A stretch of 64,000 nt of DNA, taken from the NCBI GenBank assembly GCA_016868855.1, contig VGFP01000003.1, positions 124,001 through 188,000 of the forward strand, given 5' to 3'. Numbering within the stretch: position 1 is the first letter of the stretch; each line of letters opens with the position of its first letter. Under the pieces are notes generated by a model that had not been told where the DNA came from, did no database searches, and was given only the letters and a program-made list of their open reading frames with translations. The position numbers were made by a program, and so were the translations under genes. Source of the DNA: Bacteroidota bacterium (GTDB taxonomy: Bacteria; Bacteroidota; Bacteroidia; Chitinophagales; Chitinophagaceae). Below are positions 1 to 64,000 of the stretch, in pieces.

Positions 1-951
1 CTCAATAATTTTAAACCTCACTGCATCCGGCTCATCGTGCAATGCATTGATCTCATTGATGAAAATTTCTACAGCCTTCTTCTCCAAGAGTTTAAAAATT
101 TCACCATATTCAATGGGAGGATTTCCCGACTGCAAATCTGATTGATAGTGTATTTGTGTGGCGACCAACAAGCTGAAAAATTTTTTCGCATCCTTTGAAA
201 CCTGTTTCAAGCTGTCATAGCTGGTTTCTTTTGTTATGATGGCATGGATGAATGGATAGAGTAACCGACCAGAACTATCCGCGGAGAGCCTGCAGAGCAA
301 TTGAACCATGGCATCATCCACCATGAGCATACTTTTTCTCAATGGGGATTCCATTGCCGAGGCATAATTATAAAAATCACTTGGATACTTTTGGGCCGCT
401 GTAATCAATGCCTCAGCAACAAAAGATTCATTCAAATAATTTGAAATGGTTGGAAGAATCTGATCCGGACGTTCACGGATGAACTGATAATACATAAATA
501 CTCTTGCCTGAGCCAATCCCGCATTTTCGTAAAAAGCAGTCCTCTCACCCAAGAGGGAGCGATTGATTGCCAGGGAATTGTTTTTGATTGCTTCAGCAAT
601 TGATTGTTCCTTGATATCCGCCTCCAATAGAATCCTATAGGCATCCAGCAATTGGTGCGAATCTTTACTGGGCACCCTTCCATTCTGCAAATCATCCAAC
701 AAAGATTTGATACCTGACAAATACTTGATTTTCAATCGATGGTCAAACTGGTCCTCTTTTTCCAACCATTGCTGCAAAGAATCGATCCTTGTATTGAAGT
801 TTTTTTCTTGTCCTGTTTGTCCCAAATCGATATCCTCGTGCAATTTGACCCTCCTGATATCTTTCGTAATGAAAGCAGTGTCGCCGCTATTTTGTGCCAA
901 TGACAAAAATGGGGAAAGCAAGAAAATCAAGCATAAGCGAACCAGCTGCAT
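1..951 (-). CDS. Secreted/periplasmic protein of unknown function, C-terminus truncated by window edge
   Basis: Open minus-strand frame from ATG at 951 (MQLVRLCLIFLLSPFLSLAQNSGDTAFITKDIRRVKLHEDIDIG...) to base 1 with no stop, so it is absent from the ORF track. N-terminus looks like a signal peptide. Confidence 0.75.
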   Translation of the reverse strand, partial: MQLVRLCLIFLLSPFLSLAQNSGDTAFITKDIRRVKLHEDIDLGQTGQEKNFNTRIDSLQQWLEKEDQFDHRLKIKYLSGIKSLLDDLQNGRVPSKDSHQLLDAYRILLEADIKEQSIAEAIKNNSLAINRSLLGERTAFYENAGLAQARVFMYYQFIRERPDQILPTISNYLNESFVAEALITAAQKYPSDFYNYASAMESPLRKSMLMVDDAMVQLLCRLSADSSGRLLYPFIHAIITKETSYDSLKQVSKDAKKFFSLLVATQIHYQSDLQSGNPPIEYGEIFKLLEKKAVEIFINEINALHDEPDAVRFKIIE

Positions 952-1045
952 GTCAACAAAATTAAATCATTCTGCCACGGGGATTTCGCATTTTGCTTAA
1001 CAATTTATTAATCTTGCATCATTGAGTATTGACCAGCATCCAAAC

Positions 1046-1053
1046 TAACTTTG
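1046..1053 (+). promoter_or_regulatory. Candidate Bacteroidetes -7 promoter element (TAACTTTG) for the response regulator
   Basis: Matches TAnnTTTG, 20 bp upstream of the ATG at 1074. Confidence 0.45.
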
Positions 1054-1073
1054 CTTAACAGCACATTCTTTCC

Positions 1074-1754
1074 ATGGCCCCTGAAATCAAAAAAGTTCTC
1101 ATAGCTGACGATGAGCCAGATATTTTGGAAATCATCAGTTACAATTTACAGTTGCATGGCTATACGGTTTTTACAGCCAAAGACGGTGAACATGCTATCA
1201 GACTAGCCCAAGAAGTACATCCTGATCTGATCATTTTGGACATCATGATGCCAAAGAAAAATGGCATAGAAGTCTGCAAACAACTTCGAACCCAACCTGC
1301 ATTTCAAGATACCATCATCGTATTTTTAACTGCTTTGAATGATGAACTCTCTCATGTCAGGGGTTTGGAATTTGGAGCCGATGATTTCATCGCCAAGCCG
1401 ATATCACCCAAAGTGATGGTTTCAAAAGTGAATTCTTTTTTCCGTCGCATCAACAAACAAGAAGCCTCCAAGGCTATTGAGATGGGTAATTTGAGGATCG
1501 AGCCAGAGGAATATGTGGTTTATTACAAAGATGAACCCATCAATTTAGCCAAGAAAGAATTCGAATTGCTGAGTTACTTGGCATCCAAACCTGGACGCGT
1601 TTTTCTTCGCAATGAAATCTTGAATAAAATCTGGGGCAATGATGTGATTGTAGGAGACAGGACCATTGATGTGCACATCAGAAAAATAAGACAAAAGCTT
1701 GGTATCGACTGCATTACAACCGTCAAGGGTGTAGGTTATAAGTTTGAGCTTTAA
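1074..1754 (+). CDS. OmpR/PhoB-family response regulator
   Basis: Receiver domain (KVLIADDEPDILEI...DLIILDIMMPKKNG...FGADDFIAKPI) plus winged-helix effector domain (GDRTIDVHIRKIRQKLG...TVKGVGYKFE). Confidence 0.95.
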   Translation: MAPEIKKVLIADDEPDILEIISYNLQLHGYTVFTAKDGEHAIRLAQEVHPDLIILDIMMPKKNGIEVCKQLRTQPAFQDTIIVFLTALNDELSHVRGLEFGADDFIAKPISPKVMVSKVNSFFRRINKQEASKAIEMGNLRIEPEEYVVYYKDEPINLAKKEFELLSYLASKPGRVFLRNEILNKIWGNDVIVGDRTIDVHIRKIRQKLGIDCITTVKGVGYKFEL

Positions 1755-1798
1755 CATTTCAACATTTTTGCGGTAGCTGCAAATACCTAAATTGCAGT

Positions 1799-2842
1799 AT
1801 GTTCGAATCAAAGAACTACTCACCCACTCGGATTGCTTTTTACATCAGCTTGTCCGCTGCAGCAACAGCCTTGCTCATTGCTGTATTGCCAGGCGGTGGA
1901 CTGATCAAAATCTCATCCATTGTATTGGGTGTATTCACAGTTTCTTTTCTGGTTGCACGTTATTTCATCAACGAATTTATTTACAGAAGGGTCAAGCTTA
2001 TTTATAAATTCATCAACCAGACCAAGGCCTCCAAAAGAGAAGAGTTTTTCCAAAAAAATATTCTGCCCCAACAAAACTTGGATGAAGTTGGAGAGGAAGT
2101 CCTGAAATGGGCCGATCACCGCAAAGATGAAATGGAAGTACTTGAGAGAAACGAAGCATTCAGAAAAGAATTTTTACAAAACCTCTCGCATGAGTTCAAG
2201 ACTCCAGCATTTGCCATTCAAGGCTATCTGGAAACACTGATCGATGGTGCAGCTGACAACCATGAAGTCAACAAAAAATTTTTATCCAACGCGTATAAAA
2301 ACACTGAACGGTTGATACACCTGATTTCAGACTTGGATGAAATCACCCGCTTGGAAAGCGGTAAACAGGAATTGCATTACCAACATTTTGTGATCCAAGA
2401 TCTGATCAACGAGGTTTTTGAAACATTGAGCATCAAAACTTCCGTCAAAAAGATCAATTGCCTGATCAAAAAAGGATGCGAACAACCCATCTTGGTTCAT
2501 GCCGACAAAGAAAAAATCAGACAGGTGCTGATCAACCTGGTTGACAATGCTGCCAAATATGGAAGCGAAGAGGGAAAGATTGAAGCAAGTATTTATAAAA
2601 CAGATGATAAAACTGTCCTGATTGAAATTACCGACAATGGCATTGGCATTGCAGAGGAACACCTGCCTAGAATCTTTGAAAGATTTTACAGGACAGATTA
2701 TGGTAGAAGCAGGAACATCGGAGGCACTGGATTGGGACTCGCCATTTGCAAACACATCATTGAAGCACATGGAGGTTTCATACAGGTGAGAAGTTCACCT
2801 GGCATAGGCACCACCCTTGGCTTTACACTTGGTGTTGCCTAA
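1799..2842 (+). CDS. Sensor histidine kinase (PhoR-like architecture)
   Basis: N-terminal TM segments, H-box FLQNLSHEFKTPAFAIQGYLETL, N-box LINLVDNAAKYG, G-boxes DNGIGI and GGTGLGLAICKHI; directly after the response regulator. Confidence 0.95.
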   Translation: MFESKNYSPTRIAFYISLSAAATALLIAVLPGGGLIKISSIVLGVFTVSFLVARYFINEFIYRRVKLIYKFINQTKASKREEFFQKNILPQQNLDEVGEEVLKWADHRKDEMEVLERNEAFRKEFLQNLSHEFKTPAFAIQGYLETLIDGAADNHEVNKKFLSNAYKNTERLIHLISDLDEITRLESGKQELHYQHFVIQDLINEVFETLSIKTSVKKINCLIKKGCEQPILVHADKEKIRQVLINLVDNAAKYGSEEGKIEASIYKTDDKTVLIEITDNGIGIAEEHLPRIFERFYRTDYGRSRNIGGTGLGLAICKHIIEAHGGFIQVRSSPGIGTTLGFTLGVA

Positions 2843-2866
2843 TGCCGGTAAAACATCAACTATCTT

Positions 2867-4255
2867 TTAATACGCTTTATTTTGTGGATCCCAATTGGTC
2901 CACTTATCAGTCCAATTGGTTGTTCCCATGGCACCTCTGAACGCCACGGTTGTGAAGAATGCATTCATACCGGTGAAGGATGCACCAGTCAGCGCTGGTG
3001 AACCAGTTGCAGGCAAGAAATTAGGTGATGTGGAATAATAAGGAGACGTCAATTTGGCATCATCTCCACTTGCCAACGTAATACATCCTTCTGATTCAGC
3101 CTTGGTCTGCATAGCCGCTGCTGTGATGACTGCAATTGCATTTGCATCACCACGATAGTTAGCAGAAGCAGTATTGGAATGAACCAAATTATTTCTAAAC
3201 TCTGAAGTTCCGGCGAGGTAAGATTCCGCAGTTGCTTTTGATTCAATGGAAAATCCAGCCTTTGCCCATCCTATCATGATGGAGTTGCGCAATAAAAACT
3301 GCGTGGATCTTCTCCATCTGTTTCCGAAGTTATGATTGGCTGCTGTTCCTGATGCTCCGTTCGGACCAACAAAGGTAAAATTACTCAACTGAGGTCTGGT
3401 TATGGGAGTAGCTGTAGAGCCAGAACCATCGTTGTCGCACTCAATACCATTTCCAGCATCTCCACCATCCACAAAATCTGGTTTGCGGCATGCGATTCCG
3501 TATTGGATTTTTCCTACATAACCGAAATCAAAGTCAAAATCGTCATCAGCTGTTGCGAAAGCGATCAGGTTTTTACAGTTTACAGTTCCACCAAAAAATT
3601 CAAATGCATCGTCGTTTCCAAAAGAAACCTGTACATTTTCTATGATGGTTCCTGAACCTACACCACCCAATGTGAGTCCGTTGATTTCTGAACCAGGTTC
3701 AGCTGCAATACCTGCGAATTCTATACGTACGTATCTGAGAATTCCACTGTCATCGTTGGGATCTGTTCCACCATATTTTCTACCCACACCGCCTTCAATA
3801 ATTGGCGCTGGATCCAGCGGTCTGTTGGTCGGCGCTTTACCCAACATAATGATACCACCCCAATCACCAGGAGTACGCTGACCGATGGGTTTACCGCTGG
3901 TGAATACAATTGGATTGTCTGCACGACCATCGGCAATCAATTTTGCTCCGCGTTCAATGATCAAAGCCCCTTTCTCTGTGATGTCACTTACGATGACACT
4001 ACCCGGTGCAACAGTCAGAGTATTTCCCTCTGTTACATATACATATCCTTTTAGTGTGTATTTACCCTTGGGAAGAAAATAATCTTTTGTCAATATTCCT
4101 TGAATAACTCCTCCGTTGGTTGCAGGGTCTTGGCTATCGGTAGCAGCAGAAGAACCACCGTTGTTGTTGGTGATATACTCTTCAAAGTTAACTTTTAGAC
4201 AAGAGCTCAAACCAAACACTGCGAGAGCTAAAACACTCAAAATGATCCTTTTCAT
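2867..4255 (-). CDS. Outer-membrane lipoprotein, beta-helix-like, unknown function
   Basis: Lipobox LSSC near N-terminus; repeated Gly/Asn-rich segments (GGIIMLGKAP, VRIEFAGIAAEPGSEINGLTLGGVGSGTIIENVQVSFGNDDAFEFFGGTVNCKNLIAFATADDDFDFDFGY). Directly downstream of the TonB receptor on the same strand. Confidence 0.75.
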   Translation of the reverse strand: MKRIILSVLALAVFGLSSCLKVNFEEYITNNNGGSSAATDSQDPATNGGVIQGILTKDYFLPKGKYTLKGYVYVTEGNTLTVAPGSVIVSDITEKGALIIERGAKLIADGRADNPIVFTSGKPIGQRTPGDWGGIIMLGKAPTNRPLDPAPIIEGGVGRKYGGTDPNDDSGILRYVRIEFAGIAAEPGSEINGLTLGGVGSGTIIENVQVSFGNDDAFEFFGGTVNCKNLIAFATADDDFDFDFGYVGKIQYGIACRKPDFVDGGDAGNGIECDNDGSGSTATPITRPQLSNFTFVGPNGASGTAANHNFGNRWRRSTQFLLRNSIMIGWAKAGFSIESKATAESYLAGTSEFRNNLVHSNTASANYRGDANAIAVITAAAMQTKAESEGCITLASGDDAKLTSPYYSTSPNFLPATGSPALTGASFTGMNAFFTTVAFRGAMGTTNWTDKWTNWDPQNKAY

Positions 4256-4275
4256 AAATGTGCTTTTTATGTTTT

Positions 4276-7083
4276 TTATTTTTTATCTAGATTAAAATCG
4301 TATGTAAACGTTAGTGTGACCGTAGTACCGGGTTTGTAGTTGCTGAACATCCTATCAACACCCTTCTTGAATGCGAATGACTGATCTATATTCTCATAGA
4401 AATAGAAAGGATTGTTGATCATATCAGCAATATTCAATTTCAACTCACCATTTTTATCCAAGATTTTTTTGCTGATTTGAAAATCCAACTGATTTCTTGG
4501 ACGCTCATACACATTTGGAAACTCTGAATTACCCACCAATGCGAGTCGCTGGCCTACCCTGTTGTACAACAGTGATGCATTGAACTGTTCAGATGTCCAT
4601 TGGAAACCTGCGTTTATCAGATATGGAGATTGTCCCTGCAATGGCCTTGCTGCTGTAACTTCTTTGTTTCCTGCACTGAGATCGTTGAATTTTACTTCCG
4701 ATTGAGTATATGTGTAGTTTCCAAAAAAGAATAAATTCTTAAATGCAGCAGATAAAAAATCCATCCCTTTGCGTACCTCAATTTCCAAACCAAAAGTTTT
4801 TGCATTCAATGCGTTCTGATAAAAGTATCTCCTGGAATCTGCATTGCTCGCAGGATCCAATCTAAATTCAATAGGATCAGTGAAATCTTTGTAAAAAGCA
4901 CCAATGGTGATCGACTCATTAGATTTCGGATACCATTCATAACGGGCATCATAGTTGAGTACTGAAGAGCGCCTCAAACTTGTATCTCCTTTAACACCGT
5001 AATTGGTTTCATAGTCAAAGAAAGCGAAAGGTGCTAGTTCACGAAACTCTGGACGCGCAACAGTTCTGCTGGCGGACAATCGGATGTTTTGCTTGCTTTT
5101 CAAACTGTACATCATGTTGGCTGAAGGAAGGAAGTCCCATTTTTTTGTCAGCAACACACTGCGTTCACCAGTTTGAATCTTAGAGGTCAGCAACTGCTGG
5201 AAGTTCTCCGCCCTCAATCCCCATACCAATCTCAGGTCATTGAATTTATTATCCATCATCATATATGCAGCATTCAGAATGGATGCACCAAAGTACCTGT
5301 CTTGATTGTTGGTAAAATCCTCCAAAATATACCCTGAAGTACCCATGTTGGAGGGTCTGAATGCGGCAATCAATTCTTTGTTGGCATTGGATGCAATAAA
5401 CGAATTGAAATTGGTGATATTATACCTGAAAATTCTGCTGCGGAAATCTCTTACCCTTGTCAAATTTGATCCGCCGAATTTCAATGTTTGCTTGTCCTTT
5501 CCACCCCAGCTCATCGGGACAATAAATTGCCCGGTTGTACCAACACTGAAGTCCTTCAGATCACTGTAAAATCTCCTGGTGTCATCCGGATCAATCTCAT
5601 ATGCTTCCGTTGTTCCAATACGTCTGGCATACAAGGCACTTCTTAGATCAGGTTGTTTTTTCCAATTGTACCCTCCATTACCATTCCACTTGAACTTGAT
5701 GCCAGTTTTGGTCAGTTGATGTTCTCCCTCCAACTGTGTACTGAACAACGTACGCTGATTTAAAAAGGAGGAATAAAATTTGATATCGTTCAGGCGATTC
5801 GTATTGTATCCTGTTCTTGAATAGTAATTGTCTTCAAAGAACTGATTGAAGATATTTTTGAATGAAATCTTGGAACGCTTTTTAACATACGATAAATTCA
5901 GCACTGCGCCATTCGTAACCTGGAAATGATTTTGCTGATCATTGTATTCAAAAACATTCTTTCCATCTGCTTCATAAAAAGCCCTTCCAACGTTGTACAT
6001 CAATCTTGAGTTCCTGTAATTCACGCTGAGCAATGTTCCCAGTTGTGACCCATTTTTGAAAGAGTGTGTATTGGCATACGTGATTACATAATTTTTGATG
6101 GGATCCGCTTTACGAACCTCCTCAACATACGCATCACCGCTGAAGAGTTTGGTCAGTTCGATTTGCTTGTTCAAACCCGCTGCATTTTTCCCCAATGTTC
6201 TGTAATCCTGTGCCGTTCTGGGGAAGCTATCTGGTAAATTTCTGGAACCGTCGTCAAAGCCCAACCAATCAAATCTGTTACGTGCATTGCTGGTGAAATC
6301 ACGGAAAGTGGATTGGTTATTATACCCAAATCCGATTCCTACACTCACAACGCTTTTGGAAGGAATATCTCTTGTATTTACCTGTACGAGTCCACCAGAA
6401 AATTCCCCTGTATATTCTGAGGTGGATGTCTTGTTGATGACAATATTATCGATCATCGCAGCGGGCAACATATCGAATGAAAATGCTTTTTTGTCAGGCT
6501 CTGTGCTTGGCAGCAACGCACCATTCAACATGGCGGAATTGTATCTGTCAGACAAACCCCTTACAATGACAAAACGGTTGTCTTGGATAGAAGCGCCACT
6601 CACACGCTTGAGCACTTCACCGGTATTTTTATCTGGAGTTCTTTTGATAAAATCTGCCGCCAATCCGTTGGAAAGAGCGGTGTTGTTTTTTTGAAAACTG
6701 ATCAGCGCAACCGTACTTTCCAGTCTGCGTGTTGACCTGATCACAATTGCCTCACCCGTTACGACCTTTGGCTCCAATACAATGACGAGCTCCTCGTTGA
6801 TAGCAGATGCATCAACATCTGAAACCAGTTTGGAATTGTAACCGGTAGATGATACCAGCAGCGTATACTTTTTGTTTTTTTCTAGACTTACCCTAAAAAT
6901 ACCTTCCACATTGGCAGAGAACTGCTTGTTGGTTTCTTCTATTTTGATCGTTGCACCAGCAATGGGCTCGTTTCTTAGATTGATAACTTTACCCAGAACG
7001 GTAACTGTCTGGGCATAGGATATGCTGGATAAAGTGACTGTGAATAAAAGGATAAAAATTCGCACAATTCCCCTGTTGGTCAT
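4276..7083 (-). CDS. TonB-dependent receptor with N-terminal carboxypeptidase-like regulatory domain
   Basis: Signal peptide, CarboxypepD-reg-like domain (TVLGKVINLRNEPIAGATIKIEETNKQF), plug domain (VLKRVSGASIQDNRFVIVRGLSDRYNSAMLNGALLPS), long C-terminal beta-barrel. Confidence 0.92.
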   Translation of the reverse strand: MTNRGIVRIFILLFTVTLSSISYAQTVTVLGKVINLRNEPIAGATIKIEETNKQFSANVEGIFRVSLEKNKKYTLLVSSTGYNSKLVSDVDASAINEELVIVLEPKVVTGEAIVIRSTRRLESTVALISFQKNNTALSNGLAADFIKRTPDKNTGEVLKRVSGASIQDNRFVIVRGLSDRYNSAMLNGALLPSTEPDKKAFSFDMLPAAMIDNIVINKTSTSEYTGEFSGGLVQVNTRDIPSKSVVSVGIGFGYNNQSTFRDFTSNARNRFDWLGFDDGSRNLPDSFPRTAQDYRTLGKNAAGLNKQIELTKLFSGDAYVEEVRKADPIKNYVITYANTHSFKNGSQLGTLLSVNYRNSRLMYNVGRAFYEADGKNVFEYNDQQNHFQVTNGAVLNLSYVKKRSKISFKNIFNQFFEDNYYSRTGYNTNRLNDIKFYSSFLNQRTLFSTQLEGEHQLTKTGIKFKWNGNGGYNWKKQPDLRSALYARRIGTTEAYEIDPDDTRRFYSDLKDFSVGTTGQFIVPMSWGGKDKQTLKFGGSNLTRVRDFRSRIFRYNITNFNSFIASNANKELIAAFRPSNMGTSGYILEDFTNNQDRYFGASILNAAYMMMDNKFNDLRLVWGLRAENFQQLLTSKIQTGERSVLLTKKWDFLPSANMMYSLKSKQNIRLSASRTVARPEFRELAPFAFFDYETNYGVKGDTSLRRSSVLNYDARYEWYPKSNESITIGAFYKDFTDPIEFRLDPASNADSRRYFYQNALNAKTFGLEIEVRKGMDFLSAAFKNLFFFGNYTYTQSEVKFNDLSAGNKEVTAARPLQGQSPYLINAGFQWTSEQFNASLLYNRVGQRLALVGNSEFPNVYERPRNQLDFQISKKILDKNGELKLNIADMINNPFYFYENIDQSFAFKKGVDRMFSNYKPGTTVTLTFTYDFNLDKK

Positions 7084-7149
7084 AAATAGAATTATTGCAC
7101 AAAGAAACCTACCAACTATTGCCCGCCTGTTAATGCAGGATGAACCTAT

Positions 7150-7177
7150 TGTAATGCGAATGTTACCGCATTGTTAA
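7150..7177 (-). promoter_or_regulatory. Candidate PhoB/PhoP-type direct-repeat operator (three hexamers, 11-bp period)
   Basis: Minus-strand TTAACA-ATGCG-GTAACA-TTCGC-ATTACA: hexamers at 7177-7172, 7166-7161 and 7155-7150, each separated by 5 bp, about 67 bp upstream of the TonB receptor start. Confidence 0.55.
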
Positions 7178-7237
7178 CAGGTGGGATACCTGTTGATAAG
7201 TAAAAAAAATGCATCTTTGCCACTCAATATTTTGCTC

Positions 7238-8098
7238 ATGAAAGGCATCATTCTGGCCGGTGGTTCCGGCACAAGACTCTACCCTATTACCTATGCAATC
7301 AGCAAACAAATCATACCTGTTTATGACAAGCCTATGATTTACTATCCATTGTCGACACTGATGCTTTCGGGTATCAAGGATATTTTGATCATTTCAACTC
7401 CTCAGGACCTTCCACAGTTTCAAAAGTTGTTTGGTGATGGAAGCCAGATTGGAGTGAACTTCAGTTATGCAGAACAGCCGCTTCCAAATGGACTCGCACA
7501 GGCTTTTGTAATTGGAGAAAAATTTATTGGAAATGACTCCTGTGCATTGGTTTTGGGTGACAATATCTTCTATGGCACGGGGCTCGGAAAAATGCTCGAA
7601 AAGAATGCGAATCCGGATGGTGGCATTGTCTATGCTTATCAGGTAAGCGATCCAGAGAGATATGGTGTGGTAGAGTTTGATGCTCAGATGAAGGCCATTT
7701 CTATTGAGGAGAAACCACAACATCCCAAGAGCAAATTTGCTGTACCCGGACTCTATTTCTACGACAACAATGTTGTAGATATTGCAAAAAATATCAAGCC
7801 CTCCAAAAGAGGCGAATATGAAATCACAGATGTGAATTTGGAATATCTGAAAAGAGGTAAACTCAGCGTTTCAGTATTGGATAGGGGAACAGCATGGTTG
7901 GATACCGGAACATTTGACTCGCTCATACAAGCCTCTCAATTCATTCAGGTAATTGAACAAAGACAGGGCATCAAAGTCGCCTGCATTGAAGAGATTGCTT
8001 GGAGAAAGGGTTTCATACAAACAGAACAACTGGTGAAATTGGCAGAGCCCCTCCTGAAAAGCGGTTATGGTAAATATTTAATGGACCTCATCAACTAA
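7238..8098 (+). CDS. rmlA: Glucose-1-phosphate thymidylyltransferase
   Basis: [42 protein letters not shown]; start placed at ATG 7238 rather than the GTG at 7181. Confidence 0.95.
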
Positions 8099-8102
8099 GC
8101 AC

Positions 8103-9164
8103 ATGTCAAAGAAAGTCCTTGTTACTGGAGGCACTGGATACATCGGATCTCACACATTGGTTGACCTGGTTGAAAACGGCTATGAGGTGATTTCGGTTGA
8201 CAACAACTCTAGATCTACGGTTGGCATGCTGGAGGGGGTTGAAAAAATAACCGGACAGAAAATCAAAAATTACAAAGTTGATCTTTGCAATTTCGAAGAG
8301 ACCAGGGCCATTTTTGAGGAGAATCCCTCCATTTGCGGAGTCATACATTTTGCAGCATACAAAGCAGTTGGTGAGTCGGTAGAGCAACCCTTGCTTTATT
8401 TTCACAACAACATGCAATCACTGATTCATGTGATGCAATGCATTGAAGAATTCAAGATTCCTCATTTTGTTTTCTCTTCCTCCTGTACTGTTTACGGAAA
8501 TCCAGATGCAATACCAGTTACAGAGGAAACGCCCAGAAAACAGGCAGAATCACCTTATGGACTCACCAAACAAATGGGTGAGCAAATGATCGAAGCATTT
8601 GCTGCTGCAAATAAGCATGTCCATTCCATTCTGCTCAGGTATTTTAATCCAGCTGGAGCACATACTTCTGCATTGATTGGAGAGCTTCCAATTGATAGAC
8701 CGCAGAACCTAACCCCGGTAATTACACAAACCGCCATCGGAAAAATTGAAAAACTGACGGTTTTTGGAAACGATTATGATACGCGAGACGGATCCTGCAT
8801 CAGAGACATGATTCATGTTTGTGATCTAGCACATGCACATACTTTGGCACTGAATTACCTTTTGCAAGGCAAAAACAAGGAAAACTGCGAGGTGTTCAAC
8901 ATCGGTTCAGGTGATGGTATTACTGTACTGGAATGCGTTGATGCGTTTGAAAAAACAACAGGAGTGAAACTTAATTATAACATTGGTCCAAGACGTGCCG
9001 GAGATGTCATCGCCATCTACGCAAACAATGACAAAGCCAGAAAAGTGTTGGGATGGATTCCCCAACATGATATCAATGATATCATGAGCAGCGCCTGGAA
9101 ATGGGAGCAATACATCCAAGACATGCCCACCCATCTTCATCTTCCAAGCAAGCGATTGAATTAA
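8103..9164 (+). CDS. galE: UDP-glucose 4-epimerase
   Basis: GGTGYIGSHTLVDLVENGYEVISVDN; VFSSSCTVYG...SPYGLTKQMGE (Ser-Tyr-Lys catalytic set); RYFNPAGAH. Confidence 0.95.
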   Translation: MSKKVLVTGGTGYIGSHTLVDLVENGYEVISVDNNSRSTVGMLEGVEKITGQKIKNYKVDLCNFEETRAIFEENPSICGVIHFAAYKAVGESVEQPLLYFHNNMQSLIHVMQCIEEFKIPHFVFSSSCTVYGNPDAIPVTEETPRKQAESPYGLTKQMGEQMIEAFAAANKHVHSILLRYFNPAGAHTSALIGELPIDRPQNLTPVITQTAIGKIEKLTVFGNDYDTRDGSCIRDMIHVCDLAHAHTLALNYLLQGKNKENCEVFNIGSGDGITVLECVDAFEKTTGVKLNYNIGPRRAGDVIAIYANNDKARKVLGWIPQHDINDIMSSAWKWEQYIQDMPTHLHLPSKRLN

Positions 9165-9233
9165 GGGTTTTTTTTAACGGTGTACCCAATCAAAACCCTC
9201 AATTAGTATTATTTTGCAGCAAATTTTATTTTC

Positions 9234-10196
9234 ATGTTGGACAGCATTCAGGTAAGCGGACAAAAAGACACCAGAAGTGGATTTGGTGATGGAATTTTTG
9301 AATTGGGAAAAACCAATCCAAATGTTGTGGCCTTAACGGCAGATCTGGCTGGATCTCTGAAACTGAATGCCTTAATCAAAGCTTTTCCTGAAAGATTTAT
9401 TCAGTGTGGAATTGCAGAAGCCAATATGATCGGGATTGCAGCCGGCCTGACCATCGGAGGTAAAATTCCATTTACTACCACCTTCGCTAATTTTTCTACC
9501 GGAAGGGTTTATGATCAGATCAGACAATCCGTAGCGTACTCAGGTAAGAATGTGAAAATTTGCGCATCGCACGCCGGACTTACACTGGGTGAAGATGGTG
9601 CAACACACCAGATTTTGGAAGATATTGGTTTGATGAAAATGTTGCCTGGAATGACTGTCATCGTTCCCTGCGATTACAATCAAACCAAGGCAGCAACCAT
9701 CGCAATTGCAGAACATGTTGGTCCTGTGTACCTGAGATTCGGAAGACCTGTCTGGCCAATTTTTACTTCACCTGATGAAAAATTTATCATTGGAAAGGCA
9801 CAACAACTTGCCGAGGGCAGCGATGTATCAATTTTTGCATGTGGCCATCTTGTTTGGAAAGCAGTAGAGGCAGCAAAACAATTGAAGGAGAAAGGTATTC
9901 ATGCGGATGTAATCAATTTGCATACCATCAAACCGTTGGACGAAAAAGCCATTATTCATTCATTGAAAAAAACCGGTTGTGCAGTTACAGCAGAGGAGCA
10001 CAACGTCATTGGGGGAATGGGTGACAGTGTTGCTCAAGTTGCAGCAAAGCATTGCCCAACACCTATTGAAATGATCGGCACGCAGGATACTTTTGGTGAA
10101 AGCGGAACACCTACTGAATTGTTGAAGAAATATGGATTGGACACTGAATACATTGTATCTGCAGCTGAAAAAGCAATGGCCAGAAAAAATGCATAA
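9234..10196 (+). CDS. Transketolase C-terminal subunit (split transketolase family)
   Basis: RSGFGDGIFELGKTNPNVVALTADLAGS...FIQCGIAEANMIGIAAGLTIGG...GEDGATHQILEDIGLMKMLPGMTVIVPCD; Pyr and C-terminal domains only. Confidence 0.92.
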   Translation: MLDSIQVSGQKDTRSGFGDGIFELGKTNPNVVALTADLAGSLKLNALIKAFPERFIQCGIAEANMIGIAAGLTIGGKIPFTTTFANFSTGRVYDQIRQSVAYSGKNVKICASHAGLTLGEDGATHQILEDIGLMKMLPGMTVIVPCDYNQTKAATIAIAEHVGPVYLRFGRPVWPIFTSPDEKFIIGKAQQLAEGSDVSIFACGHLVWKAVEAAKQLKEKGIHADVINLHTIKPLDEKAIIHSLKKTGCAVTAEEHNVIGGMGDSVAQVAAKHCPTPIEMIGTQDTFGESGTPTELLKKYGLDTEYIVSAAEKAMARKNA

Positions 10197-10202
10197 GCAT
10201 TG

Positions 10203-10754
10203 ATGTTGCATGAAGCCGACGATATTGAACTGGTTCGACTTTTCAAACAACATATTGATAGAGAGAAAGCTTTTACTGCAATTGTAAAACGTTACCAAGA
10301 AAAAGTATACTGGCAAATCAGGAGATTGGTTGTCAGTCACGATGATGCCGATGATGTGATGCAGCATGTGTTCATCAAAGCATGGAAGGGACTGGATCAA
10401 TTCAGAGAGGATGCAAAACTCTATACCTGGCTTTACAGAATCGCTGTCAATGAATCCCTCAGTTTTCTGGAACAACAAAAAAAACGCGCTGCAATTTCCC
10501 TGGAGGATGTTTCAGGGTCCGTTGAAGAAAAACTGATTCAGGAAAAAGGATTTGATGAGAAGGAAGCCATTTGGAAACTCCAAAAAGCCATTCAACAACT
10601 TCCTGAAAAACAACGGGTTGTTTTCAATTTGCGTTATTTTGAAGAAATGCCTTACGAGGAAATGAGCGAGGTGCTGGAAACCTCTGTGGGTGCTTTGAAA
10701 GCCAGCTACCACCATGCAGTGAAGAAAATTGAGGATTATATCCTTCATCATTAA
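10203..10754 (+). CDS. ECF-type RNA polymerase sigma-70 factor
   Basis: Region 2 (YQEKVYWQIRRLVVSHDDADDVMQHVFIKAWKGLDQF...YTWLYRIAVNESLSFL) and region 4 (LPEKQRVVFNLRYFEEMPYEEMSEVLETSVGALKASYHHAVKKI). Confidence 0.95.
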   Translation: MLHEADDIELVRLFKQHIDREKAFTAIVKRYQEKVYWQIRRLVVSHDDADDVMQHVFIKAWKGLDQFREDAKLYTWLYRIAVNESLSFLEQQKKRAAISLEDVSGSVEEKLIQEKGFDEKEAIWKLQKAIQQLPEKQRVVFNLRYFEEMPYEEMSEVLETSVGALKASYHHAVKKIEDYILHH

Positions 10755-10785
10755 ACCCAAAGAATCATTCAATGTCTTAGTTAGG

Positions 10786-11388
10786 ATGGCAATCAGCAGG
10801 AACATACAAAAAGAATTGAACGACATCAGCCAGACCGTTGCTAACCTCGATGGTTCCACCCCTTTTGTTTTGCCACCCGATTATTTCAGTCAATTTCCCG
10901 AGAAATTGATACAAATAATTGAAAATGAAGAATCTAAAAAGGCAGAACCCAATTTTTCTGAGCTGCTGGGTTCTTTGCAAAAGAAAAACCCCCTTGTGGT
11001 TCCCCCTGGATATTTCAATGCATTCAACATTGACGTTCCAGGTTCAGCACCCAACGTTTTCAGCCTGCAACCGAGAAAATGGATTGCCTATGCCGCTGCT
11101 GCATGCATCGGTGGATTGATATTCGGACTGATATATTTGAGCAGCCAGCAGCCCAAACAACTTACCCTGGCATCACAGACCATATCAAGTAAAACAATTG
11201 AAAGCTTTCTAAATGAAAATGAGGCCCTGGATGAATCATTCAAAGAAATGGAATTTTCGGCTGATGAACTGGCTTTCATGGATGTCTCCGCATCCACTAT
11301 TTCAGAATTGTTAAAAGATATTCCAGATACTGACATTTCGGGATTTTTAGACCAACAGGGCAGTGATGAATCCAAATCGATGTATTAA
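10786..11388 (+). CDS. Single-TM protein, probable anti-sigma or regulatory partner of the ECF sigma factor
   Basis: One TM helix (WIAYAAAACIGGLIFGLIYL) after a soluble N-terminus, directly downstream of the sigma gene. Start placed at ATG 10786. Confidence 0.6.
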   Translation: MAISRNIQKELNDISQTVANLDGSTPFVLPPDYFSQFPEKLIQIIENEESKKAEPNFSELLGSLQKKNPLVVPPGYFNAFNIDVPGSAPNVFSLQPRKWIAYAAAACIGGLIFGLIYLSSQQPKQLTLASQTISSKTIESFLNENEALDESFKEMEFSADELAFMDVSASTISELLKDIPDTDISGFLDQQGSDESKSMY

Positions 11389-11404
11389 TTTTATACCATA
11401 TACC

Positions 11405-11827
11405 ATGAAACCACTTTTTATTTTTCTGACTTGCTGTTCAATTGCATCAGGATCCATTGCCCAAAACAGAGCTGGAGGCGCTGAAGGTCGCTCCATGGAA
11501 GCGAAAAAACTGCAAGCAATGGAAATGGCCTTTATCACAAAGGAGTTGAATCTCACACCAGATGAGGCGCAAAAATTTTGGCCGGTATTCAATCAGTACC
11601 GCAATGAATTGAGATCAATTGCAAAAAATCAAACCGCCAATGATCAATTGGAGAATCAGCAAAAAATGCTGGATGTGCGGAAAAGATACAGAGAGGATTT
11701 CAGCAAATGCGTTGACCAGCTGAGAGCGAATAAAGTTTTTGGAGTAGAGGCGGAATTCAGAAATCTTGTGCGCAGGGAATTCCAAAAAAGAGAGTCTGAA
11801 AGAGCAAATTTCGAGCGGAGAAAATAA
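11405..11827 (+). CDS. Small secreted Spy/CpxP-like periplasmic protein
   Basis: Signal peptide MKPLFIFLTCCSIASGSIAQ; helical KELNLTPDEAQKFWPVFNQYRNELRSI segment (LTPxQ-like). Start at ATG 11405. Confidence 0.65.
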   Translation: MKPLFIFLTCCSIASGSIAQNRAGGAEGRSMEAKKLQAMEMAFITKELNLTPDEAQKFWPVFNQYRNELRSIAKNQTANDQLENQQKMLDVRKRYREDFSKCVDQLRANKVFGVEAEFRNLVRREFQKRESERANFERRK

Positions 11828-11890
11828 AAATTTTGAACTATTTAATTTTCTAATGTATTTTTAATTCGGTGTTTTTCATAGGTTAGCAAC

Positions 11891-11923
11891 GGCTGGCTCT
11901 CTTCAGGGCTAGCCTCTTTTTTT
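11891..11923 (+). terminator. Intrinsic terminator
   Basis: GGCTGGC-tctcttcagg-GCTAGCC stem (one G-U pair) followed by TCTTTTTTT. Confidence 0.75.
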
Positions 11924-12671
11924 AAAGCTTGATCGTGGGTGTTTTGATATCATGATAAAATAAGAAAGTCCAACGCTCCTTCTCACCCAACTCCCACCAA
12001 TGTTTCCTCAGTTCCATGGCTTTTTTTCCATCTGCATCATACTTTGCAACAAATCTTGTCTTCATTTGCTGTAATTGTGGGGCTTCATCACCTCCAAAAA
12101 AAATGATCTCATCGTTTTCTCTCAACCAAAACACTTGATGGAATACAGAATGACCCGATGATATTTCATATGTTATGTAATCATCTATGCACCCCTTTTC
12201 ATCGATCAATATCACTTTTTCATGATGGGATAAATAGGAAAAATATTGCTGATCATAAGAAGTGGACTTCCCGCTCTGTGCATATTCCAATTCCCTAAAA
12301 TTGATATAATGCTGGGCGTTGGGAAATGTCAGAAAAGGAGACTTGCTAAACGTATCTTGTATGATGAGTCCGCCAGCATGATCCCTGTGCAAGTGACTCA
12401 TCAAGACTTTTGTAACATCTGTAGAAGCGAATCCATGTGAGGCAAGGTTTTCGATGATTTGCATGACTCCGTTGTTTGTATAACCGAGTCCGCTGTCAAA
12501 CAAAATCAAATCTTTTTCGGTAACCACCAAGAATGGCTGGATTTCCACCAATAAACTCCCACGTGAACGTTCCTGCAACTGATCCTTTTGGGGATCAAAA
12601 GGTATAAAAACTTTTGATTGATCAATCGTAAAGGTCCCCTCAGACAATGGCAATATCTTCATTGAATTCAA
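11922..12671 (-). CDS. MBL-fold metallo-hydrolase
   Basis: Metal motif LMSHLHRDHAGG (HxHxDH), later GHSVFHQVF and FFGGDEAP. Confidence 0.88.
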   Translation of the reverse strand: MNSMKILPLSEGTFTIDQSKVFIPFDPQKDQLQERSRGSLLVEIQPFLVVTEKDLILFDSGLGYTNNGVMQIIENLASHGFASTDVTKVLMSHLHRDHAGGLIIQDTFSKSPFLTFPNAQHYINFRELEYAQSGKSTSYDQQYFSYLSHHEKVILIDEKGCIDDYITYEISSGHSVFHQVFWLRENDEIIFFGGDEAPQLQQMKTRFVAKYDADGKKAMELRKHWWELGEKERWTFLFYHDIKTPTIKL

Positions 12672-12677
12672 TTAAAA

Positions 12678-14015
12678 TCATCGTAAGATCATCTGACGAT
12701 CAGCATCCAATCTGATGAGTATAAAAAGTAAAACAGTAAAAGTAATCAGTGCTGTTCCTCCATAACTCATGAAAGGAAGAGGAATACCTATCACCGGTAC
12801 AATTCCCAGCGTCATTCCAATATTGATGAATATGTGAAAAAAGAAAACAGATGCAACTCCATATGCATATACCCTTGCAAATGCACTTCGCTGACGTTCG
12901 GCAATGTTTATAATCCGAAACAACATGAATAGATAGAGTCCTAAAAGTATCAAGCTTCCAAAAAAGCCAAATCCCTCCCCTATGGTACAAAAAATAAAAT
13001 CAGTCCTTTGCTCAGGAACAAAATCATATCTGGTTTGGGTTCCCTTCAACAGCCCTTTTCCAAACATACCTCCAGAGCCAATGGCAATTTTACTTTGCTT
13101 GACATTGTAATTGCCTGCTTTTTTGCGCTCTTCCATTTTTTTGAGATCCGCTTCAGAGAGAGTTGACTCATCCACTTGATAATCTTTTCCAACCGTTGCG
13201 AAGATTCTTTGAACTTGATAAGGCTTCAATACATTGGAGAAAAAATAAGGGACGGCAAATCGCTGTATACCAACACAAAGCGCCCAGATGCCGACAATGA
13301 TAAAAAACAATCCTTTGTTGCGCTTAAATTCCTTTCTGGAAAGATAAATAAAAAGAACAGCGATGGCGGTCAAGCCGATGGCCAAGAGATTTTGGTCGAG
13401 CAGCAAAGTCAATACAACCAGTACTGCAACTGCAAAACCGATTACCAATACAGAAGCTGGAAGGCCCTCTCTGTACAGTACCAAAAAAAATGAAAAATAA
13501 ACCAATGCCAATCCGGTCTCACTTTGCAGAATGGTCAAGATGGCGGGAAATATAATCAAGGCAGAAGCAATCAATTGCGATTTTATATTTTTGAAATTCA
13601 AATCGAGAGAGGACATGTATTTGGCCAATGCTAGATTGACAAACACTTTGCACAACTCAGCGGGCTGCAATTGAAATCCGGAGAAACGGATAATCGACTT
13701 GGTGCCTTTTACGTCGGTGTGAAAAGGAAATACCAGAATAAGCAGTATAATTCCAAAAAAATAAAATATGTTTGCGGTGGCCGTAAAAAACTTACTGTCG
13801 ATCAACAAAATAAAAACAGCCAACACCCCGCAAATGGCGAAATAATACAATTGTTTGCTGTAGTCTGTTTTGAACGAAAGAAATCCGTTCAAGACTGACT
13901 CATCTCTGTATGTTGTAGCAAAGATGCTCATGATACCCATCGCAACCAGTGCGATGTATACCACAACAAGCGCCCAATCAATTCCCTTGGTTATTTCAGC
14001 AGACTGATTCCTCAT
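12678..14015 (-). CDS. rodA: Rod shape-determining protein RodA (SEDS glycosyltransferase)
   Basis: Polytopic FtsW/RodA/SpoVE family: FQLQPAELCKVFVNLALAKY, GGMFGKGLLKGTQTRYDFVPEQRTDFIFCTIGEGFGF, PLPFMSYGGTALIT. Confidence 0.95.
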   Translation of the reverse strand: MRNQSAEITKGIDWALVVVYIALVAMGIMSIFATTYRDESVLNGFLSFKTDYSKQLYYFAICGVLAVFILLIDSKFFTATANIFYFFGIILLILVFPFHTDVKGTKSIIRFSGFQLQPAELCKVFVNLALAKYMSSLDLNFKNIKSQLIASALIIFPAILTILQSETGLALVYFSFFLVLYREGLPASVLVIGFAVAVLVVLTLLLDQNLLAIGLTAIAVLFIYLSRKEFKRNKGLFFIIVGIWALCVGIQRFAVPYFFSNVLKPYQVQRIFATVGKDYQVDESTLSEADLKKMEERKKAGNYNVKQSKIAIGSGGMFGKGLLKGTQTRYDFVPEQRTDFIFCTIGEGFGFFGSLILLGLYLFMLFRIINIAERQRSAFARVYAYGVASVFFFHIFINIGMTLGIVPVIGIPLPFMSYGGTALITFTVLLFILIRLDADRQMILR

Positions 14016-16041
14016 CTTTTAATATTGCTTCAAAATGTACAGGAAGGATTTCATTCGATTTGTTAGGATCAGATTTTTTTGGGAGCGTATAAATATGAGC
14101 TTGCATTCTACTCACTTGCAGTTTCATTTTTTCTCTGCGGAGAGAGTCCAATCGCCTGCGTTTCATTTTGACGATGGGCAAGATGATTTCAGTCCCCTCA
14201 ATCCGCTCAACTTCCTTCCATCTGGCAGATGATAATGTATCCCGCAAATATTTTTCCATCATCAGGGATGCCATGGGTGTTGCCCAGGTGGCACCGAATC
14301 CAGCATTTTCAACAATCACAGCGATAGCAATGGTGGGATTTTCTCTGGGAGCAAAACAAACAAACCAGGAATGGTTTTTCAATTTTTCTCTTCTTCCATT
14401 GATAATGCCATAATTTTCAGCAGTACCTGTTTTACCTGCAATGCTGATGCCTTCAATTCTGGCACCCATAGCAGTTCCTCTATCGACTACGTCTTGCATA
14501 CCCAGTTGAACAATGTTGTAAATGGTATCTGGTATTTTGGTGACTTCGTGTCTTACCTTGAATTTATTCAACAAGGTATCGTTTTCATCTTCATTCTCGA
14601 TTGATTTCACAAAATGCGGTGTATAGTAATATCCCTTGTTTGCAATGATACACATCAAGTTTGCCATTTGCAATGGGGTAGCCTGCATCTCACCCTGTCC
14701 AATTCCCAAAAAAACATTCGTGCAGGAATTCCAACTTTTGTTATAAAGCCTATCATAAAAACTTGTATCTGTGATCAGCCCCTTATCCTCACTTGGTAAA
14801 TCAAGTCCCAGTCTAACTCCCATTCCAAAAGAATTCATGTAACCCTTCCACCTGGTATATCCTAGTCTAATATCCCGATCTTGCCTGTTGTCAATTGCCA
14901 TTCTGTAAATGTGAGAGAAATAACTGTTACATGAATTTGCCAATGCCAATCGCAGATTGGCAGCGTGGGCTGGATTCTTGTGTTCACAAGCAATGGGACG
15001 ATTGCAACCTCTGTATGCGCCACCGCATCCATAACCAAATGATGGCGTGATCACCCCTTCATCCAAGGCAATCAGAGCACCCATTGGCTTGATCGTAGAT
15101 CCAGGCGCATACTGTCCCTTGATAGCCCTGTTAAAAAGTGGCCGGGCCGTATCCCTGAGCATATAGGAAAAGTTGGTCTTTCGATAACTACCCGTAAGCA
15201 TATTTGGATCATAGGTTGGACCGCTTGCCATGGCCAAAATACCACCTGTTTTGGGTTCAATGGCTACAATGGCTCCCAATTTATTTTTAAGCAATCGCTC
15301 TGCCAATACCTGCAGTTCAATGTCTAAATATGTATTTAAATTTCTTCCAGCAATGGCAATCGAATCGTATATCCCTTTTTCATAAGGACCCACAATCCTG
15401 TTTTTATTATCCTTTACTTGATAACGGATACCTCTTTTGCCCATAAGAATAGATTCATAATAACGCTCCAATCCGGACAATCCCATGTAATCACCCATCT
15501 GATAATAAAAATTGGTGCGCTTGAGAATATTGGAGTCAACCTCACCTACATATCCCAGCACATGCGCAGCTGCTTTGTATGGATAAGAGCGAATGGGGCG
15601 CTCCTGCAAATAAAATCCAGGTTCAAATCTGAATATGTTTTCCTGCAACTGTACGAATGTCTCTGTATCGATGGCAGATTCAAAAACGGAGGGGCGAAAT
15701 TTTCCATTCTTGATGATGGATCCAATGAGGCGGTCATGGAAAATTTTCGGACTGATGTTCAATATTCTGCAGAGACCAATTGTATCAAGGTTTTTCACAG
15801 CATTGGGAAGCACCATCAGATCATAGGTTAGTGTATTCTCCAATATGGATTTTCCTTTGCGATCAAAAATGATTCCTCTGTCAGGGTAAACAATGGTCTT
15901 GCTGACAGCATTGTCCAATGCCAACAAATCATATTTGGAGGAGGAGAGTTGAAGAAAAAGCAGGCGTATGATCAAAACTCCGAAGGCAACCAGAAACAAT
16001 ACCCTTATCACATTTTGTCTTGACTGGTTGAAAACCGGCAT
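13996..16041 (-). CDS. mrdA: Penicillin-binding protein 2
   Basis: PBP dimerisation domain; transpeptidase motifs YAPGSTIKPM (SxxK), SNSC-type SxN, KTGTAEN; precedes rodA. Confidence 0.95.
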   Translation of the reverse strand: MPVFNQSRQNVIRVLFLVAFGVLIIRLLFLQLSSSKYDLLALDNAVSKTIVYPDRGIIFDRKGKSILENTLTYDLMVLPNAVKNLDTIGLCRILNISPKIFHDRLIGSIIKNGKFRPSVFESAIDTETFVQLQENIFRFEPGFYLQERPIRSYPYKAAAHVLGYVGEVDSNILKRTNFYYQMGDYMGLSGLERYYESILMGKRGIRYQVKDNKNRIVGPYEKGIYDSIAIAGRNLNTYLDIELQVLAERLLKNKLGAIVAIEPKTGGILAMASGPTYDPNMLTGSYRKTNFSYMLRDTARPLFNRAIKGQYAPGSTIKPMGALIALDEGVITPSFGYGCGGAYRGCNRPIACEHKNPAHAANLRLALANSCNSYFSHIYRMAIDNRQDRDIRLGYTRWKGYMNSFGMGVRLGLDLPSEDKGLITDTSFYDRLYNKSWNSCTNVFLGIGQGEMQATPLQMANLMCIIANKGYYYTPHFVKSIENEDENDTLLNKFKVRHEVTKIPDTIYNIVQLGMQDVVDRGTAMGARIEGISIAGKTGTAENYGIINGRREKLKNHSWFVCFAPRENPTIAIAVIVENAGFGATWATPMASLMMEKYLRDTLSSARWKEVERIEGTEIILPIVKMKRRRLDSLRREKMKLQVSRMQAHIYTLPKKSDPNKSNEILPVHFEAILKDEESVC

Positions 16042-16083
16042 ATTGGTTTGTAAATTTGAATGTAAAATTAGACAATTGTACGC

Positions 16084-16605
16084 TTAACGCACAGTTGATT
16101 TTTTATTGAAAAATAAATCAGCTACCAATATAAGCAACAAGCTTACAACTCCTGTTGCCAAAAGCTTTGCGATAAAATACAGGAAAGATCCAAATTGCAG
16201 CCATTCTAGAAAAATCAAATAAGCATGGTGCACAATGGTAAGAATAATGATATAAACAACATACGGAACAGATCCCATTGTTTTATTGCTTGGTTCTTCC
16301 GTGCCCCACTCGGTTGCCTCTTTGGGCAATAGCAAATTGATGACAAAAGGTCTCAAATAAGCAATGAGCAAAGATGCGGCTGTATGGAGACCGGGAGTTT
16401 TGAAAAACCAGTCAACTGCCGTTCCAATCAAAAAAGCAACAATCAAAAGGTTGATCCTGCTTATCTTAAATGGCAACCAAAGAATGAGTACAAAATAAAA
16501 GTATGGAACAATAAATTGATGCAGGGGTGGAATTCTGGTAACAATGAACACCTGAAAAAAAAGAATGATCAAGATTCGGATGATATTTTTGATAACCACA
16601 CTCAT
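16084..16605 (-). CDS. mreD: Rod shape-determining protein MreD
   Basis: Small polytopic protein between mreC and mrdA in the conserved mre order. Confidence 0.85.
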   Translation of the reverse strand: MSVVIKNIIRILIILFFQVFIVTRIPPLHQFIVPYFYFVLILWLPFKISRINLLIVAFLIGTAVDWFFKTPGLHTAASLLIAYLRPFVINLLLPKEATEWGTEEPSNKTMGSVPYVVYIIILTIVHHAYLIFLEWLQFGSFLYFIAKLLATGVVSLLLILVADLFFNKKSTVR

Positions 16606-17450
16606 TCTTTGATTTGTTTAGTTTGAATTTCGTCCAACTCCTCTCTCAAAGCATTCTTCACTACATATGCGTGCTGAACATTTGAGAAATCAACAGCTGT
16701 TTTCACTTTCAAAATATATGTATTCGTCTCCTGGTCTTGTCGGACTTCCTCTACCCATCCAATCCGTGAACCAGGTGGAAACTTATCGGAATAAGGACTC
16801 GAAACAATTTCATCACCCTTTTTAACCACCACGGTCTTGGGGATTTTTTTCAAAATAAGTATGCCCGGATCTTTCCCATCCCACGTGATTTCACCCAACC
16901 CACTTCCCTTTTTTAAAACAGCAATGACCTTGGACTGCTTGTGCAGCAAACTCATTACCAAACTCATGTTTTTACTCAAGCCAACTACAGTTCCTATGAT
17001 GCCATTGGTTCCGATAACTGCCATGTTTTCAACTACGCCTTGGGCACTTCCGCGATGGAGCGTGAGGTAATTCTGCTGAAGAAAAACACTGTTGGAAATA
17101 ATTTTGGCAGATAAATATTGATACTGGAGCAATTGTTTTACTGAATCAACAAAAGCTGTATCTGTAATGGTTTTGATTGATGAATCCGGCATCAACTGCC
17201 CGGATGGAATACGAGAGAGCAAAAATGCATTTTGCTCTCTCAATTTTTTATTCTCTTTTCTCAGTGTGAAATATTCTTCTACATTGTTCACTCTTTGATT
17301 GACATCTCCAGATATTTCACCGGCAATCATTCCAAAATATGTATTGTGAAATCTATTGGAAGAAAACAACATGGATAGGGATATACCCTGTAAAATCAAA
17401 AACAAAGTGAATACAGCATACCGTCTGATGAAAAGAAAAACATTACGCAT
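16602..17450 (-). CDS. mreC: Rod shape-determining protein MreC
   Basis: N-terminal TM plus coiled coil; GSAQGVVENMAVIGTNGIIGTVVGLSKNMSLVMSLLHKQSKVIAVLKKGSGLGEITWDGKDP. Confidence 0.92.
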   Translation of the reverse strand: MRNVFLFIRRYAVFTLFLILQGISLSMLFSSNRFHNTYFGMIAGEISGDVNQRVNNVEEYFTLRKENKKLREQNAFLLSRIPSGQLMPDSSIKTITDTAFVDSVKQLLQYQYLSAKIISNSVFLQQNYLTLHRGSAQGVVENMAVIGTNGIIGTVVGLSKNMSLVMSLLHKQSKVIAVLKKGSGLGEITWDGKDPGILILKKIPKTVVVKKGDEIVSSPYSDKFPPGSRIGWVEEVRQDQETNTYILKVKTAVDFSNVQHAYVVKNALREELDEIQTKQIKE

Positions 17451-17480
17451 GTTTGATACGCTATGGTAAAATCTGCGGTG

Positions 17481-18506
17481 TTAACGCATGATGAATGGGA
17501 AGGACTGATAACTCTTCAATGCAAGTCCCGTTCCACGAACAACACTCTTCAGTGGATCCTCTGCAACATGCACCGGTAATTTTATTTTTTGTGATAAACG
17601 CTTGTCAAGTCCACGCAACAATGCGCCACCACCCGTCAAATACAAACCGCGACGGTAAATGTCGGCAGCCAATTCTGGAGGAGTGGTTTCAAGCGCTTTC
17701 AAAATTGCTTCTTCTATTTTGAAAATAGATTTATCCAATGCCTCCGCGATTTCCTGGTAGCTTACCATGATTTGCTTCGGAATACCAGTTACCAAATCAC
17801 GTCCGTTTACAGGAATATCATCAGGCGGATTGTCGAGATCTTTCAAAGCTGCTCCTATATTGATTTTGATTTGCTCAGCTGTTCTCTCACCAATCAACAA
17901 ACTATGATACCTTCTCAACGCTTCCATGATATCAGCTGTAAATTCATCTCCTGCAATACGGATGGATTGATCACAAACGATACCTGCCAACGCAATAACA
18001 GTAATACCAGTTGTACCACCTCCGATGTCAATGATCATGTTTCCAATTGGCTCGGTAACATCAATTCCAATTCCAAGTGCAGCAGCCATTGGTTCGTGAA
18101 TCAGATAAACTTCTTTGGCACCTGCCTGCTCTGCACTGTCTCTGACTGCTCTCTTTTCTACTTCAGTAATGCTGGATGGAATACATATCATCATCCTCCA
18201 GCTGGGAGGGAACAATGGTTTTTTGGGATAAATCAATTTGATCATTTCTCTGATCATCAATTCTGCCGCGTTGAAATCTGCAATTACCCCATCTTTCAGC
18301 GGACGTACTGTTCTGATGCTTTCATGTGTTTTTTCATGCATCAACAATGCTTTCTTTCCAACAGCGATGAGATGCTTGGGATTGTTCCTGTCCAACGCAA
18401 CGATTGAAGGCTCGTTCACCACGATTTCATCATCATGAATGATGAGCGTGTTGGCCGTTCCCAAGTCAATCGCTATGTCCTGTGTAAACCATGAAAAAAG
18501 TCCCAT
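17481..18506 (-). CDS. mreB: Rod shape-determining protein MreB
   Basis: FTQDIAIDLGTANTLIIHDDEIVVNEPSIVA, IDIGGGTTGITVIALAGIV, YLTGGGALLRGLDKRLS. Confidence 0.97.
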   Translation of the reverse strand: MGLFSWFTQDIAIDLGTANTLIIHDDEIVVNEPSIVALDRNNPKHLIAVGKKALLMHEKTHESIRTVRPLKDGVIADFNAAELMIREMIKLIYPKKPLFPPSWRMMICIPSSITEVEKRAVRDSAEQAGAKEVYLIHEPMAAALGIGIDVTEPIGNMIIDIGGGTTGITVIALAGIVCDQSIRIAGDEFTADIMEALRRYHSLLIGERTAEQIKINIGAALKDLDNPPDDIPVNGRDLVTGIPKQIMVSYQEIAEALDKSIFKIEEAILKALETTPPELAADIYRRGLYLTGGGALLRGLDKRLSQKIKLPVHVAEDPLKSVVRGTGLALKSYQSFPFIMR

Positions 18507-18602
18507 GTAATGTTGATTTATAAGCCTTACAAAGTTGAATCAAAAAAGCCAATCCACCATCATGAATTTTCGGAAAAATCAAAATTGTATCGAAAAGAAA
18601 AA

Positions 18603-19886
18603 TTACTGCCTGAATTCGTACCCGATGTCTGATCGAAAATATTTTCCGTCGTATTGAATTTGTTGAATAGCTGCAGCGGATGTCTCCACAGCTTCTGGAA
18701 TATGATTGCCGTAGGAAGTAACTGCCAATACTCTCCCGCCATTTGTTAGCAACTGTTCTCCAGATTGCTTTACACCTGCATGAAAGACGATGGTATGATC
18801 AGCAAAAGTGCTGTCTAATCCGGTAATCAGCTTCCCTTTTTCGAATGATTCCGGATAACCACCACTGACCAAAACCAGCGTTGCAGCTGCTTTTTCGTGG
18901 AAAATGACTTTTTGGGATCCAAGCGTATGCTTGTCCATGGATATAAAAAGTTCTACCAGATCTGATGAGAGCCTGGGCATGACAACCTCCGTTTCGGGAT
19001 CACCCATTCTGCAGTTGTATTCAATTACAAAAGGCTCCCCATCTACATTGATCAATCCAAAAAACACAAATCCGTTGTAGACAAGTTTCTCCGATGAGAG
19101 TCCAGCGATGGTTGGCTTCACTACCTTGTCCACCACTTTTTGCATGAAATCACCTGCTGCAAAAGGAACTGGACTAACCGCGCCCATTCCACCTGTATTC
19201 AGTCCCTTGTCTCCCTCACCAATTCTCTTGTAATCTTTCGCCTCTGGCAACAATACATATTCATGTCCATCGGTCAGTGCAAAAACACTCAATTCGACAC
19301 CTGTCAGAAACTGTTCGATCACTACTCTGGCACTGGCTTCACCAAATTTTGCATCCAGGATCATCTCTTGAAAGGTTGCCAACGCCTCCTCATGTGAAGC
19401 TGCTATCACCACTCCCTTGCCCGCAGCGAGTCCGTCTGCTTTCAATACAATTGGCAGACTGTGCTGGGAGATATATTGTTTCCCCTCCTCAAAATTTTCT
19501 TTGGTAAATTCTCTGTAGGCAGCCGTGGGAATGCCATGACGCTCCATAAAAGCTTTTGCATAGGCCTTGCTTCCTTCCAGTTTTGCTGCCTCGGCTGAGG
19601 GACCCACAACAATCAGGTTTTTCAAACTAACATCTGATTTCAGGTAGTCATAAATGCCATTGACCAACGGATCTTCGGGTCCAACTACCACCATTTGAAT
19701 ATCATTGCGCTTGCAGTATTCAGCAATGGCATTGAAATCGCTTAAGTCCATCGCTACATTTTCACCCAGGGTTGTTGTACCCGGATTTCCGGGAGCGATG
19801 TAGAGATGATGACAATGTTTGCTTTGTTTTATTTTCCAGGCAAGGGCATGCTCTCTGCCTCCTGAACCCAATAGAAGTATGTTCAT
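18603..19886 (-). CDS. purD: Phosphoribosylamine-glycine ligase
   Basis: MNILLLGSGGREHALAWKIKQS; ATP-grasp core VLKADGLAAGKGVVIA; EYNCRMGDPETEVVMPRL. Confidence 0.97.
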   Translation of the reverse strand: MNILLLGSGGREHALAWKIKQSKHCHHLYIAPGNPGTTTLGENVAMDLSDFNAIAEYCKRNDIQMVVVGPEDPLVNGIYDYLKSDVSLKNLIVVGPSAEAAKLEGSKAYAKAFMERHGIPTAAYREFTKENFEEGKQYISQHSLPIVLKADGLAAGKGVVIAASHEEALATFQEMILDAKFGEASARVVIEQFLTGVELSVFALTDGHEYVLLPEAKDYKRIGEGDKGLNTGGMGAVSPVPFAAGDFMQKVVDKVVKPTIAGLSSEKLVYNGFVFFGLINVDGEPFVIEYNCRMGDPETEVVMPRLSSDLVELFISMDKHTLGSQKVIFHEKAAATLVLVSGGYPESFEKGKLITGLDSTFADHTIVFHAGVKQSGEQLLTNGGRVLAVTSYGNHIPEAVETSAAAIQQIQYDGKYFRSDIGYEFRQ

Positions 19887-19940
19887 AGTGATGAACGAAG
19901 ATACAAATTGCTTATTTTAGGCATTGCATAAATCAATCAC

Positions 19941-21500
19941 ATGTCCCAAACCAAGAACCTGTCTCATCCAAAAGGACTCTATGTATTGTTTGCCACTGAA
20001 ATGTGGGAAAGGTGCAACTACTATGGAATGAGGGCCATTTTGGTCCTGTTCATGACCAAAGCACTGTTGTTTTCCAAAGAATTTTCCTCTCACCTCTATG
20101 GTGGATACACAAGCCTGATTTATTTGTCACCCCTGATTGGCGGATTCATAGCTGATCGATTTTGGGGCAATCAGCGGTCAATCATCACAGGTGGGCTCAT
20201 CATGGCATTGGGAGAATTTGTATTGTTTTTTTGTGGCAGCACCTATGCCAATAATCCGGAACTCTCACAGCTGTTGTTTTTCAGCGGACTCGGATTCATG
20301 ATTGCAGGCAATGGATTTTTCAAACCCAATATTTCTGCACTCGTCGGACAATTGTACCCAAAAGGTGATACCCGCATTGATGCAGCATACACCATCTTTT
20401 ACATGGGTATCAATGTCGGTGGCGCATTTGGTCCTTTTATTTGCGGATTGGTAGGCGACACAGGAAATCCCGCTGATTTTAAATGGGCCTTTCTAGCAGG
20501 CGGTATCGGAATGCTGATCAGCGTGGCCATACAAATGATCTATCACAGAAAATTTGTAAAAGATCCAGATGGAAACACACTGGGATTGGAACCAACCAAC
20601 AGCAAGCCTGTTTCAAGAAATCCAATCATCATGGCCATTGGAATGCTGGCTTTGACAATGGTTTCAACTGGGATGCTTTATCTCGACTCCGGACTCGCAT
20701 CGATCAATCATATTGGATTTACCGTTTATGGCTTTGAAATCGGAACTGCTCTTTTTACAAATTTGGTATTCCTGCTGATTGCATCGATTGCTACCATTGC
20801 CATTATAATATTTACTGATAAGTCTCTCAGCAAAATCGAAAAAAGCAAGGTATTGGTGATATTCACTGTTTCGTTTTTTGTTATTTTCTTTTGGAGCGCT
20901 TTCGAACAGGCAGGTGCTTCCCTTACCTTTTTTGCGGATGAACAAACGCAGCGTGACCTTGGATTTTTCGTTGTACCTGCAAGCTTTTTTCAATCGCTGA
21001 ATTCAGTATTCGTGGTTGGCTTTGCACCATTGCTTGCATGGCTATGGGTAAGATTGGGAAAACACGACCCCTCATCTCCTACAAAAATGGCGCTGGGACT
21101 GTTTTTGCTGGCATTGGGATATTTGTGGATTGCATTTGGTGTAAAAGATGTACAACCCGGCATCAAGGTTAGCATGATTTGGCTGCTCGGCATGTATGCA
21201 TTGCACACACTTGGTGAGTTGTGCCTCTCACCCATCGGACTCTCATTAGTAAATAAACTTGCTCCTCTCAAATTCGCTTCGATGCTGATGGCTGTATGGT
21301 TCACTGCAAATGCATTCGCGAATTACCTGGCAGGAGCATTGAGCAAATTTTATCCGGAAGCTGGTAAAAAAAAAGAAATCCTTGGCTTCGGCATTGAAAA
21401 TAATTTTGACTTCTTCATCATGTTTGTAGTCATGTCTGGCGCAGCGTCCTTGATCCTGTTTTTCCTTTCCAAAAAATTACAAAGCCTGATGAAGCAATAA
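19941..21500 (+). CDS. POT/PTR-family peptide MFS transporter
   Basis: EMWERCNYYGMRAILVLFM, GGFIADRFWGNQRSI, FYMGINVGGAFGPFICG; about 14 TM segments. Confidence 0.93.
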   Translation: MSQTKNLSHPKGLYVLFATEMWERCNYYGMRAILVLFMTKALLFSKEFSSHLYGGYTSLIYLSPLIGGFIADRFWGNQRSIITGGLIMALGEFVLFFCGSTYANNPELSQLLFFSGLGFMIAGNGFFKPNISALVGQLYPKGDTRIDAAYTIFYMGINVGGAFGPFICGLVGDTGNPADFKWAFLAGGIGMLISVAIQMIYHRKFVKDPDGNTLGLEPTNSKPVSRNPIIMAIGMLALTMVSTGMLYLDSGLASINHIGFTVYGFEIGTALFTNLVFLLIASIATIAIIIFTDKSLSKIEKSKVLVIFTVSFFVIFFWSAFEQAGASLTFFADEQTQRDLGFFVVPASFFQSLNSVFVVGFAPLLAWLWVRLGKHDPSSPTKMALGLFLLALGYLWIAFGVKDVQPGIKVSMIWLLGMYALHTLGELCLSPIGLSLVNKLAPLKFASMLMAVWFTANAFANYLAGALSKFYPEAGKKKEILGFGIENNFDFFIMFVVMSGAASLILFFLSKKLQSLMKQ

Positions 21501-21520
21501 TCTTTTATCAATCTATCCAC

Positions 21521-23560
21521 ATGAGCGAAAAAAAATTCACACCCTTCATAGCACCTGACCAGGTCATGAAAGAATTTACCTGGAAAGCAGTCATCACCGG
21601 CGCCTGTTTTGGTATCATTTTCGGTGCAGCAACCGTCTACCTCGCATTGAAAGCCGGACTGACCGTCTCCGCATCCATTCCCATTGCAGTGATGTCGATT
21701 GCGCTGAGCAGACTTTTTCTAAAAACCACCATCCTTGAAAACAATATCATCCAGACAACAGGCTCTGCCGGAGAAAGCATTGCTGCAGGTGTGGTATTTA
21801 CATTACCAGGATTTCTGTTCCTGAGCGAAAGCACCAGCGCAGACTATTTTAATTATGTAACCATTCTGGTGCTTGCCATATTTGGAGGCATGCTGGGAAC
21901 ACTGATGATGATTCCACTCAGAAGTGCATTGATTGTAAAAGAACATGAAACACTGCCCTATCCTGAGGGAACAGCATGTGCATCGGTTTTGAAAGCAGGT
22001 GAAAGAGGAGGCAATTTTGCCAAAACCGCTTTTTCCGGATTGGGTTTCGCGGTACTCTATGCATTTTTTCAAAAAATATTTCATGTCATAGCCGAGACTC
22101 CTTCCTTCATCACTGCACAAACCAATAAATATTTGCCTTCTGCCAAAGTAAGTGGAGAGATCACTCCAGAGTACCTTGGTGTGGGGTGTATCATCGGTCC
22201 AAAAATTGCCGGCGTACTTGTTGCAGGCAGTGTACTGACCTGGTTTGTTTTCAATCCATTGCTGGCAACGGTCGTTCCAGGAGATGTGATTGCAAGTCAG
22301 TTGATAAAACTTGGGTACTTGAAAGATCTTCAAACAGCTGGGGGACCAGGAGGATGGGATCCTGCCACACACCAATTTGCAGATTTTGCCAATGCCATTT
22401 ACAGGGCCTATGTAAGACAAATCGGTGCTGGTGCTGTTGCTGCCGGTGGATTCATTACACTGATCAAAACCATTCCGACCATCATTTCATCCTTCAAAGG
22501 AAGCATCGGGAAAATAAAAAATGAACATGCAGATGTAAATGCGACAACAAGAACAGAGAGAGATCTGTCACTGAAGATTGTTCTATGGGGAAGCATTGCA
22601 TTGATTTTGTTGATGGCAGTTTTGCCCATGTTGCCAGGCAATGGAATCGCAAGCAAATTGCTCATTGGCATTTTGGTGGTGGTTTTTGGCGCATTTTTTG
22701 TGACCGTCTCTTCACGCATCGTTGGACTGATCGGATCATCCAACAATCCAATTTCTGGTATGACCATTGCAACAATCATGGGAACCTGCCTTGTGTTTAT
22801 TGCAGTGGGATGGACTGGCAAAGTTTTTGAACCCATGGCTTTGGTAGTGGGTGGAATCATTTGCATTGCTGCTGCAAATGCTGGAGCCACATCACAAGAT
22901 CTCAAAACCGGATATATATTGGGGGCTACACCACGTGCTCAACAAATTGCCTTGTTCATCGGTGCAATCGTCTCATCCATTGCCATAGGCTTTACCATCA
23001 AAGTGCTTGACACTCCCACACAGGAAATGTTGCAATCCAATATCTATCATGCCATCGGAACAGATCGATATGCCGCCCCACAGGCAACTTTGATGGCAAC
23101 ATTGATCAAAGGAATTCTTTCTTTCAACCTGGACTGGCAATTTGTATTGGTAGGTGTTGCCATCGCAATTGTGATGGAACTGTGCGGAATCAAAGCATTG
23201 AGTTTTGCCATCGGTATTTACCTCCCCCTGTCTACTACCCTGCCGATTTTTATTGGCGGTGCCATCAGAGGATGGGTTGACAACAGAAAAAAATCATCCG
23301 ACAATGCGCATGAAGAAGATCTGAGACAGGGAAATCTCTTTGCAACAGGATTGGTTGCAGGTGGTGCTATTGCAGGAGTGGCGGTGGCCTTCTTAACTGC
23401 CAATGATGCCATTGCACAAAAACTCAGCATGTTGAATGTGGAAGAGTCTATCACACATCGCCTTGGTGAACAGGGATATTTTCTGCTGGGCACTTGCCTT
23501 TTCTTGGCGATGGCTTTTGTTCTCTACAGGGTTGCCATGAAAAAAGAAGAATCACTTTAA
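21521..23560 (+). CDS. OPT-family oligopeptide transporter
   Basis: EFTWKAVITGACFGIIFGAATVYLALKAGLTVSASIPIAVMS, NNIIQTTGSAGESIAAGVVFTLPG, SSNNPISGMTIATI. Confidence 0.93.
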   Translation: MSEKKFTPFIAPDQVMKEFTWKAVITGACFGIIFGAATVYLALKAGLTVSASIPIAVMSIALSRLFLKTTILENNIIQTTGSAGESIAAGVVFTLPGFLFLSESTSADYFNYVTILVLAIFGGMLGTLMMIPLRSALIVKEHETLPYPEGTACASVLKAGERGGNFAKTAFSGLGFAVLYAFFQKIFHVIAETPSFITAQTNKYLPSAKVSGEITPEYLGVGCIIGPKIAGVLVAGSVLTWFVFNPLLATVVPGDVIASQLIKLGYLKDLQTAGGPGGWDPATHQFADFANAIYRAYVRQIGAGAVAAGGFITLIKTIPTIISSFKGSIGKIKNEHADVNATTRTERDLSLKIVLWGSIALILLMAVLPMLPGNGIASKLLIGILVVVFGAFFVTVSSRIVGLIGSSNNPISGMTIATIMGTCLVFIAVGWTGKVFEPMALVVGGIICIAAANAGATSQDLKTGYILGATPRAQQIALFIGAIVSSIAIGFTIKVLDTPTQEMLQSNIYHAIGTDRYAAPQATLMATLIKGILSFNLDWQFVLVGVAIAIVMELCGIKALSFAIGIYLPLSTTLPIFIGGAIRGWVDNRKKSSDNAHEEDLRQGNLFATGLVAGGAIAGVAVAFLTANDAIAQKLSMLNVEESITHRLGEQGYFLLGTCLFLAMAFVLYRVAMKKEESL

Positions 23561-23570
23561 AAGCTGAACA

Positions 23571-24623
23571 ATGAATATCAGAGCATTGAAATTTGGACTC
23601 CCATTGGCCATTTATGTGCTGGCATACTTATCCTTTACACAACATGGATGGCTGGTGTTTGCTCCTGTACTCTTTGCGTTCTTCATCGTGCCCTCTGTTG
23701 AGCTGCTGATTCCCTCAAATGAAAAAAATCTAACAGTCGCTGAGGAACAAATTGCAAAGGAGGATAGGCTCTATGATGTATGGCTGTATGCAATTGTCCC
23801 GTTGCAATACATGGCGCTCTACTATTTTCTTCGAACAGTCAACGATCCATCCATCAACAACTGGGAATTGGCAGGAAGAATATTGGCCATGGGACTGCTT
23901 TGCGGCACATTTGGAATAAATGTTGGTCATGAACTTGGACACCGTCGACATCTTTATGAAAGAAACATGGCCAAGGCTTTGTTGCTTACTTCGCTATACA
24001 TGCATTTTTACATTGAACACAATAAAGGTCACCATAAAAATGTCTCCACCCATGAAGATCCCAGCAGTGCAAGAAAAGGTGAAAATCTCTACCGTTTTTA
24101 TCTAAGGACAGTTGTTTATGGCTACATCTCAGCATGGAAAATTGCTGCTGACGAACAAAAGAAAAAAGGAAGACCCGTACTGAACTTCATGAATCAAATG
24201 GTCCAGTTTCAAATACTGCAATTGATTTTTCTAGTGATGATTTTTGTACTCTTCGGAACGTTTGCAGGTATATGTTTTCTCGCTGCAGCAACCATTGGCT
24301 TTTTGCTACTGGAAACTGTAAATTATATTGAGCACTACGGATTGGAGCGAAAAAAAACAGCAGAGGGTTACGAACGTGCAATGCCAGCACACAGCTGGAA
24401 CAGCAATCATTTTCTGGGAAGACTGCTATTGTTTGAACTTTCACGGCACAGCGATCACCACTATAAAGCAAGCAGAAAATATCAATTATTGAGACATCAT
24501 GATGATGCGCCGCAAATGCCCACCGGATATCCCGGCATGATTATCTTGGCCATGTTTCCTCCCATTTGGTTTCAGGTGATGCACAAAAGGATGGATGCTT
24601 TCCAACAATCAATCAATCATTGA
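23571..24623 (+). CDS. alkB: AlkB-like membrane alkane 1-monooxygenase (fatty-acid desaturase superfamily)
   Basis: All AlkB histidine boxes: GHELGHRRH, EHNKGHHKNVSTHEDP, the NYIEHYGL signature, LSRHSDHHYKASRKYQ. Confidence 0.88.
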   Translation: MNIRALKFGLPLAIYVLAYLSFTQHGWLVFAPVLFAFFIVPSVELLIPSNEKNLTVAEEQIAKEDRLYDVWLYAIVPLQYMALYYFLRTVNDPSINNWELAGRILAMGLLCGTFGINVGHELGHRRHLYERNMAKALLLTSLYMHFYIEHNKGHHKNVSTHEDPSSARKGENLYRFYLRTVVYGYISAWKIAADEQKKKGRPVLNFMNQMVQFQILQLIFLVMIFVLFGTFAGICFLAAATIGFLLLETVNYIEHYGLERKKTAEGYERAMPAHSWNSNHFLGRLLLFELSRHSDHHYKASRKYQLLRHHDDAPQMPTGYPGMIILAMFPPIWFQVMHKRMDAFQQSINH

Positions 24624-25880
24624 TGACCCGAAATAATTCCTCAATACCTCTGGAATTTGTATGCCTTCTGGAGTCTGGAAATTTTCCAGCAAGCTTGCTA
24701 TGATGCGTGGCAAAGCAAGAGAGCTGCCATTGAGTGAATGCAACAATTGGGTTTTCCCTTGTTCATCTTTAGTTCTTGCTTTCAAACGATTGGTCTGAAA
24801 ATTTTCAAAATTTGAGACAGAGCTCACTTCCAGCCAACGTTCTTGTGCTGCACTGTACACTTCAAAATCATATGTCAACGCAGATGCAAAACTCATATCG
24901 CCCCCGCAGAGTCTCAGTATTCTGTAGGGAAGTCCGAGTGATACGATCAATTGTTCAACATGTGCAACCATTTGATCCAATGCAGCATAACTGGTTGAAG
25001 CTTCTGTCATTTGCACAATTTCAACCTTGTCAAACTGATGCACTCTGTTCAGTCCGCGAACATCCTTCCCAAAACTTCCTGCCTCTCTTCTGAAACATGG
25101 CGTGTAGGCAGTCATTTTAATGGGAAGCTTTGAAGCGGGGACAATTTCATCCCTGTAAATATTGGTAACCGGCACCTCAGCAGTAGGAATCAAATAAAGA
25201 TCATCTTCTTTGATATAATACATCTGTCCCTCTTTGTCAGGCAACTGCCCTGTTCCATAAGCGGAACTTGCATTGACCACATGAGGAGGTATGTATTCAG
25301 TATAGCCAGCTGCTGTGTTGTAATCAAGAAAATATTGAATCAATGCTCTTTGCAGCTTTGCACCTCTTCCTTTGTACAAAGGGAATCCACTTCCAGTTAT
25401 TTTAGCACCGGTTTGAAAATCCACCAAATCATATTGTGTGATCAGATCCCAATGTGGTTTGGCTCCTTTATAGAGTGTAGGCAGGTTGGAAGATTGTTTG
25501 ACCACTTGGTTGTCCTCTGCCGTTTTTCCGGAAGGCACCAGCTCATTGGGCATGTTGGGCAACCTGATGAGTTGCAGATTCAGCAATTGCTCAACCTCGT
25601 TCAATTGAGAGGTAAGTGCATCAATCTGATCCTTCAATGCTGCAACGGTTGATTTGCTTGTTGCGGCTTCTTCCTGTTTTCCTTGCGCAATCAAGGCGCC
25701 GATGGATTTAGAGGCAATATTTCTTTGAGAAAGCAGTTCATCTGATTGGGCTTGCAGCTTTTTGCGCTGATCGTCTAATGAAATGATTTCACCAACAAGA
25801 TGGATATCCTGAAAATGCTTTTTCTGCAATCCATCCAATACTTTTTCCTTGTTTGCCCGAATAAACGCCAACTGCAGCAT
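24609..25880 (-). CDS. serS: Seryl-tRNA synthetase
   Basis: N-terminal coiled coil; class II motifs GTGQLPDKEGQMYYI, PTAEVPVTNIYRDEI, CFRREAGSFGKDVRGLNRVHQFDKVE, SVSNFENFQTNRLKAR. Confidence 0.97.
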   Translation of the reverse strand: MLQLAFIRANKEKVLDGLQKKHFQDIHLVGEIISLDDQRKKLQAQSDELLSQRNIASKSIGALIAQGKQEEAATSKSTVAALKDQIDALTSQLNEVEQLLNLQLIRLPNMPNELVPSGKTAEDNQVVKQSSNLPTLYKGAKPHWDLITQYDLVDFQTGAKITGSGFPLYKGRGAKLQRALIQYFLDYNTAAGYTEYIPPHVVNASSAYGTGQLPDKEGQMYYIKEDDLYLIPTAEVPVTNIYRDEIVPASKLPIKMTAYTPCFRREAGSFGKDVRGLNRVHQFDKVEIVQMTEASTSYAALDQMVAHVEQLIVSLGLPYRILRLCGGDMSFASALTYDFEVYSAAQERWLEVSSVSNFENFQTNRLKARTKDEQGKTQLLHSLNGSSLALPRIIASLLENFQTPEGIQIPEVLRNYFGSSMID

Positions 25881-25956
25881 CGATCAATTTTTGCAAAGAT
25901 AAGAATTCGGGCAGTTGCAGGATGTTCTCTATCAGAATCTTGATTAGTTTTGCTTC

Positions 25957-26304
25957 ATGCTGGTATCAGAAGATTTACAAGTTAGATGGTGGAAACTGGA
26001 AGAGAAACTCGTTGAAAGATTTGGGAAAAAACCAGACATGGAGTCCATTCTTTTTTTGATTGGCATTCAGGAAGTCGGGGGAGCTGGACATCAATTTACC
26101 AAAGAACAAAAGCAAGACCTGATGCATGTTGCAGTCTGCTCCATCCTATCGGCCAGTGGATATTATGAAAAAGAAGTCTGGGATGAGGATGGATGGCCAC
26201 ATTTCAAGCAATTGAAAGATTTGCCTACCATGTCATTGATGGAACAGGAAAACTTCATGAAAGATCATGTCCTTTTTTACTTCTCACAGAATGCCTTCAT
26301 ATGA
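25957..26304 (+). CDS. Conserved hypothetical protein (about 115 aa)
   Basis: Intact ORF whose stop overlaps the PPIase start (ATGA at 26301-26304). Confidence 0.75.
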   Translation: MLVSEDLQVRWWKLEEKLVERFGKKPDMESILFLIGIQEVGGAGHQFTKEQKQDLMHVAVCSILSASGYYEKEVWDEDGWPHFKQLKDLPTMSLMEQENFMKDHVLFYFSQNAFI

Positions 26305-27014
26305 AAAACATCTTCCAACTGATTCATTGTTTCATTTTCGCGATGCTCATTACCCAGGGCACCGTGAAAGCACAGCCTTTGATAAAAGTTAAAAAGAAGG
26401 ATATCAGGGCTGATGTTCAGATGGTGACTGACGCTGGGACATTCATCATACGTTTGAGTGATTCGACGCCCGCTCACCGAGACAATTTCATCAAATTGAT
26501 CAAATCCAAATTTTACGAAGGAATCGCATTTCACAGGGTGATCAGTGGATTCATGATTCAGGCAGGAGATGAGAAGTCGCGCGAAAATGCTGATTCAACA
26601 AAGTTTTTAAAAGACTATACCCTTCCAGCTGAATTCAGGACTTCCCTCTATCACAAAAAAGGTGTCATTGCTGCAGCCAGGTGGGGAGACGACATCAATC
26701 CACAAAAAAACAGCAGCGGCGTACAATTTTATATTGTACAGGGAAGAATACACAATGATTTTACCCTCGATTCAACAGAAACCCATCGATTGAAAGGCAG
26801 AAAATTACCACATGCCCACAGAGAGGTATACAAAAAAACCGGAGGGAGTCCGCACCTTGATCAGAATTATACAATATTCGGTGAGTTGCTAAGCGGATAT
26901 GATGTCTTGGATAAAATTGCCCAAACACCCACTTCTGGAAAAGCCGGAGGTGACAAACCTCTTGCAACGATCCGCATTACTCAGACAAGTATGGTGAAAA
27001 GAAAGTCCTCCTAA
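26301..27014 (+). CDS. Secreted cyclophilin-type peptidyl-prolyl cis-trans isomerase
   Basis: Signal peptide from ATG 26301; VTDAGTFIIRLSDSTPAHRDNFIKLIKSKFYEGIAFHRVISGFMIQAGD. Confidence 0.93.
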   Translation: MKNIFQLIHCFIFAMLITQGTVKAQPLIKVKKKDIRADVQMVTDAGTFIIRLSDSTPAHRDNFIKLIKSKFYEGIAFHRVISGFMIQAGDEKSRENADSTKFLKDYTLPAEFRTSLYHKKGVIAAARWGDDINPQKNSSGVQFYIVQGRIHNDFTLDSTETHRLKGRKLPHAHREVYKKTGGSPHLDQNYTIFGELLSGYDVLDKIAQTPTSGKAGGDKPLATIRITQTSMVKRKSS

Positions 27015-27060
27015 AAAAACAATGAGACAATAAAAACTTTAATCTTGCAAAAAAAATCTT

Positions 27061-27441
27061 ATGAGTTTTCCTGAGCAAATCAAATACACGAAAGAGCATG
27101 AGTGGATCTCAGTTGACGGCGACGTAGCAACCATTGGAATCACATCATTCGCACAAGGTGAATTGGGTGATATTATATTCATCGATATAGAGACCGTCGG
27201 CAAAGCCTTGCAGGCTGACCAGGTTTTTGGAACAGTTGAAGCTGTGAAAACCGTCAGTGATTTATTCCTTCCGGTAGACGGAACCATTCTTGAAAAAAAC
27301 CCCCTCCTTGAAAGTCAGCCTGAATTGGTTAACCAGGATCCTTATGGCGACGGATGGATGATAAAGATGAAAGTAGCCGATGCATCACAATTGAACAACC
27401 TGATGGATGTTCAAGCTTATAAGGCATTGATCGGAGCCTGA
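27061..27441 (+). CDS. gcvH: Glycine cleavage system H protein
   Basis: YTKEHEWISVDGDVATIGITSFAQGELGDIIFIDIETVG...FGTVEAVKTVSDLFLPVDG (lipoyl-lysine motif). Confidence 0.97.
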   Translation: MSFPEQIKYTKEHEWISVDGDVATIGITSFAQGELGDIIFIDIETVGKALQADQVFGTVEAVKTVSDLFLPVDGTILEKNPLLESQPELVNQDPYGDGWMIKMKVADASQLNNLMDVQAYKALIGA

Positions 27442-27464
27442 TATATTTCAAAAGTTTTTCATAT

Positions 27465-27490
27465 AAAAAAGCCCCTGTTGAAACAGGGGC
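27465..27490 (-). terminator. Hairpin with U-run on minus strand; probable terminator of prfA transcript
   Basis: Plus strand AAAAAA-GCCCCTGTT-GA-AACAGGGGC; on the minus strand the stem is followed by TTTTTT. Confidence 0.6.
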
Positions 27491-27704
27491 CGGTAACCAA
27501 AACTAACTGCTTATGAGAAAACTTTTGCTTTTGTCAATTATTTAGATGCTGTTTACAAGCCTTACCATCACTGGATTCGTTAAAAAATTATTAATCTCCC
27601 TGCTCTCCCAAAGACTACACCAATATAGACGTTTGAGCGTCCATTTGGTTTGTTAAAGGCTCCATAAATAGATGCATTTTCTTCTTCCTAAAAAGTGATT
27701 TTCA

Positions 27705-28763
27705 TCACTGAGTGAGCTTACTTGCGTTCTCTGCAAATTGCAGGGCGTCTATCAGTTCACCGATATTGCCGTTGAGCACTTCATGAAGATTGTAGAGCGT
27801 CATTCCGATTCGGTGGTCTGTAACCCTTCCCTGTGGAAAATTGTAGGTGCGTATTTTCGCTGAGCGGTCACCCGTGCTGACCAAGCTTTTTCTGTGTCTG
27901 GAGATTTCATCTTCCTGTTTTCTAACCTGTTCCTCGTATAAACGGGTTCTGAGCATTTGCATTGCTTTTTCTCTGTTGCCGAGCTGGGTTCTTTCGGTTT
28001 GACAGATCACCACGGTTCCGGTTGGAATATGGGTAAGCATCACCTTGGTTTCCACCTTGTTGACGTTTTGTCCGCCTGCACCTCCACTTCGGGCAGTTTC
28101 CATCTTAACATCGCTCTCCCTTATTTCAACATCTACCTCCTCGGCTTCAGGCATCACAGCAACGGTCGCTGCACTGGTATGCACCCTTCCGCTGGCCTCA
28201 GTATTCGGTACCCTTTGCACGCGGTGTACACCACTTTCAAATTTCAATGTGCCATACACATCCTCACCAGTTACTTCCAGCTGTGCTTCTTTGTATCCTC
28301 CTACGGTCCCCTCGCTTTCAGAAAGCAATGCTGTTTTCCAGCCCTTTCCTTCACAATACCTGATGTACATCCTCAAAAGATCGCCTGCGAACAAAGAGGC
28401 TTCGTCACCTCCGGTTCCGGCCCTGATTTCAAGAATTGCATTTTTCTCATCCTGGGGATCTTTTGGAATCAGCATATTTCTGATTTGCTTTTCCAACTCC
28501 TCTTTTCGAAGATCAAGATCATCTGTTTCTGCTTTGGCCAATTCTCTGAGCTCTTCATCATCTCCCATCAAAGCCTCGCGGTTGAATTCAACAACAGACA
28601 AAATGCGTTTGTATTGCTCGTATGCAAGAACTATTTTCTCTAAACTTCTGTACTCCTTTGAAAGTTGACTGAAACGCTTGTTGTCGTTTACAACTTCCGG
28701 ATTGGTCAGGGCAACCCCGATGTCATCAAATTTGGCTTTTATGGCTTCCAGCTTATCTAACAT
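27705..28763 (-). CDS. prfA: Peptide chain release factor 1
   Basis: [22 protein letters not shown] (GGQ-region [24 protein letters not shown]), [24 protein letters not shown]. Confidence 0.97.
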
Positions 28764-28826
28764 ATTATTATCAGTACCGGAGATGATTAATGTTTAATTT
28801 AGTGCGCAAAGTTACTTCATTCTGAG

Positions 28827-30005
28827 ATGAATTACCGCAAGTTTCAAGCCGATTACCTTTTTGATGGATATGAATTGTTTGGTCCTGATCACGCACTGAT
28901 CACTTCAACAGAGGGCACGGTGATCGACATCATTCCAGCTGCAGAGGCTGGAGATGAAGTGTTGAAACTAAATGGAATCATCTCCCCGGGATTCATTAAT
29001 GCACATTGCCATCTGGAACTTAGCCACATGAAGGATGTGATTCCACCTTCAACAGGACTGATACCATTTCTTTTGGATGTAGTTGGAAAAAGAGAATTTC
29101 CGCAGGAACTGATTCTGGAGAAAATCAAATTGGCAGAACAGGAAATGGAAGAGAGCGGAATTGTTGCTGTGGGTGATATCGGCAATACCGCAGACACCAT
29201 TCCAACAAAAATCAGCAGCAAATTAAAATGGAACAATTTTGTGGAAGTGCTGTGCTTCAGTGATCAAATGTCTGACCAAAGGATGATGCAGTACAATGGA
29301 GTGCTCAAGCGTTTTAAAGAAGCAGAGGAAACATACAATATTGAGCACTGCACATCCAATCTGGTTCCCCATGCTCCCTATACCATCAGCGATGTAACAT
29401 TCAAACGCATCAATGAACAAACGACTGGTGCAGTCATCAGTATGCACAACCAGGAAAATCCCGCTGAAGATGAATTGTACAGAAGCGGGAAAGGTGAGTA
29501 CCTGCAATTTTTAGGAAAATTTGGTTTCGACCAATCTCCTTTTCCAACAACCGGAAAATCTGCCATGCAATCATGTTTGCCGCATTTCAATAAAAACCAA
29601 AGAGTTATATTGGTTCACAACACGTTTACAAGTCAGGCAGATATCAGTTTTGCTGCACAATATGCAAAGCAATACTTGGCTGGATTGCATTACTGCTTAT
29701 GCATCAACGCAAACTTATACATTGAAAACAAAACACCTCCAGTTGAATTGTTGATGAAAAACAACTGTGAAATAGTGTTAGGGACAGACAGCTACAGCAG
29801 CAATTGGCAACTGAGCATTGCAGCAGAGATAAAAACCATCAAAGAAAAATTTCCCAATATACCCCTTGAAACGATTTTAAAATGGGCCACTTCCAATGGT
29901 GCAAAAGCACTCAACAGAATCCATGAACTGGGAAGTTTTGAGAAAGGGAAACACCCAGGAGTGGTTCTCTTGCAAAATGATTTCAATTCCCGCAGGTTGC
30001 TTTGA
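28827..30005 (+). CDS. Amidohydrolase-family protein (cytosine deaminase / aminofutalosine deaminase-like)
   Basis: Metal motif [43 protein letters not shown]-terminal [23 protein letters not shown]. Confidence 0.85.
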
Positions 30006-30752
30006 TCATTCTTCCAATACTGTACGAATAACGGACAATGATTTTAGCTTGAAGAACGGATGTATATGCATGGCATAAAATTGCAGCAGATCGTCGATCA
30101 ATTGATTTCGCTGATGCCTGTTCATTTTGATTTCGCCCAATTCTTCGATCTGCATGGTGCGCAGCAACTGAGCAACTTTTTCACTCAAAGGTGGTTGAAC
30201 AGCAATTACATGCGATGGATTCAAAGAAACAAATTTTCCCTCATGCAAATCAAGAAATTGGTTTGTATGAGAATAATTATCCATCAATCTGAATCCAAAA
30301 AAGTGAGAGAGATGGACGATGAAAAACAAGGGTAAGTTGGCAAGCTGATGCTCTTCTGATTTATACAATCCGGTTACAATATCTTCTAAAAAATAAAATA
30401 GATCAGCATGTGCATCTGGTTGTTTCAGACAGTTTTGCAGCAACTCCATCATAAAAAGCAAGATCGCATTGCGGGTAACATGAGATATATTTTCCTGATG
30501 CTGTATCAGCGGCTTGACTTCCTTGATGCGCTGTAATGTTTGTCGCTCGTTGTGATAAACAATCATATCCAAGAGACTTCCAGGTTGCAATTGCGCTGGG
30601 TGAAAAGTGGAATTTTTTTTGTTGGTTCTGACTCCATTCACCATGTACTGTTGGAGCCCGAATATTTCGGTAAAAACAGAAACCACCAATGATGTTTCAC
30701 CATACTTAACCGTTCGCAGTACAATTCCTTTGGTATGATGAATGGATGACAT
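30006..30752 (-). CDS. recO: DNA repair protein RecO
   Basis: MSSIHHTKGIVLRTVKYGETSLVVSVFTEIFGLQQYMVNGVRTNK; start placed at ATG 30752. Confidence 0.9.
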   Translation of the reverse strand: MSSIHHTKGIVLRTVKYGETSLVVSVFTEIFGLQQYMVNGVRTNKKNSTFHPAQLQPGSLLDMIVYHNERQTLQRIKEVKPLIQHQENISHVTRNAILLFMMELLQNCLKQPDAHADLFYFLEDIVTGLYKSEEHQLANLPLFFIVHLSHFFGFRLMDNYSHTNQFLDLHEGKFVSLNPSHVIAVQPPLSEKVAQLLRTMQIEELGEIKMNRHQRNQLIDDLLQFYAMHIHPFFKLKSLSVIRTVLEE

Positions 30753-30754
30753 GT

Positions 30755-33031
30755 CTACTTGATAAAAAATATTTTTCCAACAACATGATCCGAATTGTCT
30801 TGATTGGAAACAATTATCAAATAGGCTCCGGAATTGACGCGTTCTCCTTTGTAGTTTCGCCCATTCCAAATGGCTTGTCCTCCCAGCGATCTGGTTTGGT
30901 AAACCAATCTGCCATCCAGTTCGGTTATTTTAACCCAAGCATTCAATGGCAATTCTTTGACTGCGATGCTGCCACTGTATCCTGAGGGAACAGGGTTGGG
31001 AAATACAATGGGTTTTTTGATTGCTTCAACTGCTGAAGTTGCGGAACTTCTGTAGGATGAAATACCAGATGAGGTCATAAAAAATACTTCTCCTGTTATG
31101 CCCTGTATCAGGATGGATAGTACTTGATTGTTCAGCAGTTTGCTGTTGTCTGACGTAAATCGATGAACCACTTTTTGTCCATCTGCACTGAGCAACCAAA
31201 CACCGTTGTTGGTGGCAATCCATTTCCTGTCTGCCCCATCGATCTTGATGTCATTGATTGTTTCGTTAGAAAGCAACAATCCTGCAAAATTATCCAGTTG
31301 AACAACAGGTAGTGTGGCCTCACAGTTTCTGAACAAATCAGTCCCGCATTGAATAATCCCTACTCCTTTGTCGGTTCCAACCCAGATATTGCCTGACTGA
31401 TCTTCGGCGACCGACAAAACATTGGAAGATGGAAGATTTCCTCTTCCTGTGCCCTGTTGAAAAATCTTCCATTGGTCGTCGTTTGTAGCATCGATCGTAT
31501 TGTTGTCATCAAAGCAAATCAGTCCGGATGCATTGAAACTCGTTATCCATTTTCTTCCTTGCGCATCAACCATGATTTTGTTGAGCAAGTTTTTTTCGAT
31601 GGAGAATGGAATGGAAAAATGCTTCCATGTTCCATCCTTCTTCTTTACGACCAGCGGTTGATTGGTGTTGGGATTGGTCATCCACAAGTTGGTTGATGGA
31701 TCAAATGCCAATGATGCAATTCGGCACAGTCCGGCTTGATCCCTATCCGATTGAAGTCCGTTTGTTGTAATCCCGGTTACTGTATACTTATCATCCTTTT
31801 CAATGGCAAGCAATCCAGTCCCTTTGGTTCCTATGTAAATTTTTCCTGTTATTGGTTCAATCACTGCAGATCCGAAATCAGCCATATTGGAAAAAACGCC
31901 AAATGCAGCAGGAACATAATTTTTCCACTTGTCGTTCAAAAGCACATAGCATTCATTTTTCTTTTCGGTATTGAACAAATTGAGATGATCACCAGCAACT
32001 GCTACCAATATACCTTCTTTGAAATCGCCTTGGCCAAAGGCCAGACCCGCGGGACCATTGGGTGATATTTGCTGGGAAGTGTTTGCTTGAATTTTGATAA
32101 GTCCGTTGCTTGCATCTCCCACCCAAAATCCTGTTCCATCTGGAATACAATCAATGATGTTAGTAAATTGGTTGGAGGTGATTTGTTGTGGCGTTGCTGT
32201 TGGGGCAGTGAAATAGGTGATGGATCCGATTCCTTTGTTTGTCTCAAACACAAACAATTTATTCTCCTTTGTTTTTACACCACTGATAGAATTTTTTGTT
32301 GCATAAAAGAATTTCCATTTCCCCCCATCCATGACGAATAAACTGTCACGCGATTGGATGAGCAATGACTCTCCCCATTTGCACATGTATGTGGGAAGAA
32401 TTTGCCGGTTGGGTGAATCGAATGAACTCCAGCTTCTGAAATCACTCAGTGTTGACATGTTGAATGCAGCTGATTGAATACCCAAAGAAGTATTCGCATA
32501 AATACTGTTTCCGATGATAGCAGTTTGATACACTTCTACTGAAGCCCCATCCCTGCGGGGAAAGTAAGTGCCGACAATTTCATATTTGTAGGGATCCATT
32601 GCAACGATGCCAAAGTTGGTCGAAATAAATGCCAGCTGATCTTTCCAGGAGATATGATGTATTTTTTTATCTGGAACAATTTTACTGAGCTTGATATCAG
32701 GTTGGTTTCTTACTGTAGATCCCGTGATGACATCAAGATTACCATTTTCATACCCAATGATGATCTTGTTGCCCAATGGTTGTTTGGAAAACACCCGAAT
32801 GTCTACATCCGTCAGTCCATTGGATTTTGAATAGACCTGAAATTCTTTTTTGGAAAGATCATAGCTGAAATAACCATTTGGAGATGCAGCGACAATGTAC
32901 TGCTGCATTGAATCGACCGCAATGATCTGCCGCATGGAAAGATGATCTCGCCACCATCCAATTGGCTTTAACTGCGATTGACCCATCAACACAGCTGAAA
33001 GAAATACGAGCAGCAGCAAGACATATTTCAT
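30755..33031 (-). CDS. porZ: PorZ-like beta-propeller protein of the type IX secretion system, with C-terminal T9SS sorting domain
   Basis: WWRDHLSMRQIIAVDSMQQYIVAASPNGYFSYDLSKKEFQVYSKSNGLTDVDIRVFSKQPLGNKIIIGYENGNLDVI; two-component-regulator-type propeller repeats (NIWVGTDKGVGII, RKWIATNNGVWLL); C-terminal FPNPVPSGYSG...VKITELDGRLVYQT. Confidence 0.82.
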   Translation of the reverse strand: MKYVLLLLVFLSAVLMGQSQLKPIGWWRDHLSMRQIIAVDSMQQYIVAASPNGYFSYDLSKKEFQVYSKSNGLTDVDIRVFSKQPLGNKIIIGYENGNLDVITGSTVRNQPDIKLSKIVPDKKIHHISWKDQLAFISTNFGIVAMDPYKYEIVGTYFPRRDGASVEVYQTAIIGNSIYANTSLGIQSAAFNMSTLSDFRSWSSFDSPNRQILPTYMCKWGESLLIQSRDSLFVMDGGKWKFFYATKNSISGVKTKENKLFVFETNKGIGSITYFTAPTATPQQITSNQFTNIIDCIPDGTGFWVGDASNGLIKIQANTSQQISPNGPAGLAFGQGDFKEGILVAVAGDHLNLFNTEKKNECYVLLNDKWKNYVPAAFGVFSNMADFGSAVIEPITGKIYIGTKGTGLLAIEKDDKYTVTGITTNGLQSDRDQAGLCRIASLAFDPSTNLWMTNPNTNQPLVVKKKDGTWKHFSIPFSIEKNLLNKIMVDAQGRKWITSFNASGLICFDDNNTIDATNDDQWKIFQQGTGRGNLPSSNVLSVAEDQSGNIWVGTDKGVGIIQCGTDLFRNCEATLPVVQLDNFAGLLLSNETINDIKIDGADRKWIATNNGVWLLSADGQKVVHRFTSDNSKLLNNQVLSILIQGITGEVFFMTSSGISSYRSSATSAVEAIKKPIVFPNPVPSGYSGSIAVKELPLNAWVKITELDGRLVYQTRSLGGQAIWNGRNYKGERVNSGAYLIIVSNQDNSDHVVGKIFFIK

Positions 33032-33123
33032 GGTTTAAAATTACTGATTTAACTGCTGAGCGGCTGTTAAAAAGATCAAGTCAAAAAGATTAATTTTCTT
33101 TCCTTTGTATTAAATATGTACAT

Positions 33124-35454
33124 ATGTGGTTAAAGATTGCCAAAGGAGTTTTGAAGTATCGGTGGATACTGTTATCAGCACTGATCTTATTCAGCTCATA
33201 CATGGCAATTGAAGCAAGCAAAGTCAAGTTGTCTTATGATTTTGCAAGAGCCATCCCTACCGATCATCCCAAGTATCAGCAATACCTTGATTTCAAAAAA
33301 ACCTTTGGAGAGGATGGCAACCTGCTTACCATTGGATTTCAAAGTGATTCTTTTTTTACCCTGAAAAATTTCAACGCCAATCAACATTTACAAGATGTCA
33401 TCCAGAAAATAAATGGTGTTGAAGACATCATAAGTGTTGAACGTGCTGTTTACCTGGCAAGAAACGATAGCAGTTCCAAGCTTGTGGCAACCAGGATTTT
33501 CCCTGCTGAAATAAAAAATCAAGTTGAGCTGGACAGTTTGAAGCATGTTTTTCTTTCGCTTCCTTTTTACAGGGGACTCATCTATAATCCTGCAACCAAT
33601 GCTTACTTGATGGGGATCCGCATCAACAAAGAAATTCTTGGGTCCAAAGAGAGAGAGCGAACTGTGGGAGAAATTGAAGCAGCAGCAACTTCATTTTCCA
33701 ATGAAACAAAATTGGATCTGCACTTGAGTGGTCTACCGTTGATCAGAACCAATGTTGCCATCAAGATTGCCAATGAGATGAAATGGTTTCTCTTGGGCTC
33801 TCTTGCACTTTCAGCATTGATCTTGTTCATCTTTTTCAGATCGCTGAGCACCGTGATGCTCTCTTTGGGAGTCGTTATCATTGGAGTGATCTACAGCTTG
33901 GCGTCTATTCACATGTTGGGATATAAAATAACCCTGCTGACCGCCTTGATACCCCCATTGATTGTGGTCATTGGTATTCCCAATTGCATCTACTTCCTGA
34001 ATAAATTCCATGCTTCTTATATCAAGACAGGTGACAAAAAACAATCAATCGTTGATATGATCAGCAAGATGGGCGTTGTCACGTTGTTCTGCAACATCAG
34101 TGCAGCATTGGGATTTGCAGTTTTTGCACTGACCAAAAGTGTTGTACTGAAAGAATTTGGTGTGGTAGCGGGCATCAACATCATGTTGCTATTTTTCATC
34201 ACCATCATTTTAGTTCCCATCTCACTTTATTACATGAAAGCACCTAAGTCCAAACACGTTCAATACCTGTACAACAAATGGCTGCTTGCTCTTTTGACAA
34301 GTATTGAGAAATGGGTATTCGCCCATCAAAAAATGGTATACATTGCCACGGCTGCACTGCTTATTGTTTCTATAGCCGGAATATTCAAATTAAAAACCCA
34401 GTCATTCATTGTTGATGATCTGCCAAAGGAGGACCGCATTTACACTGACCTGAGATTTTTTGAAACCCATTTCAAAGGCATCATGCCACTTGAAATCATC
34501 GTCGATACCAAACGAAAGAATGGCATAGCAGGAACGAGGGCATTGACGGTGTACGAAAAAGTAGACGCCTATTCCCAACAAATTGCGAGTCATGCATCCA
34601 TAGCAAAACCTTTGTCACTTGCCGAAGGATTGAAATTTGCCAAACAGGCATTTTACGATGGTGACAGCAACAATTACTCCATGCCGAATGCATTTGATGG
34701 TGCCTTTCTTGCAGATTATATGAAACCCGGACAATCATCCAATTCAAATGGCAGTTCCTTGCAAAAATTGATGTCTTCGTTTGTTGACAGCAACCGACAA
34801 ACCACAAGAATCAGTGTTAACATGGCGGATTTAGGAAGTGAAAAAATGCCCATGCTGATTGACAGTTTGCAAAAAGAAGCATACATCCATTTTGATTCCA
34901 CCAAATACAACATTCACCTCACCGGTTCCAGCATCACTTTTCTGGAAGGAAGTATTTTCATCATACAAGGATTGAAGGAAAGCATTCTGTGGGCATTTCT
35001 GTTTATTTCACTTTGCATGCTATACCTTTTCAAGAACCTAAGAATCCTGGTTTGCTCTCTGATTCCAAACCTGATTCCATTGGTAATGACCGCGGGACTC
35101 ATGGGTTGGGTTGGCATCAATATTAAGCCATCTACTGTACTCGTTTTCAGTGTTGCGCTTGGTATTGCGATTGACATCACCATCAGATTTCTGGTCAATT
35201 TCAAACAAGAACTGCCAGTTGCAAGGGGCGATATCAAACAAACTGTTGTTCTGACCATTCGGGATACCGGTATCAGCATCGTCTACACCTCCCTCGTTTT
35301 GATTGCAGGTTTTATCATTTTCGCGTTCAGCGGATTTGGAAGTACCCAAGCATTGGGTTGGCTGACCTCCTTCACCCTATATACAGCTACATTGACCAAC
35401 CTCATCCTCCTTCCGGTCATCCTAGTTTTGATTAAAAAATTAGATATTAATTAA
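33124..35454 (+). CDS. MMPL/RND-superfamily transporter
   Basis: Two repeats of TM bundle plus large loop; FRSLSTVMLSLGVVIIGVIYSLASIHMLGYKITLLTALIPPLIVVIGI and VFSVALGIAIDITIRFLVNF. Confidence 0.88.
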   Translation: MWLKIAKGVLKYRWILLSALILFSSYMAIEASKVKLSYDFARAIPTDHPKYQQYLDFKKTFGEDGNLLTIGFQSDSFFTLKNFNANQHLQDVIQKINGVEDIISVERAVYLARNDSSSKLVATRIFPAEIKNQVELDSLKHVFLSLPFYRGLIYNPATNAYLMGIRINKEILGSKERERTVGEIEAAATSFSNETKLDLHLSGLPLIRTNVAIKIANEMKWFLLGSLALSALILFIFFRSLSTVMLSLGVVIIGVIYSLASIHMLGYKITLLTALIPPLIVVIGIPNCIYFLNKFHASYIKTGDKKQSIVDMISKMGVVTLFCNISAALGFAVFALTKSVVLKEFGVVAGINIMLLFFITIILVPISLYYMKAPKSKHVQYLYNKWLLALLTSIEKWVFAHQKMVYIATAALLIVSIAGIFKLKTQSFIVDDLPKEDRIYTDLRFFETHFKGIMPLEIIVDTKRKNGIAGTRALTVYEKVDAYSQQIASHASIAKPLSLAEGLKFAKQAFYDGDSNNYSMPNAFDGAFLADYMKPGQSSNSNGSSLQKLMSSFVDSNRQTTRISVNMADLGSEKMPMLIDSLQKEAYIHFDSTKYNIHLTGSSITFLEGSIFIIQGLKESILWAFLFISLCMLYLFKNLRILVCSLIPNLIPLVMTAGLMGWVGINIKPSTVLVFSVALGIAIDITIRFLVNFKQELPVARGDIKQTVVLTIRDTGISIVYTSLVLIAGFIIFAFSGFGSTQALGWLTSFTLYTATLTNLILLPVILVLIKKLDIN

Positions 35455-35582
35455 TATTTAATCTTAAAATAGCTGAAAATTATATATTTTCTAACTTTAT
35501 TCGATATTTTGCCGGTTTTTACAGTTTTGTAGAGATTGTACTAGATTTTTTCAAATACATGTCCTGTTTTTTCAGGGACTTT

Positions 35583-35610
35583 GACAAACAAATCCCTTTC
35601 CTTGTTTGTC
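35583..35610. repeat. Perfect 9-bp inverted repeat GACAAACAA-N10-TTGTTTGTC (candidate operator)
   Basis: Arms 35583-35591 and 35602-35610 are exact reverse complements, 7-34 bp upstream of the TAACTTTG element. Confidence 0.6.
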
Positions 35611-35616
35611 TTGTTA

Positions 35617-35624
35617 TAACTTTG
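35617..35624 (+). promoter_or_regulatory. Candidate -7 promoter element (TAACTTTG) of the susC/susD operon
   Basis: Matches TAnnTTTG, 34 bp upstream of the ATG at 35658. Confidence 0.5.
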
Positions 35625-35657
35625 CACTTCCTTAATAAATTATCAACAAAAAGAGCT

Positions 35658-38600
35658 ATGAAGAATTTGCTTACACTTCTATTAGCCTTTGCTTCCATGC
35701 TGCAGTTTACCCTGGCACAAGCCATCAAGGTACAGGGTACTGTTCAGGACAGCCAAGGAAAAGGTATCCCCAATGTCACCATCACGATCAGTGGACAAAA
35801 AGGCGGTACTACATCTGACAAAGATGGAAACTTTACTTTGAACGTTAATTCACTTCAATCCAAACTCCTTTTTAGCTCAATCGGCTATAACAACGAAGAG
35901 GTTGCATTGAGTGGTAAATCAACCATCCAGGTTACTTTGACCAACAGCGAATCAAATCTTGGTGAAGTAGTTGTGGTTGGTTATGGTACACAAAGAAAAA
36001 AGGACCTCACTGGTTCTATTTCAAATGTCAGTGCTAATCAAATTAAGAATTTATCCCTCACTTCTCCCGAGCAGGCATTGCAGGGAAGGGTTGCGGGTGT
36101 GAATGTAACATCCAGTTCAGGAACGCCTGGTGGATCTGTTAACGTCAACGTACGTGGTATCGGTACCATCAGCGGTAACGCTCAGCCATTGTACGTGTTG
36201 GATGGAATTCCCATTGCAACGGGTTCTTTCTCTCAAATAGGGGTTGGTAACCAACTGCTAAACAGTTTGGCAGATGTGAATCCAAATGATATAGAGTCAA
36301 TCGATATATTGAAGGATGCGTCTGCAACGGCCATTTATGGCTCCAGAGGTGCGAATGGGGTTGTGTTAATAACAACCAAGAGAGGTAAAAACCAGAAAAC
36401 ACGTGTAAACTACAGCGGATACACTGGTAACCAATCAGTCTGGAGAAAAATCAAGCCTCTGTCAGGAAGGGACTTTCAGGAAATCCTTCAAGAATCATTA
36501 TTCAACAGATACAGCTCACTTTATGGCAATCAAGAACCATCATTTTATTTTGGTAGCGACGTACATGATAATTCTTACGTTAATACCAACTGGCAAGACG
36601 AAATTTTCAGGACTGCCCCTATCAACAGCCACGATATTAGTGCACAAGGCGGTAATGACAAAACCAAGTTTTATGCAGGTGGAAATTACTTCGATCAACA
36701 GGGCACGGTTGTTGGTTCCAGATTCCAACGTTACAACTTCAGAGTGAACTTAGATAACACAGTTTCTGATAAATTCAAAATAAGCAGTGGTATCTCTATC
36801 AGCAACAGCATTCAAAACAGGATTCAAAACGACAACAACATTTATGGTGTATTAAGCACTGCTGTATTGATGGCATCAGACATCCCTGTTAAGAACCCTG
36901 ATGGCACCTACGGAAAAGATCCCACCTCTTCAACAGAAAATCCACTATTGGCAGCCAAGGAAAACTTCAACAAAGTGTTCAACGGCCGTGTACTTGCAAA
37001 CATCAGCGCTGATTACCAGTTCTCAAAAGCATTGAGTTTCAAGGTGAATTTAGGTGCTGACTATGTAAGCTTGAATGAATCTCGTTTTTATCCATCTATC
37101 TCCAATGCAGGATCTGGTGTCAGAGGGCAAGCCACTGAGGCTTACAATAAAAGCCTTAACCTGATCAATGAAAATATTATAAACTTCAGAAAAGATTTTG
37201 GTAAACATGGCATCAATGCAGTGGGTGTTGCCTCTTATCAGACCCAAAATTTTGAATCCATTTTCGCATTAGCAGAAAATTTTCCCGGTAATTCGATTCG
37301 TAGACTTTCTGGTGGATCAGTGAAAAAAGAGGCTTCTACAAGCGGTAGCTCATTCGGTATTATAGGGTATGTTGGACGTTTCAACTATTCATATGATGGA
37401 AAATATTTATTCAGCGTCAGTTTGAGAAGGGATGGTTCATCCAACCTTGGAAGCACCACCAAATGGGGAACCTTCCCTGCGGTTTCTGCTGGATGGCGCA
37501 TATCTGATGAAAAATTCATGAGCAATGTGAAGTTCATCAACAACCTGAAATTGAGAGGTTCTCGCGGTTATAGCGGAAGCAACTCAGGCGGATTGTTTGC
37601 ATCTCTTCCTTTGATCAGTCCAGGTGCTAATTACCTGACATCTGCAGGCTTGACACCATCACAATTGGGTAACCCAAATCTGAGTTGGGAGACATCAATT
37701 CAAAATGATCTGGCCCTGGAATTAGGGCTTTTTAACAGAATCAACATTATCATTGAACTTTACAAAAGGAAAACAAATAACCTTTTGACAAGTCGTCAGT
37801 TGGTTGCTAACAGTGGCTTTCTCTCCGTGAACGACAACATCGGTGCCATCACAAACAAAGGAATTGAATTGGGATTAGATGGCACAATTGTCAATTACAA
37901 GAAATTCAACTGGAATACAAATTTCACTATTACATTACAAAAAAACAATGTCGATACCATTTATGGTGGCAACCCATTTGGATCAGGCTTCATGAGTTGG
38001 ATTCAACAAGGTCATCCTTTAAGTTCGTTCAGAGGATACAGGACACAAGGAATATTCCAGCAACTAAGTGAAATTGTCGCTGCCCGTGATGGTACTGCTG
38101 CAAGACCGGGTGATATTAAATGGAAGGATGTGGACAGTGATGGTCGTATCACCTCTGCAGATCAAGAAATTCTTGGAACTGCACTTCCAACATACTTCGG
38201 AAGCTTTACCAATACTTTCACACTTGGAAACTTTGAATTGACAGCTTTCTTTCAATTTGTAGGTGGTAATAAAATTGTCAATTACAACAGAGCTTTTGCA
38301 GAGGGGATGAACAGTGTTTTTGGACAATATGCAACTGTTTTGGATAGATGGACTAACACTAAGCCGTCAACAACCATGCCAAGAGCAGTATGGGGCGATC
38401 CAGCAAACAACAGAAGAGCTTCTGACAGATGGCTTGAAGATGGATCTTTCACCAGGTTGAAAAACTTATTGGCAGGTTACAACTTCAGTCAAAGTGCATT
38501 GAAGAAAATGAAAATTAGTTCTCTGAAACTATTCTTGCAGGCACAGAATCTTTTCACTTGGACCAAATACCAGGGATTTGACCCCGAGGTCAGCACCTTC

Positions 38601-38687
38601 ACGCTTACCAATACAGCCCAAGGAACTGATTTCTTGACCTTCCCTCAACCACGTATCATCACCTTTGGTATCAATGCTGGATTCTAA
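35658..38687 (+). CDS. SusC/RagA-family TonB-linked outer membrane protein
   Basis: Signal peptide from ATG 35658; CarboxypepD-reg domain; VVVVGYGTQRKKDLTGSISNVSANQIKN; LDGIPIATG; DILKDASATAIYGSRGANGVVLITTKRGK. Confidence 0.97.
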   Translation: MKNLLTLLLAFASMLQFTLAQAIKVQGTVQDSQGKGIPNVTITISGQKGGTTSDKDGNFTLNVNSLQSKLLFSSIGYNNEEVALSGKSTIQVTLTNSESNLGEVVVVGYGTQRKKDLTGSISNVSANQIKNLSLTSPEQALQGRVAGVNVTSSSGTPGGSVNVNVRGIGTISGNAQPLYVLDGIPIATGSFSQIGVGNQLLNSLADVNPNDIESIDILKDASATAIYGSRGANGVVLITTKRGKNQKTRVNYSGYTGNQSVWRKIKPLSGRDFQEILQESLFNRYSSLYGNQEPSFYFGSDVHDNSYVNTNWQDEIFRTAPINSHDISAQGGNDKTKFYAGGNYFDQQGTVVGSRFQRYNFRVNLDNTVSDKFKISSGISISNSIQNRIQNDNNIYGVLSTAVLMASDIPVKNPDGTYGKDPTSSTENPLLAAKENFNKVFNGRVLANISADYQFSKALSFKVNLGADYVSLNESRFYPSISNAGSGVRGQATEAYNKSLNLINENIINFRKDFGKHGINAVGVASYQTQNFESIFALAENFPGNSIRRLSGGSVKKEASTSGSSFGIIGYVGRFNYSYDGKYLFSVSLRRDGSSNLGSTTKWGTFPAVSAGWRISDEKFMSNVKFINNLKLRGSRGYSGSNSGGLFASLPLISPGANYLTSAGLTPSQLGNPNLSWETSIQNDLALELGLFNRINIIIELYKRKTNNLLTSRQLVANSGFLSVNDNIGAITNKGIELGLDGTIVNYKKFNWNTNFTITLQKNNVDTIYGGNPFGSGFMSWIQQGHPLSSFRGYRTQGIFQQLSEIVAARDGTAARPGDIKWKDVDSDGRITSADQEILGTALPTYFGSFTNTFTLGNFELTAFFQFVGGNKIVNYNRAFAEGMNSVFGQYATVLDRWTNTKPSTTMPRAVWGDPANNRRASDRWLEDGSFTRLKNLLAGYNFSQSALKKMKISSLKLFLQAQNLFTWTKYQGFDPEVSTFTLTNTAQGTDFLTFPQPRIITFGINAGF

Positions 38688-38714
38688 TTCGATACACTTT
38701 AAATTATCATAGAA

Positions 38715-40091
38715 ATGAAAAAGATATTAAACATAAATTTATCCTTGCTGACAGCATTGATCGTTTTTTCGTCTTGTGAAAAAATCATCGATCAGCAGCC
38801 TCAAACTGTTTTGAGTGCCGAAACAGCATACACCACTCGTCAGGGAGTTGAGGCAGGTTTGTTGGGCTGCTACAATGCCCTTCAGAGCACTAGCTACTAC
38901 GGACTTGAAATTTGGGCGCTCTCTGATATGTATGCTGGGGTTGTAGCCCACACAGGTACCTTCCCTACTTATGCACAGTTCGCTAACCGGCAAATTCTTC
39001 CTGATAATACAAACGTCACAAACCTTTGGAACGCGATTTACAATGGTATAAATAGAATCAACACGGTAATTCAATCATCGGAATCACTCTCTGACCCTGC
39101 ATTCAACAGAGGACAGATAATTGGTGAGGCGAGATTCCTGAGGTCTCTTATGTATTTTGACTTATTGCGCGCATACGGTGGAGCCAACAATGGTTTCAAC
39201 AAAGGTGGTCGCGGAGTTCCCTTGAGAACAAAAGCAACCCTTTCGCCTACTGACGCAGACCCCAAACCGCTGGATGCTGAAGCGGATGTGTGGAGACAGA
39301 TTGACAGCGATTTGGATTATGCCATTGCCAATTTGAAAGCCACAACCACCGGAAGAGCGACCGTAAATGCTGCAAAGGCATTGAAAGCCCGTGCTGCGTT
39401 GTACAAAGATGATTGGGCAACAGCGGAAACACAAGCCAATGATGTAATCAATGCATTGAAGGGTACTAGTACAGGACTCTCTGCATCTTACGACGCACTC
39501 TGGTCATCTCAAAACACAAGACCAGAGAGTATTTTTGAATTGCAGTATGATATCAACAATACCAACTCCATCGCATTCTACTACTTCCCGACCGGACTGG
39601 GTGGAAGAAATGAAATTGGTTCCAGCACTACACTGAATGCACAACCTGCAACTGACCTCAGAAAAGCAACCAATGTCAAAGTTCTTGGGGGTCTCAACAA
39701 AACTGGTAAATATTCGCGCATCAACGGAACAGACAATGTGATTATCATCCGTCTGGCTGAGATGTACCTGATCCGTGCAGAAGCAAAGGCAAAAAAAGTT
39801 GTTCCTGATTTGGTGGGTGCATTAGCTGACTTGAATGTCATTCGCTCTAGAGCCGGTCTTGCTGCTTCAACTGCTGCTACAGCAGATGATATCTTGAAGC
39901 AACTGTACGAAGACAGGTATTATGAATTTGCTCATGAAGGACATGCATTCTTCGATCTGAAGCGTACCAACAGATTATCAACTGCAATAACAGGATTCTC
40001 TGGTGCCAATACATTCCGTGCATTGTATCCAACTCCACAAAGAGAGATAATCAATAGTGCAGGACTAATAGCACAGGTTACAGGATATTAA
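38715..40091 (+). CDS. SusD/RagB-family nutrient-binding outer membrane lipoprotein
   Basis: Lipobox FSSC; WNAIYNGINRINTVIQ; GEARFLRSLMYFDLLRAYGG; RLAEMYLIRAEAKAK; YEDRYYEFAHEGHAFFDLKR. Confidence 0.97.
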   Translation: MKKILNINLSLLTALIVFSSCEKIIDQQPQTVLSAETAYTTRQGVEAGLLGCYNALQSTSYYGLEIWALSDMYAGVVAHTGTFPTYAQFANRQILPDNTNVTNLWNAIYNGINRINTVIQSSESLSDPAFNRGQIIGEARFLRSLMYFDLLRAYGGANNGFNKGGRGVPLRTKATLSPTDADPKPLDAEADVWRQIDSDLDYAIANLKATTTGRATVNAAKALKARAALYKDDWATAETQANDVINALKGTSTGLSASYDALWSSQNTRPESIFELQYDINNTNSIAFYYFPTGLGGRNEIGSSTTLNAQPATDLRKATNVKVLGGLNKTGKYSRINGTDNVIIIRLAEMYLIRAEAKAKKVVPDLVGALADLNVIRSRAGLAASTAATADDILKQLYEDRYYEFAHEGHAFFDLKRTNRLSTAITGFSGANTFRALYPTPQREIINSAGLIAQVTGY

Positions 40092-40106
40092 TCTGCAACC
40101 AAGTAT

Positions 40107-40139
40107 AAAAAAAGCCGCACTTAGAGTGTGGCTTTTTTT
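40107..40139. terminator. Bidirectional intrinsic terminator between susD and the convergent thioredoxin-like gene
   Basis: AAAAAAAGCCGCAC-TTAGA-GTGTGGCTTTTTTT; A-run and T-run flank the stem. Confidence 0.85.
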
Positions 40140-41262
40140 ATTTCAGTAATTCATGCAATTTTCGTTCAAGTGCTGGTCCCCTTAAATCTGTTGCAATCAC
40201 TTTTCCTTTTGGATCCAGCAAGACATTGAAAGGTATTCCTTCGATGCTATACAAAGGAACGACTTCACTGTCCCAAAACTTTAAATCACTTACGTGACTC
40301 CAATACAATTGATCATCCGCAATGGCCCTGATCCAATCATCTTTTGTTTTGTCCAACGAAACGCCCAAAATCGTAAAATTTCTGTCTTTGAATTGTTGAA
40401 ATGCTGATACAACATTTGGATTCTCCATCCTGCAAGGCTTGCACCAACTTGCCCAAAAATCAACCAATACATATTTTCCTCGCAAAGAGGACAAAGAAAG
40501 TGATTTTCCATCTGGAGTAGACAATGTAAAATCAGGTGCTTGCTTACCAACCAATCCACCTTCTGCAGGAGATGCTATTTCGTTCTGAAAAGCTTCCGCA
40601 ATCTTTTTGATCTTTTGCAGGTCAGGGAAACGCTTTGTAATATTTTTGAGTACAGGTGACATCTGCTCTGCAGATACCAAATTTTTTGAAATGCCAAGTG
40701 CATAAATAGCCAATGCGGGCGCAGAAGTACTATCAGCAAATGAAAGAAGATAAGTCCCTGTTTCGGCAGATTTCTTCCTGAATGATTCTTCCATGAAAAC
40801 CCTGGAACTGTCCATCACACTTCCTTTCATTTCGATTTGAGACTTTAATTGACCCATTTCCTGTAATCGTTTATTGAATGCCAATAAAAGATTTTTAAAT
40901 GTATTGGAGCCTATCGAATTGGTTGAATAACTTCCAGGATTTTCCCCATCCAATTCAAGCTTGATATTTTGTTGGTCACCCACCAAAATGATATAAAACT
41001 CATCGTTTTCGAATCGAATCCTATACAGTACTTCTTGGTTCAAAGCACCACCTTTCAAATTAACTGATTTGGTATCTGCACCAAGTTGGGACGAATCCAT
41101 GGTTGATGGGTTGGCATCCAACTCAATCAAATCAAGATAAATATATTGATAGGGGTTGATATTGGAAAGTTGAATTTGTACATTTAAATTGTTTGATTCC
41201 TGTTTACAGGAAAAAACAACAAGCGTCAACATTGCAATAGAATAAAAAATAATTTTTTTCAT
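40138..41262 (-). CDS. TlpA/ResA-type thioredoxin lipoprotein with N-terminal DUF4369-like domain
   Basis: Lipobox VFSC; GKQAPDFTLSTPDGKSLSLSSLRGKYVLVDFWASWCKPCRMENP (CxxC). Confidence 0.9.
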   Translation of the reverse strand: MKKIIFYSIAMLTLVVFSCKQESNNLNVQIQLSNINPYQYIYLDLIELDANPSTMDSSQLGADTKSVNLKGGALNQEVLYRIRFENDEFYIILVGDQQNIKLELDGENPGSYSTNSIGSNTFKNLLLAFNKRLQEMGQLKSQIEMKGSVMDSSRVFMEESFRKKSAETGTYLLSFADSTSAPALAIYALGISKNLVSAEQMSPVLKNITKRFPDLQKIKKIAEAFQNEIASPAEGGLVGKQAPDFTLSTPDGKSLSLSSLRGKYVLVDFWASWCKPCRMENPNVVSAFQQFKDRNFTILGVSLDKTKDDWIRAIADDQLYWSHVSDLKFWDSEVVPLYSIEGIPFNVLLDPKGKVIATDLRGPALERKLHELLK

Positions 41263-41270
41263 AATATAAT

Positions 41271-42710
41271 TTATTGATGCAGTAATGATTCTAAAATTGA
41301 TGTAACCTGCTTGGGATCGGCTTTCCCCTTTGATTGTTTTTTTACTTCCCCCATGAAAAGTCCTATCAAACCCTTTTTCCCCTTTTTATACTCCGCCACT
41401 TTATCGGGCATGGCTTCCAATACACTTTTTGCCCAAAAGTACAATTGATCGGCATCTGCATCCTGCGCCAAGTCAAGTTCCTGGATCAAGCTCTTGGGTT
41501 TGACAGAAGCATCGGCCATCATTCTTGGTAATATTTTTTGTGCCGCAAGTGAAAAATTGATTATCCCTTCTGAAATCAGTGTCAACAATTCATCAAAATT
41601 GGCAGCAGAAATTTTTACATTTTTCCATTCACCATCTGACTGATTCAACTGTGCCCTCAGTGGCCCTAGCAATAGGTTGGCCAATTGTTTTTTATGTTTG
41701 GTAGACTGTGCAATGATTTCATACAGATCGTACAAATCTTTCTCCTCTGTAAGCTGCTCTGCATCATAGGGTGAGAGCTCGTATACATGGATGAGCTTGC
41801 TGGCAACGACTTCGGGTAATGGAGGAAGTTGATTTTTTAAACCACTGATATATTCCTCAGTAAATAGGAAAGGAGCCAAATCAGGCTCAGGAAAATACCT
41901 GTAATCTTCTGCATCTTCCTTTGTTCGGATCGAAAAGGTAATGCCTGCATCAGCATCATAGCTTCGGGTTTCCTGTAGAATGGTTTCTCCTCTCTCCAAT
42001 ATGTCAGTGAGTCGTTGAATTTCAATTTCTACCGCATGCTTAAGGTGTTTGATGGAATTGAGATTTTTGACTTCCACCCTGGTTCCCAGAGATTGAACTC
42101 CTTGAAGTCGGACCGATATATTGGCATCACACCTGAGGCTACCCTCTTCCATATTGCCGTCACATATTCCAATCCATCTCACCAACTTTCTGATTTCTGT
42201 GAGATAAGCTGCTGCTTCTTCGGCTGAATGCATGTCGGGTTCTGAAACAATCTCAATCAGCGGCATTCCTGCTCTGTTGAAATCGAGAAAGGTCAGTGCA
42301 TCATCCAAATCATGAATGCTTTTACCTGCATCCTCCTCCAAATGAATTCTGGTCAACTTAACCCCCTTTACACCATTGGTGGTAGGTATGTTTATTATAC
42401 CTCCTTTGCAAATAGGTGTGGTATGTTGTGATATTTGATAGCCCTTGGGCAAATCAGCATAGAAATAATTCTTTCTTGCGAAATAATTATATGTTGAAAT
42501 TTCACATTGGCAGACCAGTCCCATTTTGATTGCCAATTCAACAGCTCTTTTGTTCATCCTGGGAAGTGTTCCGGGATGCCCCAGGGTAATGGGACTCACA
42601 TGTGCATTGGGATTTGCATCAAAACGGGTAGCATCCCCAGAAAACAATTTACTGGCAGTATTCAACTGAGCATGTACTTCTAAACCAATGACTGCTTCAT
42701 ACTTATGCAT
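41271..42710 (-). CDS. gatB: Asp-tRNA(Asn)/Glu-tRNA(Gln) amidotransferase subunit B
   Basis: YEAVIGLEVHAQLNTASKLFSGD, YFYADLPKGYQISQ, EDAGKSIHD, SLRCDANISVR; C-terminal YqeY-like domain. Confidence 0.97.
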   Translation of the reverse strand: MHKYEAVIGLEVHAQLNTASKLFSGDATRFDANPNAHVSPITLGHPGTLPRMNKRAVELAIKMGLVCQCEISTYNYFARKNYFYADLPKGYQISQHTTPICKGGIINIPTTNGVKGVKLTRIHLEEDAGKSIHDLDDALTFLDFNRAGMPLIEIVSEPDMHSAEEAAAYLTEIRKLVRWIGICDGNMEEGSLRCDANISVRLQGVQSLGTRVEVKNLNSIKHLKHAVEIEIQRLTDILERGETILQETRSYDADAGITFSIRTKEDAEDYRYFPEPDLAPFLFTEEYISGLKNQLPPLPEVVASKLIHVYELSPYDAEQLTEEKDLYDLYEIIAQSTKHKKQLANLLLGPLRAQLNQSDGEWKNVKISAANFDELLTLISEGIINFSLAAQKILPRMMADASVKPKSLIQELDLAQDADADQLYFWAKSVLEAMPDKVAEYKKGKKGLIGLFMGEVKKQSKGKADPKQVTSILESLLHQ

Positions 42711-45333
42711 GCAAAGCTTTTTTTACAGCATCTATGGCAGACATAAGTGTAGCAGCATCTTGTCCGCCAGCCACCGCCAATGTTTTTTGACCGCCGCCAC
42801 CGCCTTTGATCCATTTGGCGACTTCATTTTTAATCAAGGCATTTGCATCGAGTCTAGATGATTGTTGAAGAGCATCGGCAATTCCCACAGCAACAGCAGG
42901 CTTTCCATCAATGACTGCACCTATTGTCACAAAAGCATGGTCGTTGTAGCATCTTAACTCATTGCATAATTTTTTCAGTGCATCAACAGATGAGACATCT
43001 ACCAGCGTCCCCAGAAACTGAATCTCCTTGATTGACTCAAATTGATGCATCAATTCATTGCTAACATATCCCAATAACTTTGCATCTGCTGCTTCCAGTT
43101 GTCTCTTCAATGAACTCAGTTCATCTGACTGCATTTCCAAAGTCCGGATAAGATCTTTGGGGTGTTTGAGTGATGCTGAGATATGTTTCAACAGTTGTTG
43201 TTGTTCTTTTATGTACTGCTCAGCTGCATTGGAACACACTGCCTCAATCCTTCTCACACCTGCAGCCACACTGGATTCGGAAGTTATCATGCAATATCCA
43301 AGCTCTCCCGTACTGCCTACATGCGTTCCGCCGCATAGTTCGATGGAAAAATTTGGATCAATGGTAACCACCCTAACAGCATCACCATACTTTTCACCGA
43401 ACAAAGCCATCGCCCCTAGCTTCATCGCTTCTTCTTTGGGCATTTCACGAATGACAACAGGAATATTTGCTCTGATCTTTTGATTGACGATTGAAGTCAC
43501 CTGCTCCATCTCCTGTTCGGTCATTTTTGCAAAATGAGAGAAATCAAAACGCATTCCCTGTTCATTTACCAATGATCCTTTTTGAGCAACATGAGATCCG
43601 AGGGTAGCTCTCAGAGCAGCGTGCAATAGATGGGTAAGAGTATGGTGCTTGGTTATTTCTTTTCTGCGATCCATATCTACAGAAGCGGTAACTGATGGTT
43701 GGATTTCTGCCGGCAATGTATCAATGGTGTGGATGATTAAATCATTTTCCTTCTTGGTATTCAGGACTTTGATTTCAGCAGATCCAAATCTGATCATACC
43801 GGTATCGCCTACTTGTCCTCCGCTTTCAGCATAAAAAGGAGTGTTTTCCAATACTGCTTGAAAAGAAGATTGGCCTTTTGCCTCCACCTTTCTGTATTTC
43901 AAAAGGGATGTTTCGCAGGACAATGTTTCATATCCAACAAATGATGTTTTACCATGCAAAGGCTTCGACACTTCAATCCAATCGCCTGTATCTACCGCTG
44001 CGGCTGACTTACTTCGATTTTTCTGCAATTGCATTTCCTGTTCAAATCCGGTTTCATCAACCAGCATGCCTTTTTCCTGTGCAATCAAACGGGTCAAATC
44101 GAAGGGAAATCCATAAGTATCATATAATTCAAATGCCGCTGTGCCTTTGATCAAATTTTCTTTTGATGATGCTTCGATGATATCATCAATTTTTTTGAGT
44201 CCCTTTCCAAGTGTTCTCAAAAAAGTTTCTTCTTCCTCTTTTACAACTTTGCTTACAAAAGACAACTGTGCTTCGAGTTCAGGAAATACGTCTTTGAACT
44301 GAGTGGAGAGTCCAGGCAGCAGTTTAAATAGAATCGGTTCTTTCACATCGAGATAGGAGTAATAATATCTCACAGCCCTTCTCAAAATTCTTCTCACTAC
44401 ATATCCGGCTCCGGTATTGGATGGCAATTGTCCGTCTGCAATCGTAAAAGCAATGGCCCTGATATGATCCGCCAACACCCGGAATGCAACATCCTGTTTG
44501 CTATCGCTTGCGGTATATTTTTTTCCGGATATTTTTTCAGTCTGTTCGATGGTCCCGGAAAATAGATCTGTTTCATAATTCGAATGCTTTCCCTGCAATA
44601 CCCTCACCAATCGCTCCAATCCCATTCCCGTATCTACATGTGTTGCATCCAAGGGTTGAAGGGAGCCGTCCTTCATTCTGTTGTATTGAATGAAGACATT
44701 GTTCCAAATTTCAATTACCTGAGGATGATCTTTGTTCACCAATAGATGACCGGGTAATTTCGCCCTCTCTTCATCTGATCTGCAATCTACGTGTATCTCA
44801 CTGCAGGGTCCGCATGGACCCGTATCGCCCATTTCCCAGAAATTGTCTTTTTTGTTTCCAAAAACGATGTGCTCTTCTGGCAATAGTTTTTTCCATACTC
44901 CCAATGCAATGGTGGATGGCGGAATATTTTCTTTTGCATCTCCTTCAAAGACCGTGGCATATAACCTGGATTTGTCCATTTGAAAAATTTCTGTCAACAG
45001 CTCCCAGCTCCACTCGATTGCTTCTTTCTTGAAATAATCACCAAAACTCCAATTGCCAAGCATTTCAAACATGGTATGGTGGTAGGTGTCAACACCAACT
45101 TCTTCCAGGTCATTGTGTTTTCCACTGACCCTAAGACATTTTTGTGTATCAACGACCCGTTTGTATGGCGCAACCCTGTTGCCCAAAAAATAATCTTTGA
45201 ATTGGTTCATCCCGGCATTGGTAAAAAGCAGGGTTGGATCGTCTTTAAGTACAATCGGTGCAGAGGGTACAATATGATGCCCCTTGCTCACAAAAAAATC
45301 TAAAAATTTCTTTCTAATTTCTGCAGATGTCAT
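42703..45333 (-). CDS. alaS: Alanyl-tRNA synthetase
   Basis: IRKKFLDFFVSKGHHIVPSAPIVLKDDPTLLFTNAGMNQFKDYFLG; ELCGGTHVGSTGELG; C-terminal GGGGGQKTLAVAGG. Confidence 0.97.
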   Translation of the reverse strand: MTSAEIRKKFLDFFVSKGHHIVPSAPIVLKDDPTLLFTNAGMNQFKDYFLGNRVAPYKRVVDTQKCLRVSGKHNDLEEVGVDTYHHTMFEMLGNWSFGDYFKKEAIEWSWELLTEIFQMDKSRLYATVFEGDAKENIPPSTIALGVWKKLLPEEHIVFGNKKDNFWEMGDTGPCGPCSEIHVDCRSDEERAKLPGHLLVNKDHPQVIEIWNNVFIQYNRMKDGSLQPLDATHVDTGMGLERLVRVLQGKHSNYETDLFSGTIEQTEKISGKKYTASDSKQDVAFRVLADHIRAIAFTIADGQLPSNTGAGYVVRRILRRAVRYYYSYLDVKEPILFKLLPGLSTQFKDVFPELEAQLSFVSKVVKEEEETFLRTLGKGLKKIDDIIEASSKENLIKGTAAFELYDTYGFPFDLTRLIAQEKGMLVDETGFEQEMQLQKNRSKSAAAVDTGDWIEVSKPLHGKTSFVGYETLSCETSLLKYRKVEAKGQSSFQAVLENTPFYAESGGQVGDTGMIRFGSAEIKVLNTKKENDLIIHTIDTLPAEIQPSVTASVDMDRRKEITKHHTLTHLLHAALRATLGSHVAQKGSLVNEQGMRFDFSHFAKMTEQEMEQVTSIVNQKIRANIPVVIREMPKEEAMKLGAMALFGEKYGDAVRVVTIDPNFSIELCGGTHVGSTGELGYCMITSESSVAAGVRRIEAVCSNAAEQYIKEQQQLLKHISASLKHPKDLIRTLEMQSDELSSLKRQLEAADAKLLGYVSNELMHQFESIKEIQFLGTLVDVSSVDALKKLCNELRCYNDHAFVTIGAVIDGKPAVAVGIADALQQSSRLDANALIKNEVAKWIKGGGGGQKTLAVAGGQDAATLMSAIDAVKKALHA

Positions 45334-45430
45334 CGCTTAACATGTTGATGTGAAGGGGTCTAGGCACAATAGGCTATATTTGCGTCGGCCCTAGGCAGCA
45401 AAAATACATCATTTCAGAGATGGGCAGCTG

Positions 45431-46402
45431 ATGAAGAAGATCAAATATTACTATAACACGCAGACCCTCAGGTATGAGAAACAGGTCACACCATTGAGGG
45501 TGACCTTGTTGCGAATTTTCGCGTTTATATCAACCGCCATTGTAACGGGTCTGATTGTGGTTGCTGTTGCCTTCAGATTCCTCGATTCACCCAAGGAAAA
45601 AATGATGAAACTGCAGCTGGATAGGTCTGAGTACCTGAATAAAATATACGAAGACAGGTACAGGGAACTGGACGAGAGACTGCGACAACTGGAAAAACGT
45701 GACAATGAGGTTTACAGAACGGTATTTGAAGCCCAACCCCTCCCCGATAGCTTGCGAATCAGGCAACTGGAAAAGAGGAAAGAAATGCAGATCCTGGCTG
45801 GTATGGACAGTGAAGAGCTCACAGAGGGAATTGCCAAAAAACTGAGTGGTATTTACAACAGGATCGTCAGCCAGGAAAAATCATACAAAGAAATAGAGAA
45901 AATGGTCAAAAACAAAGAGCGATTATTGGCCAGTACTCCAGCCATTCAACCATTGAGCAATAAGGACCTAGACAGGGTAAGTTCTGGGTTTGGATACAGG
46001 ATTGATCCATTGTATAAAACCGTTAAATTTCATCCTGGACTTGACTTTACTGCTCCTCAGGGCACCCCTGTGTATGCCACAGCTGATGGTGTTGTGAGGG
46101 TTGCAGGAAATCTTGGCAATGGCTATGGCAATCACATCATCATTGACCATGGATATGCCTACAATACACTGTATGGGCATTTGTTCAGGTTAAAGGCCAA
46201 AAGAGGCCAATCAGTCAAGAGAGGTGAGGTCATTGGATATGTAGGAAATACAGGCAAATCAACGGGTCCACATTTGCATTACGAAGTCATCAAAGGAAAA
46301 AAACACCTAGATCCGATTTATTTCTTTTACAACGATTTAACACCAGAACAATACCAGCAAATCCTCAAACTGGCTGCATCACGCAACCAATCATTCGATT
46401 GA
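45431..46402 (+). CDS. M23-family metallopeptidase (membrane-anchored, LytM domain)
   Basis: N-terminal TM, coiled coil, then GFGYRIDPLYKTVKFHPGLDFTAPQGTPVYATADGVVRVAG...HGYAYNTLYGHL...GKSTGPHLHYEV. Confidence 0.93.
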   Translation: MKKIKYYYNTQTLRYEKQVTPLRVTLLRIFAFISTAIVTGLIVVAVAFRFLDSPKEKMMKLQLDRSEYLNKIYEDRYRELDERLRQLEKRDNEVYRTVFEAQPLPDSLRIRQLEKRKEMQILAGMDSEELTEGIAKKLSGIYNRIVSQEKSYKEIEKMVKNKERLLASTPAIQPLSNKDLDRVSSGFGYRIDPLYKTVKFHPGLDFTAPQGTPVYATADGVVRVAGNLGNGYGNHIIIDHGYAYNTLYGHLFRLKAKRGQSVKRGEVIGYVGNTGKSTGPHLHYEVIKGKKHLDPIYFFYNDLTPEQYQQILKLAASRNQSFD

Positions 46403-46457
46403 TGAATTGTGCAAAACTCCTTCATTAGAAAGTTGAATTTGTATTTAAATTCGTTGC

Positions 46458-46991
46458 ATGCTTCATCAGCTAGACTTATTTGGCGGAGAACCTTTACAGC
46501 ATCCAGAAAAAAAATCCGCGCGAGAGAAAAAAGATAAACCTATCCAGGTATCACCCCCTTCTTCTGCACCCCAGCCACCTGCAAACATAGAAGAAACAAT
46601 TACTGCAGTCGAGGAACCGAAAGAATCCACTTATGTGGATGCAGCGTTTATTCAAGTACCAGATGATGAAGTGCTTTTCAGCAAACTTTACTATCCCATC
46701 AGTGATGTTGCGAAAATGTTCAATGTAAATATTTCACTCATCAGGTTTTGGGAAAAGGAATTTGATATCCTTAAACCAAGGAAAAACAGAAAAGGTGACA
46801 GGCTTTTCAGGCCAGAAGATGTAAAGAATTTAAAGTTGATTTATTTTCTGCTAAAAGAAAAACGCTATACCATTGAGGGCGCAAAGAGTTTTCTCAAAAA
46901 AGGCAAGAAGGTCAACGAACAATTTGAAACAATCGAATTGCTGAAGAATATCAAATCAATGCTGCTAGAATTGAAAGCAGGTCTTTCTTAA
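46458..46991 (+). CDS. MerR-family transcriptional regulator
   Basis: YPISDVAKMFNVNISLIRFWEKEFDILKPRKNRKGDRLFRPEDVKNLKLIYFLLKEKRYTIEGAKSFLK. Confidence 0.9.
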   Translation: MLHQLDLFGGEPLQHPEKKSAREKKDKPIQVSPPSSAPQPPANIEETITAVEEPKESTYVDAAFIQVPDDEVLFSKLYYPISDVAKMFNVNISLIRFWEKEFDILKPRKNRKGDRLFRPEDVKNLKLIYFLLKEKRYTIEGAKSFLKKGKKVNEQFETIELLKNIKSMLLELKAGLS

Positions 46992-47000
46992 ACTGCTGTA

Positions 47001-48071
47001 TCATTTCAATTTACCTGCAATTTTAATCTGAAGTTTTTCCAAGAGTGCCAGGACCTTCAAATTGATATGCTGTTTCACATTGTTGAATTCAGCTATAGAT
47101 ATTGATTCTGTAAAATATTCAACTGTAACAAGGAACGCCTCAAGTTTAACGTCAGACAACAAAACGGTTTTTTCAGTTACTTGAGAAATTGACAATGTTT
47201 CATTGAGCTCATGCATCAATTGATTGATCTGAGCATATGTTGTACCCAAATCCAAATTCAGATTCAGTTCCCCTCTGCGCTTATTTCGGAGTGAAAAATT
47301 ATCAACGATGCTATCAACCATCTGTTTGTTGGGAATAGAAACGTATGTTTTGTCATTGGTTCTGATCCTGGTGCTTCTGAGTCCAATTTTTTCCACTGTT
47401 CCTTGAATTTTCTGCACTTTCAAAAGGTCACCCACCCGAAAAGGACGATCAAAAAATATGATAAAAGATGCGATCAGGTTTTCCAAGCTCTCCTTTGCAG
47501 CAAGTGCAATGGCAGCACCTGCCAGACTGAGTCCAGCCAATATCTTGGTAATATCCTCGTTGAGAACAAACCTGATCATCACCAAGATGCAGATGATCAC
47601 GAGAATGACTTTCAGAAATTCCCTGAAAAAAATGATCAACTGATCGTCGGTTGTATCCTCTGTTGTACTGCCCCTTTTTTCTAGAATGATGGCGAGATAA
47701 TCAATGACCCTCAACAACGTATGAAAAAAGAAGAAAATCAGCATGCCAACTGCCAATCGATCTACCACTACTTCTGAAGTCACTTTAAATATTTTAACAT
47801 GCAGAATAGCCGGGAAACGCAAGCTGCTCATGGAGATATACACAGCAAGAAACAAAATGAAATTTTCAAGGGGGGCCAATACCAAATTGAAAAATTCTTT
47901 TTCATCAATAATTCTTCCCATTCGTTTGAACAAATAAAAAACCAATCTCGTCATGTTTTTACTTGCCCGTTTCTTCAGTATCCACACCAACAAAATGATT
48001 CCGAATACAATCAGATAATTGGAGATGGCATTGTCAAACAATGATCGATGTAACATTTCCTGCATACTCAT
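47001..48071 (-). CDS. MscS-family mechanosensitive ion channel
   Basis: ILAGLSLAGAAIALAAKESLENLIASFIIFFDRPFRVGDLLKVQKIQGTVEKIGLRSTRIRTNDKTYVSIPNKQMVDS. Confidence 0.92.
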   Translation of the reverse strand: MSMQEMLHRSLFDNAISNYLIVFGIILLVWILKKRASKNMTRLVFYLFKRMGRIIDEKEFFNLVLAPLENFILFLAVYISMSSLRFPAILHVKIFKVTSEVVVDRLAVGMLIFFFFHTLLRVIDYLAIILEKRGSTTEDTTDDQLIIFFREFLKVILVIICILVMIRFVLNEDITKILAGLSLAGAAIALAAKESLENLIASFIIFFDRPFRVGDLLKVQKIQGTVEKIGLRSTRIRTNDKTYVSIPNKQMVDSIVDNFSLRNKRRGELNLNLDLGTTYAQINQLMHELNETLSISQVTEKTVLLSDVKLEAFLVTVEYFTESISIAEFNNVKQHINLKVLALLEKLQIKIAGKLK

Positions 48072-48889
48072 TTATTTAATTGATACGCATATATTGATAA
48101 CCCACTCTTATTCAACGCATAAAAGAATGTAGGTGAAAAAAATGTTTGTTGCATTTCAGATGGCAGTCCATCCAATCTCCAATGGATTGAATTTTTTTCT
48201 GTTCGTTTTGTCCATATCTCTTGTGCATCGTTGAATAAGATATCATTTCCCAATGATTGGAATTCTTTGATATTCGATACGTCAATTTTCTCTTTGAATC
48301 CACCATAGTAGTCAAAAACATAGATACCCTGTTCAGCATCCAGCAAATACAAATGACCTTGGTGTTCTATCATTTTCACAGGACTCACTTTTTCAGCAAA
48401 CACCAATCGGAGGTCGGTTGACTCAAATGCTATGGACCCATCCAAGCGGATTTTTTTTATTCTGCTGTTTTGCTCATCAAAGATCCATAATTGATTGTCA
48501 TAACTTGGACAAACAGCATTGACCTGAAACAAACTCAGCTTTCTCAAATCAATACGCTGGACTATTTGCATCAGCCTGTCTAGGATCAGAACAACATTGA
48601 AGTTTTTGAAATACAAATATGTCCTGAGGGTATGCTGGGTATAAATAGCATGAAGCTTTCCATAGCGCCTAACTTCATTGAATACGGACAGAGAGTCGAG
48701 ATTCGCATTGAATTTTTTCAGCTGCCCCCCTGATGTAAGCAGATATATACTCCCTGATTCATCAACCTCAAACAAATCGAATTCACCCTTGATTTGTTTG
48801 ATAAATTGTATGTTCAACAAAGATTCTTTAGATACTGCATCTATAGACCCCATTATACAAAATAGCATACAAATGATAAAACGGATCAT
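48068..48889 (-). CDS. Secreted hypothetical protein, possible beta-propeller
   Basis: Signal peptide (MIRFIICMLFCIMGSIDAVS); repeated YLLTSGGQLKKFNANL / LWIFDEQNSRIKKIRLDGS / LYLLDAEQGIYVFDYYG blade-like units; 4-bp overlaps with both neighbours. Confidence 0.72.
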   Translation of the reverse strand: MIRFIICMLFCIMGSIDAVSKESLLNIQFIKQIKGEFDLFEVDESGSIYLLTSGGQLKKFNANLDSLSVFNEVRRYGKLHAIYTQHTLRTYLYFKNFNVVLILDRLMQIVQRIDLRKLSLFQVNAVCPSYDNQLWIFDEQNSRIKKIRLDGSIAFESTDLRLVFAEKVSPVKMIEHQGHLYLLDAEQGIYVFDYYGGFKEKIDVSNIKEFQSLGNDILFNDAQEIWTKRTEKNSIHWRLDGLPSEMQQTFFSPTFFYALNKSGLSIYAYQLNK

Positions 48890-49641
48890 GCATGATATTT
48901 TAATGTTACTTGATATCCATCAAATACAGCATATGAGTTGTACTTGATCCAATCTCCAAGATTGATGTACCGGGAAGCAGCATTTAAATCAAACTCTATT
49001 GGCAGGTGCCTGTGTCCAAAAACAAAATAATCAACATCGGTTGTTTTGAGAACGGACCTGCAATATTGTATCGGCCACTCCTGATCTTCTCCTAAAAAAT
49101 GATTATCGGTTTCGCCTGTAGCTATTCGACTTTTTCTGCTAAAATATTCTGCAATGGTGAGTCCCAAAGCAGGTGGTATCAATCCAAAGAGAAATTGACA
49201 AATAGGATTTCTGAAGATGGATTTGAGAAACTTATAGCCATGGTCACCCGGACCCAAACCATCTCCATGACCAATGATAAATTTCTTGCCGTTGAAATCG
49301 TAATATTTTTCTTGAAAATAAACAGGAATACCCAGCTCAGATTCGAAATATCCTGACATCCACATGTCATGATTGCCCACAAAAAAATGCACTGCTATTC
49401 CTCGATCGGTCAACTCTGCCAATTTTCCCAATATGCGAACGTATCCCTTGGGAACAACTTTTCTGTATTCAAACCAAAAATCAAACAAGTCACCCAATAC
49501 AAAAACCATGTATGCGTCTTCTTTGATCGCGTCCAAAAAAGCAACAATTTTTTTCTCCCGGTTTAGACTTGCAACTTTGTCGGGAGCACCCAGGTGAAAA
49601 TCTGAAAGAAAATAAATTTTTTTGCCTTGTGGGACTTGCAT
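48886..49641 (-). CDS. lpxH: UDP-2,3-diacylglucosamine diphosphatase family
   Basis: YFLSDFHLGAPD, VFVLGDLFDFWFEYRKVVPKG, FVGNHDMW, GHGDGLGPGDHGYK, VFGHRHLP; start placed at ATG 49641. Confidence 0.87.
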   Translation of the reverse strand: MQVPQGKKIYFLSDFHLGAPDKVASLNREKKIVAFLDAIKEDAYMVFVLGDLFDFWFEYRKVVPKGYVRILGKLAELTDRGIAVHFFVGNHDMWMSGYFESELGIPVYFQEKYYDFNGKKFIIGHGDGLGPGDHGYKFLKSIFRNPICQFLFGLIPPALGLTIAEYFSRKSRIATGETDNHFLGEDQEWPIQYCRSVLKTTDVDYFVFGHRHLPIEFDLNAASRYINLGDWIKYNSYAVFDGYQVTLKYHA

Positions 49642-49678
49642 CTTCAAATATACCGAGAAATGAGCACTGGAGCGAGGC

Positions 49679-50314
49679 TCAGCTGTCCAATAAAAAACAA
49701 TAGACTTCCTTGGGGCCATGCACCCCTACGACCAACGTCTTTTCAATATCTGCCGTTCTGCTCGGACCCGTTGCAAATGAAATCATAGAAGGCAACTGAT
49801 CTCCATATTTTTTTTGCAATATTTTCAATGCGTCTTTTACATCAAAAACAAGCTGACTTGCTTTTGCAACGCAAATATGAACAGGTGCGTACACGCTGGT
49901 TGTTCTTCCGGAGGATACTGCACTGCTCAACACAATGGATCCGGTTCTTGCCACAAGCAACTCACATTTGGTTATGGATGCATCACTTTCTGCCAATGAT
50001 TTTGTTGAGAACTGCTGAAAACCAAATGAAGCAAATGCAGATCGAATATTGTCGTCTGTGCAATACAAATCAGCCCATTGTTTCTCAACAGCAAGCGCAT
50101 TGATCTGATTGACCAGATCCTCCTCGTTGGCACAAAGAGAGAATTTGCCAAGCAGTGCAGTAAATTTCTCTGCAAACATTACAGCAAGATCCTCACCTGT
50201 TTCTTCAAAATTGAATTCTGCTTTGTCCAATGCAGGATATGGCTGATCCGTAGGTTGGGTAAGTGCCTTTCGGATGTTCTTCAAAATACTTTCTTTTGAA
50301 GAAGATGATTCCAT
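49679..50314 (-). CDS. LUD-domain (LutC/YkgG-like) protein
   Basis: MESSSSKESILKNIRKAL...LVARTGSIVLSSAVSSGRTTSVYAPVHICVAKASQLVFDVKDAL...ISFATGPSRTADIEKTLVVGVHGPKEVYCFLLD. Confidence 0.88.
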   Translation of the reverse strand: MESSSSKESILKNIRKALTQPTDQPYPALDKAEFNFEETGEDLAVMFAEKFTALLGKFSLCANEEDLVNQINALAVEKQWADLYCTDDNIRSAFASFGFQQFSTKSLAESDASITKCELLVARTGSIVLSSAVSSGRTTSVYAPVHICVAKASQLVFDVKDALKILQKKYGDQLPSMISFATGPSRTADIEKTLVVGVHGPKEVYCFLLDS

Positions 50315-50346
50315 GATTATTTTTTCATCCAATCTGCGCATGGTCG

Positions 50347-52389
50347 TTAGACTGTTGTGTTGTTAGCCGATTCATCTTTTATGGGCTCTTCATCAGCAAG
50401 AATTTTCTTTTCGCTGAAAGGACGTTTGCCAATCAGGTCTTCTACATCTTGTTGATGCAATACTTCCCTGTTCAGCAGGGCCAACGCAATTTTTTCAACC
50501 TGTTCTTTTTTCTCTGTCAGCAATTGGAGGGTTCGCTGATAGGCATCTTCCACAAGTTTCCTTACTTCATCATCGATCAGCTTTCCTGTTTCTTCACTGT
50601 ATGGCTTGGTGAATGTATTCTCCTGCTGAGGATCATAGAAGCTGATGTTTCCAACTTTCTCACTCATGCCATATACCGTGACCATTGCATAGGACATCTT
50701 GGTTACCTGCTGCAAATCATTTTGAGCTCCAGTTGATATTTTACCAAAAAATATCTCTTCACTTGCCCTGCCGCCAAGTGTCATGCACATCTGATCTGTG
50801 AGCTGTTCTGTGTTGTATAAGTATTGTTCTTTGGGTGTATACTGTGCATATCCAAGTGCAGCAACGCCTCTGGGAACGATGGTGACTTTCAGCAATGGAT
50901 AAGCATGTTCCAGATACCAGCCACATACAGCATGTCCTGCTTCATGGTAGGCAATGATTTTCTTCTCCTCTGGAAGGATGATCTTGTTTTTCTTTTCGAG
51001 TCCGCCTATCACCCTGTCAATCGCATCTTGGAAGTCGTCCATTTCCACTTGCTCTTTTCCTTTTCGGGCAGCAATCAATGCAGCTTCATTGCATACGTTG
51101 GCAATGTCTGCACCCGCAAATCCAGGTGTTTGTTCTGCAAGTTTGTGTATATCCAATTTTTCTGATCGCTTGATTGGGTTCAGATGCACAAGAAATATAG
51201 CTTCTCTACCCTTTACATCAGGCTTATCAATGCTGATCTGACGATCGAAGCGACCTGGTCGCAGCAAGGCACTGTCGAGCACATCCGGACGATTGGTTGC
51301 AGCCAAGATGATGATTCCGCTGTCACCCCCGAATCCATCCATTTCCACCAACAATTGATTCAATGTGTTTTCACGCTCATCATTGCTCATCATCATATTC
51401 TTTCCTCTGGCCCTTCCTATGGCATCTATTTCATCAATAAATATGATGCATGGTGCTTTTTCTCTGGCTTGTTTGAACAAATCACGAACCCTGCTGGCAC
51501 CTACGCCCACAAAAAGTTCTACGAAATCCGAACCAGACATCGAGAAAAAGGGCACCTGTGCTTCTCCTGCCATGGCCTTTGCCAGCAATGTTTTTCCCGT
51601 TCCTGGAGGTCCCACGAGCAAAGCTCCCTTTGGGATCTTCCCTCCCAGTGCGGTATATTTTTTTGGATTCTTCAGGAAGTCAACAATCTCCATGACCTCT
51701 TGCTTGGCTTCATCCAAACCGGCAACATCTGTAAAAGTGATATTTACTTTGGTTCCCTTATCGAACAACTGTGCTTTGGATTTTCCAATGCTGAAAATTC
51801 CACCGCCTCCTCCGCCGCCAGCACCTCCACCCATTTTACGCATCATCAAAACCATGAGTAAACCAAACATCAAGATGGGGAATAAGAAATTAACCAGTGG
51901 TCCAAAAAATTCAGGATCGGTAACAGGTTCAACAGGAACCTCTTTTACTTCTGGATGTTCTGAGAAATACTTGCTTAGGTTTTCTTGGTAATCGTCGATT
52001 TTAGAATAGCTGAATTGAAAATGAGGACCCTTGGATGATTTGGCATAGACCAATTTATCACCCAACAAATCTTTGTACGCTTTCTTATCCAAACTATCAC
52101 GAACTATGTAAACCCTGACAACATCTTTGCTTTTTACAGGCTCCAGTTTTGCTACATCGTTTTGACTGAGCATTTTTTGCTTGAACTCCAGTTCACTGAT
52201 ATTGCGGGCATCCGGACTCACACCGCGCATCACCTGATATCCGATGAGCAATACTGCGGCGATGACATAGATCCAGTAGAAACTGAATGATGGTCCCTTA
52301 GAAGAACCCCCTTCTCCACCCTGATCTTTTCGTTTGAAAGGGTTCATGGAACCGCCCCTCTTTTCTCTGTTGATTGAATCGTTGTTCAT
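50347..52389 (-). CDS. ftsH: ATP-dependent zinc metalloprotease FtsH
   Basis: Walker [35 protein letters not shown] region [27 protein letters not shown] zinc motif. Confidence 0.98.
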
Positions 52390-52850
52390 GATGAATGCTT
52401 GTTCTTTTTCTTGATAGATGTAAAAGCAGGCGGTTGGGGCAATGATACAGGCTCCTCTAAATCAATTTCAACCCCATCGTTCCACATATCCTCCAATTTG
52501 TAAAATTTTCTTGTTTCGCTCAAAAAAACATGGACGACTACATTGACATAATCAATCAGTATCCACTGACTGGCTTGTTGACCTTCATGTCTGTAGGGCA
52601 ATTCACCCAATTCTTTTTTCACTTTTACTTCCACCCAGTCAGCTATTGCTTTAACTTGGACGGTGGAAGTTGCCTCGCAAACAATAAAAAAATCAGAAAC
52701 TGCTTCTGATATTTTTCTCAGATCCAACAAAACGATGTGCTCACCTTTTCTGTCCTGAATGGCAGAAGTGATCACCTTCAGTATTTTACTGTTTTTTGTT
52801 AAGCGGGATATTTTCTTTGCAGGTACGGTTCCTTCTGATCTTGATGCCAA
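52386..52850 (-). CDS. rsfS: Ribosomal silencing factor RsfS
   Basis: [45 protein letters not shown]...[36 protein letters not shown]. Confidence 0.95.
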
Positions 52851-52925
52851 ACGCTGTTTTTTTATGTTTTCGTTGAGTAACTTTCCAAAATTAAGGATAA
52901 TTTCCCTCCTTAAGCTGCCAACAAA

Positions 52926-53660
52926 ATGATAGGAAAGCCCCTCATCATATTATCTACGGTAGACAGTACCAATAACCATGCCATGGGGCTGATCCGTGAA
53001 GGAAAGGCAGCAAGCGGAATGGTCATTTTTGCACTAGAGCAAAGCCAAGGAAAAGGTCAACGGGGTCGAAACTGGCACAGCGAGTCGGGCAAAAACATCA
53101 TGATGAGCTCATTGATCGGCGCAGAGCAATTTTCAATCAAAGAACAATTTGCTCTTTCCGCTACCATTGACCTAGCATGTTGTGATTTCTTTAGCAAATA
53201 TGCAGGAGATGAAACCAGGATCAAATGGCCAAATGATTTGTATTGGCGTGACAGAAAGGCAGGGGGGATTTTGATAGAGAATGTAGTCAGGGAGGGAAAA
53301 TGGGAATGGGCAGTTGCTGGTACGGGCATCAATATCAATCAGGTTGACTTTTCTGAAATTCTTGTTCAAGCAGTGTCGCTTCGGCAAATTACAGGCAAAA
53401 CATATGATCCACTCGAGCTTTCCAAGGAACTGATTACACACATAGAAAACAGAATACAGATGTTACAATTGCAGGGGAGCCATCACATGCTGAATGAGTT
53501 CAATGCAATGCTGTACAAAAAAGATGAGGAAGTAAGTTTCAGAAAAAATCAGATTGTTTTCAAAGCAAAGGTACGACGGGTGAATATCAACGGTGAATTG
53601 GAAATTGACAGGGGAATTACAGAAACCATTCGCCACGGCGAAGTAGAATGGCTTTTATAA
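52926..53660 (+). CDS. birA: Biotin-[acetyl-CoA-carboxylase] ligase
   Basis: LSTVDSTNNHAMGLIREG, EQSQGKGQRGRNWHSESGKNIMMS, RIKWPNDLYWRDRKAGGILIEN, GTGININQ. Confidence 0.95.
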   Translation: MIGKPLIILSTVDSTNNHAMGLIREGKAASGMVIFALEQSQGKGQRGRNWHSESGKNIMMSSLIGAEQFSIKEQFALSATIDLACCDFFSKYAGDETRIKWPNDLYWRDRKAGGILIENVVREGKWEWAVAGTGININQVDFSEILVQAVSLRQITGKTYDPLELSKELITHIENRIQMLQLQGSHHMLNEFNAMLYKKDEEVSFRKNQIVFKAKVRRVNINGELEIDRGITETIRHGEVEWLL

Positions 53661-54116
53661 TCCAAATCCCGCTGATATTTCCTCTGCATGTTCTTTGACC
53701 TTGGGCTTGGCAATGATTTTGACAATGACACCGTTCTCGTCGATCAAAAAAGTTGTTCTGAAAACTCCCATGTATTTGTTACCGTATAATTGCTTTTCTC
53801 CCCAAACACCGAATTTTTCAACCAATTTTTTATCTGTATCGGCAATGATGCGAAAAGGCAGTTTGTGTTTGGAAATGAATTTCAGATGAGATTTTTGATC
53901 ATCCGGACTTACACCTATGACTTCGATTCCCTTCTTGCTCAACGCTTTGAAACCATCTCTCAGATTACAGGCCTGAACCGTGCAAGTACTGGTATCATCT
54001 TTGGGGTAAAAATACAAGGCTAATTTTTTGCCTTTGAAGTCGGAAAGTTTGATAGATGCCCCGTCCTGATCTTTTGATGTGAACGATGGAGCTTTTTTGC
54101 CTTCTGTTAATTTCAT
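53655..54116 (-). CDS. bcp: Thioredoxin-dependent thiol peroxidase (BCP/PrxQ)
   Basis: KLTEGKKAPSFTSKDQDGASIKLSDFKGKKLALYFYPKDDTSTCTVQACNLRDGF; FRTTFLIDENGVI. Confidence 0.95.
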   Translation of the reverse strand: MKLTEGKKAPSFTSKDQDGASIKLSDFKGKKLALYFYPKDDTSTCTVQACNLRDGFKALSKKGIEVIGVSPDDQKSHLKFISKHKLPFRIIADTDKKLVEKFGVWGEKQLYGNKYMGVFRTTFLIDENGVIVKIIAKPKVKEHAEEISAGFGL

Positions 54117-54119
54117 ATG

Positions 54120-55802
54120 CTAGAGTCTTTTGAATGGTAGCTGGGCAAACGTTTTGTTTCCAGCCTCATCTACAACAACGGCCGTCAATAAATGTTCGCC
54201 AATTGGAAGATGATCGTCGACCTGATATTGATAACGCGTGCCGGTGGGTTTAAACATGAGCCATTTGCCGTTGCACCTGGCCTCAAAAGACTTGATGGAT
54301 TTGTTGTTGTCAGAAACTGCAATAGATATGAGGGTTCCGCTTTTTACCAAAGCACCCTTTTGCAGATTGAATTGCACAAGAGGAGATTCACGGTCCTCTA
54401 TCAGTTGAAATGCACCCAACTCTCTGAACATGGCAGAAAATCCAAATCCATCATACACCGCTTTCTTGATTTCAATTTTATGTTTGATTGTTTTTCTGAT
54501 CAATAATTTTGAGGTATCTAGATTTGATTGGGAAGATTGAATGCTGACCCGAAATGAGCTGTTCACAGGAATATAATCTGGTTGCACTTGATAAGATTTC
54601 GATTTCTCTTCGAAATCATTAGATGCAATGGTTAATACCTGCATGTGAAATCCATCATAAAATGCGTCAGGTGAAAAATCAAACTTGATGCCATCCACTT
54701 GATATGTATTTTTTTGGCTGTAAACAATTGGCTGACCGCTCCAGATTTTTTTTACCTGTGATCCTGATTTTCTTATGCTAAAAGCAATAACTGATGTATT
54801 TTGATGTGCATCAGCAATGTGTATTTCATATCGCTCGATATTATTTGTATTCAACAAAAAAGACTTACCAGCAAATCCTGCATAGATATCCTCCTGGAAA
54901 AATTTCGGCCTATGCAACAACTGGATGTAGTTGCCGCCTTTGTATCGGTGGACGTAATCAATATGACCATTGATGTTTCTTGTAAAATCGTATGAAATGT
55001 TTTCTAGTGTGAAACCCGCCAGTTTTTGTTCACCTTGCTTGAGCAATGCACGGTAAATTCCATTGGGATTGTAACTTCCGTCTGAGCGATCACTCGCAAG
55101 GATTCCTACTGCGACTTTCTCAAAAGGCAAATCGATCGGACTGGCTGGAACATAGCTATCTCCTTTTTTTATCAGAGCAATCAACATAGGAACTTGCTCA
55201 TAGATGCTTTTATCGTAGTCGTAAAATGCCAGTTGTTTTGGTTCAGGTGAAACATGATCTTCCACTGAAATTCCATTGGTGAGGGGATTGAGACAATGCT
55301 CTGTTTTGGTATCTCTCAGCTCAAAATGAAGATGCGGACCTTCTGAGGAACCCGTATTTCCGCTGTATCCTATTATTTGTCCCCTTTTCACCCTGAACAA
55401 GCCAGCCGGGACGCTCAGATCGATTTTCCATGATTCTTGTTCGTATTGTTTTTTTTCTAAATATGTTTCAACAGCCGGCAAAAATCTGTTCATATGGGCA
55501 TAAACAGTGGTGGTTCCATTGGGGTGATTGATGTAGATGGCCCTGCCGAATCCGCCTGACTCGATTTTAATTCTTGCAATGTATCCATCTGCAGGAGCCT
55601 GAACAGGCAGGTTCTCTTTAGCCTCGGTGCTGAGGTCCAAACCCATGTGAAAATGATTTGGGCGCATTTCTCCAAAACTCGCATTGAGCTTGGGTTTGAT
55701 TAAAAGAGGATACATTAAATCGCTGGAGCGTTGAGTCGGCTGAGCTGTAGTAATTAGCGCTGCGAGCAGGCTTGAAATGAAGAAGAAAAAGGGCTTTCGC
55801 AT
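54120..55802 (-). CDS. Secreted M23-family metallopeptidase
   Basis: Signal peptide; NHFHMGLDLSTEAKENLPVQAPADGYIARIKIESGGFGRAIYINHPNGTTTVYAHM...GNTGSSEGPHLHFELRD. Confidence 0.92.
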   Translation of the reverse strand: MRKPFFFFISSLLAALITTAQPTQRSSDLMYPLLIKPKLNASFGEMRPNHFHMGLDLSTEAKENLPVQAPADGYIARIKIESGGFGRAIYINHPNGTTTVYAHMNRFLPAVETYLEKKQYEQESWKIDLSVPAGLFRVKRGQIIGYSGNTGSSEGPHLHFELRDTKTEHCLNPLTNGISVEDHVSPEPKQLAFYDYDKSIYEQVPMLIALIKKGDSYVPASPIDLPFEKVAVGILASDRSDGSYNPNGIYRALLKQGEQKLAGFTLENISYDFTRNINGHIDYVHRYKGGNYIQLLHRPKFFQEDIYAGFAGKSFLLNTNNIERYEIHIADAHQNTSVIAFSIRKSGSQVKKIWSGQPIVYSQKNTYQVDGIKFDFSPDAFYDGFHMQVLTIASNDFEEKSKSYQVQPDYIPVNSSFRVSIQSSQSNLDTSKLLIRKTIKHKIEIKKAVYDGFGFSAMFRELGAFQLIEDRESPLVQFNLQKGALVKSGTLISIAVSDNNKSIKSFEARCNGKWLMFKPTGTRYQYQVDDHLPIGEHLLTAVVVDEAGNKTFAQLPFKRL

Positions 55803-55892
55803 GATGCAAATCTACCTCAGGAGAGCGCTTTTAAAAAAAATTTGGAAGTGCAGACAACTTTTTAGGTGCATTGATTGTCTAATGTATGTAGC

Positions 55893-56066
55893 ATGAAAAG
55901 CTTTATTCAATTTTTAGCAACTGCATGGAGAAAACTCAGCAAAGGCAGGGTCTCCAGGAAGCAATCCAAATTGGCTTCCCCGTATGATGCCATTGGCTTC
56001 CCCTATCCATCCAAAGAAGATATTTTGGAGGACTACGAAATGGCCGCCTATCACCAGCAGGCTTAA
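55893..56066 (+). CDS. Small hypothetical protein (57 aa)
   Basis: ATG 55893: MKSFIQFLATAWRKLSKGRVSRKQSKLASPYDAIGFPYPSKEDILEDYEMAAYHQQA; stands alone between two conserved genes. Confidence 0.55.
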   Translation: MKSFIQFLATAWRKLSKGRVSRKQSKLASPYDAIGFPYPSKEDILEDYEMAAYHQQA

Positions 56067-56144
56067 TTACCCACTACATTTCAACATTCATCGAATCCAT
56101 GCTTCATTTTTGAATATTTCCATTTAAAAATAGCCGTCAAACGC

Positions 56145-56152
56145 TACCTTTG
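56145..56152 (+). promoter_or_regulatory. Candidate -7 promoter element (TACCTTTG) of carB
   Basis: Matches TAnnTTTG, 47 bp upstream of the carB ATG. Confidence 0.5.
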
Positions 56153-56156
56153 CCTC

Positions 56157-56178
56157 CCGGGTAAGTCCCGGTTTTTTT
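56157..56178 (+). terminator. Terminator-like hairpin plus T7 in the carB leader
   Basis: CCGGG-taagt-CCCGG followed by TTTTTTT, starting 5 bp after the candidate -7 element and ending 21 bp before the carB ATG. Confidence 0.55.
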
Positions 56179-56199
56179 GTGTCCCTACAAATCTAAAAC

Positions 56200-59022
56200 A
56201 TGCCAAAAGATTCATCCCTTCATTCGGTACTCATCATAGGCTCTGGTCCCATCGTAATTGGTCAGGCCTGCGAATTTGATTATTCTGGCTCACAAGCAGC
56301 GAGGAGTATCCGAGAAGAAGGAATCAAGGTAATTCTTATCAATTCCAATCCCGCCACCATCATGACCGATCCCATGATGGCCGACAAGGTATATCTCCTT
56401 CCACTGACAGTAGAGAGCATTGAACAAATTTTGAAGGAAAACAATATCGATGCAGTGCTTCCAACCATGGGGGGACAAACAGCATTGAACCTGGCAAAGG
56501 AAGCTGAGGAAATTGGACTCTGGGAGAAATACAACGTAAAACTCATAGGCGTAGATATCAAAGCAATCAACAAGGCCGAAGACAGAGAGCTCTTCCGACA
56601 ATGGATGATTGAAATGAATATTCCTGTTGCTACCGCCAAGACAGCCAATTCATTTTTAGAGGGAAAAGAATTTGCGCAAGAAATCGGATTTCCGCTGGTT
56701 ATCCGACCATCCTTTACACTTGGTGGAACAGGTGGAGGGTTTGTGCACAGCAAAGAGTTTTTGGATGAGGCACTGAACCGTGGACTCAACGCCTCCCCCA
56801 TTCATGAAGTGCTGGTTGAAAAAGCAGTATTGGGATGGAAAGAGTTTGAACTTGAATTGCTCAGGGATGCGAAAGACAATGTTGCGATCATTTGTACAGT
56901 TGAAAATTTTGATCCCATGGGTGTGCATACAGGTGATTCCATCACGGTTGCACCTGCTATGACCTTGAGTGATACCGCATTTCAGCTGATGAGAAATACT
57001 GCCATTCGCATGATGCGTGATTTGGGAAATTTCGCAGGAGGTTGCAATGTTCAATTTGCATTGAATCCGGAAACTGAAGAAATCATTGCGATTGAAATCA
57101 ATCCAAGGGTAAGTAGATCCTCTGCACTGGCATCCAAGGCAACCGGATATCCCATCGCAAAAATCGCAGCAAAACTTGCACTTGGATTCAGTTTGGATGA
57201 GTTGAAAAATCAAATCACCAAAACCACTTCCGCATATTTTGAACCAGCTCTGGACTATGTAATTGTGAAAGTGCCAAGATGGAACTTCGACAAGTTCAAA
57301 GGAGCCAATGATACACTCGGCTTGCAAATGAAATCTGTGGGTGAAGTAATGTCCATCGGAAGGAGTTTCACAGAAGCCATTCAGAAAGCATGCCAAAGTT
57401 TGGAGAACAATGCAGTGGGACTCGGATACTATGGCAAAAGCCTGATGCACGCAGATGAAATCATAGAATATCTCAAAACACCCAAGTGGGATAGAATATT
57501 TCGCATCAAAGATGCCTTGATGATGGGTATCAGTGTGAAGACCATCTGTCAGGCAACAAGAATCGATCCTTGGTTCATATACGAAATTCAAAAAATCGTA
57601 GATATCGAGAAAGAGATCTCGAAATATAAGTTTGATGCATTGCCGATTGACCTCATCAAGAAAGCGAAACAACACGGTTTCAGCGATGAGCAAATCTGCA
57701 AAATCATGCAAGATGGAAATGAAGATGCCCTGTATGAAAAAAGAAAAGCCGCTGGCATCAGAAGGGTATACAAAATGGTTGACACCTGCTCAGCAGAGTT
57801 TGAAGCCAAAACACCCTATTTCTATAGCAGTTTTGAAAACGAGGGCACCAATGAAAGCAAAGTAAGCAACAAGAAAAAAATCATCGTACTCGGTTCCGGT
57901 CCCAATCGCATCGGACAGGGAATTGAATTTGATTACTGTTGTGTTCATGGACTCTTGGCCATCAAGGAATGCGGATTTGAAGCCATCATGGTGAATTGCA
58001 ATCCGGAAACTGTTTCAACCGATTTTGATATTGCCGACAAGCTTTATTTCGAACCGGTTTTCTGGGAACATCTATGGGAATTGATTGAATATGAAAAACC
58101 CGAAGGAGTCATTGTGCAGCTCGGTGGACAAACAGCGCTGAAACTTGCTGAAAAATTGCACAACAAGGGAATCAAAATCATTGGTACCTCTTACGACAAT
58201 ATGGATATTGCTGAAGACAGAGGACGATTCAGTGATATGTTGAAAAAATTAGAAATTCCTTACCCAGAATATGGGACAGCCTTCACGGTTGATGAAGCAG
58301 TTGAAGTAGCCAACAAGGTTGGATACCCTGTGTTGGTGAGACCATCCTATGTATTAGGTGGACAAAGAATGAGAATTGTCATCAACGACGAAGAGGTAGA
58401 ATCTGCTGTTGTAAGCTTATTGAAACATATCCCTGGCAATAAAATTCTGATTGATCATTTTCTCGACAGGTGTCAGGAAGCAGAAATCGATGCCATTTTT
58501 GATGGAAAAAATTTCCACGTCATGGGAGTGATGGAACATATTGAACCTGCCGGAATCCACAGCGGAGACAGCAATGCTGTATTGCCTGCATTCAATTTGA
58601 GTCCTTTGGAAGTAAGCACCATGGAACAATATGCAGAGAAGATTGCCAGAGCATTGAACATCAAAGGACTGATCAATATCCAATTTGCCATCAAAGCAGG
58701 AAAAGTATATGTAATTGAAGCCAATCCACGTGCATCAAGAACTACTCCTTTCATTGCAAAAGCATATCAAATACCATACCTCAACATTGCTACAAAAGTG
58801 ATGATAGGCACCCATCAACTGACTGATTTTACATTTGAGAAAAAACTGAATGGCTTTGCCATCAAAGAACCAGTCTTTAGTTTTGAAAAGTTTCCGGGAG
58901 TAAACAAAGAACTGGGACCAGAGATGAAATCAACCGGTGAAGCAATTCGCTTTGTAAAAGATCTGCATGATCCTTATTTCAGAACTTTGTACAAGGAAAG
59001 AAGCATGCACCTCAGCAAATAA
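56200..59022 (+). CDS. carB: Carbamoyl-phosphate synthase large subunit (short form)
   Basis: LIIGSGPIVIGQACEFDYSGSQAARSIREEGIKVILINSNPATIMTDP; two ATP-grasp halves; VLGSGPNRIGQGIEFDYCCVHG; ends ...GPEMKSTGEAIRFVKDLHDPYFRTLYKERSMHLSK. Confidence 0.97.
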   Translation: MPKDSSLHSVLIIGSGPIVIGQACEFDYSGSQAARSIREEGIKVILINSNPATIMTDPMMADKVYLLPLTVESIEQILKENNIDAVLPTMGGQTALNLAKEAEEIGLWEKYNVKLIGVDIKAINKAEDRELFRQWMIEMNIPVATAKTANSFLEGKEFAQEIGFPLVIRPSFTLGGTGGGFVHSKEFLDEALNRGLNASPIHEVLVEKAVLGWKEFELELLRDAKDNVAIICTVENFDPMGVHTGDSITVAPAMTLSDTAFQLMRNTAIRMMRDLGNFAGGCNVQFALNPETEEIIAIEINPRVSRSSALASKATGYPIAKIAAKLALGFSLDELKNQITKTTSAYFEPALDYVIVKVPRWNFDKFKGANDTLGLQMKSVGEVMSIGRSFTEAIQKACQSLENNAVGLGYYGKSLMHADEIIEYLKTPKWDRIFRIKDALMMGISVKTICQATRIDPWFIYEIQKIVDIEKEISKYKFDALPIDLIKKAKQHGFSDEQICKIMQDGNEDALYEKRKAAGIRRVYKMVDTCSAEFEAKTPYFYSSFENEGTNESKVSNKKKIIVLGSGPNRIGQGIEFDYCCVHGLLAIKECGFEAIMVNCNPETVSTDFDIADKLYFEPVFWEHLWELIEYEKPEGVIVQLGGQTALKLAEKLHNKGIKIIGTSYDNMDIAEDRGRFSDMLKKLEIPYPEYGTAFTVDEAVEVANKVGYPVLVRPSYVLGGQRMRIVINDEEVESAVVSLLKHIPGNKILIDHFLDRCQEAEIDAIFDGKNFHVMGVMEHIEPAGIHSGDSNAVLPAFNLSPLEVSTMEQYAEKIARALNIKGLINIQFAIKAGKVYVIEANPRASRTTPFIAKAYQIPYLNIATKVMIGTHQLTDFTFEKKLNGFAIKEPVFSFEKFPGVNKELGPEMKSTGEAIRFVKDLHDPYFRTLYKERSMHLSK

Positions 59023-59023
59023 T

Positions 59024-61531
59024 ATGATCAGGACTGCCATTGCAAGCCTACTTTTATTGTTGTTGAATATTACATCCCCTGGTCAAAGCATGGCACAGGT
59101 TAGAATACTGCATGCAAAGATCATCGATTTACATACAGAAGAGCCCATTCCATTTGCATCCGTTCAATTTTACAAAACCAGCTATGCAAAGCTGAGTGAC
59201 TCAGCGGGCAACTTCCGTTTTATTCTTGATCAATGGCCCTCAGACAGCCTTTTGATTAGCTATGTTGGCTTTGAAGATTATTACCTGCATATTGACACTT
59301 CTCTTCATACGATTGATTTGATCATAAAAATGGAAAGAAAAAGAAATGTCAATGAAGTGATCGTAAAAAGCAAAGTTGGAAGAGGCTTGATTCTATGGAG
59401 AAAGATTGTAAAAAATAAACTTTTCAATGACAGAAGCAAATTTGATCGTTTCAGTTATGAACTATACAACAAACTTGAAATCGATCTCAACAATGTGAAT
59501 GTGGAAAAAATGCAGAAGGGAATTTTGCCTCCCAAACCTTTTAAATTCATTCTCAACAATGTTGATACAACAACCGAGAGCAGTCCCACCTTACCCATAT
59601 ACCTTATTGAAACCATCTCAGACTATTATTTTCAAAACGATCCATATAAATCCAGAGAAATCATCAAAGCAAGCAAAACCATTGGATTGAACAATGAAAG
59701 TTTTTCCAGATTCACCGGAGGTATGTACCAAAATATCAATGTGTATAAAAACTTCATTCCCATTTTTGATAGAGAATATGTGAGCCCCATCAGCAATGAC
59801 GGCGATTTATACTACAACTACAAAGTTCCCGACACACAATTTATTGCTGGAAAAAGATTTTTTCATTTTGTATTCACTCCCAAAAGAAAGGGAGAAAATA
59901 CTTTTCAAGGAGATGCATGGATAGCAGACTCAAGTTTTGCAGTACAGAAAATGAATTTACAGGTGTCGCCCGGCTCCAACATCAATTTCATTGATAAACT
60001 GAGTTTGGTTCAAGAGTATCAATTGATCAATGACAGTACCTGGTTTCTTTCAAAAGATAAATTCATTGCCAATATCAATTTAACTGGAAAAAAGAATCTG
60101 AGTTTGATTGGAAGAAAAACAACTTTTTACAAAAACATACTTGTCGGAAAGGAGACGAGGGACTCTTTGTTCAGTCAAGCATTGATCAATGATAAAAGAC
60201 GGGAAATTATAGAGGTAAAAGAAGGCGCAGCTATCAAAACAGATAGTTTCTGGCAAGAAAATCGCCATCAGGAGCTGAATGCCAACGAAATGAATTTTTA
60301 CAAAATGGCAGACAGCGTTTTAAAAATGCCCGAGTTTGTGGCCTACAGAGAGTGGATGTATTTTATTGGAACAGGTTACCGATACCTGGGGAACTATGAG
60401 ATTGGCCCCTGGATGAACTGGCTGACTTCCAACCAGTATGAAGGATTTCGCATGAGGTTTGATATTGGAACCAACTATCATTTCAATAAAAACATTTATT
60501 TGGGAAGTTATTTGGCATATGGAACCAAGGATAGAAAACTGAAAGGGAAAGCTGAAATCTTGTATATGATTGGTAAAGACCCTAGGAGCAGCCTGAGGTT
60601 CACATTTAAAAACGATATGGACTATGGCCAAACCTACTATGATGAAATAGGATATGACAACCTTTTTGCCATGATTTTCAGAAAAACTCAGGTCCCACTG
60701 AAACTGATTAAAATAAAACAAACAAAACTTGAATATTTCAAAGAGTGGAGAAGCGGACTGTCCTTCACTGCCAATGTTTGGAACAAGAGATATACGCCTA
60801 TTCAAAATTTACCTCCTGCCAAAGATTTGCTGATCAATACTTCAGACGGCAACTTCAACGACTTCCAAATCAACCTGAAAATAAGATTTGCCTACCTGGA
60901 AAGATTTCTACAGGATGACTTTTTCAGAAGAAGTTTGGGGAGCGATTACCCCGTGTTGGAACTTCAATACACCAAGGGCTTGAAGGGTGTACTGAACAGC
61001 AATTACAATTATTCTAAAGTAACATTCAGCATCAGTGATTATCTGAAAATCCCACCTGCAGGCAATATTTACTACAATGCTTATGCTGGAAAAATCAATG
61101 GGACACTACCATATATGCTGCTGTCTATGGCTCCAGGAAATGAAATTTATTATTACAACAAGTATGCATTTAATACCATGAACAGGTTTGAATATTTATT
61201 TGACCAGTATGCCGGTTTAAATGTTGAGCATATCATTGGAAATGGTTTATTCAGATTCCTGCCGCAAAATAAAAAATTAAAATTCCGTCAATTTTGGAAT
61301 GCTAAATTGTTGTGGGGTGGACTCAGTGCTGCAAACAGGTCGCTCAATATCAATCAATTTCCAGAGTTTACTACACTTGATAAAAAAACATTCATGGAAA
61401 TCGGCACAGGTGTTGACAATATTTTTCGATTTTTCAGAATTGATTTCACTTGGAGGGTATTTCCAAGGCCGCTGCCTGCAGAGCAGTATAAAAGATTCGG
61501 TATTTTTGGAAGTTTCCGCTTTACATTCTAG
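59024..61531 (+). CDS. Outer-membrane DUF5686-type / carboxypeptidase-regulatory-like domain protein
   Basis: Signal peptide from ATG 59024; AKIIDLHTEEPIPFASVQFYKTSYAKLSDSAGNFRF; long C-terminal barrel-like region ending IFGSFRFTF. Confidence 0.8.
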   Translation: MIRTAIASLLLLLLNITSPGQSMAQVRILHAKIIDLHTEEPIPFASVQFYKTSYAKLSDSAGNFRFILDQWPSDSLLISYVGFEDYYLHIDTSLHTIDLIIKMERKRNVNEVIVKSKVGRGLILWRKIVKNKLFNDRSKFDRFSYELYNKLEIDLNNVNVEKMQKGILPPKPFKFILNNVDTTTESSPTLPIYLIETISDYYFQNDPYKSREIIKASKTIGLNNESFSRFTGGMYQNINVYKNFIPIFDREYVSPISNDGDLYYNYKVPDTQFIAGKRFFHFVFTPKRKGENTFQGDAWIADSSFAVQKMNLQVSPGSNINFIDKLSLVQEYQLINDSTWFLSKDKFIANINLTGKKNLSLIGRKTTFYKNILVGKETRDSLFSQALINDKRREIIEVKEGAAIKTDSFWQENRHQELNANEMNFYKMADSVLKMPEFVAYREWMYFIGTGYRYLGNYEIGPWMNWLTSNQYEGFRMRFDIGTNYHFNKNIYLGSYLAYGTKDRKLKGKAEILYMIGKDPRSSLRFTFKNDMDYGQTYYDEIGYDNLFAMIFRKTQVPLKLIKIKQTKLEYFKEWRSGLSFTANVWNKRYTPIQNLPPAKDLLINTSDGNFNDFQINLKIRFAYLERFLQDDFFRRSLGSDYPVLELQYTKGLKGVLNSNYNYSKVTFSISDYLKIPPAGNIYYNAYAGKINGTLPYMLLSMAPGNEIYYYNKYAFNTMNRFEYLFDQYAGLNVEHIIGNGLFRFLPQNKKLKFRQFWNAKLLWGGLSAANRSLNINQFPEFTTLDKKTFMEIGTGVDNIFRFFRIDFTWRVFPRPLPAEQYKRFGIFGSFRFTF

Positions 61532-62729
61532 AAACCTTTTCACAAGCCAATCGGACAATAGTGCAAGCCTCTTTTATTTCATCATCTGTAATGATCAAGG
61601 GCGGTGAAATTCTCATGCAATGAGATGCAAATAAAAACCAGTCGGTGAAAACACCTATTTCAATGCAAGTATCTATCACTCTTTTATTGGTTTCATAGGA
61701 ATCAAACTCCAGTGCCATCATGAAACCCATTGATCGAATATTTCTGATCAGTGGATGTTTGATATGATCGACAAATATTTTTTGCTTACGCTCAATATCT
61801 CTGATTAAGTTCTGATTGATCAAAAACTCAAATGCAGCATTCCCAGCAGCGCATGCAACCGGGTGACCTCCAAATGTTGTAATATGCCCTAATACCGGAT
61901 TACTGGAAAGTTGTGACATGATGGAGCGATTGGCTATAAATGCACCCAGTGGCATACCACCTCCCAGTGCTTTACCCAGTAAAAGAATATCTGGAAAAAT
62001 TCCATAGTGTTCAAATGCAAATAACTTGCCGGTCCTTCCAAATCCGGTTTGAATTTCATCTAGCATCAATAAAACCCCGTGTTCATTACATTTTTTTCTC
62101 AACGCTTGCATCCACTCTTCGGAAGCGGCCATCACACCTCTTTCGGCCTGGACGGATTCAAGAATGATACATGCCAGTTCATCATTGATTGCATCAAGTG
62201 CCTCATCCGAATTGTATGCATGATGAATAATGCCTGGAAGCAATGGCCTGAATGCATTTCGCCAATATTCACTGCCCATTGCACTCAATGCCCCCTGGGT
62301 GGAACCGTGATAAGAATCATGGAAAGCCATCATCTTAGATCTTCCCGTGACCCTTTTTGCCAGCTTCATGGCTCCTTCAGTTGCTTCAGTACCTGAATTG
62401 GTAAAATAAACACTGTTAAGTTGTGGAGGCAAATGTGAAACAAGTGCTGCAGCATATTTCACCTGTGGTGATTCGATCAGCTCACCATACACCATGATGT
62501 GCATGTATTGCTCAGCTTGTTTTTTTACAGCCTCAATGACTTGATCATTGGAATGACCAATATTGCAAACACTGATGCCGCTGATCAAGTCGATGTATTT
62601 TTTCCCCGCGGAATCCCACATGCATGAGTCCTTGGCCCTGACTATTTCAATTGCAAGGGGGGCATCAGAAGTTTGTGCTACATGGCGCAAAAAGAGTTCA
62701 CGCTGATTCATTGCTGCGAAGTTCAGCAT
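61521..62729 (-). CDS. Class III (PLP-dependent) aminotransferase
   Basis: YIDLISGISVCNIGHSNDQVIEAVKKQ, VYFTNSGTEATEGAMKLAKRVTGR, LLMLDEIQTGFGRTGKLFAFEHYGIFPDILLLGKALGGGMPLGAFI. Confidence 0.93.
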   Translation of the reverse strand: MLNFAAMNQRELFLRHVAQTSDAPLAIEIVRAKDSCMWDSAGKKYIDLISGISVCNIGHSNDQVIEAVKKQAEQYMHIMVYGELIESPQVKYAAALVSHLPPQLNSVYFTNSGTEATEGAMKLAKRVTGRSKMMAFHDSYHGSTQGALSAMGSEYWRNAFRPLLPGIIHHAYNSDEALDAINDELACIILESVQAERGVMAASEEWMQALRKKCNEHGVLLMLDEIQTGFGRTGKLFAFEHYGIFPDILLLGKALGGGMPLGAFIANRSIMSQLSSNPVLGHITTFGGHPVACAAGNAAFEFLINQNLIRDIERKQKIFVDHIKHPLIRNIRSMGFMMALEFDSYETNKRVIDTCIEIGVFTDWFLFASHCMRISPPLIITDDEIKEACTIVRLACEKVSRM

Positions 62730-62754
62730 TATGAAATAACTTTAAGAAAAAAAG

Positions 62755-63267
62755 ATGCCAGTTATTTTACCAGTACATGATATCCATCCATCTTTTGGAA
62801 AAGATGTTTTCATCGCTCCGAATGCAACCATTGTAGGAGATGTGACCACAGGAGATGCATGCAGTTTTTGGTTCAATGCAGTGGTAAGAGGAGATGTAAA
62901 CTATATCAAAATGGGGAATAAAGTAAATGTGCAGGACAATGCAGTGATCCACGGAACATACGAAAAGAATCCGACAAACATTGGAAACAATGTCAGCATC
63001 GGACACACTGCGATCGTTCATGGATGCACCATCCATGACAATGTTTTGATCGGCATGGGTGCCATTGTCATGGACCAAGCTGTGATAGGCAGTAACTCGA
63101 TTATTGCTGCTGGAGCAGTTGTTTTGGAAGGAACTGTTGTTCCGGAGGGATGTATTTTCGCGGGGGTACCAGCCAAAAAAGTCAAGGATATTACCCCTGA
63201 AAAAGTAAAAGGTGAGATAGAAAGAATTGCGAATAACTACGTGAAGTACAGCAGCTGGTTCAAGTAA
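62755..63267 (+). CDS. Gamma-carbonic anhydrase-family hexapeptide-repeat protein
   Basis: FIAPNATIVGDVTTGDACSFWFNAVVRGDVNYIKMGNKVNVQDNAVIHGTY...SIGHTAIVHGCTIHDNVLIGMGAIVMDQAVIG. Confidence 0.93.
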   Translation: MPVILPVHDIHPSFGKDVFIAPNATIVGDVTTGDACSFWFNAVVRGDVNYIKMGNKVNVQDNAVIHGTYEKNPTNIGNNVSIGHTAIVHGCTIHDNVLIGMGAIVMDQAVIGSNSIIAAGAVVLEGTVVPEGCIFAGVPAKKVKDITPEKVKGEIERIANNYVKYSSWFK

Positions 63268-64000
63268 TCAAGTCCAGTCATTTTCTTTGATAGAATCCAG
63301 GATGCTGCAGTAGCTGATATACCGCTGCTCACTGATTTGACCATGCATGACCGCGTTTTTTACAGCACAGGAAGGTTCATTGATATGCATGCAATTATTG
63401 TATTGGCATTCATTCAACATAGTTCTCATCTCCGGGAAATAGTGTGAGAGTTCTGAACGTTCTATATCTGCAATGGCGAATTCTCTCATGCCCGGCGTAT
63501 CAATGATTTTTCCTTCAAAAGGAAGATCATACATTTCAGCAAATGTGGTCGTATGCATGCCTTTACCACTCCAGGCGCTGACCTCACTTGTTCGGATATT
63601 GCTTTCACCCAAAATAGTATTGATCAAACTCGATTTACCAACACCCGAGTGACCGCTGAACAAAGTTGTACGATGTTTCAGCGCTTTTTTCAAATCCTCT
63701 ATTCCCTCACTGGTATGCAGAGATGTCAGCAAGACCCTGTAGCCAATGCGTTCATAGATCTCTTTGCGTTCTTGAAATATGTTAAGCTCCTTTTCACGGT
63801 AGATGTCAGCCTTGTTGAAGAGAACGATTGCTGGAATGTGAAATGCCTCACAAGTGACCAAGAATCTGTCAATGAACCCTGTTGATGTTTTAGGATCTTT
63901 GATGGTTGCAATCAAAACGGATTGGTCAATATTTGATGCGATGATATGATGCATCCTTTTGTTGGCTGGAGAGATCCTGTTCACATAATTGCGTCGTGGA
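63268..64000 (-). CDS. rsgA: Ribosome small-subunit-dependent GTPase A, N-terminus beyond window
   Basis: Frame continues upstream of the tracked GTG start as PRRNYVNRISPANKRMHHIIASNIDQ; GHSGVGKSSLINTILG (G1), DTPGMREFAI, C-terminal Cys/His zinc motif CQYNNCMHINEPSCAVK. Confidence 0.95.
   Translation of the reverse strand, partial: PRRNYVNRISPANKRMHHIIASNIDQSVLIATIKDPKTSTGFIDRFLVTCEAFHIPAIVLFNKADIYREKELNIFQERKEIYERIGYRVLLTSLHTSEGIEDLKKALKHRTTLFSGHSGVGKSSLINTILGESNIRTSEVSAWSGKGMHTTTFAEMYDLPFEGKIIDTPGMREFAIADIERSELSHYFPEMRTMLNECQYNNCMHINEPSCAVKNAVMHGQISEQRYISYCSILDSIKENDWT

Follow-up and report, generated by a model that had tools for sequence, protein, structure and literature searches.

A probable Pho box array of six direct repeats at the promoter of a TonB-dependent receptor operon in Chitinophagaceae and related Bacteroidota

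The PHO box is a defined operator form made of 11-nucleotide direct repeats (PMC4415409), and Streptomyces has operators of four or five units (PMC7866108). Among Bacteroidota, the phosphate response has been measured in one member, Flavobacterium johnsoniae, whose PUSIV locus encodes the TonB-dependent transporter Fjoh_0545 (PF07715, PF13715 and PF14905), the lipoprotein FII (Fjoh_0546), phoB and phoR. Fjoh_0545, Fjoh_0546 and phoB are induced by Pi depletion, the first two strongly and specifically (PMC8115612). The words 'motif' and 'promoter' are absent from the main text of that study, so that no operator is described there (PMC8115612), and we found no description of a Bacteroidota Pho-box consensus in the literature searched. 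The F. johnsoniae lipoproteins FI, FII and FIII are 31-36% identical to ElpS of Caulobacter crescentus (PMC8115612). There too, a surface lipoprotein induced by Pi starvation is encoded beside a TonB-dependent receptor, Cc0171; ElpS is linked to a type II secretion system, and Cc0171 was reported to be constitutively expressed (PMC2996285).

The window (the whole stretch of 64,000 nucleotides analysed here) contains a locus of the PUSIV kind, with a TonB-dependent receptor carrying the same three domains, then a lipoprotein, and phoBR-like genes adjoining the pair (Table 1). For orthology to the F. johnsoniae genes we relied on domain content and genomic context. The lipoprotein has no Pfam match and a sequence search of the PDB returned none either; its predicted model (pLDDT 89) gave weak matches to parallel beta-helices in a fold search (best PDB E-value 1.2e-3, all top matches being beta-helix). 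In 76 of 80 named loci the lipoprotein follows the receptor, and the others are truncated or nearly so. As the initial annotation had recorded, the regulator and kinase genes (1074-2842) are convergent with the receptor/lipoprotein pair, unlike those of the F. johnsoniae PUSIV. The same convergent arrangement, close downstream of receptor and lipoprotein, is found in 16 of the 80 named loci, and in three class-level loci phoB is directly divergent from the receptor.

The regulator has a receiver and a winged-helix output domain (PF00072 and PF00486). Its two best families are the PhoB equivalogs TIGR02154 and NF053854, despite scores below their cut-offs (228.8 against 296.2 and 208.3 against 270 bits, respectively). 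For the kinase, the PhoR equivalogs TIGR02966 and NF053855 score 222.5 against 334.2 and 194.4 against 500 bits, with the match confined to the kinase core; PnpS, WalK and PhoR all stay below curated cut-offs, and no PAS domain was detected in the protein. Because of these sub-threshold scores we name the pair PhoB-like and PhoR-like.

Table 1. Positions of the features at the receptor and phoB promoters and of the neighbouring genes, in window coordinates; Pho-box units 4 to 6 are absent from the initial annotation
Feature	Positions	Strand	Remark
Two-unit box TTAACA-ATTTA-TTAATC, phoB promoter	997..1013	+	36 bp before TTTG of the -7 box TAACTTTG (1046-1053)
PhoB-like OmpR-family response regulator	1074..1754	+	likely binder; without close paralogue, next full-length homologues in the genome 33% and 28%
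PhoR-like histidine kinase	1799..2842	+	N-terminal hydrophobic region (about residues 11-58), HisKA, HATPase_c
Lipoprotein, FII/ElpS kind	2867..4255	-	predicted right-handed beta-helix-like fold
TonB-dependent receptor (PF13715, PF07715, PF14905)	4276..7083	-	homologous to Fjoh_0545 by domain set and context
Receptor promoter -7 box TTTCTTTG	7100..7107	-	TTTG invariant in the 28-row array table
Pho-box unit 6 (GCAATA, one mismatch)	7117..7122	-	identical in L157 and L113
Pho-box unit 5 (TTAACA)	7128..7133	-	
Pho-box unit 4 (TTCATC, degenerate)	7139..7144	-	TTCATG in L157 and L113
Pho-box unit 3 (ATTACA)	7150..7155	-	
Pho-box unit 2 (GTAACA)	7161..7166	-	
Pho-box unit 1 (TTAACA)	7172..7177	-	kept in L157 (receptor identity 92%) and L113 (87%)

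Read from 7177 to 7150, the minus strand upstream of the receptor gives TTAACA-ATGCG-GTAACA-TTCGC-ATTACA, exactly the three TTAACA-like hexamers with 5-bp spacers described initially. These are the first half of an array whose actual count is six hexamers in 11-bp phase, running from 7177 to 7117. The end of unit 6 lies exactly 13 bp from a TTTG (7103-7100), the 3' half of the receptor -7 box; Bacteroidota sigma-A promoters have the consensus TAnnTTTG at -7 (PMC9723704). Units 4 and 6 depart from the consensus, which we count against a Pho box; the sub-threshold scores of the regulator and the negative searches for PhoU and Pst, the usual partners, weigh in the same direction. The composite three-hexamer pattern occurs once in the window, where shuffles lead one to expect 0.13 occurrences (up to three mismatches). 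When the upstream region was shuffled 3000 times with dinucleotides preserved, the three-hexamer score was never reached. The six-unit array scores 35.7, whereas the best of 4570 shuffles scores 21.4.

Is this arrangement conserved before orthologous receptors? Relatives of the receptor at E <= 1e-100 occur in 96 of 150 genomes of the family. Upstream of 41 receptors, hexamers of the form [GT]TAA[CT]A are found in 60 pairs at an offset of 11 bp, 33 at 22 and 25 at 33, against zero to five for most of the other offsets. On the opposite strand of the same regions a single pair lies 11 bp apart, so that the hexamers are directional. We then scored named genomes retrieved by receptor similarity, 75 of which had enough upstream DNA, ranging from Chitinophagaceae to Pedobacter and Daejeonella. 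The best placement of the array fell 13 bp from TTTG in all 75 orthologues, with 11 to 15 bp allowed; the placement in L178 is out of register, and its four units likewise end 13 bp before TTTG. Six good units were present in 23 loci, five in 23, four in 23 and three in 6. At least four were thus found in 69 of 75 orthologues, as compared to more than three in none of 1277 shuffles. The mean array score was 33.7 in orthologues and 5.8 in shuffles, whose spacings were evenly spread, and alternative periods of 9, 10, 12 and 13 dropped to shuffle level. In the closest relatives (L157 and L113) the form of units 1, 3, 5 and 6 is kept, the non-consensus TTCATS and GCAATA included, and the spacers drift while the hexamers stay. 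The alignment across relatives that had been proposed as a check therefore bears the array out, and its distance from the -7 box does not vary.

Which other genes carry such an array? We scanned genomes with R1, a sequence-only model whose training set was the receptor promoters alone. In the window's own genome R1 matches only the receptor (E-value 3e-14) and one further site (E-value 2e-5), which precedes a phosphate-transport operon encoding Porin_O_P (PF07396), PhoU_div (PF01865) and PHO4 (PF01384). In five of ten relatives a site lies before a PlcP-like metallophosphoesterase that has a glycosyltransferase behind it; other sites in the ten precede porin-like proteins, a PhoX-like protein, enzymes of the PF01663/PF00884 type (phosphodiesterases) and other TonB receptors. 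Another site in relatives precedes an ElpS/FII-like lipoprotein 42% identical to that of the window, while the targets in L091, L095, L097 and L103 are no obvious phosphate genes. Of the 29 class-level sites, 24 have within 1.5 kb a homologue of the receptor, lipoprotein, PhoB, PiT, PhoU_div or porin; this is a raw co-occurrence count scored in 3-kb loci, and it includes three receptor matches that are weak or generic. The initial annotation had looked to pst, phoX and phoU for further sites: the phosphate-transport operon of the own genome and the PhoX sites of relatives answer to this, whereas searches of the genome turned up neither pst nor phoU. Some arrays in unrelated genomes (L091 1501-2300, L208 and L217) are followed by short secreted proteins in which MORN-like repeats can be seen by eye.

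Conservation, fixed spacing, a regulon largely of phosphate genes and the match to PUSIV together argue for a Pho box array. We hold it very probable, from these sequence comparisons, that the six-unit element drives the receptor-lipoprotein operon under phosphate shortage via a PhoB-like regulator, and the array almost certainly switches on the outer-membrane receptor when phosphate is short. A phosphate-responsive receptor/lipoprotein module, as proposed initially, is backed by the conserved array, by the sites before phosphate genes and by the induction of the F. johnsoniae homologues upon Pi depletion (PMC8115612). With the PHO boxes of PhoB in E. coli and of PhoP in Bacillus and Streptomyces, the element shares 11-nucleotide tandem repeats ahead of phosphate-acquisition genes, here in the own genome and in relatives, a fixed position relative to the core promoter and, presumably, an OmpR-family regulator reading them head to tail. 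Several features set it apart. Its core is KTAAYATT instead of CTGTCAT or GTTCACC, and receptor promoters usually carry six units, unlike the known boxes of these species. The array stands at 13 bp before the Bacteroidota -7 TTTG, whereas known PHO boxes lie near a -10 hexamer, and it occurs, unlike known PHO-box systems, in genomes where PhoU, and usually Pst too, were not found.

Could the array also control rmlA, as was first suggested? Its distance to the rmlA ATG (7238) is 60 bp, rmlA is divergent in the nearest relatives, and TTAACAGG and CCTGTTGA (nearer rmlA) form an inverted repeat. However, the hexamers are directional, and no phased repeat reaches significance on the rmlA-sense strand (p 0.07-0.19). 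The array is also still there in most orthologous loci, which do not have rmlA as a neighbour. Among the rmlA-bearing loci where the rmlA -7 box could be placed, the array lies 28-38 bp from that box in most and 101-103 bp in two, while on the receptor side the distance is always 13 bp. Two-way control is left unsupported by an array that points one way and by a distance that varies from 28 to 103 bp, and we consider it very improbable. As separate observations on this intergenic region, rmlA has a -7-like box of its own, GCATCTTTG (window 7211-7219), conserved in relatives; an inverted repeat, TTAACAGGTGGGATACCTGTTGA (window 7174-7199), lies between this box and the array and is kept only in the closest relative.

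Tandem direct repeats are also bound by other OmpR-family regulators. Another member of the OmpR/PhoB family might bind the array, or the signal might be other than phosphate (general envelope or nutrient stress, for example), and two further full-length homologues in the genome, together with the position of the 1074 protein under the curated PhoB cut-offs, speak for this. Yet these homologues are only 28-33% identical to the 1074 protein, phoB lies repeatedly beside the receptor, and the regulon returned by a blind model consists largely of phosphate genes, which makes this alternative very improbable. The likelihood of chance repeats in an A+T-rich intergenic region is negligible: TTAACA-N5-TTAACA with two mismatches is common in the own genome and not enriched over the reversed pattern, so that hexamer pairs alone are uninformative, but conservation, fixed spacing and shuffles exclude chance for the full array.

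If the element is a Pho box array read by the adjoining pair, low phosphate would cause the PhoR-like kinase to phosphorylate the PhoB-like regulator, which would occupy the six direct repeats as three dimers in head-to-tail order, with units 5 and 6 in the place of a -33 element. The bound regulator would act by activation rather than repression, recruiting sigma-A RNA polymerase to the -7 box, and the receptor and its surface beta-helix lipoprotein would capture, then import, a phosphorus-containing ligand. An operator definition of six KTAAYATT units in 11-bp phase, 13 bp from TTTG, would allow the Pho regulon of uncultured Bacteroidota from lakes and soils to be read off their sequence, and would give many TonB receptors and lipoproteins that are still unexplained a role in phosphorus acquisition. 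With such a definition one could also test by what route PhoR senses phosphate in genomes where searches find no PhoU and no Pst.

The phoB promoter has a different box, of two units. Taken alone within the window, this box is weak (p about 0.02). The pattern TTAACA-N5-RTAATM is found 34-37 bp before TTTG in eight of nine phoB promoters and in all nine porin-PiT promoters examined (L222-L228, L152 and L125 for the latter). The two-unit box of the phoB promoter is likely to be autoregulatory.

The set of genes for classical PhoBR-Pst-PhoU sensing, PhoU together with PstSCAB, was not found. PhoU was detected in none of the 12 Chitinophagaceae genomes tested, G000 (the own genome), G054 and G142 included, and PstC passed the cut-off in three of the 12 and was absent from these same three genomes; completeness is 87% for G000 and 100% for the other two, its congeners. 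Phosphate sensing must therefore differ from the E. coli scheme. The own genome has the PiT/PhoU_div operon in place of pst and phoU. In Staphylococcus aureus, PhoPR is restrained by PitR, a PiT-linked PhoU-like protein (PMC13170248), and the PhoU_div protein of the porin-PiT operon could, by analogy, restrain the PhoR-like kinase as PitR does.

Between the distal array and the porin gene of this operon lies a conserved element of about 90 nucleotides, with hairpins, an invariant TCTTTTAATTGC and a terminator hairpin showing compensatory changes. We found it at about 492790-492900 of G000:C1 (L111 about 6791-6900), in L222-L228, at L125 1-150 and at L152 5600-5700, and a Pho-box array of the same kind precedes it. 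In L152, a three-unit array 13 bp before TTTG lies ahead of the element and the porin-PhoU_div-PiT operon follows. RNAalifold gave two-sided changes in six of 19 pairs, from only seven related sequences whose 5' hairpins differ among genomes, and an Rfam search with this porin leader element matched no family. The invariant UCUUUUAAUUGC of the element is complementary to the GCAAUUAAAAGA leader of the porin-PhoU_div-PiT mRNA. This stretch of 12 nucleotides is matched by a complementary GCAATTAAAAGA of the porin leader in all seven congeners and in L125, and L152 has one extra A. We regard the element as a candidate small RNA; alternatively, it may be an attenuator. The TCTTTTAATTGC inverted repeat could also suggest an invertible promoter, but this is not supported, the orientation being the same in nine of nine places examined and the upstream hairpins differing in sequence between genomes.

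Taken jointly, these observations would be compatible with a distinct Pho regulon, widespread in Bacteroidia, without PhoU and mostly without Pst, in which PiT/PhoU_div restrains PhoR. PhoB would read two promoter classes, one of six units at 13 bp (receptor) and one of TTAACA-N5-RTAATM at 34-37 bp (phoB and porin-PiT), and would also turn on an sRNA of about 90 nucleotides (UCUUUUAAUUGC and terminator) pairing with the GCAAUUAAAAGA leader. We offer this combination tentatively, as possible but rather less than even in likelihood; if true, the sRNA would tune PiT against TonB-dependent uptake. Upstream, the porin-PiT operon is adjoined by a gene for a TMEM164-family membrane protein (PF14808; L111 6069-6746), with the same arrangement in G000 and G054, and the distal array starts at the 3' end of this gene.
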